Shown here one piece after another: positions 1 to 64,000 of a stretch of 64,000 bases of DNA. Numbering within the stretch: position 1 is the stretch's first letter; each line of letters opens with the position of its first letter. Source of the stretch: an uncultured Planctomycetaceae bacterium (GTDB lineage: Bacteria > Planctomycetota > Planctomycetia > Gemmatales > Gemmataceae). Position numbers and translations under genes: made by a program. The stretch spans positions 1 through 64,000 of the forward strand of contig CALARU010000287.1 in assembly GCA_937888715.1 (NCBI GenBank). The letters are read 5' to 3'. The notes under the pieces were generated by a model that was not told the DNA's origin, searched no databases, and saw only the letters and a list, made by a program, of their open reading frames with translations.

Positions 1-1053
1 GACAAAGGAACTTTCTATAAAATATTGATGCAAAAAATCAACGAACTAACTGAAAATTTTGGTTCGGTGATTGATTCTTGGGTAGTTCAATGGATTGAAA
101 AACCGGGATATCGTTTTGCTTCTGCAGAAATCCTTCTTACGACCATCAAGAAAAAAACAGAAGAACTTCGAATTCAAATACTTTCAATCCGAGAAAAACA
201 CCATTCAAGTTTAAAGGTTGATTTACTTCGGTTTAATAGTGCAATCCAACAACCTGCTGGAATGAAGGGAGGATACAACCAATCAATCCAGAAAATCATC
301 GGTCAATTTAAATCACTATTTCGAACCCAACTAGAAATACTCCAATGCGACTGTATTTTCAGTTTTATTCAGTCCATCAATTTGCAAATAACAGACCACG
401 CTAAAGAAATCGATGTTTGCAAATCAAAACTTTTGGGAATATGTACACGAATAAAAGAGAGCAATGAATTACCCAACAGTAAATCGGAAGATATTTCTGC
501 TTTCTCACACAATAAAACTCTAACAGATGGGGAACTTAATTCCCTAGACAACACAATACAAGAAGCAATTGTAAAAAACTTCGAAGCGTTCACACAGTTG
601 TTCATTGGTAGCGAAAACTTGGTTTTTGAACTTGAAAAAATAATCATTCAATTTACATCAACCTATTTAAAGAGCCTAGGAAAACTTTTGAAAAACAACA
701 TCTTAGATTCGATTGAGAATTCAAGCACCAAGATAAACTTCATTAAAAACTATATTGCTTCAGTACAGCACAAGAATCCTATGCATGTAAATGAATTTGC
801 TAATCACACTATTTTTTCATTTCCTCAAAACATTTTAGGGGAATGGAATAATATTGAGATATTTGGTCCTACTAATCAAAGCATTTACTTTGTCCCTGGG
901 AATGCTGATTTTATTTCATGTATTTGCGAAGAAACCATTTCAAGCCTTTACGACTCAAAAAGTTTAATCCACTTTTTTGAAATGCAACAAGAACATATAA
1001 ATAATGGTGACGGACAAACGGGTATAGAAATAGCAAAACAATTCCCAAAATAG
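1..1053 (+). CDS. Hypothetical helical protein, 5' end open at window edge
   Basis: I do not recognise a family. The reading frame is open from base 1. A TTG at 25 and an ATG at 28 are possible starts, but the gene may well begin upstream of the window. From the TTG it is 342 residues. It is rich in Lys, Ile and Asn and looks mostly alpha-helical, with long amphipathic stretches over roughly residues 30-130 and 170-250. It has no signal peptide, membrane segment or clear catalytic motif. The stop is only 4 bases before the first possible scpA start, so the two are very probably co-transcribed. A role near chromosome segregation is suggested by that position alone. Confidence 0.6.
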   Translation, partial: DKGTFYKILMQKINELTENFGSVIDSWVVQWIEKPGYRFASAEILLTTIKKKTEELRIQILSIREKHHSSLKVDLLRFNSAIQQPAGMKGGYNQSIQKIIGQFKSLFRTQLEILQCDCIFSFIQSINLQITDHAKEIDVCKSKLLGICTRIKESNELPNSKSEDISAFSHNKTLTDGELNSLDNTIQEAIVKNFEAFTQLFIGSENLVFELEKIIIQFTSTYLKSLGKLLKNNILDSIENSSTKINFIKNYIASVQHKNPMHVNEFANHTIFSFPQNILGEWNNIEIFGPTNQSIYFVPGNADFISCICEETISSLYDSKSLIHFFEMQQEHINNGDGQTGIEIAKQFPK

Positions 1054-1066
1054 CAGGATGCTTACC

Positions 1067-1804
1067 ATGTCTGAATTGGAATACCGAATTAATCAAGATG
1101 CATTTCATGGTCCCTTAGATCTATTATTGCATCTCGTTAAAAAAGAAGAAGTGGATATTCTTGAAATATCAATTGTAAGAATTGCAGATCAGTTTAAAGA
1201 ATTCATGGAGGTTATCACATTTTTAGACTTAACTTTGGCAGGTGAATTTTTAGTAATGGCAACAAAGTTGATGGAAATTAAAAGCCAATTACTTTTACCA
1301 AGGCAGGTACACCACACCAACAAAGAAGATGACCCAAGAAATGAAATTGTAAGGCAACTAGTGGAATACAAAAAATTTAAAGATGCAGTTGAAATTCTAG
1401 AGGAACAAGCAGAAACTGCTGGCCAGAAAATTCCCCGTTTAATTTCGGACCAATTTCATGAAGAACGAGTAAGTTCTGAAAAACCAATTCAGGAAGTAGA
1501 ACTTTGGGATTTAGTAAGTGCATTTGGAAGAATCATGAAAGAAACGCTTGCAATTCAAGCGCAAGATATTGTTGTGGATCAAACGCCAATGGAAGTATAT
1601 CTGGAAGAAATAACCGGGAAGTTAATTCGAGAAAAATCGATACCATTCAGGGATTTATTCTGCCCCCCATTCCACAAAATGCGTTTGATTGGGCTATTCC
1701 TTGCGATACTTGAACTAATAAAAAAACAATCGATATTTGCACAACAAGATGAAAATTTTGGTGAGATTCATTTAAAATGGAGCCAGAGCGTTACCGTTTT
1801 TTAA
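1067..1804 (+). CDS. scpA: Segregation and condensation protein A (ScpA)
   Basis: This is the kleisin subunit that bridges SMC dimers, together with ScpB, in the bacterial condensin that compacts and segregates the chromosome. The N-terminus carries the typical [19 protein letters not shown] signature, followed by the conserved helical region containing [17 protein letters not shown]. The C-terminal winged-helix region ends with the usual F.eILELIK-like segment. ATG codons occur at 1058 and 1067. I prefer 1067 (245 residues) because an AGG at 1055-1057 is then about 9 bases upstream; at 1058 it would abut the start. The 3' end overlaps the convergent uvrB by 14 bases. No scpB is next to it, so the usual scpAB pair is split here. 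Confidence 0.92.
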
Positions 1805-3806
1805 ATCGTTTTTTCTTTATTTGGGGTGCAGCAACTTTCTCGCCTTTTAAGGTAGCGATTTTATCTCGAAGTTGAGCGGCTTTTTCAAATTCTAAATCTT
1901 CGGCAGCTTTAAGCATTTGGATTTGCAGGTCTTCTATCATTTTATGTTTTTCAAGCTGATCATCATTTTCAATTCCAGCCACTTTGTTAGCAAAATCATA
2001 AGCAGCTATTTCGTCTTCTATAAAAACGGGAATCAAACTCTTGATGGATTGTGGTGTAATGTTATTTTCTAAATTGTATTGTGTTTGTAATTCGCGCCTG
2101 CGTTTAGTTTCGTCGATGGCACGGGCCATGGAATTAGTAACTCGATCACCATAAAGAATAACTTCGGCATTAACATTTCTAGCAGCCCTACCAATAGTTT
2201 GGATCAAAGATGTTTCACTTCTTAAGAAGCCTTCTTTATCAGCGTCTAAAATTGCGACAAGAGAAACCTCGGGTAAATCCAAGCCTTCCCTCAAAAGATT
2301 AATACCGACTAGCACATCAAATGCACCTTCGCGTAATTCCCGCAAAACTTTAATTCGCTCGATCGCATCTAATTCCGAATGGAGCCATTTGCAACGCATT
2401 CCAGTTTCTTGAAAAAACCGAGTTAAATCTTCTGCCATTCGTTTGGTTAGCGTTGTAACTAATACCCGCTCTTTTCGTTCAACCCGAATTTTAATCTCTT
2501 TTACAAGATCAGCAACTTGACCCTTGGCTGGTCGGACATGTAAAATCGGATCGACCAATCCGGTTGGTCGAATTACCTGCTCAACAACTTCTCCCTTGCA
2601 CCGGGATAACTCATACTCTGCGGGAGTGGCAGACATAAACAGTATGTTTTTGGATTTATTTTCCCATTCTTCGAAACGAAAAGGCCTGTTATCCAAAGCA
2701 CTAGGAAGCCTAAATCCATGGTCAACGAGTGTTGTTTTTCTCGAAAAATCGCCTGCATACATGCCTCGAACCTGCGGGACGGTAACATGAGATTCATCAA
2801 CAACAAGAAGAAAATCTTCAGGGAAAAAGTCCATAAGAGTGTAGGGCGGTTCGCCGGGATTTCTTCCACTAAACCAGCGGGCATAGTTTTCAACCCCGGG
2901 GCAATGGCCTGTTTCTATCAACATTTCGATATCAAATTTCGTTCTTGCAGCAAGCCTTTGAGCTTCGAGTAATTTGCCTTCTTTTTTGAAAACATCAAGC
3001 CTATCGTCCAGCTCCTTTTTAATACCTTCTACTGCGGATTTCATTCTATTTTCTGGGGTTACAAAATGTTTAGCAGGGTAAATAAAAAGTTCATCATTTG
3101 TTTTAAGAACTTCGCCTGTAAGAGGATTAGTGAGACTTAGGTTATCGATTTCATCGCCAAAAAGCTCAACCCGCAGGGATATTTCCTCAGATGCAGGCCA
3201 GATTTCGATTACATCACCCCTAACTCTAAATGTTCCTCGGGTAAATGAAATATCATTTCGTTTGTATTGAACATCTATAAGTTTGAGCAAAAGATCTTCT
3301 CTGCGAATCGATTCACCCCGCTTTAATGAAATAACCATGCGCTTATAATCACTTGGCGAACCCAAACCATAAATACAAGAAACACTGGCAACAATTATAA
3401 CATCCTGCCTACTGACCAAAGCACTGGTTGCAGCGAGGCGAAGGCGGTCAATATTCTCATTAATTTGCGCATCTTTTTCGATATAGATGTCACGCTGAGG
3501 AATATAAGCTTCGGGCTGATAATAATCGTAATAACTAACGAAATAATGCACCGCATTTTCGGGAAAGAATGCTTTAAATTCTTGGTATAGTTGTGCTGCA
3601 AGAGTTTTATTATGCGCAAGCACCAAGGTAGGCTTATTCAAGTTGGCAATAACATGGCTTGCAGTAAAAGTTTTTCCAGTACCAGTTGCACCCAGCAAAA
3701 CTTGAGCGGCCTTTCCCTCATTAAAGCCGCTTAATAAAGCTTTAATAGCTCTAGGTTGATCACCTGCAGGTTCGTAAAGGCTGAGTAATTTAAAAAGAGT
3801 GCCCAT
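1791..3806 (-). CDS. uvrB: UvrABC excinuclease subunit B (UvrB)
   Basis: This is the DNA-damage verification helicase of nucleotide excision repair. It receives DNA from UvrA and recruits UvrC for incision. At 671 residues it is full length. A Walker A motif (GATGTGKT) lies at residues 39-46, and the beta-hairpin region ([12 protein letters not shown]) inserts between DNA strands. A DESH box, the helicase C-terminal motifs ([19 protein letters not shown] and QTIGRAARN) and a C-terminal UVR domain ([13 protein letters not shown]) that contacts UvrC follow. It is the last gene of the minus-strand block, 39 bases after the helix-hairpin-helix gene. A GGAAAG about 10 bases upstream is a weak ribosome site. 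Its 3' end overlaps the end of scpA. Confidence 0.98.
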
Positions 3807-3845
3807 CGGCTAAAACTTTCCGTTAAAAAAAAAGAATCTAATGCA

Positions 3846-4544
3846 TTATTGACTGATTAAAGGAAATTTCAAGAAGGGAGCAATCTTAGAAGCGGTTTTT
3901 TTTCCTATACCTGAAACTTTTTGCAAATCATTTTCGTTACGAAACAGCATTTCTTGCCTTTTATCCACGATTCTTTTTGCTAACGTATCACCAATCCCGG
4001 GAAGTTTTTTTAATTCTTCAAAAGTGGCAAAATTCGGATCTATTTTTTCAGAAACAAGGTTAACCTTCCCATTTGGAATTGATTTCCCGGTAACAGAGTT
4101 AGGCTGGATCCAAATTCTAGGTGCTGCAAATTCAGTAATCGGGGTTGCCCCTGCAACCACCAGATGCCGCCTAATTTTATCTGCGGTTTTCTTACCAACC
4201 CCTTTTAATCCTTCAATTTCATCAATACTGTTAAAGCCACCAAAAACCTTGCGATAATTTACAATTTCCAAAGCAATCGATTTTCCAATACCAGGGATTT
4301 GAGCCAATTCACCATAAGCTGACTGATTGAGGTCAAGTTTAAGATTATCAAGTTTTTCAGATTTCGGATTTGTTACAGAAGAAGAAAAAGGAGAGGAATA
4401 AAAATGTCGGGAGCTAGTAAAAAAGAAAAGGATGATAAAGGTAAAACACAAGCAAGCCTGAATCATAACTGAGTAAACGATACGATTTTTTTTCGTAGCG
4501 GTTAATGGCGGAGGCGCAAGTTGCAACACGGGAATAGGCATCAT
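3846..4544 (-). CDS. Membrane-anchored protein with two helix-hairpin-helix (ComEA-like) modules
   Basis: This is a 232-residue protein from the ATG at 4544. A single membrane segment (about residues 22-43) is followed by a low-complexity linker and two (HhH)2 modules, at about 73-128 and 168-226. Each has two GIGK/GVGK hairpins, typical of sequence-independent DNA binding. ComEA binds incoming DNA at the membrane during transformation, but has only one such module, so two is unusual and function is inferred. The frame stays open to a codon at 4661, but that would overlap the methyltransferase by 100 bases. The tandem ATGs at 4544 and 4541, just after that gene's stop, are the better starts. 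Cytoplasmic DNA-repair scaffolding is an alternative, and the following gene is uvrB. Confidence 0.75.
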   Translation of the reverse strand: MMPIPVLQLAPPPLTATKKNRIVYSVMIQACLCFTFIILFFFTSSRHFYSSPFSSSVTNPKSEKLDNLKLDLNQSAYGELAQIPGIGKSIALEIVNYRKVFGGFNSIDEIEGLKGVGKKTADKIRRHLVVAGATPITEFAAPRIWIQPNSVTGKSIPNGKVNLVSEKIDPNFATFEELKKLPGIGDTLAKRIVDKRQEMLFRNENDLQKVSGIGKKTASKIAPFLKFPLISQ

Positions 4545-4560
4545 AATTCTTTGCAGGGAG

Positions 4561-5370
4561 CTAGCTTGGTTTCTTAACTTCCAATATAGCATACCTGCAA
4601 AGTCGATTATAACAAAAAAAATTCGTACAAAAAAGATGGTCGGCACGGTCAAAAAAGCCATTAAGCCTAGGCAATCTTAAAAGCCTAGGGATGCTTCCTA
4701 GAAATTGATTACCCTCCCAAGTCAAATTTGGAACAATTTGTTTTAAGTGCAAAAGAGTTGCCCAAGTAAGGGATTCTTCGTCAAAGGTGTGTTTTTTAAT
4801 TGCAGTTAATGCCATAAAACTGCGAATCAAACGACTCAGAATAGAAAAGGAAACAGGTTCACAGAATACTGCTTTACCATTCGGAACAAGCACTCGCAAA
4901 ATCTCTCTCGGAGCAAAATCCAAGTTTAGATGATGCAATATGGCATTACCCCAAATCAGATCAAAAGAGTTATCAGCAAAAGGAAGAAGTTCTGCGCAGG
5001 CAGACAAAACATTGACTTGTAAGCCGTTGGCAAAGGCCCTATTTTTCGCTTCTGCAAGATACCCTGGGGAAACATCCAATGCAGTTACCAAAGCGCCTTG
5101 TCTGGCAAAAAGAACCGAGGCCATGCCATGCCCACAGCCTAAGTCTAAAACCCGCTTCCCTTTAAGATCTCCGAGTTTTAAAACAGCAGTTCGAACCCAA
5201 GACTCATGGTCTAAATACTGCTCATCGGTAAAAAGATAATTTTCAGCTGAAGAAAAAGCGTGGAGTCTATTGAGGGCTTGCTGGTCATGAAAGACTTTTT
5301 CACGATTAATGCGGTCAAAATCAGAGAAGACAAGATCGTCAGGCTTGTTGGTTTCCATTGCAAAAACCAT
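4561..5370 (-). CDS. Class I SAM-dependent methyltransferase
   Basis: This is a 269-residue Methyltransf_11/25-type enzyme. Motif I (VLDLGCGHGMA, about residues 75-85) forms the AdoMet loop. It is followed by the acidic motif II end (VTALDVSP), motif III (LPFADNSFDLIWGNAILHH) and motif IV/V (EILRVLVPNGKAVFCEP). The substrate cannot be read from the sequence; small-molecule or lipid methylation (UbiE/COQ5-like) would fit the fold. It lies between fabF (37 bases upstream) and the helix-hairpin-helix gene, in the same transcriptional run as the fatty-acid genes. An internal Met at residue 5 is an alternative start. Confidence 0.85.
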   Translation of the reverse strand: MVFAMETNKPDDLVFSDFDRINREKVFHDQQALNRLHAFSSAENYLFTDEQYLDHESWVRTAVLKLGDLKGKRVLDLGCGHGMASVLFARQGALVTALDVSPGYLAEAKNRAFANGLQVNVLSACAELLPFADNSFDLIWGNAILHHLNLDFAPREILRVLVPNGKAVFCEPVSFSILSRLIRSFMALTAIKKHTFDEESLTWATLLHLKQIVPNLTWEGNQFLGSIPRLLRLPRLNGFFDRADHLFCTNFFCYNRLCRYAILEVKKPS

Positions 5371-5407
5371 TTAGTACAAGGAGGAAGTTAACCTTAGAAA
5401 TTACAAA

Positions 5408-6643
5408 CTAAACTGCCCCAAGAGCCAAGCAGCAATTATGCCCGCCAAACCCAAAACTATTGGAAACGACATAGCGAACCTTCATTTGTCTGGCAGAATT
5501 GGGCACATAATCGAGGTCACATTTAGGATCTGGGGTATTCAAGTTGATGGTAGGATGAACAACGCCATGTTTAATAGAAAGAGCACAGGCAATAAGTTCG
5601 ATACCACCACTGGCACCAAGGGTATGCCCGATCATGCTTTTAGTGCTGCTAACTGCAATTTTTTTTGCATGGTCCTTAAAAACGATTTTAAGGGCCTTAG
5701 TTTCAGCTTCATCCCCAAGTTGAGTACTTGTCCCATGAGCATTAACATAATCGATTTGGTCAGGATTAAGCTTAGCATCAGCCAAAGCAAACTGCACGGC
5801 TTTAGAAGCACCAACTCCCTCGGGATGTGGGGCAGTAATATGATAAGCATCTGCAGTGTTGCCACAGCCTAGAATCTCTGCATAAATACTGGCGCCCCTC
5901 TTGCGGGCGTGCTCATATTCTTCCAAAACAACAATTCCAGCACCTTCACTTAATACAAAACCATCACGGTCTTTATCGAAGGGCCTGCTGGCAGTAGAGG
6001 GGTCGTTATTGCGATGTGAAACAGCTCTGGCGGCAATAAATCCACCGAGCCCCATCGGGGTGATAGCAGCCTCAGAACCTCCCGCAACAATTGCATCCGC
6101 AAACCCGCCACGAATAGAATGCAAAGCATCACCCAAAGCATGGGCAGCAGAGGCACAGGCTGTTGATATAACCGTATTGTGGCCCATTAGATTAAAATGG
6201 ATAGAAACATTACCAGCGGCAGAATTTGCAATCATTTTTGGAATAACAAAAGGACTGATCCGATCAGGGCCCTGTTGGGTATGACGCGTGTGCTGTTCTT
6301 CAAATTCATTGAGCCCGCCTATACCGCTACCGATGATAACGCCATAGCGAAAGGGATCACCTTGGGAGAAATCAATCCCAGAATCTTTAACAGCAGAAAT
6401 AGCAGCGACTAGGGCAAACTGAGAGAACCTATCGAGCCTTTTGGCCACTTTCCCTTCAAGATGATTCTCAGGGACGAAGTTCTTAACTTCGCCTCCAAAA
6501 TGAACTTTGAAGGCGGAAGTATCAAACTGTTCTATAAGGCTTACACCGCTGCGTCCTGCACACAGATAATCCCAAAAAGTTGGGATATCGTTACTTAAAG
6601 AATTGACAGTACCAAGCCCGGTAATGACAACACGCCGTGTCAT
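5408..6643 (-). CDS. fabF: 3-oxoacyl-[ACP] synthase II (FabF)
   Basis: This enzyme condenses malonyl-ACP with acyl-ACP in each elongation round of type II fatty-acid synthesis. The 411-residue protein has the complete KAS I/II triad: Cys163 in TACASAAHA, His303 in [12 protein letters not shown] and His340 in [11 protein letters not shown]. The C-terminal NSFGFGGHN motif closes the active site. It starts inside the acpP stop codon (ATGA overlap at 6640-6643), so translation is probably coupled to acpP, a common arrangement. The block lacks fabG and fabH, which must lie elsewhere. Confidence 0.97.
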
Positions 6644-6882
6644 TTCTTGGCTTGCTCCTTTTCGATGTATTCAATTGCTTCGCCCACAGTGCGGATTTTA
6701 GCAGCTTGTTCATCGGGGATCTGAATATCGAACTCTTCCTCGAGTTCCATAACTAGTTCGACGACATCAAGGGAATCAGCCCCCACATCTTCAACGAAAG
6801 AAGTAGTGCGAGTGATTTGACCTCTATCGACAGCCAACGATTCAACAACAATGTCTATAACTCTTTCTTCGACAGAAGCCAC
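6640..6882 (-). CDS. acpP: Acyl carrier protein (AcpP)
   Basis: This 80-residue carrier holds growing acyl chains on a 4'-phosphopantetheine arm. The attachment serine is Ser37 in the [18 protein letters not shown] motif, and the protein is acidic and helical as expected. I place the start at a GTG (6882-6880). A perfect GGAGGT sits 8 bases upstream, and the resulting N-terminus ([12 protein letters not shown]) matches the family. A longer frame from 6912 adds ten residues that include the ribosome site itself and is unlikely. It follows fabD after a 161-base gap and overlaps fabF by 4 bases. Confidence 0.97.
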
Positions 6883-6890
6883 GGCACTAT

Positions 6891-6896
6891 ACCTCC
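6891..6896 (-). promoter_or_regulatory. Ribosome binding site deciding the GTG start of acpP
   Basis: The minus strand reads GGAGGT here, followed by 8 bases and a GTG. This is one of the strongest Shine-Dalgarno matches in the window and fixes the acpP start at 6882. Confidence 0.85.
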
Positions 6897-7043
6897 AGAA
6901 AACATAGAGCAATAAAGCCCATAAAAATATTTATAAAAACAATGAACTATAAGGCTATCTACCACAACCAAGAATCTCGGGCAAGCCATCTTATCTATCT
7001 TGTTTATAATTCCTGCAAAATCAGTCCAGACTAAAGTTGGACA

Positions 7044-7949
7044 TTACGCCTGAATGTTAACAATCTCAATCTTCCGGTTGATCCTTTTAGCCAAACCCGC
7101 AAGAACTCTGCCTGGGCCTACTTCATAAAGCTTTTCAACTCCGGAGTCCAGAATTTTCCGGATACAATTTTCCCAAAGTACAGGCTCAACGACCTGCCGA
7201 GCAAGTTTATTTTTAATGCTTACGGGATCAGAGTGCTCTAATGCATCCACATTAGCAAGTACAGGAACATTAGTAGAAGCTATGGTAGTGGTACTAAGGA
7301 TCTTGGCCAGTCTATCAAGGGCAGGTTCCATGAGGGAGGTATGAAAAGCCCCAGCAACAGCAAGTTTTATAGTACGAATACCTTTTTCAGATGCGATTTT
7401 TTCAAACATCAAACAAGCCTGATCATCACCAGAAACAACAATATTTCCAGGGCAAAGAAAATTAGCCATCTTGATCAAGCCCGCTTTCCCAGCATCTTCA
7501 CACATTTGTGCAATTTGCTCTTTTTCAGCACCAATAACACTTAGCATGCCGCTAGGGCTTTTTTCAGAGGCAGCTTGCATAGCTTCGCCTCGCTCCTTAA
7601 CCAAAGCGACGCCATCTTCAAAGGAGATAGCCCCAGCAAAAGTCAATGCGGTGTATTCGCCCAAGCTAAGGCCTGCAGTAATTTTGCAGCTTTGGGCTGC
7701 CTGTGGATCTTCTGCATTTAATAAATCCAATGCAGCTAAACTAGAAACATAAATAGCAGGCTGACTGAAAACAGTAGAATTAAGTTGATCAGCGGGCCCA
7801 TTTTTGCAAATTTCAAGAAGATCATAGCCAAGGATTTGTGAAGCCTGCTGAAACCTTTGAAATGCAGGAGGAAACTTATCGCAAAGAGCAGCGCCCATGC
7901 CCAAATATTGAGCTCCCTGCCCAGGAAATAAAAATGATGTTGCGCCCAT
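7044..7949 (-). CDS. fabD: Malonyl-CoA:ACP transacylase (FabD)
   Basis: FabD moves malonate from CoA to ACP, feeding FabF and FabH. The 301-residue protein has the N-terminal FPGQGAQ oxyanion motif (8-14), the nucleophile Ser95 in GLSLGEYTAL, the family arginine near residue 120 (KERGEAM) and the catalytic His203 in AGAFHTSLM. It is 60 bases downstream of plsX. It is followed by a 161-base gap before acpP, in which I see no gene; fabG often occupies this place in other bacteria but is absent here. Confidence 0.97.
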   Translation of the reverse strand: MGATSFLFPGQGAQYLGMGAALCDKFPPAFQRFQQASQILGYDLLEICKNGPADQLNSTVFSQPAIYVSSLAALDLLNAEDPQAAQSCKITAGLSLGEYTALTFAGAISFEDGVALVKERGEAMQAASEKSPSGMLSVIGAEKEQIAQMCEDAGKAGLIKMANFLCPGNIVVSGDDQACLMFEKIASEKGIRTIKLAVAGAFHTSLMEPALDRLAKILSTTTIASTNVPVLANVDALEHSDPVSIKNKLARQVVEPVLWENCIRKILDSGVEKLYEVGPGRVLAGLAKRINRKIEIVNIQA

Positions 7950-8009
7950 TTAAATAAACGATCCCTTCAAAGGCCTTGCTTAAACCGTTTCATTCACGTG
8001 GGCAGGAGT

Positions 8010-9020
8010 TTACAAATTTACTGCCAAAGAAGGTGCTAATTCAAGCTCGCTAACAATCAAATCATTAAGCTTAAGCCTTGCATACTTGGCTGCCAACAAC
8101 AATGCATTTTTAATGGCCCGATCTTTCGAACTACCATGGCAAATAATACAAACACCATCAATACCGAGTAAAGGAGCCCCGCCAAACTCGCTGTAATCAT
8201 ACTTGCTAGCAAGTTGTTTTAAAGCGTTTTTAGCGAGATCTTTTTCCTGGTTCAAACAGCCCAAAATTTCCTGAGTAGTAACTTCCATCAAATACTGATA
8301 AAGGCCTTCACAAACTTTAAGCACAACATTTCCAACAAAACCATCGCAAACAACAACTTCTGCAACCCCTTGGTGAATATCGCGACCTTCGATATTGCCA
8401 ATAAAGCTACTTTTAGAAGGACTACTATTAAAAAGTGCCAGAGTTTCTTTGGCCAAACTATTCCCCTTGGCCTCTTCAGAGCCAACATTCATCAGACCAA
8501 TTTTAGGGTTTTCGTGGCCGAGAATTCTGCGAGCAAACAAACTACCCATTACGCCGTACTGATACAGATGTTCAGCTTTAGGTTGAGTGTTAGCTCCAAC
8601 ATCAATCAAAACACAAAAGCCTTTTTTAGTTGGCATTACAGCTGCAATACCAGGCCTTTTAACATTTTTCAGAAATCGCCTAGTGAACATGCCGCCAGCA
8701 ACCATTGCTCCGGTATTTCCAGCGCTCACAATGCCATCAACTTCTTTTTGGCAAAGCAACTGCCAACACCTAGAAATGGAGTTGTCAGGTTTCTTACGCA
8801 AGCCATCAACCGGAGACTCCTCCATACCAATGGCTTGGGTGCAGTGAAACACTTTAATACGATCAGAATGGGGTTGGCCTTGAATGTGATGATCAATTTG
8901 ATCTTTATCACCTACAAGAACCACCGAAAGTTCGGTATCAGACTGAACCGCCTGTAAAGCCCCAGCAATGATCGGTCCAGGAGCAAAGTCTCCGCCCATT
9001 GCATCCAAAGCAATGCGCAT
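8010..9020 (-). CDS. plsX: Phosphate acyltransferase (PlsX)
   Basis: PlsX makes acyl-phosphate from acyl-ACP, the first step of phospholipid synthesis through PlsX/PlsY. The 336-residue length is normal. The N-terminus MRIALDAMGGDFAP, the SAGNTGAMV segment and NVGSEEAKGN are family hallmarks, as is the C-terminal GGAPLLGIDGVCIICHGSS region. The start lies 3 bases after the rpmF stop, with an AGGAG ribosome site formed by the last codons of rpmF, so the two are translationally linked. Confidence 0.97.
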   Translation of the reverse strand: MRIALDAMGGDFAPGPIIAGALQAVQSDTELSVVLVGDKDQIDHHIQGQPHSDRIKVFHCTQAIGMEESPVDGLRKKPDNSISRCWQLLCQKEVDGIVSAGNTGAMVAGGMFTRRFLKNVKRPGIAAVMPTKKGFCVLIDVGANTQPKAEHLYQYGVMGSLFARRILGHENPKIGLMNVGSEEAKGNSLAKETLALFNSSPSKSSFIGNIEGRDIHQGVAEVVVCDGFVGNVVLKVCEGLYQYLMEVTTQEILGCLNQEKDLAKNALKQLASKYDYSEFGGAPLLGIDGVCIICHGSSKDRAIKNALLLAAKYARLKLNDLIVSELELAPSLAVNL

Positions 9021-9023
9021 TTT

Positions 9024-9209
9024 TTACTTCTCCTGTTCAACTTTCAAGAATTCACGCCCTTGATAAAATCCACAATTAGAGCAAACTCGGTGTGGCCTAA
9101 ATGGAAATCCGCAGTTGGAACAATATGCAACCTGCATAGGTTTTGCACCCAAATGGCTTCGCCTTTTACCTTGGCGGGCGTGGGACACCCTTCTTTTTGG
9201 TACTGCCAT
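9024..9209 (-). CDS. rpmF: Large ribosomal subunit protein bL32 (RpmF)
   Basis: This 61-residue ribosomal protein begins MAVPKRRVSHARQGKRRSH, as bL32 does. It is the zinc-binding form: two CSNCGF motifs, one in the middle and one near the C-terminus, give the four cysteines. It heads the minus-strand block rpmF-plsX-fabD-acpP-fabF, a classical linkage of ribosome and lipid synthesis. The 195 bases upstream, shared with the divergent HIT gene, are very AT-rich and should hold the block's promoter, although I could not pick a convincing -35/-10 pair. Confidence 0.97.
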   Translation of the reverse strand: MAVPKRRVSHARQGKRRSHLGAKPMQVAYCSNCGFPFRPHRVCSNCGFYQGREFLKVEQEK

Positions 9210-9404
9210 GTTTAAAACATCCCTTCCTAAACGAAAAATTTACTTATAATTACAATATTTATAAACCAGCATTTAGTCTAGTGCTTATTCGCTTAGACTT
9301 CAGAACTAGTTTATAAAAACTACTCAAACAATCGAGATTTTACACATTCCTTCCTAAGTATTTCATGTATACTTCAACGAATATTTCCTCTTTTGGAGAA
9401 TCTT

Positions 9405-9926
9405 ATGGACAATCTTTGGGCCCCATGGCGGCACGCCTACATTGCTGCAAACAAACCCGAAATTAAGGATTCTTGCTTCATCTGCTCCGCTAAAGACCAA
9501 CCATTTGATAAGCACAATGATAGGCAAAGCCTTCTTGTGAAACGACTTAGGTTCAGCTTAGTCCTCTTAAATAAATTCCCTTACAACAACGGGCACCTCT
9601 TAATTTGCCCCCTTGATCACTCGGGCGACTTAGGCCAATTAAATGAAAAGCAACTTTTATCCAATGCACTTACAATTCAACATCTTTTAAAAATACTTCA
9701 AAAAATGATCAATCCTGATGGATTTAACATAGGAATGAACCACGGCTCTGCAGCTGGAGCTGGCATCCCGGGACACCTTCACTGGCATATTGTCCCCCGT
9801 TGGAACGGCGATACCAACTTTATGCCCGTTTTAACTTCCACTAAAGTCATTGTCCAATCTTTGGATAGCCTTTTCGACCTCCTTACCCAAAGCATTGAAA
9901 AACACCCGTTTCCCGAAGAGTGTTAG
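9405..9926 (+). CDS. HIT family nucleotide hydrolase/phosphorylase
   Basis: This 173-residue histidine-triad protein has the motif HLHWHIVPRW (HxHxHxx) near residue 125-135. It resembles the branch of Ap4A phosphorylase-like HIT proteins that begin with DNLWAPWR and carry a CFIC cysteine pair near residue 25. Such proteins split dinucleoside polyphosphates or nucleoside phosphoramidates; the exact substrate is uncertain. The ATG at 9405 is preferred over an in-frame TTG at 9393, because GGAG at 9395-9398 lies 6 bases upstream of the ATG. The next gene starts 30 bases downstream on the same strand. Confidence 0.9.
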   Translation: MDNLWAPWRHAYIAANKPEIKDSCFICSAKDQPFDKHNDRQSLLVKRLRFSLVLLNKFPYNNGHLLICPLDHSGDLGQLNEKQLLSNALTIQHLLKILQKMINPDGFNIGMNHGSAAGAGIPGHLHWHIVPRWNGDTNFMPVLTSTKVIVQSLDSLFDLLTQSIEKHPFPEEC

Positions 9927-9956
9927 ACCGTAACCAATCTATCTATTGGAGCCCAA

Positions 9957-11078
9957 ATGGAATCGTTATCACCATTAGCCATGAAAACCGATCTCAGCAA
10001 AGGCAGAGACTATCCCGAAAAAGATCACCCTTTCCGGAATTCCTACCAACGAGATCGAGACCGAATTGTTCACGCCACCGCTTTTCGACGACTTGCCCAC
10101 AAAACCCAAGTTCTAGTTACTCATACTAGCGACCACCACCGAACCCGACTTACCCACACTCTTGAAGTGGCGCAAATAAGTAGAACCGTTGCCAGACAAC
10201 TTCACTTGAACGAAGATTTAACCGAGGCAATCGCTCTCTCTCACGACCTAGGGCACCCTCCTTTTGGCCATGCGGGTGAATATGCTTTGCGCGATTGCAT
10301 GGTTAATCATGGCGGATTCGAGCACAACCGCCATGCCCTTAGGATCGTAGAAGAACTAGAATACCCCTATGCAAATTATCCGGGCTTAAACCTGACATGG
10401 GAAGTTCGCGAGGCAATGGCATTGCATTCCAAAGTGCCCGACTGCCCAGAAGTAAAAAAATACCTTAAATACAAACAACCTTTTCTCGAAGCACAAGTAG
10501 CAGATACATGCGATAGCCTTGCATACAATGCACACGACATTGATGATGCAATCAGCCTTGGGATAATTGAATTTTCGGATCTTGAAGGATCAAAAATATG
10601 GAAGATGGCCTTTGCGAAAGCACAGGAAGTCTTGCCCAAAGAGGCGACAGCAACCCAGACTCAATTAGGTGCCATTCGAATTCTTATCGATATGCATGTT
10701 TACGATTTAGTGGAAAACACTCGCAAAAACATATCTCTTGCAAAGTCAACCAACCTTGAAGAAGTTAGAAACATGGAGACTTCAGTTGTTTGCCATAGCC
10801 CCGAAATTGAGGAGCTGAAACATGAACTTGGGGCAGTTCTCAAGCAAAAGATTTACAACAATTTCCGAGTGCAGCGGATGGCAAATAAAGGCGCAAGATT
10901 TGTAAAAAGATTATTTTCGGAATTCTCAGAAAACTCATTGCAGCTTCCCGAGAGGTATACAGCGCGAATAAAAGCCCAAGGCCTACATCGTACCGTTTGC
11001 GATTATATCGCTGGAATGACAGATAGATTCGCACAAGATGAATACATGAAAATTTTCAATCCTTATTTTGATGTTTGA
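9957..11078 (+). CDS. Deoxyguanosinetriphosphate triphosphohydrolase-like HD protein
   Basis: This HD-domain hydrolase is related to Dgt, which cleaves dNTPs to nucleosides and triphosphate. In the 373-residue protein the metal ligands are His67 (RLTHTLE), His96-Asp97 (LSHDLGHPPFGHAGE) and a distal Asp in AHDIDDAI. The N-terminal FRNSYQRDRDRIVHATAFRRL block is diagnostic of the family, and the length fits the shorter type 2 Dgt-like group. A second ATG at codon 9 is an alternative start. It follows the HIT gene closely, so both may serve nucleotide-pool cleaning. Confidence 0.93.
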   Translation: MESLSPLAMKTDLSKGRDYPEKDHPFRNSYQRDRDRIVHATAFRRLAHKTQVLVTHTSDHHRTRLTHTLEVAQISRTVARQLHLNEDLTEAIALSHDLGHPPFGHAGEYALRDCMVNHGGFEHNRHALRIVEELEYPYANYPGLNLTWEVREAMALHSKVPDCPEVKKYLKYKQPFLEAQVADTCDSLAYNAHDIDDAISLGIIEFSDLEGSKIWKMAFAKAQEVLPKEATATQTQLGAIRILIDMHVYDLVENTRKNISLAKSTNLEEVRNMETSVVCHSPEIEELKHELGAVLKQKIYNNFRVQRMANKGARFVKRLFSEFSENSLQLPERYTARIKAQGLHRTVCDYIAGMTDRFAQDEYMKIFNPYFDV

Positions 11079-11164
11079 ATAATTTAAGGAATGAAAATGG
11101 AAGCATTGGGGTTGCAAACACTTTTAAAAGGTTGTTCATTCCATTAAAATAAGAATACCTCGTA

Positions 11165-12322
11165 ATGGCTAACACAAAAGAACGGATACAAAAAATGGAA
11201 ATGGATTCTTTCAACAATAAAAATTGGATGGTTAAAGCTTGGAATTCTGGTTTTTTACCCCTCGGACTCTTACGCGCATTCTTCGGTGCAGGCATGATTG
11301 CCCTTGCGATGATCGCATACCAACACTTCGGCAATGCAAATCAGGGCGGTTCTACCACAAGTGGGTATACAGCATTTCTAACCATTATTTTCATTGGTAT
11401 TGTAGTCATACTTTTTGACACGCTGTTAAAAAACAAGCAAATTACCACTATTTCAGCAGTTTACTTTGGCCTGTTAATGGGCCTTTTACTCGGAAGTATT
11501 TTCTCCACCATTATGGATCCATTCCTATTTGATTGGGAAAGTTCTCAAAAATATCCCGATTTTGCCAGCCGAATTATTGTTCAGCGCAATTTACTTCGTG
11601 CTTTTAGTACTGCCATTTGCATTTACATCTGTATTTCAACCCTTCTTCAAACAAAGGACGAATTTAGATTTATCATTCCTTACATTGAATTTTCTAAACA
11701 AGTGAAAGGCTCGAAGCCTTTTATTCTCGATACATCCGCAATTATTGATGGAAGAATTGCTGACCTTTGCGAAACAAAAATTCTAGACAACAGGCTGATC
11801 GTGCCGCGGTTTGTTTTAAAAGAACTGCATGCCCTATCAGATAGTGCAGATAAATTAAAACGAAACAGGGGAAGGCGTGGACTAGATATTCTTAAAAGCC
11901 TGCAAACCAACACTAAAGTTGAACTTCAGGTTCATGAAGGCGAACCAACCGAAATGAAAGGGATCACCCAAGTTGACGAAAAACTTGTTATTCTTGCAAA
12001 AAACATTGGCGGAAAAGTAGTAACCAACGATTTCAACCTAAACAAAATTGCCCAACTTCAAGGCGTTGAAGTAGTTAATCTTAATGAAGTGTCCAATGCC
12101 CTTAAGCCAATTGTTTTACCAGGAGAACATTTCTTTATTAAAATCGCCAAGCAAGGTGACCAAATAGGCCAGGGAGTTGGGTATCTCGAAGATGGGACTA
12201 TGGTGGTAGTAGACCAAGGCAGGCAATATATTGGGCAAGATGTTAATGTTCAGGTAACCAGTGCCCTACAAACGCCTTCAGGCCGAATGATTTTTGCAAA
12301 AGTAGACAATCAAGCAACCTAA
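11165..12322 (+). CDS. Membrane-anchored PIN-TRAM domain protein (YacL-like)
   Basis: This 385-residue protein has about four membrane segments in residues 30-165. They are followed by a PIN nuclease-like domain (FILDTSAIIDGRI through VVTNDFNLNKIAQ) and a C-terminal TRAM domain (about 310-385). The PIN acidic residues are visible in LDTSAIID and in the TNDFNL motif, so ribonuclease activity is possible. Bacillus YacL has the same architecture and unknown function. It stands alone as a plus-strand gene, 86 bases after the dGTPase gene. RNA binding at the inner membrane face is inferred from the TRAM domain. Confidence 0.88.
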   Translation: MANTKERIQKMEMDSFNNKNWMVKAWNSGFLPLGLLRAFFGAGMIALAMIAYQHFGNANQGGSTTSGYTAFLTIIFIGIVVILFDTLLKNKQITTISAVYFGLLMGLLLGSIFSTIMDPFLFDWESSQKYPDFASRIIVQRNLLRAFSTAICIYICISTLLQTKDEFRFIIPYIEFSKQVKGSKPFILDTSAIIDGRIADLCETKILDNRLIVPRFVLKELHALSDSADKLKRNRGRRGLDILKSLQTNTKVELQVHEGEPTEMKGITQVDEKLVILAKNIGGKVVTNDFNLNKIAQLQGVEVVNLNEVSNALKPIVLPGEHFFIKIAKQGDQIGQGVGYLEDGTMVVVDQGRQYIGQDVNVQVTSALQTPSGRMIFAKVDNQAT

Positions 12323-12325
12323 GGC

Positions 12326-12351
12326 AAAGCAGGCTGCTTGAGCGTTTTTTT
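12326..12351 (+). terminator. Weak terminator-like hairpin after the PIN-TRAM gene
   Basis: A short stem AAGCA/TGCTT around GGC is followed, after five bases, by a run of seven T. The gap between stem and T-run makes this a weak candidate. Confidence 0.35.
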
Positions 12352-12438
12352 GTAGATTAATCCGTTTTACTTAATGCTCGTCTAGACACAAGTCCTTTTT
12401 CAAGGTAAACCTCTCTCGAGTCCAAAGAGGGTTTTATC

Positions 12439-13224
12439 ATGATTCGTAATGTTTTTATGCTGTGTTTTATTTTTACTGTAGTAACTTCCCAATTGGCAAT
12501 GTCGCAAATGCCCACAGGGGGGTCTGCTGGAGCCCAACCTATTGGCACTCCAACATCAATTAAACAAGCTTCTCCTAGGCCAATTTCACCCGGGGGTTCC
12601 CGCGATATTGATCTGGTGGAAAAAGTGCTGAATGCCAGAAAAGAATATCAAACAACTCTGGAAGCTCTCAGAACCCATTATATCAATGTAGGTGAAATTG
12701 AAAAAGCTAAATGGGCAGAAGAAGAGCTCCTAAGCTACCACCGCATTTCAAAACAGGCTTATTTGCTTGAACTCGATGTTCCCCCCCCTACGCTTCAAGC
12801 CAACGAGAATATTCCAGATGCCAATGAATATTATCGCAGAGCCATGCAATACAAGGATAAAGGCTGGGGACAAGAATATATTGACAACCAAAAGCGAGCT
12901 GAAATCTTATTGCAACAAATTTTAAGCACCTACCCAAACAGTGATAAAATAAGTGATGCTGCGTATGAGTTGGGCGAGATTTATGAATCGAAACCTTATA
13001 AACAATATCAAAGATCAGCACTATATTTTGAACGATGTTTTCAATGGAATTCTCGAACCCAACTAGATGCCAGACTTCGAGCCGCACGAATTTATGATAG
13101 AAATCTTACCGAACGCAACAAAGCGATAGAACTCTATCGCGAAGTTACCACTCGGGAACTTGACCCAAAACGAGTTGCAGAAGCCCAAAAAAGAATTTCA
13201 GATCTATCAGGCGCACAACGCTAA
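12439..13224 (+). CDS. Secreted TPR-like protein of unknown function
   Basis: This 261-residue protein begins with a signal peptide (residues 1 to about 23, ending LAMSQ). A Gly/Pro/Ser-rich linker of about 30 residues follows, then a helical region. The stretch from about residue 155 (ILLQQILSTYPNSDKISDAAYELGEIY) through LRAARIYDR to AIELYREVTTRE reads as two or three TPR-like repeats. The stretch between carries charged helices with a double aromatic pattern (YYRRAMQYKDKGWGQEY). It probably acts in the periplasm as a protein-protein scaffold. No enzymatic motif is visible and I do not recognise the family. Confidence 0.75.
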   Translation: MIRNVFMLCFIFTVVTSQLAMSQMPTGGSAGAQPIGTPTSIKQASPRPISPGGSRDIDLVEKVLNARKEYQTTLEALRTHYINVGEIEKAKWAEEELLSYHRISKQAYLLELDVPPPTLQANENIPDANEYYRRAMQYKDKGWGQEYIDNQKRAEILLQQILSTYPNSDKISDAAYELGEIYESKPYKQYQRSALYFERCFQWNSRTQLDARLRAARIYDRNLTERNKAIELYREVTTRELDPKRVAEAQKRISDLSGAQR

Positions 13225-13316
13225 ACCTCTGGGCCATAATACTAAAGCCTTGATTTCTACTAGCAAAATTTAAAGGTGACGTATAATCAATTATATATGT
13301 CATCCGAGATATTTTG

Positions 13317-14240
13317 ATGAGTTTGTTTACACCAAGAAATGTTCTTTACCTATCCATCCTTGCTGGCTTATCCACGCTTGTACTAAAATCTTATGCCTAC
13401 TGGATCACTGATTCCATAAGCCTTCTTTCGGATGCAGCCGAGTCCGTTATCAATTTGATTGCCGCTATTATTGCGTTTATCGCTATAAGACTCTCGGAAC
13501 GGCCTGCAGATGACACACATACCTATGGTCACGAAAAAATCGAATACTTCTCTAGTGGGTTTGAAGGTGCATTAATTTTATTTGCGGCATTCAGCATCGG
13601 ACTACTAGGCGTACATCGGCTAATTTCCCCCCAACCACTTCAAACATTAGAAATCGGGATGGTTATTTCTTTTGCAGCCTCACTCATCAACGGAGTAGTT
13701 GCAATCATTCTTTTGATTGTTGGAAAAAAACATCAATCAATCGTTCTAGAGGCAGATGGCCAACACCTTTTAACAGATGTTTATACGACATGTGGGGTTC
13801 TAATCGGATTATTATTTGCAAAGGTCACAGGGGTAGAATGGATTGATCCTGTCCTTGCAATAGGAGTCTCCCTGATAATCCTGACCACGAGTTTTCAATT
13901 AATCTGGAAATCGTTCAAGGGTTTGATGGATCATGCGCTTCCTGAAAAAGAGTTGATAATTATCAGAGAAATAATAACCCAAAATCTTGAACCCGAGATG
14001 ACATTTCATGCATTAAGGTCGCGCCAAGCAGGGCCAAAAAAGTTTATAGATTTCCATTTATTACTACCAGGAATATTGAGCATTAAAGTTGGGCATCAGC
14101 TAATGGAAAAAATCGAGCATGCAATCAAATCACAGCTTAAGGATTGTCAGGTGCAAATTCATGCTGAGCCGATCGAAGACCCAACTTCATGGGAAGATAA
14201 TGTTCTAACTAGTTTCGAGAAAAAAACGCCAAAATCTTAG
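13317..14240 (+). CDS. Cation diffusion facilitator (CDF) transporter
   Basis: This is a proton-coupled exporter of divalent metals such as Zn2+, Fe2+ or Mn2+. The 307-residue protein has about six membrane segments. Paired metal-site motifs occur in TM2 (SLLSDAAESVIN) and TM5 (HLLTDVYTTCGV), with the conserved HTYGHEKIEYFSS loop, and a cytoplasmic C-terminal domain follows. In both sites the pattern is xxxxD with S/H and D partners (SD...ES; HLLTD), and the second site suggests zinc. I chose ATG 13317 rather than the preceding TTG at 13314; a GAG at 13306-13308 lies 8 bases upstream. The stop overlaps the convergent upp stop by 3 bases. Confidence 0.92.
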   Translation: MSLFTPRNVLYLSILAGLSTLVLKSYAYWITDSISLLSDAAESVINLIAAIIAFIAIRLSERPADDTHTYGHEKIEYFSSGFEGALILFAAFSIGLLGVHRLISPQPLQTLEIGMVISFAASLINGVVAIILLIVGKKHQSIVLEADGQHLLTDVYTTCGVLIGLLFAKVTGVEWIDPVLAIGVSLIILTTSFQLIWKSFKGLMDHALPEKELIIIREIITQNLEPEMTFHALRSRQAGPKKFIDFHLLLPGILSIKVGHQLMEKIEHAIKSQLKDCQVQIHAEPIEDPTSWEDNVLTSFEKKTPKS

Positions 14241-14863
14241 GTATTAAAAAAACGGTCCCCTGCATCGCCCAAACCTGGGTTGATATAACCCTTGTGATTT
14301 AATTCTTCATCTAAAGCTGCTAGCGTAATAGAAACATCAGGGAACTCGGCATGCAAATTAGCAGCCCCATTTTTCGAACCAATTAACCCGAGAAAATTTA
14401 TCTTCCGGACGCCGCTTTTACGCAATCGCCGAATGGTCTCTAATGCAGAACCCCCAGTTGCTAGCATGGGGTCAAGTACTAGGCAATGAAACTTGGACAT
14501 ATCTTGGGGGAGCTTGTCGTAATAAAATTCAGGTGCAAGAGTATCATGGTTACGCGAAGCACCAAGATGGAAAACTCGTGCATCACCCAGCCATCGTAAA
14601 ATGGGATCAACCATACCGATCCCAGCTCTAAGAATGGGAACAATTGCAAACTCTTGATTTAAAACATTGCCAATAGTTGGCCCAACAGGGGTTTCAAAAG
14701 CTGAATTTTTAAACTCAAAATTTGATGCTGCTTCAAGAAATACTGCCTGCGAAAGTAACTCCACCGCTTGCCTGAAAAAAACATTCCCTGAGTTTTTGTT
14801 TCTAAGATTGCACAACCAATGAGAAACCATTGGATTATCTAAAACTTTAAGAACGGGATCCAT
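14237..14863 (-). CDS. upp: Uracil phosphoribosyltransferase (Upp)
   Basis: This pyrimidine-salvage enzyme joins uracil with PRPP to make UMP. The PRPP loop VLDPMLATGGSA is intact and the C-terminus GYINPGLGDAGDRFF is the uracil-binding signature. Starting at ATG 14863 gives 208 residues, the usual length, beginning MDPVLKVLDNPMVSHWL. An in-frame TTG at 14881 directly abuts the ispD stop and would add six residues. It lies last in the run small gene, ispD, upp. The pairing of ispD with upp has no obvious metabolic logic and probably reflects compact co-transcription. Confidence 0.95.
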   Translation of the reverse strand: MDPVLKVLDNPMVSHWLCNLRNKNSGNVFFRQAVELLSQAVFLEAASNFEFKNSAFETPVGPTIGNVLNQEFAIVPILRAGIGMVDPILRWLGDARVFHLGASRNHDTLAPEFYYDKLPQDMSKFHCLVLDPMLATGGSALETIRRLRKSGVRKINFLGLIGSKNGAANLHAEFPDVSITLAALDEELNHKGYINPGLGDAGDRFFNT

Positions 14864-14881
14864 AGTTTTAACGCATTTCAA

Positions 14882-15619
14882 TTAACGAAACATGTCATCT
14901 GCAAATGGGTGAGCAGAAACATTAGCCTTGGGTTTAGGTCGGGATTTCAAGATGGCATCTGCAAGAAACAAATCTTCTCTGGTGGTAATTTTAATATTAC
15001 TCGAAGAACCAATGACAATTGAAACTGTAGCCCCTGTTGCTTCAACAACCTGACTATCATCGGTTGCACCTTTAGGAACATTTTTGAACGCTTTAACAAG
15101 AACTTCTTTACTAAAAACTTGAGGCGTCTGCGCCAACCAAAGCCTCTCTCTGGGAAGAGATTGTTCAATTACCACGGGCTCAATGCTGCTGCCACGCTTC
15201 AGCGAATCGGTCATCCCAAGAGCTAAAATTGCAGCTCCGGACTTAACTGCCTGTTGAAATACTCTGTCGATCAATTCGGTAGTTACACAAGGACGCACAG
15301 AATCATGAATAGCCACAAAATCCGCTTCATCTTTTACTATTTTTAAAGCATTGGCAACAGATTCAAAGCGCTCAGACCCACCATGAACAACCGAAATATT
15401 TAAAAAAGCCATGTTCGCACCATACTTGCGCCTGACCATTTCCTCGTCAGAAGGATCGATCACAAGAATGCATTGGCAGACATCATCGCGAGAAACAAAG
15501 AGCTCTGCGGTTCTTAGCCATACAGGCCTACCATCCAAAGCTGCAAATGGTTTTTTTTCTTTATCATTGAATCGGGTAGATTTTCCTGCAGCAGGCAGGA
15601 TAACAGCGAACTTGGCCAT
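14882..15619 (-). CDS. ispD: 2-C-methyl-D-erythritol 4-phosphate cytidylyltransferase (IspD)
   Basis: This is the third step of the MEP isoprenoid pathway: CTP plus MEP gives CDP-ME. The glycine-rich CTP-binding N-terminus reads ILPAAGKSTRFNDKEKKPFAALDGRPV, in which the L.AAGKSTR pattern and downstream Lys are conserved. HDSVRPCV and the TDDSQVVEA motif complete the fold. The ATG at 15619 has a GAGG ribosome site 5 bases upstream and gives 245 residues; a longer frame to 15634 reads through that site. The start lies one base after the stop of the upstream small gene (TAAGATG), so translation is probably coupled. Confidence 0.95.
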   Translation of the reverse strand: MAKFAVILPAAGKSTRFNDKEKKPFAALDGRPVWLRTAELFVSRDDVCQCILVIDPSDEEMVRRKYGANMAFLNISVVHGGSERFESVANALKIVKDEADFVAIHDSVRPCVTTELIDRVFQQAVKSGAAILALGMTDSLKRGSSIEPVVIEQSLPRERLWLAQTPQVFSKEVLVKAFKNVPKGATDDSQVVEATGATVSIVIGSSSNIKITTREDLFLADAILKSRPKPKANVSAHPFADDMFR

Positions 15620-15620
15620 C

Positions 15621-16028
15621 TTATCCTCTTTCATATTTCACTGGTTCAAGGCAATGCATGGATTTTACTTTATCCTGACATTGCTTAGCTTTGCCAATCC
15701 AATCTCGTAAAGCTTCCGCAGCAGTTTCCATCTCTGTAGAAAGAATATTAAATTGCGCATTGGTTTTATTCAAAGCAATTTCTATTTTGCCCAGATTATT
15801 TTGGATCGATTGCTGGAAGGCAAGGTTCTTAGTTGCACGACCTTCTTCATTTACCAAACATTCAACATCCGCACCTGCGTCACCAATGTTTAAAAGGCAA
15901 TCATTCAGTGTGTTTTCGATATTCGCTACCACATTTTTCCAAGAACTATTCACACTCACCATGCTTTCAATATTAAGCGTGTTATGAAGCGTGTAGATAA
16001 CAATAGAGTAAAGTTTGTCTAGCGCCAT
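15621..16028 (-). CDS. Small hypothetical helical protein upstream of ispD
   Basis: This is a 135-residue protein from ATG 16028. I recognise no family. It appears all-helical, with heptad-like hydrophobic spacing over most of its length, and three Cys (in NDCLLN, VECLVN and KQCQDK) plus one near the C-terminus (MHCLEP). It has no signal peptide or membrane segment. Its stop is one base before the ispD start. A longer frame from a TTG at 16061 is possible. The helical-bundle appearance and the asymmetric charge suggest an adaptor or a small structural protein, but that is a guess. Confidence 0.6.
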   Translation of the reverse strand: MALDKLYSIVIYTLHNTLNIESMVSVNSSWKNVVANIENTLNDCLLNIGDAGADVECLVNEEGRATKNLAFQQSIQNNLGKIEIALNKTNAQFNILSTEMETAAEALRDWIGKAKQCQDKVKSMHCLEPVKYERG

Positions 16029-16335
16029 TTTTACAAAACCAACCTTTATTTTGCTTCCCAATGACTTTCCGTTTGAATTATTTAAATGCTAATGGATCTA
16101 TTCAGCCCAAAAAGAAATTCAAAGCTTTATATCTGGGGCTCAAAGCTTTGTTTTACCAAGGCAAAACTCCCCAACGCTTTAAAATCTCTGGCGAAGAATT
16201 AAATAAAGATTTCTTTTCTTTTTGCTGCAAGGTTGGAAAATGGTACTTTAGTTCTAAGCAGAGAATCGTTTGTGTTACGATTTTTTCTGTAGGATGATCA
16301 AAGAAGAGTGAACTTAAGTACAGGAGTTTTTAAAA
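16029..16335. other. Intergenic region between the small helical gene and sodA
   Basis: About 300 bases between divergent genes. It contains an open frame of 78 codons on the plus strand (16061-16297). Its product is Lys- and aromatic-rich, with no recognisable domain and no ribosome site, so I do not call it a gene. The region should carry the promoters of both flanking genes, but I see no clear -35/-10 pair. Confidence 0.4.
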
Positions 16336-16947
16336 ATGGCGTTTGAACTACCCAGTCTTCCATATCCCGCTGATTCTCTTGAAAAAGCTATTGATAAGCT
16401 AACCATGGAAATTCATCATGGCAGGCACCATAAAGCTTATGTCGACAACCTAAATGCAGCCTTGGCAGACCAACCTGCGTTGCAAACTAAAACAATCGAA
16501 CAGCTTCTCAGGGAAATCCAAACTATCCCAGAAGCAATTCGCCAAAAAGTAATTAACAACGGTGGCGGTCACGCCAACCACACGTTGTTTTGGACAACAA
16601 TGAGCCCGAATGGCGGCGGCGAACCCACTGGTGCTTTAGCCGAAGCTATAAATTCCACTTTCGGTGATTTTGCAACTTTAAAAACCAAAATTAAAGAAGC
16701 TGCACTTGCAAGGTTTGGTTCTGGTTGGTCATGGCTCGTGCTAAGTAATGGAAAACTAGAAATTACGCATACAGGGAATCAAGATAGCCCAATCATGCAA
16801 GGGAAAACCCCATTGTTTGGTGTAGATGTCTGGGAACACGCATACTACCTGCGCTACCAGAATAAACGAGCAGATTATGTTGAAGCATGGTGGAATGTGG
16901 TAAACTGGAAAGAAATCGGCACCAGTTTTGACAAAGCCAAGAGCTAG
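16336..16947 (+). CDS. sodA: Superoxide dismutase, Mn/Fe family
   Basis: This enzyme dismutates superoxide with a Mn or Fe centre. The 203-residue protein has all four ligands: His27 (MEIHHGRHH), His82 ([11 protein letters not shown]), Asp164 and His168 ([18 protein letters not shown]). The Gly triplet in the GGGHANH motif and the Gln149 in TGNQDSP are the pattern usual for Mn-dependent or cambialistic enzymes, but metal choice cannot be settled from sequence alone. AGGAG lies at 16322-16326, nine bases upstream of the ATG. A strong terminator follows. No signal peptide, so it acts in the cytoplasm. Confidence 0.96.
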
Positions 16948-16968
16948 TCAAAATAAACTTGGAAACTA

Positions 16969-17009
16969 AAAAAGGGCTGTTTCGGACAATTATCCGAAAT
17001 GGCCCTTTT
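16969..17009 (+). terminator. Rho-independent terminator after sodA
   Basis: A long stem pairs AAAGGGC...TTTCGGA with TCCGAAA...GGCCCTTT around a short CAATTA-like loop, and ends in a T-run. The A-run on the left flank lets it also work in reverse. Confidence 0.85.
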
Positions 17010-17086
17010 GCTATTGCAAGAAATGTAAGTTGAAGGTAAATGGCTTCCAGAGTTGAATGGAAATTTCAAATTAGGAGCCTGAATTC

Positions 17087-17350
17087 ATGAGGGAAATAAT
17101 AAGCACGGGAATGCGTGCTGCTCCCTTACTGGTATACCTTTTTCTGGGGTGCACAACCACAGATAATCTCAAGCCGCCAAAAAAGCCTGAGGAGTTCAAG
17201 GTTCCACCCGTAGAAGATAAAAGATTTAGCCAACCTATCCAGTATCCTAAGGGCACTTTGAACAACGAGCCTATCAAAAAGGCCTTGAACAAAAATGTAA
17301 ATAAAACGGGCTTAAAAGGTGCAGGTGCGGGCGGTCCGGGCAGTAATTAA
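17087..17350 (+). CDS. Small lipoprotein, hypothetical
   Basis: This 87-residue protein has a short hydrophobic N-terminus and a lipobox LFLGC (Cys at residue 22), so it should be lipid-anchored. The mature part is Pro/Lys/Asn-rich and lacks structure (KPPKKPEEFKVPP), ending in a Gly-rich tail. AGGAG at 17073-17077 lies nine bases before the ATG. No family recognised. It lies between the sodA terminator and the GH38-like gene, with no close operon partner. Confidence 0.7.
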   Translation: MREIISTGMRAAPLLVYLFLGCTTTDNLKPPKKPEEFKVPPVEDKRFSQPIQYPKGTLNNEPIKKALNKNVNKTGLKGAGAGGPGSN

Positions 17351-17487
17351 TTCGTAATATTTCAGTTTATTGAAACTATTCATTACAAATTACGCTCTTT
17401 TCCTTTTAAAATCTTAATAGAATATTCTCTATAACCTGGAGCGAATCTTTCGCCCCGGGTATTTGTTTTTTTCGGGATATTGATTCC

Positions 17488-20205
17488 ATGAGTTCATGCT
17501 ACCTTGTTTCTCAATATGCGATTCCAACCACCAATAACCTTTATCTTGATGAAGAATTAGTGGCCCAAATTTTAAATGGCTACCTTTCGCTTTGGCACCC
17601 TAATGCCATTGCAAAATCAATTAAGCCCCCCAAAATAATCAGCTACCAAGACACCCACGAAATCGATGACCAATCGCTCGTATGCTTAGTGGACTTATCA
17701 AATAACGAATCGCATGGGATAATAAACAAGAAAACTTTTTCTGCTTGTTCAGAAAAAATGGAAACAGTCCAAAAGCTTAGCGATCTATTAAAAGCCCTTC
17801 ACAATGAAACAATAGAAACTCAAGCACCAGAATTGGATTATTTTTTTGCCGTGGGCTTTGCATACCAGATGGTAAATAGCCTTTTCGAAGCCATGCAGCA
17901 CGAAAATCTTCTTTCGCATGAATCAATCTGGGAAGAATGCGTCCAAGCTGCCAACAAATATCTTCAAAGCGATTGGGAAGGTGCAAAAGAAAATTTACGA
18001 AGCGCTTGTGCACTAATCCAAAGTGGCAGAGAAGTATTACACTCATCAAGTATCCACCTATTAGATTTCGCACCAATTAAAAATCTAGCAGGACTGCTAA
18101 TTCCAAATATTGAAACCGGTAATCCTGTAAATATCATTGCCAGCGCCAAAGAATTATCCGAATTGCCTCCCCTTGAATTAGAAAAAATCACAGACTGGTT
18201 TAATTCCGAGCAGGTTGAAATTTGTGGTGGATTATTCAATGACCATCCTGAAACGGTTGGCCCTCTTACTTCACGAATCTGGAATTTAAAAAAAGGAAGA
18301 GAAACACTTCTTAATCTTGTGGGTAAGGAAGTCAAAGTATTCGCCAAAACCACCCAAGGCCTTTCTGCTGACACCCCAAGAGTTTTACATCTTGCAGGTT
18401 TCAGCAAGGCATTACTAATGCCTCATGGGGAAAACAATATCCCGACATTTCGCGGGCCAGTGTTTAGCTGGTCATCAAGTATTGGAAGGCAGATTGAAAC
18501 TTTTTGCAGAGAACCTTTTAGCTCTTCAACAAATCACACCTTTTTTCATTTGGCCTTCCACCTAGGAAAACTATTGCAGCAAGATAGTTCACCCACGTTG
18601 GCATTCTTTAAAACAACCTCAAATAGTTCGATTTTTTACAATTACTTATTAAAAGCCAACAGCCTCGCACCAATATTCGGTAACTGGCTAACCATGTCAA
18701 ATTATCTTCATGAAGTCTACCCTTCAGAATATCCAGGCCCTATTTCTCAAGATGATTTCAAAACTGAGACCCTGCAACTTCACCCCAATGCACCAATTTC
18801 AGGGCAAATCAATCATTTAAAAAACCGCAGAACACTAGATTGCGCCAGCAACATTGCTTCTATCCTGAATGTTTTAGGTTCGAACCAACCAGAAGCCCTA
18901 CGCCAATTTGCAAATGACTGGACAGAAACGGAAGCCCAAACAGAACAAAATCCGTTGACTATTAACCAAGCGCCTTCTGAACTATTCCAAAGGGCAGGGG
19001 CGTTACTTGCAGAGCGTATCCTCCAACGAGGCGAAGATGGAAAAAATGGAATACTTCTTTTAAACCCTTGCAGCTTCACCCGAAGAATTGGAATGGAAAC
19101 AGAAAGCACATCCGGGCCACAAGCTGCCAAGGGTGTGCTTGCAGCTAACCAATCGATGGACAAATCGGAATCCATTATTGAAGTTCCAGGCTTGGGGTAC
19201 ACCTGGGTTCCACTTGCAGATACAGCAAACCCTCCAAAATTCTCCAACAAGTTTAAACTTGCAGACGAAAACTCTGTGAGAAACGAATTTTTTGAAGCCG
19301 AGATCGATCGAATTTCTGGGGGATTAAAGGCCTTTCGTGATCTAAAAACCAGAGCAAACCGACTTAGCCAACAACTTGTTGCCAATCTAGGCAGCACCAT
19401 GAAAGCTGATACCATTCGTATCAGTTCCACTGGCCCACTCTTTGGCGAAATACAATCCGAAGGCACCATCACAGGCACTAACCAAGAAGTCATCGCAAAA
19501 TTCAAACAGACCATCCGTGCATGGCTAGGTAGGCCTATGCTGGAACTCAACATCGAGATAAATCCAACCGAACCTTTACGAGGTGATCGTTGGTCCAATT
19601 ACATCGCATCTAGGTTTGCTTGGCCCCATGACCAAGTAACCATGCATCGTGGACACGAAGGAAGGGTTGCATCTACCAACAATCTACGCACGGAAAGTTG
19701 TGACTTTATTGAATGGAAGTGGGGGCCCAGAAAAACTTTCCTCTTTACCAAGGGGCTTTCCTACTTCGAAAAACAAGGCGATAGTAAGATCGACACCCTT
19801 TTAATAACAGAGGGAGAAAATCAAACACACTTCAGCATGGGACTGAGCATGGATCGCGATCACCCATTCCAAATGGCGATGGCCTTGGATTCTCCGATTT
19901 ACATACAAAAAGTTAGTAAAGGCGCGCCGCCAACAGGGCCGACTGGATGGTTTTTTCACATTGATGCACCCAACCTGGTACTACACCAGATTTCCTTCAA
20001 AGCCGACGAATCATCTGCCTACCTTCTTTTGGAAGAAACAGAGGGGTTTGCAACGCCCTGTGATATCCGTTGCGTTAAAACTCCCAAGCGGGCGTGCTTC
20101 CTTGATTTGCAGAACAATGACCAAGGCGATCTCTCTATTCGTGATGATAGCGTTACCATTTATCCGGAATCTAACGGCCTTATGCTCCTAAAGATCGATT
20201 TTTAA
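17488..20205 (+). CDS. GH38-like protein lacking catalytic motifs (probable pseudoenzyme)
   Basis: This is a 905-residue protein. The C-terminal half has a pattern resembling the GH38 beta-sandwich (NEFFEAEIDRISGGLKAF at about residue 600, followed by the long beta-rich region). The middle resembles the helical and (beta/alpha) part of alpha-mannosidases: EQVEICGG at 241, then GRETLLNLVGKEVKVFAKTTQGLSADTPRVLHLAGF at 270-305. In GH38 the equivalent of residues 284-291 is a WxxDxFG-type motif with the nucleophile Asp; here it is FAKTTQGL. The N-terminal HxD metal motif is also missing (SCYLVSQYAIPTTNN). Catalysis is therefore unlikely. There is no signal peptide. It may bind glycans or be a structural scaffold; the assignment rests on pattern only. 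Confidence 0.65.
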   Translation: MSSCYLVSQYAIPTTNNLYLDEELVAQILNGYLSLWHPNAIAKSIKPPKIISYQDTHEIDDQSLVCLVDLSNNESHGIINKKTFSACSEKMETVQKLSDLLKALHNETIETQAPELDYFFAVGFAYQMVNSLFEAMQHENLLSHESIWEECVQAANKYLQSDWEGAKENLRSACALIQSGREVLHSSSIHLLDFAPIKNLAGLLIPNIETGNPVNIIASAKELSELPPLELEKITDWFNSEQVEICGGLFNDHPETVGPLTSRIWNLKKGRETLLNLVGKEVKVFAKTTQGLSADTPRVLHLAGFSKALLMPHGENNIPTFRGPVFSWSSSIGRQIETFCREPFSSSTNHTFFHLAFHLGKLLQQDSSPTLAFFKTTSNSSIFYNYLLKANSLAPIFGNWLTMSNYLHEVYPSEYPGPISQDDFKTETLQLHPNAPISGQINHLKNRRTLDCASNIASILNVLGSNQPEALRQFANDWTETEAQTEQNPLTINQAPSELFQRAGALLAERILQRGEDGKNGILLLNPCSFTRRIGMETESTSGPQAAKGVLAANQSMDKSESIIEVPGLGYTWVPLADTANPPKFSNKFKLADENSVRNEFFEAEIDRISGGLKAFRDLKTRANRLSQQLVANLGSTMKADTIRISSTGPLFGEIQSEGTITGTNQEVIAKFKQTIRAWLGRPMLELNIEINPTEPLRGDRWSNYIASRFAWPHDQVTMHRGHEGRVASTNNLRTESCDFIEWKWGPRKTFLFTKGLSYFEKQGDSKIDTLLITEGENQTHFSMGLSMDRDHPFQMAMALDSPIYIQKVSKGAPPTGPTGWFFHIDAPNLVLHQISFKADESSAYLLLEETEGFATPCDIRCVKTPKRACFLDLQNNDQGDLSIRDDSVTIYPESNGLMLLKIDF

Positions 20206-20285
20206 TCCTACATTAAAAAAACTAAGTTACGACTTTATCACACCTGTTGATTGTAGGAATTGAATCAACACATTTTTACAAGTCT

Positions 20286-20314
20286 TTGACCTTTTTTAAA
20301 TTTTGATTAATGAT
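20286..20314 (+). promoter_or_regulatory. Possible promoter of the Tyr/Pro-rich secreted gene pair
   Basis: TTGACC at 20286-20291, a 17-base spacer and AATGAT at 20309-20314. The -35 is good and the -10 weaker. It lies about 60 bases before the start at 20375. Confidence 0.35.
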
Positions 20315-20374
20315 TCATGTTGAACACTAGATGCATAGGCTAAAACTACTTTCAACCTTGCATCAGGTGTCATC

Positions 20375-20722
20375 ATGAAAAAGATTTTTTTTGTTTTCGC
20401 TTTAGGATTACTAACACTGGGTATTGCCCAGACTGCTTCTGCAGATGGCAGATATCATTATTCGGGTGGGATGGAAAAACAGTATCCGAATATTTTCGGT
20501 AGGCACTATGGCTATGTAGCTCGATATTCCCCACTCATGAGTCAATTCAATACGCCCGCACCCTACTTCACACCCGCAAATCAAAGCTATGGCTACCCTA
20601 ATTTCTGGCAACAACAAAACCCAGGGCAGGGCGGCACCTCTGCTGAACAACCAACCGCAGGTTATCACTACTATCCCGCTATGCCAAATACCATGATGCC
20701 CAGCTATTGGTATGGCAGATAA
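20375..20722 (+). CDS. Small secreted Tyr/Pro-rich protein
   Basis: This 115-residue protein has a clear Sec signal peptide (residues 1 to about 23, ending TASA). The mature part is rich in Tyr, Pro, Gln and Asn, has no Cys, and shows YHYYPAMP and PSYWYGR near its end. Such composition suggests an extended, aggregation-prone or surface-structural protein; no enzyme motif is present. AGGTG lies five bases before the ATG. It forms a pair with the next gene, which has the same start (MKKI), similar composition, ribosome site and Arg at the C-terminus. Confidence 0.75.
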   Translation: MKKIFFVFALGLLTLGIAQTASADGRYHYSGGMEKQYPNIFGRHYGYVARYSPLMSQFNTPAPYFTPANQSYGYPNFWQQQNPGQGGTSAEQPTAGYHYYPAMPNTMMPSYWYGR

Positions 20723-20779
20723 TCAAGCATTACTAACTTAATCGTTTAAACTCAAAGTGTTTTAATTAAAAGGTGCAAC

Positions 20780-21145
20780 ATGAAGAAAATTGTATTAGGA
20801 ATTTTGATGGCTCTTATCACTGTGCCCAGCGTTAAAGCTGAAATGCTTTACACTGCCCAAGGCCAAATGGGCTTTTTACTAAGCCACTGGTACCAAAGCC
20901 CTCACCACCATGCACACTATAACAAAAAGCATCCACCAATACCCCCACTAGCGCCATGGTATACCTATTGGCCATCTGAAGCAATCAATCAACCAATCGC
21001 ACCAATGGCTTATCCTTATTGGCCGGGCGCAAACTATCAAGCGCCGCCTGCAAACCAACAAGGCAATGGCCAATTAGGCGCCCAAAACCATCCAAATTAT
21101 TTCTACTATTATGGTTCAAACTCTTATGTATATCCTGCTCGTTAA
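20780..21145 (+). CDS. Small secreted Tyr/Pro/His-rich protein
   Basis: This 121-residue relative of the preceding gene product has a Sec signal peptide (1 to about 20, ending VKA). The mature protein contains a His cluster (PHHHAHYNKKHPP), many Pro and aromatic residues (WYTYWP, MAYPYWP, YFYYYGSNSYVYPAR) and no Cys. The His-rich stretch could bind metal ions. AAGGTG lies five bases before the ATG. The gene is 57 bases after its partner and is followed at once by a terminator hairpin. Function unknown. Confidence 0.75.
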   Translation: MKKIVLGILMALITVPSVKAEMLYTAQGQMGFLLSHWYQSPHHHAHYNKKHPPIPPLAPWYTYWPSEAINQPIAPMAYPYWPGANYQAPPANQQGNGQLGAQNHPNYFYYYGSNSYVYPAR

Positions 21146-21168
21146 TTAATCACTTTGCTTTAATTAAG

Positions 21169-21210
21169 ACCTTGCCAATGCTACCCTAGCATAGGCAAGG
21201 TTTTTCTTTT
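21169..21210. terminator. Terminator between the Tyr/Pro-rich pair and the YhcC-type gene
   Basis: Stem ACCTTGCC/GGCAAGGT with an inner ATGCT/AGCAT pairing, followed by a T-run on the plus strand. It overlaps the stop codon of the minus-strand radical SAM gene (21181). Confidence 0.8.
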
Positions 21211-22179
21211 TAACGAAACAATTGAGGCCAATCGAGATGGATCACAGTTGCTGCCCTGACATGTGCCCCGCTTTTTAAATTCCTGTTTTATTTGTGCAAG
21301 AATCTCATGTTTACGAACACACCATTCAGGTGCTATTAAATACTCACCAGGCGCATCCCCCGTCAAACGATGAATGGTATAACTTGCAGGCAACCTTTCC
21401 AAAAAGTCGCATACCAAGTTTACATATTCAGGTTGGGTCATCATTGGGACTTCGCCCCGGAGATACATCGCTTCCATAGGCGTATCGCGAACGACATGAA
21501 GGTTGTGAATTTTCACTCCATCAATTTCCATAGCAGCAAGATAATCTGCGGTATAAAGCATATCTTCATGGGATTCACCGGGAAGCCCCAAAATCACATG
21601 CGCGCACAAATCCAAATTCCGATTTTTACATCGCCTAACAGCATCGGTAAAGCTATCAACATCATGGCCCCGGTTCATCCAAACCAACGAACGATCATGT
21701 GCGGATTGTAATCCAAGTTCAAGGCAGACAAATCGATCTTTGGCGATGTCCTGCAATAATTCAAGAACCGGTTCAGGAACGGAATCAGGCCGAGTCCCAA
21801 TTGCCAAACCAACCACTTGTGGGTGATTTAAAGCTTCTTTATAAAGCCTCTCAAGCTTTTCGATTTTCCCGTGCGTATTTGTTGCAGCTTGAAAATATGC
21901 GATAAATTTAGAACATTCAAAATACTTGGAAAGAAAAGTGATGCCTCTTTGAACTTGATCAGCAATGGGTACACGAGGCAACCGTCTGTTAGGGCTAAAA
22001 CTCCGATTATCACAATAAACACAACCCCCTGTGGTTACTGTGCCATCAACATTCGGGCATGAGAACCCACCATCAATGGTCACACGATAAACCTTCTCCC
22101 CAAATTTATCTCGTAAGAAACGATTAAAGGAATTGAAGCCATCGGTGCGCAACGGATTACCGCCTTCAAGGCGTGGCAT
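21181..22179 (-). CDS. Radical SAM protein, YhcC (TIGR01212) family
   Basis: This 332-residue radical SAM protein has the cluster-binding cysteines C41, C53 and C56 in GGFSCPNVDGTVTTGGCVYC, the CX11CX2C spacing of the YhcC group. The ELGLQSAHDRSL and AHVILGLPGESHEDM segments that contact SAM are present. The biological role of this family is not established; tRNA-modification links have been proposed. The gene is 17 bases downstream of the purine nucleoside phosphorylase gene on the same strand. The start MPRLEGGNPL fits the upstream spacing. Confidence 0.93.
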   Translation of the reverse strand: MPRLEGGNPLRTDGFNSFNRFLRDKFGEKVYRVTIDGGFSCPNVDGTVTTGGCVYCDNRSFSPNRRLPRVPIADQVQRGITFLSKYFECSKFIAYFQAATNTHGKIEKLERLYKEALNHPQVVGLAIGTRPDSVPEPVLELLQDIAKDRFVCLELGLQSAHDRSLVWMNRGHDVDSFTDAVRRCKNRNLDLCAHVILGLPGESHEDMLYTADYLAAMEIDGVKIHNLHVVRDTPMEAMYLRGEVPMMTQPEYVNLVCDFLERLPASYTIHRLTGDAPGEYLIAPEWCVRKHEILAQIKQEFKKRGTCQGSNCDPSRLASIVSLKRKTLPMLG

Positions 22180-22196
22180 AATTTTACTCTTTGTGA

Positions 22197-23021
22197 TTAG
22201 TCTGGAATTTTCCGGACAATATTTGTTACCAAAACTCGTAACTTTTTCTCAGCTTCATTCGCTGTTGCTATTATCTCTTCTAACTTAACAGGTTCTAAAG
22301 CATCGGGAAGGCACATATCCGTGATAATGGAAATACCCAAGGTTTTTAAGCCCGAGTGCACCGCAACAATCACCTCGGGCACCGTAGACATCCCAACAAC
22401 ATCAGCGCCTGCTTGCCTCAAAAACCGGTATTCAGCACGCGTTTCAAGATTGGGGCCTGAAACAGCAACAAATACACCCTTATGACAACGAATGCGTTCT
22501 TCTAATGCAACTTCTTGGGCTATCTTCAACAATTCTCGATCATAAGGAAAACACATATCCGGAAAACGAACGCCCAAGCGATCATCATTTTTTCCAATCA
22601 AGGGATTGCCACCCATCAAATTAATCTGATCTTCAATGAACATGATATCGCCTCTTTCAAACTGAGGGTTCATGCCACCGCAAGCGTTACTAACGATCAA
22701 AATGTCACACCCTAAGGCCTTGAGCGCCCTAACCGGCATGGTGATCTGCTCCATTGTGTAGCCTTCGTAGAAATGGAACCTACCTTCCATTGCCACGATC
22801 TGCTTACCTGCAATACTACCGCAAATCATTCTGCCCGTATGGGTAGGCGCAGTCGATTCAGGAAAATGAGGGATATCCTTATAGGGAATCGAGGCTTCCT
22901 GCTTAATTTCTTGAGCAAAACCACCAAGCCCTGTGCCAAGAATAATCCCAACCTTAGGGTTTCCATTCCAACGGTCCTTGATAGCTTTAACGCTTTCCTG
23001 AATCTTGTCAAAAAGTTCCAT
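22197..23021 (-). CDS. Purine nucleoside phosphorylase, trimeric type
   Basis: This enzyme converts purine nucleosides and phosphate to base and ribose-1-phosphate in salvage. The 274-residue protein shows IILGTGLGGFA (phosphate-binding), AMEGRFHFYEGY, SNACGGMNPQFERGDIMFI and the base-site region ETRAEYRFLR...MSTVPEVIVA. The Asn in the DMCLPDALEP region, which is Asn243 in the mammalian enzyme, seems replaced by Asp or Met-Cys, so base preference may differ. It precedes the radical SAM gene and lies about 100 bases downstream of the esterase gene's start side. Confidence 0.93.
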   Translation of the reverse strand: MELFDKIQESVKAIKDRWNGNPKVGIILGTGLGGFAQEIKQEASIPYKDIPHFPESTAPTHTGRMICGSIAGKQIVAMEGRFHFYEGYTMEQITMPVRALKALGCDILIVSNACGGMNPQFERGDIMFIEDQINLMGGNPLIGKNDDRLGVRFPDMCFPYDRELLKIAQEVALEERIRCHKGVFVAVSGPNLETRAEYRFLRQAGADVVGMSTVPEVIVAVHSGLKTLGISIITDMCLPDALEPVKLEEIIATANEAEKKLRVLVTNIVRKIPD

Positions 23022-23120
23022 ATGAATGAATCCTTGCCCTTGATAAATAACTAGGGTAATAAGCGCACAATTCTTACTGTTGGTAATTTATGGAAAGAAG
23101 ATGAAAAATCCGATTGCGTT

Positions 23121-24515
23121 CTACTTTTTTAAGCTCATCGAAAAAAAATCGAACATTTCAGGCAGGCAAACCTGACAAATAGAACTGTGTTCTATCGATT
23201 CATATTCCTTAAAAACCAACTTGTTTTCAGGCTGTTTCAATGCTTCTTGAGAAAATTTTGCAACCGAAGACCGAGCAAAATCTTCAGACCCTACCCCAAC
23301 AAATACAGGCATATTTCCCAACGATTGATTTTTCCCAACTGCCCCTGCACCACCCATTAATCCTAGTGCCTTCACTTCTTTTGAATGATTAAGAGTAAAT
23401 CCAAGGGCCTGACCTGCACCCATCGAATGCCCGATGAAAATCACCTGTTCCGGATCTATCGGAAGCTCCTGAATCAACATCCGTAAATTATCAACAGTAA
23501 TTCCATTCCGGGGTGCAACCAACATCCATCCCCGATCATTGCAAAGGGTTTTAACTTTTCCTACACCGTATGCCTCAAAAAACATATTTTCAGTGGCTCC
23601 CGCGCCATGCAAAGCAACAACCACGGGGACTTTGGCAATCTTAGCGCAAGCGGGAATAAAGATACGAACAGGCAAGGGTGCCACTCTCCCCGGAAAAGCA
23701 ACCAAATACTCACCCCCTTTTTTATCATCAACTGCGTCCAGACCTTTTTCAAGAAAACCCATGCTTTCAACCAAGCGCTTCACTGGGATATCACCTTCAA
23801 ATTTTTTACCCATCAGCAATTCACCTAAAAGCCCTGTTAGGTTCTGCTTGCCAGCTTCCCAAAATGGTGCATCTTTTTTTAATTTTGTAGCCCGCATCTC
23901 AGTTATCAATCGTGCTTTATCCCCAATCAAACTGAACAAAACCTTGTGGCTACCCACGACCTTTTCCCCACTGCTCAATTCAAGCACCAATTGATATTCA
24001 CCTTGCTTCAATCCTTGGATATCCGCCGAAACTTTATGAGGCAGTTGCTCAATTGAAAGTAATGCAAGTTCTCGAATTTCTTTGCCATCGATCTGACTAA
24101 AGTATAATCGCCCCTTTAATAAACCTTTTTCCTTGGTTGGATAAACTGAGGCTATTTCGCACTCAATCAATTTCTCTTTTAGTTCAATGATTTTTCGGGA
24201 AGAAGTAAGGCTTAATGAATCAGCAAAGGTACGAATCCCACTTGGATCACCTTGGTTCTTACAATTCCATCGTGCAAGATCCAACGCCTTGGCACATTGA
24301 TCCAATTGCCCCGAAAAAAAATAAAAGGTTAGGGGCTTCAACCTTTCGCTAATACCCTTAAGTATCTGAGGGTCTTTTATTCCCTCAAAATCAACCTCAA
24401 ATTTAATTAATCTTCTACCAACCTCATAACGCTGGTTATCTTTTTGAGCAAAGGCAGGAGCAGCAACCAACGCAAAAACTACCGCAGTTAATAGCCGGTT
24501 AAGGAGAAGTTGCAT
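23121..24515 (-). CDS. Secreted alpha/beta-hydrolase (esterase-like)
   Basis: This is a 464-residue protein with a Sec signal peptide (1 to about 23, AAPAFAQ). The first 270 residues form a helical-plus-beta region without known motifs. The C-terminal alpha/beta-hydrolase domain has the oxyanion region LHGAGATEN (302-310), nucleophile Ser364 in GHSMGAGQ, and a candidate His in YESIEHSSI near 444. Two Cys in that area (ICQVCLPE) could form a disulphide. The substrate is unknown; a carboxylesterase or depolymerase is plausible. The downstream lipoprotein gene lies 14 bases upstream in transcription order, so the two are likely co-expressed. Confidence 0.8.
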   Translation of the reverse strand: MQLLLNRLLTAVVFALVAAPAFAQKDNQRYEVGRRLIKFEVDFEGIKDPQILKGISERLKPLTFYFFSGQLDQCAKALDLARWNCKNQGDPSGIRTFADSLSLTSSRKIIELKEKLIECEIASVYPTKEKGLLKGRLYFSQIDGKEIRELALLSIEQLPHKVSADIQGLKQGEYQLVLELSSGEKVVGSHKVLFSLIGDKARLITEMRATKLKKDAPFWEAGKQNLTGLLGELLMGKKFEGDIPVKRLVESMGFLEKGLDAVDDKKGGEYLVAFPGRVAPLPVRIFIPACAKIAKVPVVVALHGAGATENMFFEAYGVGKVKTLCNDRGWMLVAPRNGITVDNLRMLIQELPIDPEQVIFIGHSMGAGQALGFTLNHSKEVKALGLMGGAGAVGKNQSLGNMPVFVGVGSEDFARSSVAKFSQEALKQPENKLVFKEYESIEHSSICQVCLPEMFDFFSMSLKK

Positions 24516-24529
24516 GATAATTTCAGCCT

Positions 24530-25414
24530 TTATTTATCGTTTTCGAAATCTTGCCACGAGGCTTGAATTGCGAGAGGCAAAGACTTACCAAATTCCCCTA
24601 GGGATTCCCGCAACGGAGTATTTTTTTTGCTACAGCGCAAAACAAGGACTCGGGGAATAATATTTTGGCCAACTCTCATGTAAAAAAAATTGGAACCCAA
24701 TAACTTCAAATCATCTTTGGGAGTTTCAGTTGGCCCGATCACCAGAAAATCTCCAGCCTCAACTTTTAGTTCGCAAGTAAGTTTATCAAAAATGCGTTCT
24801 GACTTAAACGAATGCATTTCCCACTCGAGACTTCCCGAAACAGTTTTAACCGCCTTGGGCAATAACTTTTCTTTCCCAGATTTAATTAATGGTTGAAGCA
24901 GGAGTTTATAAGAATTCTCAGAAACGGAGATGGGTGAAATTTTGAAAAACGGCTGTGCTGCCAAAAGATTGATATCCTCTAGTTTATCATTCTCCGAGAA
25001 AGTGGTGTCAAGTGAATCCAAAACGCCAGTAATCGGGATAAGCTTTTCACCCCCGATTTTCACATGAAACCTGCGAGGGTTTGGGCTATATTTTTCGGTA
25101 CCTAAAAGACGAAGTAGCTCAGGTGGCGGGGTTTTCCCAAAGCTTGTCATTCGAAATCCGTTCTGCTCCAGTACCGCCTTTTTTTCCAAGCCCACTAAAT
25201 TGTTATCCGCCAAGCCCCATATCGATTCGAAAATATCTTTTTCCACCAAAGGCAGTTGTACCATAGCAACATCAATCCGAATCGATTCACTTTCATCAAT
25301 ATTTTTCAACAACGAGTTTTCAATCTTTTTCTCTTGAATTACAAAAGGATCCGCGGAAGGCAGGCAGCCCGCCAACATAAAGAGCATCAGGATAACAATC
25401 GCTTTTCTACCCAT
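24530..25414 (-). CDS. Lipoprotein of unknown function
   Basis: From the ATG at 25414 the protein has 294 residues. It carries a classic lipoprotein signal, with LAGC at residues 14-17 after a hydrophobic stretch, so it is probably membrane-anchored. A longer frame to 25462 would add an unlikely leader. The mature part is beta-rich, with the pattern KDIFESIWGLADNNLVG and a later hydrophobic strand region ending ASWQDFEN. I know no family for it. It precedes the secreted esterase by 14 bases, which suggests a shared periplasmic task. Confidence 0.7.
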   Translation of the reverse strand: MGRKAIVILMLFMLAGCLPSADPFVIQEKKIENSLLKNIDESESIRIDVAMVQLPLVEKDIFESIWGLADNNLVGLEKKAVLEQNGFRMTSFGKTPPPELLRLLGTEKYSPNPRRFHVKIGGEKLIPITGVLDSLDTTFSENDKLEDINLLAAQPFFKISPISVSENSYKLLLQPLIKSGKEKLLPKAVKTVSGSLEWEMHSFKSERIFDKLTCELKVEAGDFLVIGPTETPKDDLKLLGSNFFYMRVGQNIIPRVLVLRCSKKNTPLRESLGEFGKSLPLAIQASWQDFENDK

Positions 25415-25591
25415 CAGAGTTACCGTCTCACTCAAAAAACAAAATATCTCGAATTTGAGCAATAAGGTTAGAATGATTAATGGTCAAGATAGCTTTAATC
25501 AAATGCCTAGAGCTTGGAAGTTTAAAAAGGTTTTACCTTGAATAATCCGTATTGCTTTCCATTATATTAACAGGTATCTGCGTGATGAAAG

Positions 25592-25619
25592 TTGCATACC
25601 AGCAAAACTACCCTATAAT
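25592..25619 (+). promoter_or_regulatory. Sigma-70-type promoter for the small Trp-rich gene
   Basis: TTGCAT at 25592-25597, a 16-base spacer and a perfect TATAAT at 25614-25619. The expected transcript start near 25626 leaves a leader of about 65 bases before the ATG at 25692. The rest of the 277-base gap back to the lipoprotein gene shows nothing else I can support. Confidence 0.55.
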
Positions 25620-25691
25620 TAAGATGGGCAGTCTGGTGAACTGGTTTGCTATTTGTTGTGTTCGATTTAACCGCTTAAACCCGATTGGACA

Positions 25692-26114
25692 ATGCTAGAA
25701 CCCATGGAAAAATCTAGTGTTTATGTCGATGGTGACGAAGAAGCTCTTCGCTTTAAATGGATTGAATCCGAAAAAGCAGGTTGCGACTTAGGTGAAGTTG
25801 CAATCCGCAAATGGGTCCAATGCCATTGGTGGGGCTATTTAAGGGCCCGTTGGCTAGAACATCTTCAGGGCAAACGCTTCTGGGTCGAACTTGATCGAGG
25901 CGATTTTGGGTTACTTCAGCGCAAATTCCACGAAAACACCGTACTACTTGACCGCATCCTCGATAGACTAAAATCCGGGCAGGAAAATCTTGATATCATC
26001 AATTGGGCCATGGATTGGAACATCCCCATGGATCCCGTCGTACAAATCCTCGAAGCCTTGGACATTAATAGCCGTAGGCTTGCACACCGGTTTGAAGAAA
26101 TCAATAAAAGCTAA
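25692..26114 (+). CDS. Small Trp-rich protein, hypothetical
   Basis: This 140-residue cytoplasmic protein has no family I recognise. Its centre is striking: QCHWWGYLRARWLEHLQG followed by KRFWVELDRGDFG, with eight Trp in the protein. The second half is helical (LLDRILDRLKSGQENL) and ends with a two-helix segment. A start at MEKSS (codon 5) is an alternative. It is a single gene with its own good promoter, transcribed towards the convergent FolK-SDR gene, whose stop is 20 bases away. The conserved-looking W/R cluster suggests a nucleic-acid or protein-binding surface; this is speculation. Confidence 0.6.
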   Translation: MLEPMEKSSVYVDGDEEALRFKWIESEKAGCDLGEVAIRKWVQCHWWGYLRARWLEHLQGKRFWVELDRGDFGLLQRKFHENTVLLDRILDRLKSGQENLDIINWAMDWNIPMDPVVQILEALDINSRRLAHRFEEINKS

Positions 26115-26133
26115 TTGCTAATTATGTAATTTT

Positions 26134-27372
26134 TCAAACAACTCCGCCATTAATTGCCAAAGTCTGGCCATTAACAAAAGAAGACTTATCCGAAAAAAGC
26201 CACCTTGCTGCGCTAGCAATGTCTTGTGGTACACCCCAGCGTTGCAAAGGGCACTCTTCTTTGGCTTTTTGTTGCCAATATTCAGAAGCAGTTTCACCCC
26301 ATGAAGTCTTTATCCAGCCTGGGGCCATACAGTTGACCCGGACTTCTGGCGCTAAAGAAAGAGAAAGGCTTCGACTGAAATTCATGATCCCACCTTTGAT
26401 AGCGGCAAACATTTCACCACTATCCCCCTTGAACCCGGTAATCGCTTGATCCCACCCAGTGGTAAGGAGGACACCCTTGCCAGAAAATTTCATTCGTTTT
26501 CCAAATTCCCTTGCAAGAATAAAGGTTGACTGCAGATCAACTTGAATAAGTTCATTAAATTTCTGATCAACATTCATCTGCGAAATGGCTCCCGTAAGAA
26601 TGTCAGCACCTGCATTTAACAAAACGCCATCTAATCCATTAATATCATCCCATGCCTGTTTAAAGAGGGAAGAGCGCCCCTCTTCATTTTTTAAATCCGC
26701 TTGAATATAACGAGAAAAACCCGAACAATTGGCTGCAAAGTCTAGATAAGCATTGATTTTATCCAAGGGCTTTCTGCCATGAAAAACAACCTTAGCCCCA
26801 CCAAGAGCAAGTTCAATCGCACAGGCCAAACCAATCCCGGAAGTGGATCCAGTTACCAATATTTTCTTACCTTCCAACTCTCGAGCGGATGAAGATTGAA
26901 CCGGAACAATCCCCTCCAGATCAAAAAGGATCTCAGCAATAGTTCGATTGAAAATCGGGTGAATAGCAAAAGGTGCAATTTCAAACAATGGCCTTAAAAC
27001 AAAAGATCTCGTATGCATTCTCGGGTGAGGAACCTGCAATTCACCTGAAAGTAACTGATCATCAAACAAGAGCAAATCAAGATCAATAGTTCGTGGCCCA
27101 TTAAGAACCTCACGAACCCTGCCAAGCTCTTCTTCAACGGCACGCATTGTTTCAAGCAATTGCTGCGGGTCAAGATTGCAAACGATCGCAGCGGCCCCAT
27201 TAATATAATCAGACTGATCCGCAGGCCCCCCAACTGGTAAAGTTTTATACAAACTTGAAACAGCAAGAATTTTGCCATCGGCTTTTTGTTCCAGGCAACG
27301 GAGTGCGTCGAAAATCAAAGCTTGGGAGTCACCCAAATTACTTCCAAAACCCAAGTATGCAAGATGAGTCAT
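26134..27372 (-). CDS. folK: Fusion of HPPK (FolK) with a short-chain dehydrogenase-like domain
   Basis: The first 160 residues are 6-hydroxymethyl-7,8-dihydropterin pyrophosphokinase of folate synthesis: YLGFGSNLGD at the start, VSSLYKTLPVGGP and the diagnostic NGPRTIDLDLLLFDD. Residues about 166-412 are an SDR-fold domain with the NAD(P)-binding TGSTSGIG and LLNAGAD. Its catalytic tetrad is degraded: YxxxK reads FxxxK (Phe322, Lys326), the Ser region reads LLTTGWDQ and the active-site Asn position reads VDLQS. The C-terminus keeps a normal SDR substrate-loop pattern (NCMAPGWIKT, FVNGQTLAINGG). An FolM-like pterin reductase origin is attractive, but activity is doubtful. It lies 10 bases after the toroid gene. 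Confidence 0.85.
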   Translation of the reverse strand: MTHLAYLGFGSNLGDSQALIFDALRCLEQKADGKILAVSSLYKTLPVGGPADQSDYINGAAAIVCNLDPQQLLETMRAVEEELGRVREVLNGPRTIDLDLLLFDDQLLSGELQVPHPRMHTRSFVLRPLFEIAPFAIHPIFNRTIAEILFDLEGIVPVQSSSARELEGKKILVTGSTSGIGLACAIELALGGAKVVFHGRKPLDKINAYLDFAANCSGFSRYIQADLKNEEGRSSLFKQAWDDINGLDGVLLNAGADILTGAISQMNVDQKFNELIQVDLQSTFILAREFGKRMKFSGKGVLLTTGWDQAITGFKGDSGEMFAAIKGGIMNFSRSLSLSLAPEVRVNCMAPGWIKTSWGETASEYWQQKAKEECPLQRWGVPQDIASAARWLFSDKSSFVNGQTLAINGGVV

Positions 27373-27382
27373 CAGTTAAGCC

Positions 27383-28267
27383 TCATTTTTGAAATCGTGG
27401 ATCAGCCCACTTTTTAATGATAATTGCGTGATAAGTAGAACCAAGGGCAGACTTTTCCCCAGGCCTAGGCCCATATCCTCCGTCTTCATTTCTGCAAGTT
27501 TCAATAAAACCGAGTGTTTCGCGCAACATTTTCTGATTCTTGATCATATGGAAATACCTAGAAACCCTATAAGCAGTTTCAAGATCTGACCGATCAGAAC
27601 TTTCACTTCCAAAACCACCATCTTTCATTCTAAAATGCTTACTGAATAATTCATCGTTCTTTAAAGGAAACTGCAACCTCAGTAAAGTTACCCATGCCGA
27701 TGCACTATCGCGCGGCTTGCTAAAACCAGAACCAAAAGTACCATCTTTATTAGCGCGGGTCAGAATTGTTTTTTGCCAAGATTCTGCAACCTTTTTATCG
27801 TATGGCTCATCTGCCAGGAAGGCCGAGGCCATGCGAATTTCCTCAAAAATTTTAGCTTTCTCTACAAGATATTTTGTACCCAAGGTTCGTTTTTCATCAT
27901 TTAGAAAAGCGCCATCGCGTGCGCCCATCAGGCCAACTGCGGCCAGAATAACATCAGTCGGACCTCCAGGAAAATCAGCAAAGCCCGAATCTTTTTCATG
28001 CCAGCAAGAAAGCATAAAGTCCCTGTGTTTTTCAAAATTTGGGAGTGCCTTTCCCACGTACTTGTAAACACGAAGGGCTGCAACCGTAGACCTAAGGCTT
28101 GAACTTTTCCCCTTGGCGCCCAAATTGGGCCAATAGCCCCCTAATGGGTTTTCCAATGAATCCACAAACTTCAGGGCTGATAATTCTTGCGCAGCCAAAG
28201 GAAAGCAAAAACCCGCCAAAACAAGCCAAGTAGATTGCATAAAAACTGCAACTGATTTCATTAACAT
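27383..28267 (-). CDS. Secreted prenyltransferase/squalene-oxidase-repeat protein
   Basis: This 294-residue protein starts at ATG 28267, where AGGA lies five bases upstream; a TTG at 28285 would add six residues. A signal peptide covers about the first 28 residues (ending PLAAQE). The mature part is an alpha/alpha-toroid built from several repeats ending in QW-like motifs, for example DGGFGSESSDRSDLETAY and DGGYGPRPGEKSALGSTYHA. Enzymes of this fold include protein prenyltransferase beta subunits, but a secreted copy without the usual zinc ligands is more likely a binding scaffold. It is 10 bases upstream of the FolK-SDR fusion. Confidence 0.8.
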   Translation of the reverse strand: MLMKSVAVFMQSTWLVLAGFCFPLAAQELSALKFVDSLENPLGGYWPNLGAKGKSSSLRSTVAALRVYKYVGKALPNFEKHRDFMLSCWHEKDSGFADFPGGPTDVILAAVGLMGARDGAFLNDEKRTLGTKYLVEKAKIFEEIRMASAFLADEPYDKKVAESWQKTILTRANKDGTFGSGFSKPRDSASAWVTLLRLQFPLKNDELFSKHFRMKDGGFGSESSDRSDLETAYRVSRYFHMIKNQKMLRETLGFIETCRNEDGGYGPRPGEKSALGSTYHAIIIKKWADPRFQK

Positions 28268-28378
28268 AGATTTCCTAATAAACAAAATAGGCCAGAAATT
28301 AGTTGAAATAATAGACTACACCAAACTACAAATGTTATTCTATTACAAAGATAACTTTAAATACGCACCGGAGTTAAG

Positions 28379-28756
28379 ATGGTAAGCTTTGATGAACCAA
28401 ACCGCAATCAACTGGAAACATTCCCAAATCCTTCACCTGGAAGAGATTACATCATCGAGATTATTTGCCCGGAATTCACCTCCCTTTGCCCCAAAACAGG
28501 ACACCCAGATTTTGGCACCATGACCTTCACCTACACCCCTTCAGATGTATGTGTAGAACTGAAATCGTTAAAACTTTACCTTCAAAGATTTAGAAATGTA
28601 GGTTCGTTTTACGAAGCCGTCACCAATCGCATACTCGAAGATTTTGTTGCGGTTGCAAAGCCCATCCGTTGCAAACTTAACGGGGTATTCACCCCCAGAG
28701 GTGGTATCAGCACCAATATAACCTGCACCTACCCATTCAACCATCAACATAAATGA
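28379..28756 (+). CDS. queF: NADPH-dependent preQ0 reductase (QueF)
   Basis: This enzyme reduces 7-cyano-7-deazaguanine to preQ1 in queuosine synthesis. The 125-residue single-domain (type I) form carries the thioimide-forming Cys37 and Asp44 in [13 protein letters not shown]. The NADPH-side motif [16 protein letters not shown] is clear, and the family FHE block reads FYEAVTN here. GGAG at 28370-28373 lies five bases upstream of the ATG. The stop overlaps the next start by ATGA. No other queuosine gene is nearby, and I see no preQ1 riboswitch in the leader. Confidence 0.95.
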
Positions 28757-29835
28757 ATCACAATCTTCGACTTTTAATCATTGCCACCTTGGTAACTTTT
28801 AGTTGGAATACATCGCTATTGGCAGGCATTTACTTGCAGGGCGAACCCTTAGCAATCCCTAAGAATGCAAGCTTTGCACAGGTAAGATTAATTCTCAGCG
28901 AACTAAGAGCCTTGGGCATTCCTGAAGATGCCACTCAACAACCTACCGAAGCTTCGCTCAGACCAATCTACATTCAACTAAGCAAAGAACTTGAAACCAA
29001 ATTAAACGCAGGCACCGCAACCCCTGAAGAAAAAATTCGTCTCGGCGCCTGCTTTTTAAGATTGAGTCAGCCCACTAAAGCAATCGCGTGCCTTGAATCT
29101 GTTCGCAAAGAACTAGACCCAAATTCTGCTCTCTTACATCAACTTTACTTTAACCTCGCGGTGGCCTATTCCAGCGATGATCTTTTATTGGAACGGGCAA
29201 TCGACTATCAAAAACAAGGCCTGCAATATTTCCAGAAACCTTCTGACTCTACCTTTACAAATTGGCAATTTAACCGCCGTTCTGAATTATTCTTCCTTAA
29301 ATTTCTACAAGAAAAACAATTGAAGCGCGATCGGCGCATAACTTCGCAAAACTCGATCACAAGCATCTTTGGCGATTTCGAATCAGAATGGAAAAAAAAC
29401 AAATTCACCCCGGGCACGGCATCCTCATCCTTCCTTGATTCCCTTTACCCTGATGTCTTGGATTTCGCCATCAAATTACTTTCTTGCTTTCCTCAAGACA
29501 ACAATCTTTTTTGGCTATACGGGGAAATTCTGAATGTTACGGGCGACCCAAATTCTGCAGCTAAAGTGCTAGACGAACTTGTGAATGCTAGGCAAATGAG
29601 CAGCAACCCAATTTTATTTGAACATTCACGAATCCTTCGTAGGCAGGCAAGCGAACCCAAAGAACAAATAAAAGAAGAAGAAATTAAGCCTGAAAATGAT
29701 ACTCCAAGCCTTGTAAAGCCGACCTTGTTTTCAGGCGACTTAAAATACCTTCTAGTTGGATTCATCAGCGGAATAGTTGTAGGCTACATTGGACTATTGC
29801 AATTAAAGCAGTGGTTCGCTTACAAAAAAAAATAG
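28753..29835 (+). CDS. Secreted or periplasmic TPR-like protein with C-terminal membrane anchor
   Basis: This 360-residue protein has a Sec-type signal peptide (1 to about 25) and one membrane segment near the C-terminus (about 328-350, [20 protein letters not shown]), with a KKK tail. The middle is TPR-like helical ([62 protein letters not shown]). It would sit on the outer side of the inner membrane. The start overlaps the queF stop (ATGA), so translation is coupled. Function is unknown; the overlap with queF is probably an operon by proximity. Confidence 0.75.
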
Positions 29836-29843
29836 TATCAATC

Positions 29844-30311
29844 ATGCAACCTCAATACGATCACATACAAAAATCTCCTTTATATTTAATTATTTTTGCA
29901 ATGGGAATATTACAGCTTATCGCAGCCACTACATTTTCCCCCTGGAGCAACTCAATTTTTCCAGGAATTATTTTATTCTTTTCAGGCCTATTTGTAATCT
30001 TCTTAGCATTTGGGTTCCAACATCTCCAAGTTGTTGATCAAGGAAATTTTCTTACTCTCCGTTTTGGAAAATTGCCTTTACCTTTGTGCAGCCGCAAACT
30101 GATTTATAAAAACATCATCAAAGTCGAAATAGGCCGAACTCTTCTATTGGATGGTTGGGGAATCCATTACAGCATTCGTGGGGGATGGGTATGGAACATC
30201 TGGGGCTGGGATTGCGTTGTAGTATATTGCGAAAAAGAAACACTGCGAATAGGAACTGATGACGCAGCAAGACTAAGCACATTTTTAGAAACTAAAATCG
30301 GTCAGAACTAA
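29844..30311 (+). CDS. Small membrane protein with PH-like C-terminus
   Basis: This 155-residue protein begins at ATG 29844, nine bases after the previous stop. A longer frame at 29811 overlaps the TPR gene and is less likely. Two membrane segments (about residues 15-34 and 40-60) are followed by a beta-rich cytoplasmic domain of about 90 residues resembling bacterial PH (bPH) domains, with a Trp-rich loop (GGWVWNIWGWD). It is the third gene of the queF cluster. Function unknown. Confidence 0.65.
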   Translation: MQPQYDHIQKSPLYLIIFAMGILQLIAATTFSPWSNSIFPGIILFFSGLFVIFLAFGFQHLQVVDQGNFLTLRFGKLPLPLCSRKLIYKNIIKVEIGRTLLLDGWGIHYSIRGGWVWNIWGWDCVVVYCEKETLRIGTDDAARLSTFLETKIGQN

Positions 30312-30368
30312 AAACCTGTCAAACAATCGCTTATTAATCAGTTTGCAAAATGAGCAGAGCATAAAAAA

Positions 30369-30442
30369 TGCGCCCGATGGGAGTCGAACCTATAACCTAC
30401 GGTTCCGAAGACCGTTGCTCTATCCAATTGAGCTACGGGCGC
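30369..30442 (-). tRNA. tRNA-Arg (anticodon UCG)
   Basis: On the minus strand the 74-base gene folds as a full cloverleaf: acceptor GCGCCCG/CGGGCGC, D arm around GCTCAATTGGATAGAGC, anticodon stem ACGGT/ACCGT enclosing CTTCGGA (anticodon TCG), and a T arm with GGTTCGACTCC. The discriminator is A and the CCA end is not encoded. A T-run follows directly and may stop transcription. Confidence 0.95.
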
Positions 30443-30452
30443 TTGATTGTCT

Positions 30453-30480
30453 ATTATCGTGCAAAAGTTATAATTTTCAA
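30453..30480 (-). promoter_or_regulatory. Promoter of tRNA-Arg
   Basis: On the minus strand TTGAAA (30480-30475), a 16-base spacer and GATAAT (30458-30453) stand 10 bases before the mature tRNA end. This spacing fits a stable-RNA promoter and shows that a sigma-70-like consensus works in this genome. Confidence 0.65.
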
Positions 30481-30563
30481 ATTGAACTTCCCTTTTCCAG
30501 CAAAATAACTTAAACAATTCAATCTTGGTGTTACTTTTTATCTAAATTCAGGAGATTCGTAGA

Positions 30564-30908
30564 ATGGCAGATACAAAAAAGCCAGCAGTTCCGGAAGAAC
30601 AAAACGCTGGGCAGCAAACCGAAGTGACTTTTTCAGAGCGTAACATCCACGCAGCTTATGCAAATTTTGCCCGCGTTACTGCCACCCCAGAAGAAGTTAT
30701 TGTTGATTTAGCACTTAATTCCAACCCATTTGCAACCGGGAAACAAGAAATAAGCATAGATCAACGCCTTATTATGAACTTCTATACCGCAAAAAGATTG
30801 TTTACAACCTTAGGAATGACTCTTCAAAAGCATGAAGAAGCGTTTGGTGTAATCGAGCTCGACCCTCGTAAAAGGATAAAATCAGCTCCAGCAGCCCCAG
30901 GAAAGTAA
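30564..30908 (+). CDS. DUF3467 family protein
   Basis: This 114-residue protein has the DUF3467 pattern: AAYANFARVTATPEEVIVDL, then RLIMNFYTAKRLFTTLGMTLQKHEEAFGVIEL. Function of the family is unknown; it is a short beta-alpha-beta domain found singly in many bacteria. AGGAG lies about ten bases before the ATG. It is a monocistronic gene ending at a strong terminator. Confidence 0.9.
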   Translation: MADTKKPAVPEEQNAGQQTEVTFSERNIHAAYANFARVTATPEEVIVDLALNSNPFATGKQEISIDQRLIMNFYTAKRLFTTLGMTLQKHEEAFGVIELDPRKRIKSAPAAPGK

Positions 30909-30933
30909 TAATTCAAGGTGTTTGAAGCAATTC

Positions 30934-30966
30934 GAGAGACCCGTTTATACGGGTCTCTTTTTTTTT
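30934..30966 (+). terminator. Rho-independent terminator after the DUF3467 gene
   Basis: Stem GAGACCCG/CGGGTCTC with a TTTATA loop and a run of nine T. Confidence 0.92.
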
Positions 30967-31062
30967 ATCGATAAATTTGTTGCTTATTTGATTAAAATCG
31001 TCCAGAATACATTTACTGCGTGGTGATTGAACCCCCTCCATGGATTATCAGGAGATCGATCC

Positions 31063-33591
31063 ATGTCTTTAAATATAAAGACTTTTAGTTTTTTTGTGGT
31101 GGTTTTAGCATGCTCGAGTTATTCGCATGCCAACGATAAAGTAAGCACAAAGCCTGTTGAAGAGTTTGTGCTTCCTGCAGAAACTGAATTTACAAAAATT
31201 GAAGTTTTTCCAACGGAAGTCAAATTGCGTGGTTTAGATGACGCAATTCAAATGGTTATTACAGGTACTACCAAATCAGGTATGCTGCTCGATCTCACTT
31301 CAGTAAGCCAATACGAAGCTGCGGACTCAAAAATATTGCGAGTAACCCCCTCAGGTAGGGTTGTTCCCCTTTCTAACGGGAATTCCTCGATCAATGTTTC
31401 GTTCGGTACAAAAAAATTGCAAGTCGTCGCAAAAACATCGGATTGCGACATAAACTTACCGATTAATTTCACCAATCAAATTGTGCCTATTTTCACAAAA
31501 CTAAGTTGCAACTCCGGTGGTTGCCACGGGAAAGCCAGTGGTCAGAATAATTTCAAGTTGTCCTTGCTTGGTTTTGATCCTGATTTGGATTTTATCTCTT
31601 TAGTACAAGAAAGCCGAGGCAGAAGGGTTTTTCCTGCATCGCCCGACAATAGTCTTCTTTTAACAAAATCCGTTGGAATTGTGCCCCATGGCGGTGGCAA
31701 GAAAATGGAAGTTGGCTCGGATGAATACCGCTTGGTTCGCCGTTGGGTCGCCGCTGGAGTACCTTATGGCAATCCCACTGATGCAGTAGTTACAAAAATC
31801 ACCATCTATCCTGAAAACAGGATAATGCCTAGGAATGCTAAACAACAATTCATAGTTACTGCGCATTACTCCGATGGCACGACGGAAGACGTTACACGCA
31901 GGGCACAATACGAATCAAACGAACAGGATATTGCAACGGTTGATAATAATGCACTAGTTCACACCAATTCGATGGCTGGCGAAGCCGCTATCATGGTTCG
32001 CTACCAAGAATTTGTAAATATTTTCAGGGCAACGGTGCCGCTATCCGAAAAACCTCGTGAATTTGCTTTCGAAAACAACACCTTTGTAGACAAATTCACA
32101 AGTGCAAAATGGAAACAACTAGGTTTGGCACCTTCCGAATTATGTTCAGATGAACAATTTATTCGAAGATTATCATTAGACCTTTCAGGTACCATACCTA
32201 CCCCTATCCAAGTGAAAGCCTTTGTTGATAGCACCAGCCCCAACAAGCGCAAAGATTTGGTAGAAAAAATGCTCGATTCTTCAGAATATTCGTATTATTT
32301 TGCTGCAAAATGGGCCGATATCCTTCGCGTTAAGCGTGGCGGCCAGGCTGAAAACATGAAAGGCACTTTTGCGTTCCATGGTTGGATTCGTAATGCTATT
32401 AAATCCGATATGCCTTACGATCAATTCGCCCGTGAGATTCTTACTGCAACTGGGGATGAATCTGAAACACCACCAACCTATTGGTACAAAAGCCTAACAA
32501 ACCCAGAACAGTATGTTGATGATACATCGCAGGTTTTTCTTGGCCTTAGAATGGCTTGCGCTCAATGCCATCACCACCCATACGAAAAATGGAGCCAAGA
32601 CGATTATTGGGGTATGGCTTCATTCTTTGGCAAAATAGGCAGGAAGAAATTGTCTATTCCAGGGCAGGCTTCTAACAATAATGCCAATCAAAAACTTGTT
32701 GTATACACCACCAAAAGTGGCTCCGTTACCAACAAACGATCAGGAAAAGTTGCAGACTACAAAGCTCTGGGTGAAAAACCCATGGTTATGGACGAAGATG
32801 ATGATCCAAGGGTAAAACTCGTGGATTGGATGGTCGATGGAAAAAACCAGTTTTTCCCCAAGGCTATCGCCAACCGTTATTGGGCACATTTCTTTTCCAG
32901 AGGCATTGTTGACCCCTTGGATGATATGCGTGTTACCAATCCACCAAGTAACCCAGAATTGCTTGATGCTCTTGCCTCTGATTTAGTAAAAAATGGCTTT
33001 AGCTTAAAACAATTGATCCGGTCCATTGTAAACTCAAGGACTTATCAATTAAGCGCAGTTCCCAATGATTACAACAAACAAGACAAGCAAAACTATGCAC
33101 GTTACTACCCCAAAAGGTTGAGTGCTGAGGTTCTTTTTGATGCTGTTTGTTTAATAACTGATAGCCCAGCTGGTTTTGGTGGCTTGCCAACCGATCAACT
33201 AGCACCAAAACGCGCCATTATGCTTCCCGATGAAGGCTATACTTCTTACTTCTTAGATGTATTTGGAAGACCCCAACGCATTAGCGCTTGCGAATGCGAA
33301 AGGGTTAGCGAAGCAAACCTTGCCCAGGCATTGCATTTGCTAAATTCCGATGAAATACAAAATAAGCTAGCAAGGCCAAATGGGCGAGCCGATGCAATTG
33401 CCAAAGACCCGCGCTCCGATTCTGAAAAAATTGACGACATTTTCCTTTGGGCTTTCTCACGAAAGCCTACCCCGCAGCAAAAGGAATCTGCTCTTGCTCA
33501 TCTAACGAAACACACGATGAACAAGAAACTTGCTTACGAAAACATTATCTGGGCATTACTGAACACGAAGGAATTCATGTTCAATCAGTAA
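31063..33591 (+). CDS. Planctomycete DUF1549/DUF1553 protein with c-type heme motifs
   Basis: This 842-residue secreted protein starts at ATG 31063, eight bases after AGGAG (31050-31054). After a signal peptide come a BIG2-like Ig domain (about 40-125), a cytochrome-like segment CNSGGCHG (Cys149, Cys154, His155; CX4CH), a second Ig-like domain near 245-325, DUF1549 (about 350-560) with MACAQCHHHP (Cys499, Cys502, His503; CXXCH) and DUF1553 (about 600-842) ending ALLNTKEFMFNQ. These proteins are typical of planctomycetes; their role is not proven. They usually precede a DUF1501 gene, but here a terminator follows directly. Confidence 0.93.
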   Translation: MSLNIKTFSFFVVVLACSSYSHANDKVSTKPVEEFVLPAETEFTKIEVFPTEVKLRGLDDAIQMVITGTTKSGMLLDLTSVSQYEAADSKILRVTPSGRVVPLSNGNSSINVSFGTKKLQVVAKTSDCDINLPINFTNQIVPIFTKLSCNSGGCHGKASGQNNFKLSLLGFDPDLDFISLVQESRGRRVFPASPDNSLLLTKSVGIVPHGGGKKMEVGSDEYRLVRRWVAAGVPYGNPTDAVVTKITIYPENRIMPRNAKQQFIVTAHYSDGTTEDVTRRAQYESNEQDIATVDNNALVHTNSMAGEAAIMVRYQEFVNIFRATVPLSEKPREFAFENNTFVDKFTSAKWKQLGLAPSELCSDEQFIRRLSLDLSGTIPTPIQVKAFVDSTSPNKRKDLVEKMLDSSEYSYYFAAKWADILRVKRGGQAENMKGTFAFHGWIRNAIKSDMPYDQFAREILTATGDESETPPTYWYKSLTNPEQYVDDTSQVFLGLRMACAQCHHHPYEKWSQDDYWGMASFFGKIGRKKLSIPGQASNNNANQKLVVYTTKSGSVTNKRSGKVADYKALGEKPMVMDEDDDPRVKLVDWMVDGKNQFFPKAIANRYWAHFFSRGIVDPLDDMRVTNPPSNPELLDALASDLVKNGFSLKQLIRSIVNSRTYQLSAVPNDYNKQDKQNYARYYPKRLSAEVLFDAVCLITDSPAGFGGLPTDQLAPKRAIMLPDEGYTSYFLDVFGRPQRISACECERVSEANLAQALHLLNSDEIQNKLARPNGRADAIAKDPRSDSEKIDDIFLWAFSRKPTPQQKESALAHLTKHTMNKKLAYENIIWALLNTKEFMFNQ

Positions 33592-33607
33592 TCATTTTAA
33601 CCAATTT

Positions 33608-33643
33608 AAAAGGCTCGCTTCAAAATTGAAGCGAGCCTTTTTT
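33608..33643 (+). terminator. Rho-independent terminator after the DUF1549/DUF1553 gene
   Basis: Stem AAAAGGCTCGCTTCAA/TTGAAGCGAGCCTTTT with a very short loop and T-run, one of the strongest hairpins in the window. Confidence 0.92.
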
Positions 33644-33711
33644 GTTTCCCAGATGCCCCATTCTCTGTACTTTTTTCTAAATTGAGATAGCACAAATTCA
33701 TTCCTAACGCT

Positions 33712-36700
33712 ATGGGATCAGTTTTAGTTTGGCCCAATGTTCGAAAATTAAAAGGTTCTAAGGTAAGAGTTGTCATAGCTTTGAGAAAATTGAGTTGCCT
33801 GATAATTGGTTTATGCTTCCTTCTTGCATTTCCTTCACTTGGAAAATGCGAGTTGCCTGATAATCTGCCTACTTATCAAATTCAAATGAATCTTGATACG
33901 ACCAAACATATGGTTGATGTGAACCAAAAAGCAACTTGGACCAACCGCTCAGATAGTCCAGTAAGCAAGATCGTATTCGTAACGCATTCGAACTATATTG
34001 TGCCCGATAGCGATATAGCATTGATGGCAAAAACGCTTGAACTATTAAGGCTAAATCCAGGTGATTCACTGGGGGCAAAAACGCCCTGCCTAGAAATAAA
34101 AACTGTGAGCCTAATAGGCAAAGATGGGAGCACCCGAAAACTAAAACACCAATTTTCAGGTCCTACAAAAACAACGATGGAATTTGAGTTAGACCAACCT
34201 TTGGCGAAAGGTGAAAAAGTAACCTTTGATTTAGAATTTAGAATGCGATTACCTGAAAAGCAAGGGCGCTGGGGACACTGGAAAAATGTAACTTTCTTAA
34301 CCAATTGGCTTCCTATTTTCGCTTATCACAAGCCTGATTGGCATACGGAAAACCCCAGCGATACTGAACAAGGATGGAAACCAACTCCTTTCGTACCCTG
34401 GCATCAGCCTTTTTATAATGAAGCAGGAATGTATGATGTCACTGCAACACTGGATAGTGATCAGCAAATTGCCAGCAGTGGTGTAATCGTAGGAGAAGAA
34501 AAGCTTGCTGATGGAAGAAAGAAAGTTCGATTAGAAGCAAAAGGAACAAGGGATTTTGCTTTTCTATGCTCAACACGATTTAAAATTCTTGAAACGGAAA
34601 TAAAACTCCCTGGCAGAGAAACACCCCTTAAAGTAAAAATCCAAGCATTCGAAGAACATGCGTTTTACGCAAAAGAATTCCTGCGAATTGTCTGTGAATG
34701 CATGGTTACCTACAGCCTTTGGTTTGGCCCATATCCATACCCGGAATTTACCATTGCCGAATCCTATTTTGGCTGGAATGGTAACGAGTGTGGATCGCTG
34801 GTGATGATAGATGATCGCATTTTTTCCATGCCTCACTTTGCAAAGCGTTACGCAGAATATCTCATCAGCCACGAAGTATGTCATCAATGGTGGTACAACC
34901 TTGTAGGCACGGATGGCTATCGCGAAACTTGGATGGATGAAGCCCTCGCAACCTACTTCAGCCATCGTTTTTTAAACCAAACTCGTGGAAAAAACAATGA
35001 GTTACTCGAGTACCCTGATTCATTAAAATGGCTGCCAAATATAAAGCGCGAAGATTACAGAATGAATGGTTTTTATGGTTCGGTTGGCAGAGGAGATAAC
35101 ACCTCAATACTCCAGCCAATGGATAAATTCGGGCATGTGGTGACTCTTTTCAGTATGTGCTACGACAAAGGCGCAAAAATTGTCGAAATGATTGAATCCC
35201 GAATAGGCGAACAAGCATTCCTAGATGTCATGCGAGGCGTTCGCAAAAAATACGAATACAAGGTGATGCATGTTAGCGATTTCCAAAAAGAACTAGAAGC
35301 ACAAACAGGAAAATCGTGGGAGGATTTCTTTGAAAAATGGCTAAAGGGAGCCGGTTTGACTGATTGGAATCTAGAGTCTGTAAAAATAAATGATGCACCC
35401 TTAGCTCGAAAAATTTTGCCACTCACTCTGCGCTCTTCTGCAAACCCAAAAAATCAAAAAACCACTGTAACTGTAATTATTAAACAAAACGCTGAATATA
35501 GTGAACAAACCTATCTAGGGTTTGCTATGGGAAAGTCTGATGAGTATTCCATTCGAATACCGATTTTACCCGCAGGCGGGAATTATGGAATTGATGATCC
35601 ACCTGCAACCGTTGAAAATCTTGCTCCAGATACTATTAGAGTCACTGTAGACTTACCGGACGTACCAACCCAAATTGCAATTGATCCAGATTCTATCATT
35701 GTCGATAAAAACCCTTCCAATAACTACTGGCATCACAGCCCAAGATTTCGATTAACGCCTTTGTACACTTTTGTTGATGAAACGTCCCTTACCAACTCCT
35801 ACGACCGATGGAATTTTAATTTTGGTCCATGGCTTTACATGAAAAGTTATGATGATGTCTGGTATAGTCGGGCAACCATGGTAGGCTTACGAGCAGGAGC
35901 ATACCGATCGCAAGAATTTTCAGGTGGGCTTTATACCGCATATCGAACCGATTACCGTGATTTTATTGCAGGTATCGATGGGCTTTTCACTCACTGGCCC
36001 GATTCTCCATTCCAATTTGGTTTTAATGCTGAAAGGCGTTTTTATACTTTCTATGAAGGAAACAACGAGGCGACTCGTGCCTCAGTATTTGGTAGATATG
36101 TATTTATGGAACACCCTAGCCTTTACCTTCTCCCTTCAAAGTTTATCGATGTATTTGGTTCTTTCCACGACAACTTTCTTCCAGATCCTGTGCAAACTGC
36201 CCCAGGAGCACAGCGTTTTCAACATATGACCACGGCTGGACTTCATTATCGCATTAATTACCTTACCCCATATTGGGACCCCGAAGGTGGTTACCAATTC
36301 GATGCAGTTTATGAAGCTGGGCAAGCTCTTTTAAATGAATATGCGACCGTACAGAAAGTATGGGCACAAGCTTCAACTGTTCATTATTTACCCAATCCAT
36401 CAGGCTTACTAGATTATCTTCCAGGTGAAAAACCCGTTTTAAATAAAATGGCCAACTGGGTTGCAGACACACGATTAGCAGTCCGGGCATTTGGTGGAAC
36501 CTCTGTTCCTTCTTACGGACAATTTTTTACCATGGGTGGTAGTGAAATGTTTCGTGCCTTCGACCTAGCGCAAAGGCAGGGAAATACAGCCTGGGTAGGA
36601 AGTGCGGAACTGCGTTTTCCAGTTTCTCGAAACACCTCTGTTGACGCTGTTGATCATCTGTTTTCACTTAAAAACACTTACTTGGCTCTTTTTTACGATG

Positions 36701-36885
36701 TAGGCAATACTTATGTGAATAGTCAAGCACTTGGCTCGACTGCCCAAGGAGTTGGGGTGGGCCTTCGGTGCGATGTTTCATTCATGAGTTTTGTAGAAAA
36801 AATGCTACTTCGTTTTGACGCTGCACAAGCCATCCATCAAGGTACTGGGACCCAATTTTGGTTTGGCGTAAACCAACCTTTTTAG
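33712..36885 (+). CDS. M1-type aminopeptidase fused to an Omp85-like beta-barrel
   Basis: This 1057-residue protein has an N-terminal hydrophobic signal (about 24-43, before LGKCELPD). Residues about 50-570 are an M1 (gluzincin) metallopeptidase: zinc motif HEVCH at 387-391 and Glu410, exactly HEXXH-X18-E, plus a Trp-rich flank (HQWW). The usual GxMEN exopeptidase loop reads GNECGSL. From about 669 onward the sequence becomes aromatic-rich with alternating strands, and the end (GQFFTMGGSEMFRAF, VGSAELRFPV, GVGVGLRCDV, final Phe) is typical of the BamA/Omp85 C-terminal barrel. A peptidase tethered to the outer membrane is the natural reading. The start is uncertain; no strong ribosome site. 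Confidence 0.85.
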   Translation: MGSVLVWPNVRKLKGSKVRVVIALRKLSCLIIGLCFLLAFPSLGKCELPDNLPTYQIQMNLDTTKHMVDVNQKATWTNRSDSPVSKIVFVTHSNYIVPDSDIALMAKTLELLRLNPGDSLGAKTPCLEIKTVSLIGKDGSTRKLKHQFSGPTKTTMEFELDQPLAKGEKVTFDLEFRMRLPEKQGRWGHWKNVTFLTNWLPIFAYHKPDWHTENPSDTEQGWKPTPFVPWHQPFYNEAGMYDVTATLDSDQQIASSGVIVGEEKLADGRKKVRLEAKGTRDFAFLCSTRFKILETEIKLPGRETPLKVKIQAFEEHAFYAKEFLRIVCECMVTYSLWFGPYPYPEFTIAESYFGWNGNECGSLVMIDDRIFSMPHFAKRYAEYLISHEVCHQWWYNLVGTDGYRETWMDEALATYFSHRFLNQTRGKNNELLEYPDSLKWLPNIKREDYRMNGFYGSVGRGDNTSILQPMDKFGHVVTLFSMCYDKGAKIVEMIESRIGEQAFLDVMRGVRKKYEYKVMHVSDFQKELEAQTGKSWEDFFEKWLKGAGLTDWNLESVKINDAPLARKILPLTLRSSANPKNQKTTVTVIIKQNAEYSEQTYLGFAMGKSDEYSIRIPILPAGGNYGIDDPPATVENLAPDTIRVTVDLPDVPTQIAIDPDSIIVDKNPSNNYWHHSPRFRLTPLYTFVDETSLTNSYDRWNFNFGPWLYMKSYDDVWYSRATMVGLRAGAYRSQEFSGGLYTAYRTDYRDFIAGIDGLFTHWPDSPFQFGFNAERRFYTFYEGNNEATRASVFGRYVFMEHPSLYLLPSKFIDVFGSFHDNFLPDPVQTAPGAQRFQHMTTAGLHYRINYLTPYWDPEGGYQFDAVYEAGQALLNEYATVQKVWAQASTVHYLPNPSGLLDYLPGEKPVLNKMANWVADTRLAVRAFGGTSVPSYGQFFTMGGSEMFRAFDLAQRQGNTAWVGSAELRFPVSRNTSVDAVDHLFSLKNTYLALFYDVGNTYVNSQALGSTAQGVGVGLRCDVSFMSFVEKMLLRFDAAQAIHQGTGTQFWFGVNQPF

Positions 36886-36976
36886 CAAAACTCCAGCCAT
36901 TCCCCCCATCTTGCGATCTTTTTACCCATCCTACTATTTCGAAAAAAAATTAATTTTAATTAAAGATCACCTGACC

Positions 36977-37005
36977 TTGATTCTTAAAAAAGGTATCGGT
37001 ATTGT
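36977..37005 (+). promoter_or_regulatory. Promoter upstream of the secretin gene
   Basis: TTGATT (36977-36982), a 17-base spacer and TATTGT (37000-37005). The transcript would begin near 37012 and carry a leader of about 95 bases. AGGA at 37096-37099 lies eight bases before the start at 37108. Confidence 0.5.
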
Positions 37006-37107
37006 CCCGCACACTAGTTAATATTTTTGCGCAGTGATTGGATCGTGAAGGCCAATCCTAGCAGAAATCAAACTGATTGACCTGAAATTTGAATTAGGAA
37101 CCGACTT

Positions 37108-40100
37108 ATGAGCAATAATGAATCAAACAGCATCAAGAACCTTGGTATTTCTAATTCAAAAGCTTCGTCTTACCCACCAAGTAATCTAGGTAAAATCATG
37201 ATTGAAACTTACATTGAGAAAACCACTACCAATCCATCATGGTTTAAAAAACTAGGTTTTGCATCATCGCTAAGCTTGGCACTAATAGGCGTCCCGACAA
37301 TTGCAGAAGCTGCGGTAGGCACCAGCATCCTTCCGGCAATTACTTGGTTTACTCCTGGAATCCCAAACAAAGCAAGTATCGCATTAAACCAAGCAATCGA
37401 AACATACCGCAGGGGCGACTACGAAGAAGCAGACAAATCCTTTAAAGAAGTTGAATCTCGTCAGAAAGATTTACTTCCCGCAGAAGCAGATGATTTCAAG
37501 AAACTGTATGAAGCGAATAAAAAAGCTTTAAAGGCCCGCATGGAATCAACCTCCACCCTAGATATTGCAGAAGATCTAGTGGGAAAGAAACAATTTTCTG
37601 CTGCGACTGATTTGACCAAAAAAATTGCTTTTGACGAACAATACCTTCGTGAATCAGATAAAATTCGATTCAAAAACCTACAAGAAAGCATCAAGAACAA
37701 AAATGTAGCAGGAATAAACGAAATTCAAATTGACCCAAATGAGCTTAAACTTTCAGAATCAAAACCAATACCATCAATCAAGGTATCAGAAACCAATTCA
37801 TCAACAATTACTGCAGATCAAGTTCGGGCCGTGATAGCACTGGGAGACCTTGAAAAAGCAGAGGGAATGATAAGTGAAGTAGCGACAAGCGGCATACCTG
37901 AAACAGACACCCAAGCTAAATTAAAAGCAGAACTTCAAAAAATAAAGCAAGACCCCAAAGCATTACTCGGCCTAGCTCGTAAAAAATTCACGAACAAAGA
38001 GTTTGACCACGCAGAATCTCTTGCAAAAGCAGCAGAAAAATCTGCTTACACTTGGACATTTGCACTATCAAGCGACTCTCCTTCAAAACTTTTAAAAGAA
38101 ATTCAAGGAGCCAAGCTTAAAGCCGATTCAACATTGTTAGATACAAAAACTTTAGTCAAAGAAAACTCCGTAAAACCAGAACTAACCATTACTCCCAAGG
38201 CTTTGCCTGCATTAAATGCAGAAGATTCAAATGCCACTTCGCAATCAGTAAAAACAGAGGTAAGCACAGGAAGCACCGCAGCGGCAAGAAACCTGCTTCG
38301 CGATGCTAGAAAAGCCTTAACAGAAGGAAACGCAGAAAAAGCAAAGAAGCTGAACGACCAAGCCAAAGCGATGAAACCAAGTTTAAATTGGTGGGAAGAC
38401 AACCCAGAAAGAATTCAAAGTGATATCCTTCGTTCGGAAGGAAAATCAATGACCGAACAAGCAAGCAAGGATGCACCTAAGGAAAACGAAGATCCAAGGC
38501 AACTATTGCGCAGGGGTCGCAAGATGTTGACGGAAAACAAGACGGATGAAGCAACACGATTGATGCTTCGCGCTAAGGCTGCTCCCGGAGCCAAGTGGGG
38601 CCTATTCGAAGATTCACCTGATAAACTTCGCGCAGAAATCGAAAAATTACAAGCAAAGAAAGACAAGGAAGAGTCTGTAAAAGTATTAGCAGAAGCAAGA
38701 AAACTATTTGAACAAGAAGATTTTGAATCTGCAACCAAAGCAGCATATAAGGCACAACAGTTACACGGCCCCTACAATGTTTGGGAAATTTCAGATCGCC
38801 CACAACGACTGATAGCGGAAATCGAAACATCCAAACTCAAAGCAAAGAAGAATGGCGCTACTGCAAAGAAAAACACGCCTAAAGACGAAACAAACTCAAA
38901 TGACCCAGCAATGATAGCCAAAGCTCAAGCATGCTTAAAAGAAGCAAGAATTGAACTTGAAGCTGGTAACCCGGAGAAAGCTGCAGGTCTGGCTTTCATG
39001 GTCAAAGGCATGAAAGTAAAACCTGAAAGCCTGGGTGGCGATACACCTGATTCGCTATTGAAAGACATTGAAAAAAATCGATCTAAAACAGTAGCAAACA
39101 AAAATATGCCCGCTGAAACCAAAACAACAGCACCTGAAATCACAACCGCGCCAGTAATTACCCCTGCAGTAGTTACTGCCCCAGTGGTTATTCCTTCACT
39201 TCCAACCCCAGAAAATGACAAGGCAAAAACGGTGGCATTGTTGATGGAAGCCCGCCAACTACAATTAGCTGGTAACTTGGTAGGTGCCCGCATCAAAGGA
39301 ATTGAAGCCCAGAAGCAAGGGATAATTTTTCAACCCAATGAAGACAGCCCTGAACAACTTTTATTGCAATTAAGTTCAAGTGCAAGAAACCAGATTGATG
39401 ATCTTATCACCCAAGCAACCCGCAGCATGAACAGTAGTGATAGTAACGATAAAAAGGAAGAAACTGCAAATAAAGCGCTTGAAAATGCAATTAGTCTTTC
39501 AAAATCTTTTGGCCAGGATACTGCAAATATTGAAGCAAAAAAATTGCAATTAGGATTGGTTAAATCCAAGGTTCCAGGCAGTGCAACGATTGCAAGCGAA
39601 TCGATGGCAAAATCAAACCAAGGCAAGATGATGCTTGAAAAATCTCGCTTAGAGCTTCGCAGCGGTCAATTGGTCGCAGCAAGAAAACTTGCAGTTGAAG
39701 CATACCAAGGAACTTATGGAGTCAAGGAAGAAGCCGCATCTGTACTTCGCAGCATTGATATTGAAGATGTGAATCAAAAAATGCTTGAAACTAGGCGCAC
39801 CTTTGATGCAGCTTTGTCCGCATATAACCGTAAAGATTACGAACAATCAAAGACAATGATTTCAACATTGACTGAGAAAAACCTTGATAAGGAACGCCAG
39901 CAGAAATTGAAAGAAATATTGATGACTGCAGAAATGCAACCCAAGGAAAAGAGTGCTATTTCTCTGGTTAAGGGCACATCTGAAATTCGCACAAAACCAT
40001 CTGCTCCAGACAACAATTCAAACACCCCAGTCAAGCAAAATGAAGATGGGGAAATTGATCTTCTTGAAGCAACCAATCAGCTTCGTGAAGTTAAGTTTGG

Positions 40101-42441
40101 CCAAATGAGGCAACAAAGTTTGGATCTACAGCGCGAAGCTATGGAAAAATTCCAAGCTGGGCAAACCGATATCAGTATTGAAATGCTTACAGAATACTTG
40201 AACGAACTCAACAGCAACGATCTTGAACCAGGCAAAATGGCATTTCTAAGAAGACCAGTCGAATCAAGACTCCAACATTTCAAGCTTATGAAAGCTCAAA
40301 AAGAAATGCTTGCCAAGGATGGTGGGCAAAAAGATAAGATCAATGCAATCGGGCAGAAACAACTTGCTGATGATAACAAGCATAAAAAAGTTGCAGACCT
40401 GATGAAGCAATTCAATCTGAACTTCAAAGAAGGCAAATACCTCGAAGCTGAAAGCTATGCCATGAGGGCACATGAATTAGATCCAGATAATGCCATGGCT
40501 GCTGCAGGCATGAGCATGGCCAAGACTCAAAGAAGCATCAATGTTGCAAAGAAGCTTAAATCTGACAAGGAAACATTCTTCCTGGATGGGCTTAACGCTA
40601 CTGACAAAGTGGGCCCAGCCTTGGAAATGGATAAGCCACTTGATACTAATCCAGAAATGGCTGATCGCCGTAATAAACGCAAAAACCTTACTTCCATCAC
40701 CAGCACCACAAGGAAGAGTGAAAAAGAAAAGGAAATTGAAAGCAAACTTAGCATGCCAGTTAATCTCAATTTCAGCAACATCCTACTGAAGGATGCAATT
40801 GAAGATCTTCGAAGCTTTTACGGCATCAACATTGTTCCTGATATGCCCGCTTTGGAACAAGAAGGTATTAGCCTCGACAGGCCTGTAAGCCTAAAACTAG
40901 AACAAGTATCACTTAAGAGTGCTTTGAATCTTCTGCTGCATAGCGTCCATCTGACCTATGTAATTAAAGATGAAGTTCTTCAGATAACTACAGAATCCCA
41001 CGCAAGGGGTAAGCTTCAGACAGTAACCTATCAAGTTGCAGACTTGGTGATCCCTGTTGAAAACTATGTCAATCCCTTGCTTACAAACTCTCTTTCGCCG
41101 ATCCTTGGGATCTCTGCCAATCAACAACCTTCCAATAGCAGTGCTACCACACCATTGATGAACACAAATAGCATGACAGGGGGCACACCAACAGGCACGC
41201 CATCTGGAACATCTACCAATGGTAATGTTTCAACAACCAAGAAAAGCAATCAGACTATGGAGGAAATGCTGATTAAGCTATTAACCAGCACAATTTCTCC
41301 CCAAGCATGGAACAATATGGGTGGCCCTGGAACGATTGAGTATTTCCCACTGACCATGTCTTTGGTTATCAATCAATCGCCCGATATTCAAGAACAAGTT
41401 GCAGATCTTCTTACCGCACTACGAAGATTGCAAGATCAGGAAGTTGCAGTTGAAATACGCTTCATCAGTATCGCTGAAGATTTTTACGAACGCATTGGTG
41501 TAGATTTTAATCTTAACATCAAGACGGACAAAAACACGCAACGATTTGAACCCCAGATTCAATCTGGGCAGTATAAACCCGCAGGCTATATTAATGATCC
41601 AAACTTTGATCGCATGATTGCTGGCATCACGCCCTCTGGTAATTTTACCAGCGACCTTGATATCCCAATCAAACAATCATCTTACCCACTTGCAATGCCC
41701 TCTTTTGGTGGTTACTCAGGTTTGCCTGGGGCTGGCGGCCTTGCAATGGGTTTAGCGTTTCTTAGTGATATCCAAGTCTTCCTTTTCATGGAAGCAGTTC
41801 AAGGTGATCGAAGAACCAATGTTATGCAGGCACCTAAGTTAACTATGTTTAACGGTCAAAACGCCAACATTATTGTTGCAGAAAACCAGTTCTTTGTGAC
41901 AGGTGTGAATGTGTCGACCCTTATCAACGGCAATATCACCTTTGCTCCACAAGTTCAGGCTTTCCCTTTTGGTGTTTACATGAATGTACAGCCCCTTATT
42001 TCTGCAGATCGCAGAACGGTAAGACTTAACATTCCTGTTACCTTGACAAACTTGGTACCTGGGCCAGTATCACTGTTTCCTGTTGTGGTACCGATTTTCC
42101 CAAGTAGCAGCGCACTCTCTACCAACCCCGGTGATCCAATCACCTTCACCCAATACATCCAACAACCTGTTATTAATACGATTGCAGTACAAACAACAGT
42201 GTCTGTTCCGGATGGTGGAACGGTGCTGATGGGCGGTATTAAGCGCTTATCGGAATCTAGAAATGAATATGGCCCGCCAGTTTTAAGCAAGATCCCTTAC
42301 CTTAATAGGCTTTTCAGGAACAATTCTTACGGAAGAGAAGCTGAAAGCTTGCTGATCATGGTAACTCCTAGAATTATCATTCAAGAAGAAGAAGAGTTCT
42401 ACCAGACTGGCTACAAGGCTCCACCAAATGTGAATCCTTAA
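37108..42441 (+). CDS. Repeat-rich secretin (type II/III secretion-like outer-membrane pore)
   Basis: This 1777-residue protein has an extended N-terminus, with about 48 polar residues before a hydrophobic signal segment (about 50-68). Next is a TPR-like helical region, then seven degenerate repeats of 52-58 residues (nucleotides 37951-39780), then coiled-coil-like helices. A secretin N-domain-like unit lies at about 1215-1300 (VNLNFSNILLKDAIEDLRSFYGINIVPD), and the GspD-type secretin core at about 1420-1760 contains VPDGGTVLMGG and KIPYLNRLFRN. The C-terminus carries LLIMVTPRIII. The pore would exit the outer membrane; no pilus or GspE/F genes lie nearby. It has its own promoter and terminator. 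Confidence 0.88.
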   Translation: MSNNESNSIKNLGISNSKASSYPPSNLGKIMIETYIEKTTTNPSWFKKLGFASSLSLALIGVPTIAEAAVGTSILPAITWFTPGIPNKASIALNQAIETYRRGDYEEADKSFKEVESRQKDLLPAEADDFKKLYEANKKALKARMESTSTLDIAEDLVGKKQFSAATDLTKKIAFDEQYLRESDKIRFKNLQESIKNKNVAGINEIQIDPNELKLSESKPIPSIKVSETNSSTITADQVRAVIALGDLEKAEGMISEVATSGIPETDTQAKLKAELQKIKQDPKALLGLARKKFTNKEFDHAESLAKAAEKSAYTWTFALSSDSPSKLLKEIQGAKLKADSTLLDTKTLVKENSVKPELTITPKALPALNAEDSNATSQSVKTEVSTGSTAAARNLLRDARKALTEGNAEKAKKLNDQAKAMKPSLNWWEDNPERIQSDILRSEGKSMTEQASKDAPKENEDPRQLLRRGRKMLTENKTDEATRLMLRAKAAPGAKWGLFEDSPDKLRAEIEKLQAKKDKEESVKVLAEARKLFEQEDFESATKAAYKAQQLHGPYNVWEISDRPQRLIAEIETSKLKAKKNGATAKKNTPKDETNSNDPAMIAKAQACLKEARIELEAGNPEKAAGLAFMVKGMKVKPESLGGDTPDSLLKDIEKNRSKTVANKNMPAETKTTAPEITTAPVITPAVVTAPVVIPSLPTPENDKAKTVALLMEARQLQLAGNLVGARIKGIEAQKQGIIFQPNEDSPEQLLLQLSSSARNQIDDLITQATRSMNSSDSNDKKEETANKALENAISLSKSFGQDTANIEAKKLQLGLVKSKVPGSATIASESMAKSNQGKMMLEKSRLELRSGQLVAARKLAVEAYQGTYGVKEEAASVLRSIDIEDVNQKMLETRRTFDAALSAYNRKDYEQSKTMISTLTEKNLDKERQQKLKEILMTAEMQPKEKSAISLVKGTSEIRTKPSAPDNNSNTPVKQNEDGEIDLLEATNQLREVKFGQMRQQSLDLQREAMEKFQAGQTDISIEMLTEYLNELNSNDLEPGKMAFLRRPVESRLQHFKLMKAQKEMLAKDGGQKDKINAIGQKQLADDNKHKKVADLMKQFNLNFKEGKYLEAESYAMRAHELDPDNAMAAAGMSMAKTQRSINVAKKLKSDKETFFLDGLNATDKVGPALEMDKPLDTNPEMADRRNKRKNLTSITSTTRKSEKEKEIESKLSMPVNLNFSNILLKDAIEDLRSFYGINIVPDMPALEQEGISLDRPVSLKLEQVSLKSALNLLLHSVHLTYVIKDEVLQITTESHARGKLQTVTYQVADLVIPVENYVNPLLTNSLSPILGISANQQPSNSSATTPLMNTNSMTGGTPTGTPSGTSTNGNVSTTKKSNQTMEEMLIKLLTSTISPQAWNNMGGPGTIEYFPLTMSLVINQSPDIQEQVADLLTALRRLQDQEVAVEIRFISIAEDFYERIGVDFNLNIKTDKNTQRFEPQIQSGQYKPAGYINDPNFDRMIAGITPSGNFTSDLDIPIKQSSYPLAMPSFGGYSGLPGAGGLAMGLAFLSDIQVFLFMEAVQGDRRTNVMQAPKLTMFNGQNANIIVAENQFFVTGVNVSTLINGNITFAPQVQAFPFGVYMNVQPLISADRRTVRLNIPVTLTNLVPGPVSLFPVVVPIFPSSSALSTNPGDPITFTQYIQQPVINTIAVQTTVSVPDGGTVLMGGIKRLSESRNEYGPPVLSKIPYLNRLFRNNSYGREAESLLIMVTPRIIIQEEEEFYQTGYKAPPNVNP
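37951..39780 (+). repeat. Seven degenerate protein repeats inside the secretin gene
   Basis: Units start near 37951, 38281, 38491, 38671, 38902, 39225 and 39622. Each follows the pattern hydrophobic-x-x-A-R-K/R, 15-20 residues with A-A-x-x-A-x-x-A helices, then D-x-P-x-x-L-L/I-x-x-I. The DSPxxL-like end is best seen in units 1, 3 and 6. They differ too much at DNA level to be recent copies. Confidence 0.7.
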
Positions 42442-42459
42442 TCATAGAATTCAAACTAC

Positions 42460-42494
42460 AAGGCGGGGTGCTTAATAGCACTCCGCCTTTTTCA
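42460..42494 (+). terminator. Rho-independent terminator after the secretin gene
   Basis: Stem AAGGCGGGGTGCT/AGCACTCCGCCTT with one G-T pair, loop TAAT, then a T-run. Confidence 0.88.
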
Positions 42495-42520
42495 TTTAAC
42501 ACCAACTGATCAACCAAAGT

Positions 42521-43846
42521 TCAATCAATTTTTTTCACAATAGTTAAGACCTTATTATTGTTCTTGTATAGCACAACAAAAAGACAAACTATCATCAACA
42601 TAAAAGCCCAAACATAACATCCATACACTTGGGCTTCCTTGGCGAAATCATCTTCGAGAAGACCTGTGCTTGTAAGGGTCATCAACAAAGTTGCAACAAC
42701 AATTGTAAAAGCAGGAAGAAAATAATTGGTTTTAGCTTTCAGGCATGTTGCAAGAAAATAGCACAGAACAGCAAAAGGTAAAATCAAAGTGACACAATGA
42801 TGCTTCCATGTTCGTTCACTAAACAAAAGCATTCCAAGTACAATGATTGCAAATTCTGCAGCCAAGGCCCAACCTCCACGGTTTTTCTCGGGCGTTCTAC
42901 AACAAAGAATCACGCCTAAAGCAAAAAGCCCAAGGGAGACCTTTAGAACTAATCGAATAATCGGAACAGGAAGATCGAGAACATTATGATATTCCAATGG
43001 GGTATAAACCCCTACCACATAATCAGAAAAGGAAGGACTGTGAGTAAAAATTCTATACATAAGACCAGGCAAAGACTGGTTATTGTGTTCACTCCAAACT
43101 TTACCTTCAACAACAAATGGATAGACCATCTCGGTATACCAAGAATAAAGCTGCTTCTGATTCTCTTCAAACCCCAGAACTAAACTTGGAAATACTCCAG
43201 GCCAAAGGAACAACATGAGTCCTAAGGTGATTCCAAAAAGCATGTTCCATGATCGCTTCCAAAAGAAATAGGGGATGAACAGCGCAGGTGTCACTTTGCA
43301 AGCTATCGCCAATCCGATACAAATGCCCCCAGCAACATCCCAGCGAAGAGTGTAAAGATGTAAACCAGCTATCACCGCAAACAGAATAAAGATATTCACA
43401 TTTCCATGCTGTAAATCACCGGTGATCGGTCGCAATGCCAGCATTACTGTCAACGCCTGCGCCCATAAGGGGAATGCCATTCCATTCTTCTCAATAAAAT
43501 TAAATATCCAATGAAAACAAAAAATGAGCATTGCTACCTTCATGTAATACCAAAGCAATGCCATCACCATTGGTGGCATCTTAGCTAGGGGATAAAGCAG
43601 AATTGCCATGATTGGGGGATTTGGATACTGATACTTTTGGGAAAGATCTTCCCCAGTATCTAGGCCAAGGATCTGGGGTTGCCAGCGCTGGATCGCTGAT
43701 CTTTTTTCTGACACTTTCATGGCATATTTGATGCTTTGGCCTACAAAAAACAGAGTAAGAAATATTAAAAACCAAGCCTTGGCACTTAAACCAAACCATA
43801 ACTTGGGTTCTAATACTGGCGGAATTTCCTTTGCTTCCATGCCCAA
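42521..43846 (-). CDS. GT87 (DUF2029) family membrane glycosyltransferase
   Basis: This 441-residue integral membrane protein has about ten to eleven membrane segments. Typical GT87 features are the YPNPPIMAILLYPLAKMPP segment after the first large loop, GDLQHGNVNIFILF, and GLAIACKVTPALFIPYFFWKR. Related enzymes transfer mannose or other hexoses from polyprenyl-phosphate donors on the outer face of the inner membrane. The acidic residue of the first periplasmic loop (GLDTGEDL) may be catalytic. The gene stands alone, between two plus-strand genes, and its 3' end is 27 bases from the secretin terminator. Confidence 0.85.
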   Translation of the reverse strand: MGMEAKEIPPVLEPKLWFGLSAKAWFLIFLTLFFVGQSIKYAMKVSEKRSAIQRWQPQILGLDTGEDLSQKYQYPNPPIMAILLYPLAKMPPMVMALLWYYMKVAMLIFCFHWIFNFIEKNGMAFPLWAQALTVMLALRPITGDLQHGNVNIFILFAVIAGLHLYTLRWDVAGGICIGLAIACKVTPALFIPYFFWKRSWNMLFGITLGLMLFLWPGVFPSLVLGFEENQKQLYSWYTEMVYPFVVEGKVWSEHNNQSLPGLMYRIFTHSPSFSDYVVGVYTPLEYHNVLDLPVPIIRLVLKVSLGLFALGVILCCRTPEKNRGGWALAAEFAIIVLGMLLFSERTWKHHCVTLILPFAVLCYFLATCLKAKTNYFLPAFTIVVATLLMTLTSTGLLEDDFAKEAQVYGCYVWAFMLMIVCLFVVLYKNNNKVLTIVKKID

Positions 43847-44034
43847 ATGACTCTCCTTGTTAACGATAAAACTGGTAAGATAGGTTAAGGTAACGTCAAA
43901 GAAGAGGTTTGGGCAATATCAACCCTTGGAAATAATTTCACCAAGCTTCACATGAGCAAGACTCTCGAAACGATTTTTGCTACATTTACCAAACTTGAAC
44001 CTTCGAAATTTAACCCCCGATTGTAGGATAAACC

Positions 44035-47000
44035 ATGATTTCTAGTCTAATTTTGATTTTTTCCCTCTCGCATCTTACAGTCCATCAAGAATCTAAGGCG
44101 CCTTATTCGCCTACCATTTCGAAGGAATCGGATGAGGCGCAAAAAGCCTTGGGTGGATTTAAAGTCCCTAAAGGGTTCAATCTTGGCCTATTTGCTGCAG
44201 AACCTCATCTAGCTAATCCTGTTGCATTTACCATCGATCATAAAAATCGATTTTTCGTTGTTGAAACTTTTCGCTTGCATACCGGAGCATTAGACATTCG
44301 TAGCTATATGAAATGGCTGGATGATGACCTTGGATTAAAATCTGTCGAAGATCGTACTAAACTCCTTCAGAAGATCGCTGCTGAAAAACCGCACGACTTT
44401 CAAAAAGATCACGATCGCATTAAAATCATCATCGACCGCGATGGCGATGGTAAAGCTGATTTTTCAGAAGTTTATGCGGATGGTTTCAATAGCATCCCGG
44501 CAGGAATCGCTGCAGGCATTCTGGTTAGTGGCAATAAAACATGGTTCACTTGCATCCCAGACCTTTGGTTACTTCAAGATACACAAAACAAAGGTAAAGC
44601 CGACTCGAGAACCTCTTTGCACAACGGATTCGGCGTTCATATTGCTTTCATTGGCCACGATTTGCATGGCTTAACAATGGGTATGGATGGAAAAATTTAC
44701 TTCAGCATTGGCGATCGAGGCACCAACATCTCTAATCCTAAAAACAAAATAAACCTGCCCAACATGGGTGCTGTTTTTCGTTGTGACCAAGATGGATCAA
44801 ACCTCGAAGTGTTCTACAAAGGGCTCAGAAATCCGCAGGAACTTGCCTTTGACGCTTATGGCAACTTATTCACGGTCGACAACAATTCAGATGGTGGCGA
44901 TCAGGCTCGAGCTACTTATTTAGTTGAAGGCGGAGACAGCGGCTGGAGATTTGGTTACCAATTCATTGAAAAACCAAATGCCCGAGGCCCATGGAACTCT
45001 GAAGGCCTTTGGAAGCCTCGCTTTCAAGGTCAACCAAACTACATCATTCCTCCCATGATCAACATGAGTTCAGGTCCCTCAGGGCTAGTTTACTACCCTG
45101 GCACTGGGTTCTCAAAAGAATACGACAACCACTTTTTCCTTTGCGACTTCAGAGGCGCGCCTGCCAACAGTGGCATCTGGTCCTTTTCCTTTAAAAAGGA
45201 CGGTGCGGGATTTTCCATGCAAAATCCTAAACAATTCCTCTGGTCGATCCTAGCAACTGATGTTGATTTTGGCCCCGATGGCAGCATGTATGTATCAGAC
45301 TGGGTCAATGGCTGGAACAAACCAGGCAAAGGCAGAATCTACAAACTTTCAGATGAAAAAGAATCTTCAAGCACTATTACAAAAGAAGTCAAAACATTAT
45401 TGGGAGAGGGTTTTGAAAACCGTTCTGATAACGAACTGGTAAAGTTACTTGAACATGCAGACCTTCGGGTTCGCAGGGAATCACAATTTGCACTTGCTGC
45501 AAAAGGCTCAAGCTCCATAACTAAATTTGCTTCGGTCGCCAAAAGCGAAAGCTCACTATTTTCCAGAATGCATGCCATCTGGGGCCTTGGCCAAATTGGC
45601 AGGAAAGACGGGGCTGCCGTGATCTTGGTGCTATTGCCTTTACTTGAAGATAAAGATCCTGAAATTCGAGCTCAATCCGCAAAAGTGCTAGGCGAACTTC
45701 GTGCAAAAGAAGCCCGCAAGCCTCTGCTTGCAATGCTCAATGATTCGGAACCACGAGTACAATTTTTTGCATCCCAAGCGTTGGTAAAACTGCCTTCAAT
45801 TGAAAATCTACCAGGGCTAATTGATCTGCTTGATAAAAACCAGAACAAAGATGTTTACATTCGCCATGGTTGCGTAGTTGCACTTGCAGCGATCAACGAC
45901 GCCAAGGCCTTAGCAGGATATTCAAAAAACAGTTCTCTGGGAATTCGGATGGGGGCAACTCTTGCATTAAGGCAGCTTGAAAGTGAAGAAATAAGTAACT
46001 TTCTAACTGATACAAATCAAGAAATAGCAGACGAAGCAGCCCGAGCAATCTACGACATCCCGATTGCAAAATCCTTAACTAATTTAGCGCAAACAATCAC
46101 TGTTGGTAATACAAAAACAACACATAACCTGCGAAGAGTTCTGGCTGCAAATCGAAGAATTGGAACAAATCAAAACGCATTAGAAATCGCAAAGCTAGCC
46201 GCTAGCCCGCAAACCCCTGTTGAAATACGACTGGAAGCCTTAGAGTATCTTGAGAAATGGGGTGATGAGGCTAAAAGAGATTTCGTTACGGGTTTAGCTA
46301 GGCCGACACAGGCTGCAAATAAAACCGATGCGATCAATGCATTAAAATCTAACCTTCCCGCGCTTCTTGGTGCAGAAACAAAGATAAGCAAAGAAACTAT
46401 CCGAGTGGCAGCATCTCTTAAAATAAATGAGATTATTCCAGAATTGATCGCATCCCTGAAAAACAATTCTCTTGATGGAAAATTTAGAGCGGATTCACTT
46501 AAGGCTCTTACTTCCTTGAAGGCCCCGGAAATAAAATCTCTTGCTGAAACGGCTTTGCTCGATTCTTCAGATCTAGTACGGGCTGAAGCCATTCGTGTTT
46601 ATTCCAAGCTTGAACCAACCTACGCTGAAAATACTGCAGATACGATCCTTAAAAAGGGGTCATTAAAAGAACAACAAGCTCTTATTGGGATTCTTGGAGA
46701 ATCCAAAAGCCCCTTATCAAAGAGCAAACTGAAAAGTTTGGTGAAAGAAGCAATATCAGGAAAAACCCCTCCTGGCATTATGCTTGAAATTGGTGAGGCG
46801 GGTTTAAAAGCAGGGGTTGAAGATTCCAAATCCTTAATTCAAGAAGATATAACTAAGCCAAATCCAATGGCTTTTGCACTTGAAGGGGGAGACAAAGACG
46901 CAGGGAAAACTGTTTTCTTCCAAAAAATTGCTGTCGCATGCCTTCGATGCCATAAACTTGAAGGGCAGGGGGGAGATGTTGGCCCAGAACTGAACGGAAT

Positions 47001-47307
47001 AGGAAGCAAACAAAAACGCGACTACCTGCTTGAATCGATTATATTGCCCGAAAAAAACATAGCCAAAGGCTTTGAATCATTAATCATCGTGCTATCGAAT
47101 GGAAAAACAGTGACCGGTATTTTAAAACAGGACAAACCTAATGAAATTGTCTTAATGGATTTCGAAGGAAAATTGATGACGGTAAAAAAAGCTGACATCG
47201 AAGAAAAGAAAATAGGCAAGTCTGCCATGCCTGCAGACCTTTACAAACAATTAAGCAAGCAAGAACTCAGAGATTTAGTGGAGTATCTAGCTAGTCTAAA
47301 ACAGTAA
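44035..47307 (+). CDS. PVC-type dehydrogenase/HEAT-repeat/cytochrome c protein
   Basis: This 1090-residue secreted protein is typical of the planctomycete-verrucomicrobia group. A signal peptide (about 1-20) precedes a beta-propeller resembling glucose/sorbosone dehydrogenases (about 40-440; TIGR02604-like, with DHDRIKIIIDRDGDGKAD and FVVETFR). Many HEAT-like helical repeats follow (about 450-930). The C-terminal cytochrome domain (about 945-1090, TIGR02603-like) has CLRCH: Cys969, Cys972, His973, with a possible Met ligand in SAMPADLY. It could oxidise a sugar or alcohol and pass electrons to the attached heme. The gene precedes selB by 15 bases, but any functional link is unclear. Confidence 0.92.
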   Translation: MISSLILIFSLSHLTVHQESKAPYSPTISKESDEAQKALGGFKVPKGFNLGLFAAEPHLANPVAFTIDHKNRFFVVETFRLHTGALDIRSYMKWLDDDLGLKSVEDRTKLLQKIAAEKPHDFQKDHDRIKIIIDRDGDGKADFSEVYADGFNSIPAGIAAGILVSGNKTWFTCIPDLWLLQDTQNKGKADSRTSLHNGFGVHIAFIGHDLHGLTMGMDGKIYFSIGDRGTNISNPKNKINLPNMGAVFRCDQDGSNLEVFYKGLRNPQELAFDAYGNLFTVDNNSDGGDQARATYLVEGGDSGWRFGYQFIEKPNARGPWNSEGLWKPRFQGQPNYIIPPMINMSSGPSGLVYYPGTGFSKEYDNHFFLCDFRGAPANSGIWSFSFKKDGAGFSMQNPKQFLWSILATDVDFGPDGSMYVSDWVNGWNKPGKGRIYKLSDEKESSSTITKEVKTLLGEGFENRSDNELVKLLEHADLRVRRESQFALAAKGSSSITKFASVAKSESSLFSRMHAIWGLGQIGRKDGAAVILVLLPLLEDKDPEIRAQSAKVLGELRAKEARKPLLAMLNDSEPRVQFFASQALVKLPSIENLPGLIDLLDKNQNKDVYIRHGCVVALAAINDAKALAGYSKNSSLGIRMGATLALRQLESEEISNFLTDTNQEIADEAARAIYDIPIAKSLTNLAQTITVGNTKTTHNLRRVLAANRRIGTNQNALEIAKLAASPQTPVEIRLEALEYLEKWGDEAKRDFVTGLARPTQAANKTDAINALKSNLPALLGAETKISKETIRVAASLKINEIIPELIASLKNNSLDGKFRADSLKALTSLKAPEIKSLAETALLDSSDLVRAEAIRVYSKLEPTYAENTADTILKKGSLKEQQALIGILGESKSPLSKSKLKSLVKEAISGKTPPGIMLEIGEAGLKAGVEDSKSLIQEDITKPNPMAFALEGGDKDAGKTVFFQKIAVACLRCHKLEGQGGDVGPELNGIGSKQKRDYLLESIILPEKNIAKGFESLIIVLSNGKTVTGILKQDKPNEIVLMDFEGKLMTVKKADIEEKKIGKSAMPADLYKQLSKQELRDLVEYLASLKQ

Positions 47308-47321
47308 GATTAAGGAAACGG

Positions 47322-49280
47322 ATGCTAAAGAGAGATCTAATTCTTGGGACAGCAGGCCACATTGACCATGGAAAAACAAGCCTTGTAAAAGCACTTACAG
47401 GGGTTGATTGCGATCGATTGCCTGAAGAAAAAGCTCGGGGCATTACCATTGATCTGGGCTTTGCAAATCTTGATTTGCCAGGTTTCCGAATTGGAATTGT
47501 GGATGTTCCTGGGCATGAAAAATTCATCAAGAATATGCTTGCTGGAGCCACTGGCTTTGATATCGCTCTTATTATTATTGCAGCAGACGATTCCGTAATG
47601 CCTCAAACAAGAGAGCATTTAGAAATACTTAAATTTTTAAAAATCAAACATGCGATTGTAGCTTTGACCAAATGTGATCTTGGTGATTCAGACACACTCG
47701 AGGTCGTGGAAATGGAAATCCGCGAACTGCTCGAGGGGTCATTCTTTGAAAACGCTCCGATAATTCAAACGTCAGCTATTACTGCAAAGGGAATAACAGA
47801 ACTTAAGAACAAAATCGCTGAGATTTGCTCTGGTATTGAAGCAAAAAAAACGCAGCAATTTTTCCGTCTGCCGATCGATCGATCCTTTGCAATTCACGGC
47901 TACGGTGCAGTTGTAACTGGAACGGTATATTCAGGCATAGTGAATGAAGGGGATGAGTTAGAACTTTTCCCTCAACAAAAAATGGTCCGAGTTCGTTCTT
48001 TGCAATCTCACGCAAAAAATATCAAAGCATCGTCAGAGGGGCAGCGGTGTGCAATCAATTTGGCTGGAATCGACCATCATGAAGTAGTGAGGGGACAAGA
48101 ACTTGCCACGCCTGGATCTTTGTTCCCAGCGAAAATTATTTCCGTATTACTGCATTGCGCCAAGGATAGAAAAAAGCCATTAAAGCACCGATTGCCTGTC
48201 AGGTTGCATCTGGGAACTTCTGAAATCCTTGGAACCTTATCCATATTGGAAGATGATACAATTGCACCGGGAAAACCCGGCCTTGCTCAATTGTTTTTAA
48301 AAGAACCAGTGACAGGTTCTTGGGGACAACCCTTTGTAATCCGGAATAGTTCTGCCACAGCAACACTTGGTGGCGGAAACATCATTCAACCCTTTGCAGG
48401 AAAAATTCGCAGGAGACATTCGCACTCCATTGAAATGCTGAATAATCTTGCCTCAGGACCAGATATCTCAAAATTAAAAGCGGCGGCATGGTTTGCAGGT
48501 TTTAAAGGAATCAATGAAGAATCATTGCCTCTGTTGACCGGTATTGATTCAATCGCCATCAAAGAACAATTAAAAGTTGGATTGGCAGATGGAGTGTTAT
48601 TTGAAATCAACATATCCACAGGCAAAAAAAAGCTTATAGACAATCAATTGATCACTGATTTAAAAACAAAAACCATCACAATACTTGAATCTCTCCATTT
48701 AGAAAACCCGTTATTATCTACACATGAACGCCAACTCATCACCATGGAATTAGCCTACGTGGGCGACGACCAATTGGTTCAGGATTTGATTGACCAGATG
48801 ATCAAGCAAAAAATATTGACTGGAAACAAAAGGCGGATTGGGCTAACTGCTTTCAAACCAAAATTATCAAACAATCAAAGAAAACTACTCGAGAAAATCC
48901 ACACCGCTTATCAAGAAGCAAAGTTCGCTCCGCCAACCATGGAAGACTTCATCAATCACCTTGGAGGGCAAAAAATTCAATTGCAAGAACTTTTCAACCT
49001 TTGCGTTCTCGAAGGCAAATTAGTCTTCCTACAAGACAATCTATACCTCGAATATGAGGTCGAACATGAAATGCGGCGCATAGTTGCAAACGCACTTGAA
49101 AATGGAAAAGGTTTGACTGTTGCGGAAATACGAGATTTGTTGCAAACTTCCAGAAAATATGCTGTGCCTTTCTGTGAACATCTCGATAAGATCGGAACAA
49201 CAAGAAGGGAAGGCGACCTAAGGTTCCTTCCTTTAAAGCAGATAAATAGCCAGCAAGAAAACTCAGATCATGACCAATAA
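47322..49280 (+). CDS. selB: Selenocysteine-specific elongation factor (SelB)
   Basis: SelB carries Sec-tRNA to in-frame UGA codons marked by a SECIS hairpin. The 652-residue protein has an EF-Tu-like GTPase with GTAGHIDHGKTSLV, the DVPGHEKFI switch and TKCDLG in the base-binding loop. Domains II and III follow (about 180-370), then winged-helix repeats in the C-terminal third that would bind the mRNA hairpin. It overlaps selA by 11 bases, so the pair is translationally coupled. No selC tRNA, selD or selenoprotein gene was recognised in the window. The start follows the PVC dehydrogenase stop by 14 bases. Confidence 0.96.
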   Translation: MLKRDLILGTAGHIDHGKTSLVKALTGVDCDRLPEEKARGITIDLGFANLDLPGFRIGIVDVPGHEKFIKNMLAGATGFDIALIIIAADDSVMPQTREHLEILKFLKIKHAIVALTKCDLGDSDTLEVVEMEIRELLEGSFFENAPIIQTSAITAKGITELKNKIAEICSGIEAKKTQQFFRLPIDRSFAIHGYGAVVTGTVYSGIVNEGDELELFPQQKMVRVRSLQSHAKNIKASSEGQRCAINLAGIDHHEVVRGQELATPGSLFPAKIISVLLHCAKDRKKPLKHRLPVRLHLGTSEILGTLSILEDDTIAPGKPGLAQLFLKEPVTGSWGQPFVIRNSSATATLGGGNIIQPFAGKIRRRHSHSIEMLNNLASGPDISKLKAAAWFAGFKGINEESLPLLTGIDSIAIKEQLKVGLADGVLFEINISTGKKKLIDNQLITDLKTKTITILESLHLENPLLSTHERQLITMELAYVGDDQLVQDLIDQMIKQKILTGNKRRIGLTAFKPKLSNNQRKLLEKIHTAYQEAKFAPPTMEDFINHLGGQKIQLQELFNLCVLEGKLVFLQDNLYLEYEVEHEMRRIVANALENGKGLTVAEIRDLLQTSRKYAVPFCEHLDKIGTTRREGDLRFLPLKQINSQQENSDHDQ

Positions 49281-50667
49281 AAACCTCCGAAACCTACCTG
49301 CCGTGCATGTTATCCTAAAAACAACTGCCATCCAGGAGCTTATTCCTTCTCTTGGCCAAGAAAATGTTGTTGCAGAAATCAGGCATTATCTCGATGAACT
49401 TCGAAATCTATTAAGCAAGGACAACAATCAAAAATTAGAAACTTCGCCTGAATCCATTGGGATAGAAGTTAGCAATCGACTGGCTACGCATTATAAACCA
49501 AAACTAAGAAAAGTAATTAATGCGACCGGTATTGTTTTACACACCAATCTTGGTCGTTCGCCAATGGCAGAAGAAGCTGCTAAAGCTGCATACATGGCTG
49601 CGATAGGTTATATCAATCTTGAAGTAGATATTGAAACGGGAAAGCGATCATCCAGACAGGATTCTGTAAGAGAATGGATTTGCAAGCTACTTAAATGTGA
49701 ATCAGCCACGGTTGTTAATAATTGCGCAGCTGCCACTATCATTGTTTTAAAAGCTGTTGCTGAAAACAAGGAAGTAATTATTTCCCGTGGCCAATTAATT
49801 GAAATCGGCGGCAGTTTCCGGCTTCCTGAAATTATGAATGTCAGCAACGCTATCATGAAGGAGGTTGGTTCCACCAATATAACTCGGATCAAAGATTACG
49901 AAGCTGCAATCGGGGCAAACACCGGCGCTTTGTTAAGGGTGCACACCAGCAATTACAAAATCAATGGCTTCACTGAATCTGTAACAATTGAAGAGCTAAT
50001 TGCGCTGGGAAAAAAGCACAATATACCTGTAATTGATGATGCTGGCAGCGGAGCGGTAGTGCCGCTTAATTGCAAAGGTTTTGGTGAAGAACCAAACCCT
50101 GTTACCAGTATGGCACTTGGTGCAGATTTGACTCTATTCAGCGGGGATAAACTGCTGGGCGGGCCCCAAGCTGGGATTATCGCAGGCAAAAAAGAATGGA
50201 TTAATAAAATCGAAAGCGACCCTCTGATGCGTGCTTTTAGGCTCGACAAAATGAACCTCGCAGCACTCGAACAAACTTTATTGCTTCACCTTAATTCAAG
50301 CACCGTAAGCCAAAAAATTCCAACCTTAAAGATGCTCTCCATTTCAATGGACGAACTACACCAAAAGGCTCTTCAATTAGAATCTAAATTAAAACAAATC
50401 GGTTGTTGCGATAAGATTCAGGCAAAAATAAGCGAAGGGTTTGCAGGAGGCGGAACCTTACCAGACCAGCAAATGCCTACTTGGGTTGTTGACTTTTCAT
50501 CTCCACATCTTGACACACAAACTTTATCACACAAGCTGAGAACCTCTCAACCTTCGCTATTTACTCGAATAAAAGATGACAAAATTGTTTTAGATTTACG
50601 AACCCTGAACAACGATGAAATTGACATTGCAGTTCAAGTTATTCTTAATGCTCTAAAAACAATTTAA
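49270..50667 (+). CDS. selA: L-seryl-tRNA(Sec) selenium transferase (SelA)
   Basis: This PLP enzyme converts Ser-tRNA(Sec) to Sec-tRNA(Sec) using selenophosphate. The 465-residue protein has the PLP lysine Lys294 in [16 protein letters not shown], the family N-terminal region ([19 protein letters not shown]) and the DDAGSG motif (257-261). It probably forms a decamer as in bacteria. It overlaps selB at its start and shares a 4-base overlap with the convergent NagB-like gene at its end. Confidence 0.97.
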
Positions 50668-51614
50668 TTACAATCAGCAATCAAGGGCTCTGATAATTCA
50701 CTTAAATAAAACAACTTCCCCGGCAAAGTGGGCATAAACGAACTTGGTATCCAGGGTGTTGGTTCGTGTAGGAGGCTCATTCGTAATGAAAGGCCCTGCC
50801 ATTGCATTCCCCTGCCAAAAGTTCCATCACAACCCCCAATGATGCTATCTGACTGCAAAAACAACCCTGGTCCAATCGTATTGGCAAATGCTGGAACTAA
50901 GGTCGTTCTACTTTTAAAACTGGTCAAGGCATTTTGTTCAATGGTTAAAGGGTGAAGTTTTGCCCCTAAACGGTGCGTTTGCAACTTCCACTTTTCAACC
51001 GAATCAAATTCAGAAGCGAAATGTGGTTCCCAAAACGCAATATGACAAACCCTGCCTATTCCAAAAACCGTGACAAGTTTTGCCCCCTTGGTTTTTAAAG
51101 CCTTTATTTTTTCGGCATAGGATGGGAGGTTATTTTTAAAAGCAAAATTTCGCTGATTTCTTGGAACAGTAAGGTGCCCTAAAGGGCCATAAAAAGCTTT
51201 TTCCATTGCAAACTGAAATGCCCCAGAATTATCAGAAGGCAGAGTATTTCCTTCTGCATCGGACCATTCGTCCATGTTAAATCCATGAACATGCGAGCAA
51301 TTCACATTCCATTGGCTTAAAAAATAAACAGCCCAGCGGTACATTCCCATGGGGCCTACTGGCAGAATCATGGCAAGATCAAGGCCATTTTTTCGTGCAT
51401 TTGATATTTCTAAAGCAATTTCATGCCCCATAAAAACATCGAAATCCGAAAGATTTTGACATGAAATTGGATGAAATTCAGGACTCCACCAGCTCTTTTT
51501 GGCCAGTAATTCGACACCAGAAACCTCTGCAAGGCCATCTATTTTGGCTAAATCCCAGCCCTTTGGAAAAAAACCTTCCATCAATGAATTTGAAAGCGTG
51601 GTTAACAGGTTCAT
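50664..51614 (-). CDS. Divergent NagB-like sugar isomerase/deaminase
   Basis: This 316-residue protein belongs to the glucosamine-6-phosphate deaminase fold. Asp115 in GFNMDEW corresponds to the catalytic Asp72 of NagB, and H191/E196 in [13 protein letters not shown] correspond to His143/Glu148. The Asp141 position of the GIGxDGH motif is Val189 and the following Gly is Cys190, so ring-opening may differ or the substrate may be another sugar phosphate. Related divergent forms in other phyla lack biochemical proof, to my knowledge. It is a single gene convergent with selA and divergent from the DUF6263-like gene. Confidence 0.8.
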
Positions 51615-51687
51615 TTTCGGGCCCTTTAAGTTATTCCAAATTTTTACCAGAAATATTCAAAAACCATAGAATTTCTTGTATGATATT

Positions 51688-51714
51688 TTGCTGTAGAAGA
51701 GAATACTGTATAAA
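51688..51714 (+). promoter_or_regulatory. Possible promoter of the DUF6263-like gene
   Basis: TTGCTG (51688-51693), a 15-base spacer and TATAAA (51709-51714). The spacing is short, so support is modest. Confidence 0.35.
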
Positions 51715-51770
51715 TACTTCCACGAATATGATTTTAGTGGATTAGGTTCTTACTTTTTGGAGGATTCTCG

Positions 51771-52772
51771 ATGTCGAGCATGAGATGGTTAGTTGGAATT
51801 GCTTTTGTTGCTTTGGTTATCCCTTCGTTAGGGGCCCAAGAAAAATCAACAATCAAATGGAAATTTGAAAAGGAAAAAACCTTTTATCAAAAGGTGGTTA
51901 CCAAAACCGTCCAAAAAATGAAGGTGACCGGTACAGATATCAATCAGGAACAAAACCAAACATTTTTTTTCAGTTGGACCCCCGTCAAGCAAGACGGTGA
52001 CAATTGGGAACTTAAGCAAAAGATTGAAGGCGTAATCCTGAACATTGATATTGGTGGAACCAAAGTTCAATATGATTCAACTAAAGAATCAACATCAGCA
52101 ACACCGTTGTCTGATTTCTTCAAAGCCTTGGTAGGAACTGAATTTTTAGTTACCATTAACACAAAAGATATGAAAGTCACCAAGATTGCTGGCCGAGAAG
52201 AATTTGTCAAAAAATTGGTTAATTCTAACCCACAAATGCAACCTTTGCTTGACAAGATCCTTAGCGAAAAAACCATGGTAGAAATGGCTGAGCCTACTTT
52301 TGGCGCAATACCTAATATTGAAGTCATAAAAGGCGATAAGGAAAAAGGCACTTGGAAGCGTACAACCTCTCTTGATATGGGGCCAATCGGAAAATACGAC
52401 AATTCCTATACCTACACCTATGAAGGCCAAGACGAAAAGAAGATGGACAAGATATCTGTTAAGGCAGATTTGGTTTATACCAAACCTGTTACTAGTAACT
52501 CAGGTGGATTGCCTTTCAAAATTGATTCTGCAAATATCAAAACAACATCATCAAACGGACTTATTTTATTTGATGCTGCTAAGGGCAGAATTGATCGTTC
52601 AAGTATGAGCCTTAAGATTACTGGTGATCTTACCGTGGATATCGGTGGGCAGAAAACCAAGATTGAGCTAGAGCAAACTCAGGAAACTGGTGTTGAAACT
52701 ATGGATGTAAATCCTATTTCTGTCAAAGTAACTCCTACCGTAACTCCAGCTCCAACAACGCCAAAGCCTTAA
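51771..52772 (+). CDS. Secreted DUF6263-like protein
   Basis: This 333-residue protein has a signal peptide (about 1-22, ending SLGAQ) and a beta-rich body. Repeated strand patterns such as TIKWKFEKEKTFYQKV, FFFSWTPVKQDGDNWELK and SYTYTYEGQDEKKMDKI resemble the DUF6263 family seen in planctomycetes. The end is Thr/Pro-rich. Function unknown; a periplasmic carrier or cell-surface role is possible. GGAGG at 51759-51763 lies seven bases before the ATG. The gene ends at a strong two-way terminator shared with the RluA gene. Confidence 0.78.
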   Translation: MSSMRWLVGIAFVALVIPSLGAQEKSTIKWKFEKEKTFYQKVVTKTVQKMKVTGTDINQEQNQTFFFSWTPVKQDGDNWELKQKIEGVILNIDIGGTKVQYDSTKESTSATPLSDFFKALVGTEFLVTINTKDMKVTKIAGREEFVKKLVNSNPQMQPLLDKILSEKTMVEMAEPTFGAIPNIEVIKGDKEKGTWKRTTSLDMGPIGKYDNSYTYTYEGQDEKKMDKISVKADLVYTKPVTSNSGGLPFKIDSANIKTTSSNGLILFDAAKGRIDRSSMSLKITGDLTVDIGGQKTKIELEQTQETGVETMDVNPISVKVTPTVTPAPTTPKP

Positions 52773-52782
52773 TAATAATTCA

Positions 52783-52823
52783 AAAAAACAAAGCCCCGGA
52801 TTAGTCCGGGGCTTTGTTTTTTT
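52783..52823. terminator. Bidirectional terminator between the DUF6263-like and RluA-type genes
   Basis: Stem AAAACAAAGCCCCGGA/TCCGGGGCTTTGTTTT with A-run on the left and T-run on the right, so it works for both convergent genes. The RluA stop (52801) is inside the loop. Confidence 0.93.
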
Positions 52824-53796
52824 CCTCTCTCAACTTTTCAATTACTCCCTGCATATCGGGTGGAATTGAACTTTTCCAACTCAGAATTTTACCACTCGTA
52901 GGGTGCTCAAAACTTAAATAACAGGCATGCAATGCTATCCGATCGATTCCACTAGGATCAGGCTTAGGTCGGCCGTTTAATGGCCTATCATAAATCTTTT
53001 CACCACATAGGGGTGCATTTGCTTCCCCCAAATGAATTCGCACTTGATGTGTTCTTCCTGTTTCCAATTCACACTCAACAACAGAAATGTCCCCAAGTGA
53101 TTCTATTTTCTTTACATGGGTTACAGCCAATTCTCCATCTGGATCTTTTACAGAGCTGCCCCGACGACCATCGCCCCTATCGCGAACGAGAATCGAACGG
53201 ATTTCTTGATTTTCGATCTGCCCACGAACCAAAGCGATATAGCGTCTGGTGAATTTTTTCTCTCGCATCTGCTTCCCAAGGGAACTTTCAGCTTTTTTAT
53301 TTAAAGAAAAAACCAAAACGCCACTAGTTTCTTTATCTAAGCGATGAACTGCGCGGACATAGGGAACCTTTTTTTTGGTATGAACTGAAAGAATATCGGG
53401 CAGGATATCTTGCAGGGTGGAAGGCATAAACTTACGATCTCTTTCCGAAAATTCCTTTTTATCTTGGGCATGATGTACCGTAGTAAGGCCACTGGGTTTT
53501 TCAACAATGGCGATATCATCATCAAAGTAAATAATTTCCGGCATAGGAATAACTACGCGAGCTTCTGCTTTTTTTTGATTGGTTTTCAAAGGTTTATGTG
53601 AGGGCTTCAAGAACACCCGGGCTCCGCCCTTAAGTTGCAATTTAGGGTCTCTCACCTGCTTTTTATCGATAAAAATGCAACCCGCAGCTATCAACTGGTT
53701 GCAAGATCCACCGTCAAGCTTAAGCGAAACTTTCAGCCAAGCTAAAAGTTGGATGCCTGCATCTTGTTTTCGTACATAGTAATTTCCCGGCTTCAT
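52801..53796 (-). CDS. RluA-family pseudouridine synthase
   Basis: This enzyme isomerises uridine in rRNA or tRNA. The 331-residue protein has an N-terminal S4 RNA-binding domain (about 10-70) and the catalytic domain with Asp154 in AVHRLDKETSGVLVF. EKPSGLTTVHHAQ, FTRRYIALVRG and GRTHQVRIHL complete the RluA signature. The exact RNA target (RluC- or RluD-type) cannot be told. It is the distal gene of a minus-strand pair, 27 bases after the LolA-like gene. Confidence 0.92.
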   Translation of the reverse strand: MKPGNYYVRKQDAGIQLLAWLKVSLKLDGGSCNQLIAAGCIFIDKKQVRDPKLQLKGGARVFLKPSHKPLKTNQKKAEARVVIPMPEIIYFDDDIAIVEKPSGLTTVHHAQDKKEFSERDRKFMPSTLQDILPDILSVHTKKKVPYVRAVHRLDKETSGVLVFSLNKKAESSLGKQMREKKFTRRYIALVRGQIENQEIRSILVRDRGDGRRGSSVKDPDGELAVTHVKKIESLGDISVVECELETGRTHQVRIHLGEANAPLCGEKIYDRPLNGRPKPDPSGIDRIALHACYLSFEHPTSGKILSWKSSIPPDMQGVIEKLREEKNKAPD

Positions 53797-53823
53797 AATA
53801 CCTTCTGCTGTTTGATTATTGCG

Positions 53824-54594
53824 TTATGGTTTAAAGTCCGAAGAAGGCAGTTTTTCAAAATATCTGACTTCAACGAGTTCTGCATCGAGAATTTTTTTCC
53901 CATTTCTGAATGACTGAATTTTAACAGGTCTTTTAAAGCCGCCGAGATCTCTGAAGTCTGAAAAATAATCTTCTTGTACTACTTTCTTATTTTCAAATTC
54001 TCGATTTTGCTCAGTTTTCACCAAAAGGCCTGTTTGCCGATCAAAAAACAATAGAATATCAGGTTTGGACACTTCTTTCACTTTGATTCCATGAAGGGCC
54101 AACTCACCTGCTTTAATAAACCCAAGATCCGTAATTTCAAATTCTTTACCAGTCAGCAAGGGGACAAGCCTTATGATTTTTGCAAGGCGCATCGTTTCTT
54201 TAATTTGGATAGCTACGGGTTCTTCAGCTTTTTGAGGCTGCCCATTTAAATTAACCATAACCTTATCTTTGTCTAACACCTGAATCACATTGAATGATTT
54301 ACCTTTAACCGTAATTTCCTGAACTGTTTTCATCTGATCAGGTAATTGAACCGTTGTTTCCCCTTTAAATGTAGCGTCCACACCTGCAAACTGAATTGCG
54401 CCTTTCATTTTCACACGATCGGCCCTATGTGTTGAAAGCTTAGTATACCCGCCATGGGCTTCAATGGCTTTATTAAGAACTGCGAGAATCGGTTCGGGCA
54501 AGGTGGAGTTTTGGGCATCGAGGTTGTTTCCATTTGAAACACACAACATCATGGTCAAAACGAAAAAGCAAAGAGCTTTAATTTTTGCAATCAT
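53824..54594 (-). CDS. Secreted LolA-like protein of unknown function
   Basis: This 256-residue protein has a signal peptide (about 1-27). The mature part is beta-rich and its order of strands resembles the LolA/LolB-like half-barrel: ILAVLNKAIEAHGGYTKL, then KGETTVQLPDQMKTVQEITV, IRLVPLLTGKEFEITDLG, LLFFDRQTGLLVKTEQN and VQEDYFSDFRDLGGFKRPVKI. The pattern IEAHGG...K followed by a lipid-like cavity is common in planctomycete outer-membrane sorting-like proteins. A lipoprotein or lipid-carrier role is possible but not shown. It sits upstream of the RluA gene. Confidence 0.72.
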   Translation of the reverse strand: MIAKIKALCFFVLTMMLCVSNGNNLDAQNSTLPEPILAVLNKAIEAHGGYTKLSTHRADRVKMKGAIQFAGVDATFKGETTVQLPDQMKTVQEITVKGKSFNVIQVLDKDKVMVNLNGQPQKAEEPVAIQIKETMRLAKIIRLVPLLTGKEFEITDLGFIKAGELALHGIKVKEVSKPDILLFFDRQTGLLVKTEQNREFENKKVVQEDYFSDFRDLGGFKRPVKIQSFRNGKKILDAELVEVRYFEKLPSSDFKP

Positions 54595-54676
54595 ACAAGG
54601 CCTCGAGTCAAATAAAGAAAAGCCATAAGATAAGTAATATTATCAGTTCTAGCAGTAAAAATGCGAGGCCAAGAAG

Positions 54677-55075
54677 ATGGATACGATTGAAATTTCCACC
54701 AAGAGCCGTTGTGAATTTGTAAATATAACCCGCTTAGTGGAAACGAGCCTTAGTGAAAGCAAAATCAAGTCAGGAATCGGGGTAATTTTCTGCCCTCATA
54801 CCACAGCAGGGCTAACAATCAACGAATGCTGGGATCCCGATGTCATTCATGACACGCTCCATTGGCTTGAGAAATCCATCCCAAAAAACATGACTAAATT
54901 CTTACACGGGGAAGGCAACAGCGATAGTCATATCAAAACGGGCCTTTTTGGGAATTCTTCTCATGTAATCGTAGAAGACGGGAAAATCATCCTTGGCCAA
55001 TGGCAGGGCATCTTTTTATGCGAATTTGATGGCCCACGGACTAGAAAAGTTCATGTTCAATGGGTCGGTAAATAA
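54677..55075 (+). CDS. YjbQ/UPF0047 family protein
   Basis: This 132-residue protein has the family pattern FCPHTTAGLTINECWDPDV, then FLHGEGNSDSHIKTGLFGNSS and LGQWQGIFLCEFDGPR. The conserved His and Glu residues form a putative metal site. Some members have been reported to show weak thiamine-phosphate synthase activity, but the physiological role is open. It is a single gene divergent from the LolA-like gene and ends 13 bases before the convergent cobL. Confidence 0.93.
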   Translation: MDTIEISTKSRCEFVNITRLVETSLSESKIKSGIGVIFCPHTTAGLTINECWDPDVIHDTLHWLEKSIPKNMTKFLHGEGNSDSHIKTGLFGNSSHVIVEDGKIILGQWQGIFLCEFDGPRTRKVHVQWVGK

Positions 55076-55087
55076 ATCTAAATTAAA

Positions 55088-56329
55088 TCAATGTTTGACT
55101 GCGGTAAGCAAATAAGAGGGATTTATCGCCTCAAACCGTAAAGACTCATATTGATTTAAGCCCCGAGATATCTGAACCATTAGCACTTCGAACTCTGGGT
55201 CAATTTTTCGCATTGTATTGACACAAACATACAGGTTTTCTACAGAACCAACATTAACGACCATTCGCCCTTGGGGAACTAAAGTCTCAAAAGCTGCATC
55301 CAGCAACCCGGTTACTTCCTTGCCTATTCCGCCAACAAAGATGGCATCTGGCCTTGGTAACCCCTGAAAAACCTCCGGAGCAATGCCGTGGATTGCCTTG
55401 ATATTTCGAATGCCCATTTTTTCTGAATTGGCAAGAATCAAGTGGTAATCAGCAGCATCCTGCTCAATCGCATAGACCATACCGGAATAGCAAAGTTGTG
55501 CGGCTTCAATGGAAACAGACCCTGAGCCTGCACCAATGTCATAGACAACGCTAGTTGGTTTAATGGAAAGCCTTGAAAGCGCAATGGCCCGGATTTCAGA
55601 TTGAGTAAGTAGCCCTGTTTTAGGCCTGCTCTGGGCAAAAATATCATCAGGATTCCCAAATAGCCTAGGAGTACAAGATGTTGCAGGAATATCAGGGCGA
55701 CCCGGTTTACGTTTAAGAATAAGCACATTGAGTGGATCAAAATCCATATCTACAATTTCTGAAAGTTCTGCCTGAGTGACCCGCTCATCCTTACCACCTA
55801 GATTCTCACAAACAAAAACTTTGAAGTAATCTATTCCCCTTGCAAGCAATCTCTTTGCAATCTCACCAGGGTTTTCAACCGTGTTGGTAAATATCCCTAC
55901 AGTTTCAGAAACTCTGATTTTCTCAATTACTTTATCTAACGATTGATTTTGTAAACTCGTAAGATACGCATCATCCCAACTTTCCTTAACTCGGGCAAAA
56001 GCCATTTGCATACTGCTTACATGCGGGTGCACTTCAAAGCGGTCTTTGCCTATTTTTTCAGATAAATATCGCACTACGCCATAAAACAGGGGGTCGCCAC
56101 TTACCAGAAGCGCAACTTTTTTGCCAACATCAAGCTTTTGTAAAGACTCAGATAATTCTTGAAGGTCTGGGCCATTTTTTCGCTTTTCACCTTTAAGGCT
56201 TTCTACCAAGCGAAGTACATTTTCCGAACCAAAAATAATATCGCACCCAGCCAGAATATCCCTTTCAAGGGTAGTCAGGCCAAACAATCCATCGCTACCA
56301 ATTCCAATAACATGTATCTTCTGTCCCAT
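55088..56329 (-). CDS. cobL: Precorrin-6Y C5,15-methyltransferase (CobL; CbiE-CbiT fusion)
   Basis: This enzyme methylates carbons 5 and 15 and decarboxylates precorrin-6Y during aerobic-type cobalamin synthesis. The 413-residue protein has an N-terminal CbiE domain (about 1-210, HVIGIGSDGLFGL, LLVSGDPLFYG) and a C-terminal CbiT domain with the AdoMet loop VYDIGAGSGSVSIEA. The ATG at 56329 has an AGGA seven bases upstream; a longer frame to 56362 is less likely. No other cob or cbi gene is in the window, so the pathway is scattered. It lies 39 bases downstream of the alpha/beta hydrolase gene. Confidence 0.93.
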   Translation of the reverse strand: MGQKIHVIGIGSDGLFGLTTLERDILAGCDIIFGSENVLRLVESLKGEKRKNGPDLQELSESLQKLDVGKKVALLVSGDPLFYGVVRYLSEKIGKDRFEVHPHVSSMQMAFARVKESWDDAYLTSLQNQSLDKVIEKIRVSETVGIFTNTVENPGEIAKRLLARGIDYFKVFVCENLGGKDERVTQAELSEIVDMDFDPLNVLILKRKPGRPDIPATSCTPRLFGNPDDIFAQSRPKTGLLTQSEIRAIALSRLSIKPTSVVYDIGAGSGSVSIEAAQLCYSGMVYAIEQDAADYHLILANSEKMGIRNIKAIHGIAPEVFQGLPRPDAIFVGGIGKEVTGLLDAAFETLVPQGRMVVNVGSVENLYVCVNTMRKIDPEFEVLMVQISRGLNQYESLRFEAINPSYLLTAVKH

Positions 56330-56368
56330 GTGAAATTCCTGAGTAAGAGACTGATTAACCAAATGGAA

Positions 56369-57226
56369 CTACAACGCTGATAATATCCGATCGTTGGGAA
56401 AAACTTTATTCAAAAATGCAGTCATATGAACAGCAATTTCTTCTGGGTGACTGTAAGGCAATAAATGCCCACCACCCTCAATCACCACTTTTTCGCCATT
56501 CGGGAACGCCTCGTAGAGGGTTTTTCGAATATTTGGGCCAATCAAAGGATCTAATTCACCATCAATTAACAGCACAGGTTTTTGAATATCTAAAGCTTTT
56601 TGCCTTAAATCAATTTGATTAATTGCCGCTGCAAGCCTTCCTGTGGTGCTAAAATATGCACTACCTACACTTTTAACTAATCTTTCCCACCGATAAGATG
56701 GTTTTCCATGAAATGCATGATAATGCTGACTTTTCATGACAAACTCAAGGTATGGAAAAGTTGCGCCATTAAACGGAAAGAGGCTAGCAATAAAAGCAGA
56801 GAATCTTTCAACCAAATTAAGTGGACGATGCACAAAGCCACCTTGCAATATTAATCCTGACACAGATTCGGGCGTTTGTGATGCAAGATTTATTGATAAT
56901 GTAGAGCCAAATGAAGATCCAAAAAGAACTACTGGGGAGTTTACTTTTGTTTTGATAAAGTCTTTGATGAAATCAGTGTAGGCGTCTAATAAAGGTTGAT
57001 CTTTAGTACTACTTCCCAAAACTACTTTGGGAATATCCAATCCGATGCAACGAAATTTATGTGAAAGAATACTTGCAATAGAAACAAAAGCATCTTTAGA
57101 ATCGGCCAAACCATGTATAAAAACAATGGTTGGGCCCTGACCCCAAGAAAAGTAATTAATTTTACCCTTGGTACTCTTGAATTGATCAAGGGTTGCCAAA
57201 TTTAGATAGCGATTAACATCTTCCAA
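56369..57226 (-). CDS. Alpha/beta-hydrolase
   Basis: This 285-residue cytoplasmic hydrolase starts at a TTG (57226); I find no in-frame ATG or GTG early enough, so the TTG start is likely. The oxyanion region is FIHGLADS, the nucleophile is Ser105 in FGSSFGS, the acid is in DGELDPLI, and the His is in GGGHLLPY. The lid region is long, with FPYLEFVMK and SYRWERLVKS. Substrate unknown; an esterase or lipase-like role is likely. It is upstream of cobL, and downstream of the WD40/cytochrome gene by 38 bases. Confidence 0.88.
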   Translation of the reverse strand: MEDVNRYLNLATLDQFKSTKGKINYFSWGQGPTIVFIHGLADSKDAFVSIASILSHKFRCIGLDIPKVVLGSSTKDQPLLDAYTDFIKDFIKTKVNSPVVLFGSSFGSTLSINLASQTPESVSGLILQGGFVHRPLNLVERFSAFIASLFPFNGATFPYLEFVMKSQHYHAFHGKPSYRWERLVKSVGSAYFSTTGRLAAAINQIDLRQKALDIQKPVLLIDGELDPLIGPNIRKTLYEAFPNGEKVVIEGGGHLLPYSHPEEIAVHMTAFLNKVFPNDRILSAL

Positions 57227-57264
57227 AATATTAGCTTCTCAAAATAGAAAGCGTACACAAGTTC

Positions 57265-58692
57265 TTACTTGCCTGCAGTCTGTAAACCTGGAGAAATTGC
57301 AATTTTTTTAAGTACCACGGCGTCTGCCGTTTTCCAAATAATAACTTCTCCATTCCAAGCACCACCAGCAATTAAAGATCCATCTTTATTAAACGCCAAA
57401 GAAAGAACCTGATCTGTTAAACCTGCAAATGTTTTCACCGCAGCACCAGATTCAGCATTCCATGTTTTAATGGTATTATCTGAACCACCTGTAGCGATAA
57501 GATTAGCTTTGTCATTACCTACAACTTTAAGAATTTGGCCCGCATGAGCGCCAATAACGCGAACTTGTTTACCTGCTCTGTCTCCTTCAAGCCCAAAAAG
57601 CCGGAGTTGTTTATCATCTCCTGCGGAATAGCAATTCTTACCATCTGCCTTGAAAAATACACCATAAACAGAATTTTGATGGTCTGGGAAAGTCGCTAAT
57701 GATTCTTTGGATGCAAGGTTCCAAACTTTCGCAGTTTTATCTCTGCTGGAACTGGCGAGAAACTTACCATCTGGGGAAAAAGCTGCTGAAAAAACCCAAT
57801 CAGCATGATTTTCTATGGACTGTTCTAGCTTTGCATTTTCAATACCTGAACCAATATCCCAAACATGCAGAAGACGATCGCAGCCACCCGCTGCAAGTTT
57901 TTTACCATCGCTACTAAGGGCTAAGCAAAGTACCTCGTCATCAGCATCCAAAAGCTGTTTGAGCATGATTTTTTTATCGTTGACCCCGTCCAAGAATGAA
58001 ACGCCATCGTTTATTTTTCCTGATGCGGAGATATCATAAGCCCGAACATCGCCTTCTTCACCTGGTCGGCCTCCAGCTACGACAAGTTTGCCATCTGGAA
58101 GGAAAAGGAAAGCCATGGATCGACGGGCCCGGGTATTAATCCTTTTCTCTAATTTAGCGGTCTCAAGATCCCAAACTGTAATTTCATGATGACCACCAAC
58201 AACAATTTTTTTACCATCTGGAGAAAAGGCAATAGCTGTAGCAGCAACAGGGAAAGAGTACTTGGCAGAAGGAACTGGGGCCTTCCATCGAAGGCGTAAT
58301 TCTTTCAATAAATCCGCTTTTGCATCAACTTCCTTGTCGATTTTTGCGCCTTGCGCTACCCATTGTTCCAGAATCTTAATTTTTTCAGGGGAAAGGGCAT
58401 CACCGCTTTCCTTTGGTGGCATTCTTGATTTGTCGGTGGCTTTTAAAACATCGATAAAATAACTTTCATCCGGTTTTCCAACCACAATAGGGTCATCTTT
58501 GGTTCCACCATGCCTTAATGCCTCGTATTTGGTCATATCAAGCTTGCCTTTAGGGTTTTTTGAACCATGGCAAGCAAAGCAGTTTTCTTTCAAAATGGGG
58601 GCAACATCCTTGATAAAGCTGATGTTTTGACCATTTGCAACGCTAGAAATCAAGAAGGCACAAGCAACAAGTATAGATTTTGCAATTTTCAT
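57265..58692 (-). CDS. WD40-repeat protein with planctomycete-type cytochrome c domain
   Basis: This 475-residue protein has a signal peptide (about 1-21), a planctomycete cytochrome domain with CFACHG (Cys38, Cys41, His42) and a possible distal Met ligand (SRMPPKESGD), and then about seven WD40 blades (about 140-470, e.g. GHHEITVWDLETAKLEKRI, SSRDKTAKVWNLASKES, GGSDNTIKTWNAESG). It would sit in the periplasm. The propeller probably scaffolds a partner; no enzyme site is visible. It is divergent from the Aas-like gene, with a 264-base gap containing ATTGT motifs. Confidence 0.9.
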   Translation of the reverse strand: MKIAKSILVACAFLISSVANGQNISFIKDVAPILKENCFACHGSKNPKGKLDMTKYEALRHGGTKDDPIVVGKPDESYFIDVLKATDKSRMPPKESGDALSPEKIKILEQWVAQGAKIDKEVDAKADLLKELRLRWKAPVPSAKYSFPVAATAIAFSPDGKKIVVGGHHEITVWDLETAKLEKRINTRARRSMAFLFLPDGKLVVAGGRPGEEGDVRAYDISASGKINDGVSFLDGVNDKKIMLKQLLDADDEVLCLALSSDGKKLAAGGCDRLLHVWDIGSGIENAKLEQSIENHADWVFSAAFSPDGKFLASSSRDKTAKVWNLASKESLATFPDHQNSVYGVFFKADGKNCYSAGDDKQLRLFGLEGDRAGKQVRVIGAHAGQILKVVGNDKANLIATGGSDNTIKTWNAESGAAVKTFAGLTDQVLSLAFNKDGSLIAGGAWNGEVIIWKTADAVVLKKIAISPGLQTAGK

Positions 58693-58803
58693 GTTGGGTT
58701 CCCCACGATCATAAAACGAATAAAAATCATGTTAAAGCCTTAATTAGCTTTACTAGCAGGTTTGAGGTTGAAGAATCACCCCCAAAACTAAGGCAGGCAG
58801 ATT

Positions 58804-58894
58804 ATTGTAACAATTTTTAATGGAACAATACAACATATATGGCAAAGTTCTTTTAAACAATGTTATTGTGCCAATGTTATTGTACCAATGTTTT
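58804..58894. repeat. Cluster of ATTGT-type repeats upstream of the acyl-ACP synthetase
   Basis: A 14-base unit CAATGTTATTGTGC occurs at 58858-58871 and again, one base different, at 58872-58885, followed by a partial CAATGTTTT. An inverted relative lies at 58821-58836 and a near-palindrome ATTGTAACAAT at 58804-58814. The array lies about 60-150 bases before the Aas start and could be an operator. It is too short and degenerate to be a CRISPR. Confidence 0.6.
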
Positions 58895-58956
58895 GAAACT
58901 CTGGTGGTTTTCTGAAGGATTCAGATTGTGCCTTAAAGTTTTAGGAGTTGCACCAG

Positions 58957-61254
58957 ATGCAAAGTTTTCTCGCTGCTATTATAATTCTAAGTTCTACTTC
59001 GCTGGTAACTGCTCTCAGCATCTTGCTGCTGCTATTTATACCAATTTTTTTCCTTGTAAAAAAAGGGGCCGGCTCTCCGAAAATCACCATCCATGGAATA
59101 GAAAATATTCCAACGAACGGTGGTACAATATTCGTGGCGTCCCAAATCCGATTTGATGAGCAATTCGCCCTTCTAAATTTACCCGTAAAAAAAATACTGG
59201 CCCTCGATATGTCCGCTCTGGAAGGTCATCCGCCTCAGAACACAACTTTACACAAACAGATCATTTATATTCAGCCGATGCTTGGGCTTAGAGGCATTGT
59301 AAAAGTTTTAAAGGAAGCCAGGGGTATCCTTAAAAACAATGAAAATATAGGCGTTGTAACGGAGTGGTTTAAAACCTCAAGCGGGTTTGAAATCGATTCC
59401 TACCGAATTATCCGAGCATTACTTAAACAAACAAAAGCTTTGGTTGTCCCCGTTCATCTTGAGCAACCAAAGGGAAGTAATTTTACCATCAGGAAAAAAG
59501 GTGTTTTCAATCGAAATATCATAACCAACGAAACTCACTGGCATATTTTCGCAGGCAAAGCTTTCTCCGCATTAGAAGAAGCTAAAAACCTAAAGTCTTT
59601 GATTCAGGATCTTTCCGTACAAGCTGCAAAAGTAACACATAACAATCTGCCTCTTGTTCATATTGGTTTTGCACAACAAGCATTAAAAAACCCAGAAAAG
59701 CTATGCTTCCCGGACAACACCAATCCTAAATTAAACCTTAACTATGGCAAGGCATTAGTTGGAGTTAGTTGCCTAGGAAATCAACTCAGGCGCGAACTTA
59801 AAGGTGAAACAACCATAGGTATTTGGCTTCCAAACAGCACCGGAAGCGCCCTTACAAACATTGCTCTCGCAACCATCGGAAAAATTTCCGTCAATCTAAA
59901 TTACACAGCATCACTAGGGATTTTAGAGCATTGCATAAAAAAATCGGGAGTAAAGACAGTTATCACTGCCAAACGGTTCACCAGTAAAGTAAGTTGGCCC
60001 GATATCCAAGGTATCCGATTGCTTTACCTCGAAGATATAATGCAAAGCATAAGTCCAACTCAAAAAGCTTTTACTTTTATAGCCAGCAAAATTCTACCCC
60101 CTGCATTGTTTATTAAATTCATTTTGAAAGCCCATCAACCAAACCCCGATGACACTTTAACACTTATTTTTTCTAGCGGGAGTACAGGAAATCCCAAAGG
60201 CGTAATGCTGACCTACAACAATATAACTTCCAATGCTTGGTCAACCATTAAAGGTGCAGATGTCGATTTCACCGATTGCCTTTTGGGGGCACTGCCTTTT
60301 TTCCATAGTTTCGGGTACACCGTTTCCATGTGGACACCAATTCAAGTAGGCGCCTCAATTGTTTATCAACCCGATCCAAGGCAAGCTCGTGATATTGGCG
60401 CTGCATGCAAAAGCTATCAATGCACCGCATACCTATCTACAGCTACATTCCTGCGCTTTTGCCTAAAAAAATCTGAGCCTGGTGATTTCAAATCACTACG
60501 AATATTGATTTGTGGAGCAGAAAAACTACCTGTTCAACTTGCCAAGGATTTCGAATCCAAATTTGGCATTCTACCCTTAGAAGGGTACGGCTGTACCGAA
60601 TTATCTCCTGTTGTTTGCATTAATAAAGGCGATATTACCATCCCTGGTGGGACTATTTTAGGTCAGATGGCAGGCTCGATAGGCCAAATCATTCCTGGGG
60701 TTTCAATTAAAATTGTTGACCCTGACACGCTTGAAAGTCTATCCCCAAATCATGAAGGAATGGTATTGGCAACAGGTGCAAATGTCATGAAAGGTTATCT
60801 TAACGATCCAGATAAAACAGTTTCTGTAATTAAAGATGGATGGTACATAACCGGGGATATGGGCAAGATCAATTTGGAATCCTATGTCACGCTTACAGGA
60901 AGATTAAGCCGATTTGCAAAAATTGGCGGTGAAATGGTCCCTCTCGAAAGACTTGAAGATGAATTGCATGATTTACTCCAATCATCGGAAAGGGTATGCG
61001 CTGTCACCTGCGTACCAGATATCACTCGTGGCGAGAGAATTATTGTGCTCTTTCTTCCTGAAATTCTTGAAGGTTTTGGGATTGATGTCAAAACATGGAT
61101 TAAGAAATTATCTGCACAAGGATTACCCAATCTCTGGATCCCTTCGGAAAAAGATTTTTATCCCGTTACCGAGATTGGTGTTTTAGGGAGTGGGAAACTT
61201 GATCTGGCAAGTTTAAAAGCAAAGGCTATGGAAATTTCGGTTAGCAAAGCGTAA
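58957..61254 (+). CDS. Aas-like fusion: degenerate acyltransferase plus acyl-ACP synthetase
   Basis: This 765-residue protein begins at ATG 58957, nine bases after AGGAG (58943-58947); a TTG at 58948 would be too close. The N-terminus has one membrane segment (about 8-33). Residues about 45-250 resemble a PlsC acyltransferase, but the HX4D motif reads SQIRFD (Ser62 to Asp67), so acyl transfer is probably lost. Residues about 265-765 are an AMP-forming acyl synthetase with LIFSSGSTGNPKGV (about 404-418), GYGCTELSP, GWYITGDMG, and a final catalytic Lys in GSGKLDL. It should activate fatty acids onto ACP for recycling into lipid synthesis. It precedes trmJ by 24 bases. Confidence 0.85.
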   Translation: MQSFLAAIIILSSTSLVTALSILLLLFIPIFFLVKKGAGSPKITIHGIENIPTNGGTIFVASQIRFDEQFALLNLPVKKILALDMSALEGHPPQNTTLHKQIIYIQPMLGLRGIVKVLKEARGILKNNENIGVVTEWFKTSSGFEIDSYRIIRALLKQTKALVVPVHLEQPKGSNFTIRKKGVFNRNIITNETHWHIFAGKAFSALEEAKNLKSLIQDLSVQAAKVTHNNLPLVHIGFAQQALKNPEKLCFPDNTNPKLNLNYGKALVGVSCLGNQLRRELKGETTIGIWLPNSTGSALTNIALATIGKISVNLNYTASLGILEHCIKKSGVKTVITAKRFTSKVSWPDIQGIRLLYLEDIMQSISPTQKAFTFIASKILPPALFIKFILKAHQPNPDDTLTLIFSSGSTGNPKGVMLTYNNITSNAWSTIKGADVDFTDCLLGALPFFHSFGYTVSMWTPIQVGASIVYQPDPRQARDIGAACKSYQCTAYLSTATFLRFCLKKSEPGDFKSLRILICGAEKLPVQLAKDFESKFGILPLEGYGCTELSPVVCINKGDITIPGGTILGQMAGSIGQIIPGVSIKIVDPDTLESLSPNHEGMVLATGANVMKGYLNDPDKTVSVIKDGWYITGDMGKINLESYVTLTGRLSRFAKIGGEMVPLERLEDELHDLLQSSERVCAVTCVPDITRGERIIVLFLPEILEGFGIDVKTWIKKLSAQGLPNLWIPSEKDFYPVTEIGVLGSGKLDLASLKAKAMEISVSKA

Positions 61255-61278
61255 TCCAACACCAACAGATCAAAAACA

Positions 61279-62019
61279 ATGTCTAAAAACTGCAAGATAG
61301 TACTGGTAAGGCCTCAATTTGCAGGGAACATAGGATCGACCGCAAGAGTGATGAAAAACATGGGTTTTTCGCAACTTGTTTTAGTGTCGCCCAAAGCAAA
61401 TCATCTAGATGATGAGGCTAAAAAATTCTCCTGCCAGGGCGAAGAGATCCTACACAATTCAACCCACGTTAATTCAATCGAGCAAGCTCTGCTTGACTGC
61501 ACTTTTGTAGCAGCTACATCCAGCCAAACCAAAGGGTTGGTGCGAGGCGCAATAACAAAACCAATTAGGAGTGCGGCCAAAGTTTTATCAAACGAAATCA
61601 ATCGTTCAAAAATCGCATTAATTTTTGGTCCAGAATCTTCCGGACTTACTACCGATGAAATAAGTTTGTGCAATTTACTTATTGGTATCCCTACCTCCGA
61701 TGATTACCCCGCACTTAATTTAGCTATGTCCGTCGCTATCACACTTTATGAAATCAGAATGGCACTGGAAGAAAAAACCGAAGATGCAATCAAGCCAATC
61801 GAATTAGCTTCTTGGGAAATGCAGCAGCAAGCTTTTGACGCTCTTAAATCATCGCTAGAAGAAATTCACTTCTTGTTTGGCCCAAAGGCCGAGACGCTTT
61901 TTACTGGAATCAAGAACATGATATCTCGAGCCAGCCCTACCACACAAGAAATGAAATGGCTCATCGGCCTGAACAGGCAATTATCATGGTATAAGGCAAA
62001 AATCAGAGACCAAAACTAA
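61279..62019 (+). CDS. TrmJ-type SPOUT RNA methyltransferase
   Basis: This 246-residue protein is a SpoU-family 2'-O-methyltransferase of the TrmJ type, which methylates tRNA position 32. The SPOUT knot motifs are visible: VRPQFAGNIGSTARVMKNMGF (start), IALIFGPESSGLTTDEI and the SAM-binding knot YPALNLAMSVAITLYEI. The C-terminal extension (about 165-246) is typical. The gene lies 24 bases after the acyl-ACP synthetase gene and its stop overlaps the convergent type IIA topoisomerase gene by four bases. Confidence 0.92.
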   Translation: MSKNCKIVLVRPQFAGNIGSTARVMKNMGFSQLVLVSPKANHLDDEAKKFSCQGEEILHNSTHVNSIEQALLDCTFVAATSSQTKGLVRGAITKPIRSAAKVLSNEINRSKIALIFGPESSGLTTDEISLCNLLIGIPTSDDYPALNLAMSVAITLYEIRMALEEKTEDAIKPIELASWEMQQQAFDALKSSLEEIHFLFGPKAETLFTGIKNMISRASPTTQEMKWLIGLNRQLSWYKAKIRDQN

Positions 62020-63938
62020 ATATCTAAATCATCGACCACTGCGCGGGCGGCATGTTCCATAATAAACTTAAACCGGGGTGCAGCATCTTTCCCCAAAAGA
62101 TCAACAAAAGTTTTATCAGTTTCAAGATTTGAATCGATTTCAACTTTTAGCAAGATCCTGCTCTTTATATCCAGTGTAGTCATCGCAAGAACACTAGGAT
62201 CCATTTCACCTAAACCTTTAAAACGCGAGATTTCTGGCTTCGCATTAGCCCTTAATCCCGAAAGAATTTCTTCTTTGTGGATATCATCACGAGCCCAAAA
62301 AGTTTCTTTGCCTACATCGACCCTATACAATGGCGGTTGCGCCAAAAACACATGCCCCTTACGGATTAATTCTGGCATATGGCGAAAAAAGAAACCCAAA
62401 AGTAATGTCGATATATGATGACCATCTGCATCGGCATCCATCAACAAAATAATCTTTCCGTACCGTAATCCAGAGAGATCAAATTTCTCTCCTGCGCCTG
62501 TTCCAATCGCAGTAACCAAGTCATTCAACTCGGTGTTGGCCATAACTCTTGAAAGCGGCAATCCTTCAGAATTCAGGATCTTACCACGCAGAGGCAAGAT
62601 TGCTTGAACCTTACTGTTACGGCCTTGCTTGGCAGACCCACCTGCTGAATCACCTTCTACGATGAATAGCTCGGAGTCATCCAGATTAGTTGACTTACAA
62701 TCAGAAAGTTTCCCTGGGAGGTTCAACCTTCTGGATGTTGCTGATTTTCGTTTTACTTCGGAAGCTGCTTCGCGTGAGGCTAACCTAGCACGGGCTGACA
62801 GAACAATTCTTCCAACGATTTGGTCAGCAGCAGTTTTGTTAAAATTAAGCCATGCTTCCAATGCCGGTCGCACAAAGCTATCCACCAAGGCGGTCAACTC
62901 TGGGTTATTTAGTTTTTCTTTAGTTTGGCCTTGAAACATAGGCTCCCGAACAAAAACCGATAGAATTCCAACCAATCCTTCACGAATATCTTCAGCGGTA
63001 ATTGCAATTCCTTTAACTTTGATATCGTGAGTTTCCATAAAGTTGCGAATGGCCTTGCCCACACCATTTTTCAAACCATTTTCATGGGTACCACCCGAAG
63101 CTGTACGGATACCATTAACATAAGATCGAAAAGATTCATCAGTTGATTCAGTCCATTGGAGGGCAACCTCCATCTTTTCGCCTTCCTTACGACTAACAGT
63201 AAAAATACTTTCTGTTACCGGAGGTTTTTGGCCATCGACAACCAACTTTGTAAGAAATTCGGGAATGCCACCAGGGTGCGTGAGATCAAATGTTTCACCA
63301 GAAATCTGATTAATAAAAATGATCTTCATCCCACTGTGGATGTAAGACATATCATCGAGGTGCGACTTGATCCAATCGGGTTCGAATTGTGTATTCCGGA
63401 AAATTTCCGGGTCTGGTTCAAAATAGATTGTAGTTCCAGTACCTCGGATTGCGCCTAGCTTTTCAAGTTCCCCAAAAGCTTTTCCCTTTTTAAATGTCTG
63501 GCGAAACTCTTTACCATCTCTTTTAATATTAACCACAAGTTTTTTCGAAAGGGCATTCACCACTGAGGCGCCTACGCCATGCAAACCGCCCGAATGGATA
63601 TAATTATCGCCTTCACCAAATTTAGCACCCGAATGCAATGTGGTTAGGATTAGCTCAAGTGCAGGCTTTTTATGTTTGGGATGTATATCGACAGGGATCC
63701 CACGGCCATTATCAACAACAGTTACTGCATCGCCTGTTTTATGAAGAGTCACGGTAATAGAATCAGCAAACCCATTCAAATATTCATCAACAGAGTTATC
63801 AACAATTTCCCAAACCAAATGGTGCAACCCTTTAGGGTCAACACCGCCAATATACATTGAAGGCCGTTTCCTTACCGGTTCGAGACCTTCCAGAACCGTA
63901 ATGTCCTTGGCGGAATAATTACTATTAGCACTACTCAT
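62016..63938 (-). CDS. Type IIA DNA topoisomerase subunit B (GyrB/ParE)
   Basis: This 640-residue ATPase subunit has the GHKL site (EIVDNSVDE, VVDNGRGIP, HSGGLHGVGASVVNALS), the transducer with the Lys of QTKEKLN, and the TOPRIM domain (EGDSAGGSA, DADADGHHIS). The C-terminus ends ARAVVDDLDI. The motif AIGTGAGEKFDLSGLRYGKI favours GyrB-like enzymes, but DLSGLRYGKI and the absence of the gyrase insertion resemble ParE, so the choice between them is open. It introduces or relaxes supercoils with a partner A subunit. The stop overlaps the trmJ-type stop by four bases. Confidence 0.9.
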   Translation of the reverse strand: MSSANSNYSAKDITVLEGLEPVRKRPSMYIGGVDPKGLHHLVWEIVDNSVDEYLNGFADSITVTLHKTGDAVTVVDNGRGIPVDIHPKHKKPALELILTTLHSGAKFGEGDNYIHSGGLHGVGASVVNALSKKLVVNIKRDGKEFRQTFKKGKAFGELEKLGAIRGTGTTIYFEPDPEIFRNTQFEPDWIKSHLDDMSYIHSGMKIIFINQISGETFDLTHPGGIPEFLTKLVVDGQKPPVTESIFTVSRKEGEKMEVALQWTESTDESFRSYVNGIRTASGGTHENGLKNGVGKAIRNFMETHDIKVKGIAITAEDIREGLVGILSVFVREPMFQGQTKEKLNNPELTALVDSFVRPALEAWLNFNKTAADQIVGRIVLSARARLASREAASEVKRKSATSRRLNLPGKLSDCKSTNLDDSELFIVEGDSAGGSAKQGRNSKVQAILPLRGKILNSEGLPLSRVMANTELNDLVTAIGTGAGEKFDLSGLRYGKIILLMDADADGHHISTLLLGFFFRHMPELIRKGHVFLAQPPLYRVDVGKETFWARDDIHKEEILSGLRANAKPEISRFKGLGEMDPSVLAMTTLDIKSRILLKVEIDSNLETDKTFVDLLGKDAAPRFKFIMEHAARAVVDDLDI

Positions 63939-63964
63939 AATATCTTTTCCGTTTCACACATTAA

Positions 63965-64000
63965 TTAATCAAACAAACCTTTAGGCTTACTGGGCTTTTG
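63965..64000 (-). CDS. Possible 3' end of another minus-strand gene (partial)
   Basis: On the minus strand the last 36 bases read as an open frame ending in KPSKPKGLFD and a TAA at 63967-63965. It would end 26 bases before the GyrB/ParE start. Twelve codons are too few for a firm claim. Confidence 0.3.
   Translation of the reverse strand, partial: QKPSKPKGLFD

Follow-up and report, generated by a model that had tools for sequence, protein, structure and literature searches.

The reading frame at 33712..36885 (+) in the window, a 64,000-nucleotide stretch of planctomycete DNA, raises the question of whether a zinc aminopeptidase and an outer-membrane β-barrel are joined in one polypeptide and, if so, on which side of the outer membrane the enzyme would work. 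Our analysis favors an outer-membrane-anchored periplasmic aminopeptidase, a reading to which we assign a probability of roughly 0.68.

The frame encoding the fusion protein is open for 1057 codons and contains no internal stops. Its first ATG (33712), from which residues are numbered here, is not kept in close relatives and is replaced by ATA in two of them (L033 and L034). The stretch upstream of TTG 33781 carries frame-changing indels in relatives, while TTG 33781 itself is conserved. Together, these observations suggest that TTG 33781 is probably the true start, yielding a protein of 1034 residues that begins directly with its signal peptide. The signal peptides of relatives have AxA-type ends and display no consistent lipobox. 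A terminator-like hairpin stands between the upstream PSCyt gene and the fusion gene. The features of the locus are as follows, in order of position.

33608..33641 (+): terminator-like hairpin of the intrinsic type, 15 pairs and a T tail, kept in close relatives
33781..33849 (+): Sec-type signal peptide, residues ~24–46; hydrophobic helix at 22–38 in the model
33859..34611 (+): M1 domain I, N-terminal and β-rich, residues ~50–300, from predicted secondary structure and Foldseek
34612..35361 (+): M1 catalytic domain II, helical, residues ~301–550, from the PF01433 match
34777..34788 (+): NGNE, residues 356–359, counterpart of the M1 GAMEN motif by alignment with glutamyl aminopeptidase
34870..34884 (+): HEVCH zinc-binding motif, residues 387–391; H387, E388, and H391 invariant in 93 of 93 members
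34939..34941 (+): E410, third zinc ligand at the HEXXH-18-E position, invariant in 93 of 93
35161..35163 (+): Y484, which aligns with the M1 transition-state Tyr (Y-D/S-K-G) and never varies in 93 members
35365..35691 (+): M1 domain III, all-β sandwich of 8 strands, residues ~552–660, from the AlphaFold2 model, where it spans 552–657
35692..35811 (+): conserved linker into the barrel, residues ~661–700, from the family alignment and the model
35812..36882 (+): 16-strand Omp85 β-barrel, residues 701–1057, from profile, predicted fold, and Foldseek
36388..36471 (+): periplasmic turn T5, carrying a helical insert specific to the lineage, residues 893–920, from the model
36535..36561 (+): loop-6 motif GGSEMFRAF between strands 11 and 12, residues 942–950 (FRAF at 947–950); R948 invariant in 93 of 93
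36880..36882 (+): C-terminal Phe, the end signal of outer-membrane proteins, invariant in 93 of 93

We scanned the protein against Pfam and found that residues 339–543 match Peptidase_M1 (PF01433; E = 5.4e-19, 69.1 bits against a cut-off of 27.7); when the whole genome was searched with this family, the fusion protein was recovered at E = 8.3e-20. The match bears out the first-pass annotation, which had recognized a complete zinc peptidase in one frame from HEVCH at 387–391 and E410. Among solved proteins, the nearest sequence is glutamyl aminopeptidase (2e-9), followed by other M1 enzymes, and Foldseek searches with the full model retrieved the M1 enzymes ERAP1, ERAP2, IRAP, and APN (best E = 4.6e-26, with ~650 columns aligned). 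The GXMEN motif reads NGNEC in this protein and NGNE[C/G/A] in the family, such that the Glu is retained and the remaining letters differ. This residue, E359, aligns with the GAMEN Glu that binds the substrate N-terminus and is invariant in 93 of 93 members. Judging from these alignments, the M1 zinc site and catalytic residue set are complete and the enzyme is apparently catalytically intact. In ordinary M1 enzymes the β-sandwich is followed by a helical domain IV, which is common in the family but not required. The predicted structure of the fusion protein has no such domain; instead, the barrel comes after domain III and occupies the sequence position of domain IV.

A barrel had been proposed to start at about residue 669. 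The Omp85 barrel itself is upheld by PF01103, the predicted model, and Foldseek, but it starts near residue 701, and residues ~552–660 form the M1 β-sandwich. The full-length AlphaFold2 model (22 sequences; pLDDT 85.1, pTM 0.84) contains exactly 16 barrel strands between residues 701 and 1054, the strand number anticipated for this region, and the barrel modeled alone (54 sequences; pLDDT 90.0, pTM 0.85) displays the 16-strand pattern again. The full-length pTM suggests that the enzyme is packed against the barrel in a defined manner, and closure of the predicted barrel is judged from the pTM values together with the fold matches. When the barrel was compared to the PDB by Foldseek, the best 50 matches were all BamA or TamA (best E = 3.4e-7), with TM-scores to these proteins mostly in the range of 0.4–0.6 and query TM-scores of 0.40–0.53; when the same model was compared to viral proteins, a single match fell below 0.001. 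A soluble Ig-like or β-sandwich C-terminus is rejected by the AlphaFold2 models and by the Foldseek matches to BamA and TamA.

At the sequence level, detection of the barrel depends on how the search is made. A single-sequence hmmscan against Pfam returned no Omp85 or other barrel family for this protein, and a PDB sequence search with the lone barrel sequence gave chance matches only, a family profile being needed. In contrast, a PF01103 search of the whole genome recovered the fusion protein above the cut-off (25.2 bits against 24, E = 1.8e-5), so that both of the Pfam families expected of the two halves, PF01433 and PF01103, exceed their thresholds. The sole other PF01103 match in the genome is the real BamA, which has a POTRA-like N-terminus. 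Of 54 family barrels scanned one by one, 34 matched PF01103 (best E = 8.4e-12), and the profile built from these 54 barrels matched Fusobacterium BamA in the PDB (9ccg, E = 5.8e-5) and, weakly, TamA. An hhalign comparison to the genome's own BamA gave E = 9.1e-5 with a probability of 59% over 163 columns at the end of the protein. Profiles and predicted fold agree in identifying the C-terminal part as an Omp85 barrel.

Details of the predicted barrel conform to this assignment. Loop 6 of BamA likewise sits between strands 11 and 12, and in the M1-Omp85 family this loop measures 26 residues in all 66 sequences compared. Its motif is FRAF in the window protein and FRGF or FRGY in most relatives; position 949 is Gly in 74 members and Ala in 19 of the 93 aligned, placing the window protein in the RA set. 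The other predicted extracellular loops are mostly short (3–17 residues), and periplasmic turn T5 is 28 residues long here versus a family median of 11. The BamA/Omp85-like end with a final Phe, already remarked on in the first-pass annotation, is a fixed feature of the family. Residues that never vary in the 93 aligned members include those of both halves: H387, E388, H391, E410, E359, Y484, R948, D996, and F1057.

Omp85 proteins usually possess at least one POTRA domain, and a “noNterm” subfamily has no N-terminal extension of any kind. In the stretch that joins enzyme and barrel in the fusion protein, a Pfam scan at E≤1 detected no POTRA, and the two-helix POTRA pattern is absent from the predicted secondary structure of this region, in agreement with the initial impression that the two halves are joined without one.

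The fusion is widespread among related planctomycetes, as had been thought worth checking. A match was obtained in 93 of 102 Gemmatales genomes, and 90 carry the family once three weak M1-only matches are dropped; at least 30 further genomes from three other families of the class carry the fusion at E below 1e-80. A scan of 84,980 species, keyed to motifs of this M1-Omp85 family, found 110 relatives. The 80 of these that were listed are planctomycetes, save for one or two whose bin labels are clearly mistaken; Limnoglobus roseus, Aquisphaera insulae, and Singulisphaera acidiphila are among the 80. No strong family member was found outside the class in a 343-genome sample of the phylum. Searches for mobile relatives returned none borne by viruses, and on plasmids they returned no full fusion, only M1 matches over the N-terminal half. 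An apparent barrel-only relative in one genome (G113) was considered as a split gene and rejected, as the contig ends there and the gene is truncated. Pairwise distances in the M1 and barrel halves are strongly correlated (r = 0.897 for 66 sequences, a value reached by 0 of 2000 permutations). Because the two halves diverge in step, the sequence data fit a single old fusion that has been inherited as one unit.

The surroundings of the gene are less constant. The upstream PSCyt gene stays adjacent in 4 of 71 loci, all from the closest relatives. Directly downstream, 37108-42441 (+) encodes a 1777-residue protein that has a secretin domain at its C-terminus, preceded by a long repetitive N-terminus, and this secretin gene adjoins the fusion gene in 8 of 71 loci, some at ~47% identity. 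Conservation of the neighboring genes mostly stops at near relatives, there is no general partner, and across the 71 loci no conserved operon partner hints at a substrate. Elsewhere in the window, selB and selA (selenocysteine-specific elongation factor and selenocysteine synthase) are adjacent at 47322-50667 (+). The genome thus probably uses selenocysteine, and some TGA-interrupted frames may be selenoproteins. HPPK, of folate biosynthesis, is joined to a short-chain dehydrogenase in one frame at 26137-27372 (-), a planctomycete cytochrome C (PSCyt1) domain is fused to WD40 repeats at 57268-58692 (-), and a 905-residue ORF at 17488-20205 (+) has no Pfam match at 1e-5.

We compared the fusion protein to known systems that share one or the other of its parts. 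The enzymes ERAP1/2, IRAP, and APN/PepN have domains I–III and the full catalytic set in common with it, but they carry GAMEN and a helical domain IV where the window protein has NGNE[C/G/A] and an Omp85 barrel. BamA and TamA share the 16-strand fold, the loop-6 RG/RA motif between strands 11 and 12, and the terminal Phe; the fusion protein differs in having a peptidase in place of POTRAs and short barrel loops. It lacks the several POTRAs that mark a BamA, and the POTRA-bearing BamA of this genome is a separate gene (G000:C177). The closest parallel in plan is to the patatin-like Omp85 proteins PlpD and FplA (type Vd), which likewise combine a signal peptide, an N-terminal hydrolase, and a C-terminal 16-strand Omp85 barrel in a single gene. 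However, PlpD contains a patatin phospholipase and one POTRA, whereas the window protein contains a zinc M1 aminopeptidase and none; the type Vd arrangement of patatin, POTRA, and barrel is not found here, and the resemblance to PlpD is one of plan only. The Pfam family PF00149 is that of calcineurin-like phosphoesterases. A PF00149 domain, there named a metalloprotease, is carried by the Omp85 “Metallo” subfamily (Heinz and Lithgow 2014, PMC4104836), which resembles the fusion protein in having a barrel with an N-terminal metal-dependent enzyme domain and differs from it in that the enzyme of the latter is a true M1 zinc peptidase (PF01433).

Within the phylum, related ARRANGEMENTS from other planctomycete classes combine a Peptidase_MA_2-like domain, a PD40 propeller, and an Omp85 barrel (L171, L172, and L179), while in L174-L177 the propeller and Omp85 barrel were found and the peptidase domain was not detected. 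A HEXXH motif is present in only two of the Peptidase_MA_2/propeller/Omp85 proteins examined. These proteins are similar to the fusion protein in placing an MA-clan peptidase-like domain before a barrel with no POTRA detected, but the peptidase family is another one, often without HEXXH, a propeller intervenes, and the barrel similarity is remote. From sequence comparison, the joining of peptidase-clan domains to Omp85 barrels that lack a POTRA thus seems to recur in the phylum. A further ORF of 1604 residues (L178:335-5146) has an Omp85 barrel at its end, and Pfam identified no other domain in it.

We infer the location, activity, and substrate of the fusion protein from these features as follows. 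The Sec route would carry the protein across the inner membrane, and the cell's own BamA, which is present in the genome, would put the 16-strand barrel into the outer membrane. As both ends of a 16-strand Omp85 barrel are periplasmic, the M1 module is expected in the periplasm. Domains I–III with their intact zinc site would be placed at the periplasmic mouth of the barrel, the latter filling the place of the helical domain IV of ordinary M1 enzymes, and the module would strip N-terminal residues from peptides or unfolded chains arriving there. Its most likely role is nutritional, with the enzyme shortening peptides that come into the periplasm or are generated there; disposal of failed outer-membrane protein segments ranks second.

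This reading has to be weighed against others. The assembly is fragmented (414 contigs), and two genes could in principle have been joined in assembly or annotation, or the frame could be open by chance. However, some 120 genomes carry the same fusion, among them chromosomes assembled as a single contig and isolates (Limnoglobus roseus and Singulisphaera acidiphila), both halves are conserved, and no stop interrupts them; conservation across genomes refutes an artefact, to which we attach a negligible probability. Planctomycetes do digest external polymers, and the first-pass annotation had envisaged a peptidase at the outer-membrane surface, possibly engaged in peptide uptake or shaving. Such a type Vd-like protein would pass its M1 module through or alongside its own barrel to digest external peptides or proteins, as was initially proposed for the secretion of patatin-Omp85 proteins (discussed in PMC4104836). 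The enzyme of PlpD, a protein made up of patatin, POTRA, and Omp85 barrel, had for years been regarded as exported, but it is reported, on the strength of protease sensitivity, cross-linking, and lipidomics, to stay in the periplasm (PMC11116518). The analogy is incomplete, since PlpD has a POTRA and the M1-Omp85 protein has none. Together with the even strand number and Omp85 topology, which leave the N-terminus in the periplasm, the retention of the PlpD enzyme argues against the surface placement. Furthermore, a module of about 600 residues, once folded, would not be expected to traverse a 16-strand barrel, the protein has neither a POTRA nor a translocation element, and shaving would require an extra translocation step to which nothing here points. 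We therefore regard surface display as improbable.

Envelope quality control would leave the enzyme in the same periplasmic position as the favored explanation and assign it a different role, that of trimming or clearing stalled outer-membrane proteins or signal-peptide remnants in the manner of BepA or DegP. This is suggested by the BamA/TamA character of the barrel, by the recurrence of MA-clan peptidase-like domains on Omp85 barrels elsewhere in the phylum (the Peptidase_MA_2, PD40 propeller, and Omp85 proteins), and by the periplasmic metallopeptidase BepA, which is reported to act on LptD at BAM (PMC8423444). On the other hand, the retained exopeptidase Glu (E359) suits N-terminal trimming and not endoproteolysis of barrels, and the protein offers no POTRA for handling clients, which leaves quality control a conceivable but rather unlikely role. 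The barrel might also act as a peptide pore with a built-in peptidase, its lumen feeding external peptides straight to an active site that it adjoins at the position of domain IV. In sequence order, the barrel does replace the helical domain that closes the cavity, and most of its predicted extracellular loops are short (loop 6 excepted). In Gemmata and Singulisphaera, BamA and LptD are present and TonB was not detected (PMC3422733), which makes peptide entry an interesting question and would call for other entry routes. Yet loop 6 normally blocks Omp85 barrels and is conserved here at a fixed length, and we consider a pore doubtful; if it were true, the protein would provide a peptide uptake route for planctomycetes in which TonB was not detected. 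An outer-membrane-anchored aminopeptidase working in the periplasm on the peptides that reach it remains our preferred explanation.

Omp85 barrels have mostly been known for inserting or translocating proteins. The M1 and Omp85 parts of the protein belong to known families, and enzyme-Omp85 fusions are already a known kind; what is apparently new is the combination with M1, in which a barrel takes the place of domain IV and no POTRA is present. No description of an M1-Omp85 fusion was found in the literature searched, which includes few subscription papers, and the main text of a Tuwongella proteome study (PMC8567305) makes no mention of an aminopeptidase. A conserved, apparently catalytically intact peptidase on a POTRA-less barrel adds a new class of enzyme to the few enzyme-Omp85 fusions so far recognized. 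It shows that a membrane barrel can stand in for the C-terminal domain of M1 enzymes, and it offers a single-gene, testable handle on peptide handling at the planctomycete outer membrane.
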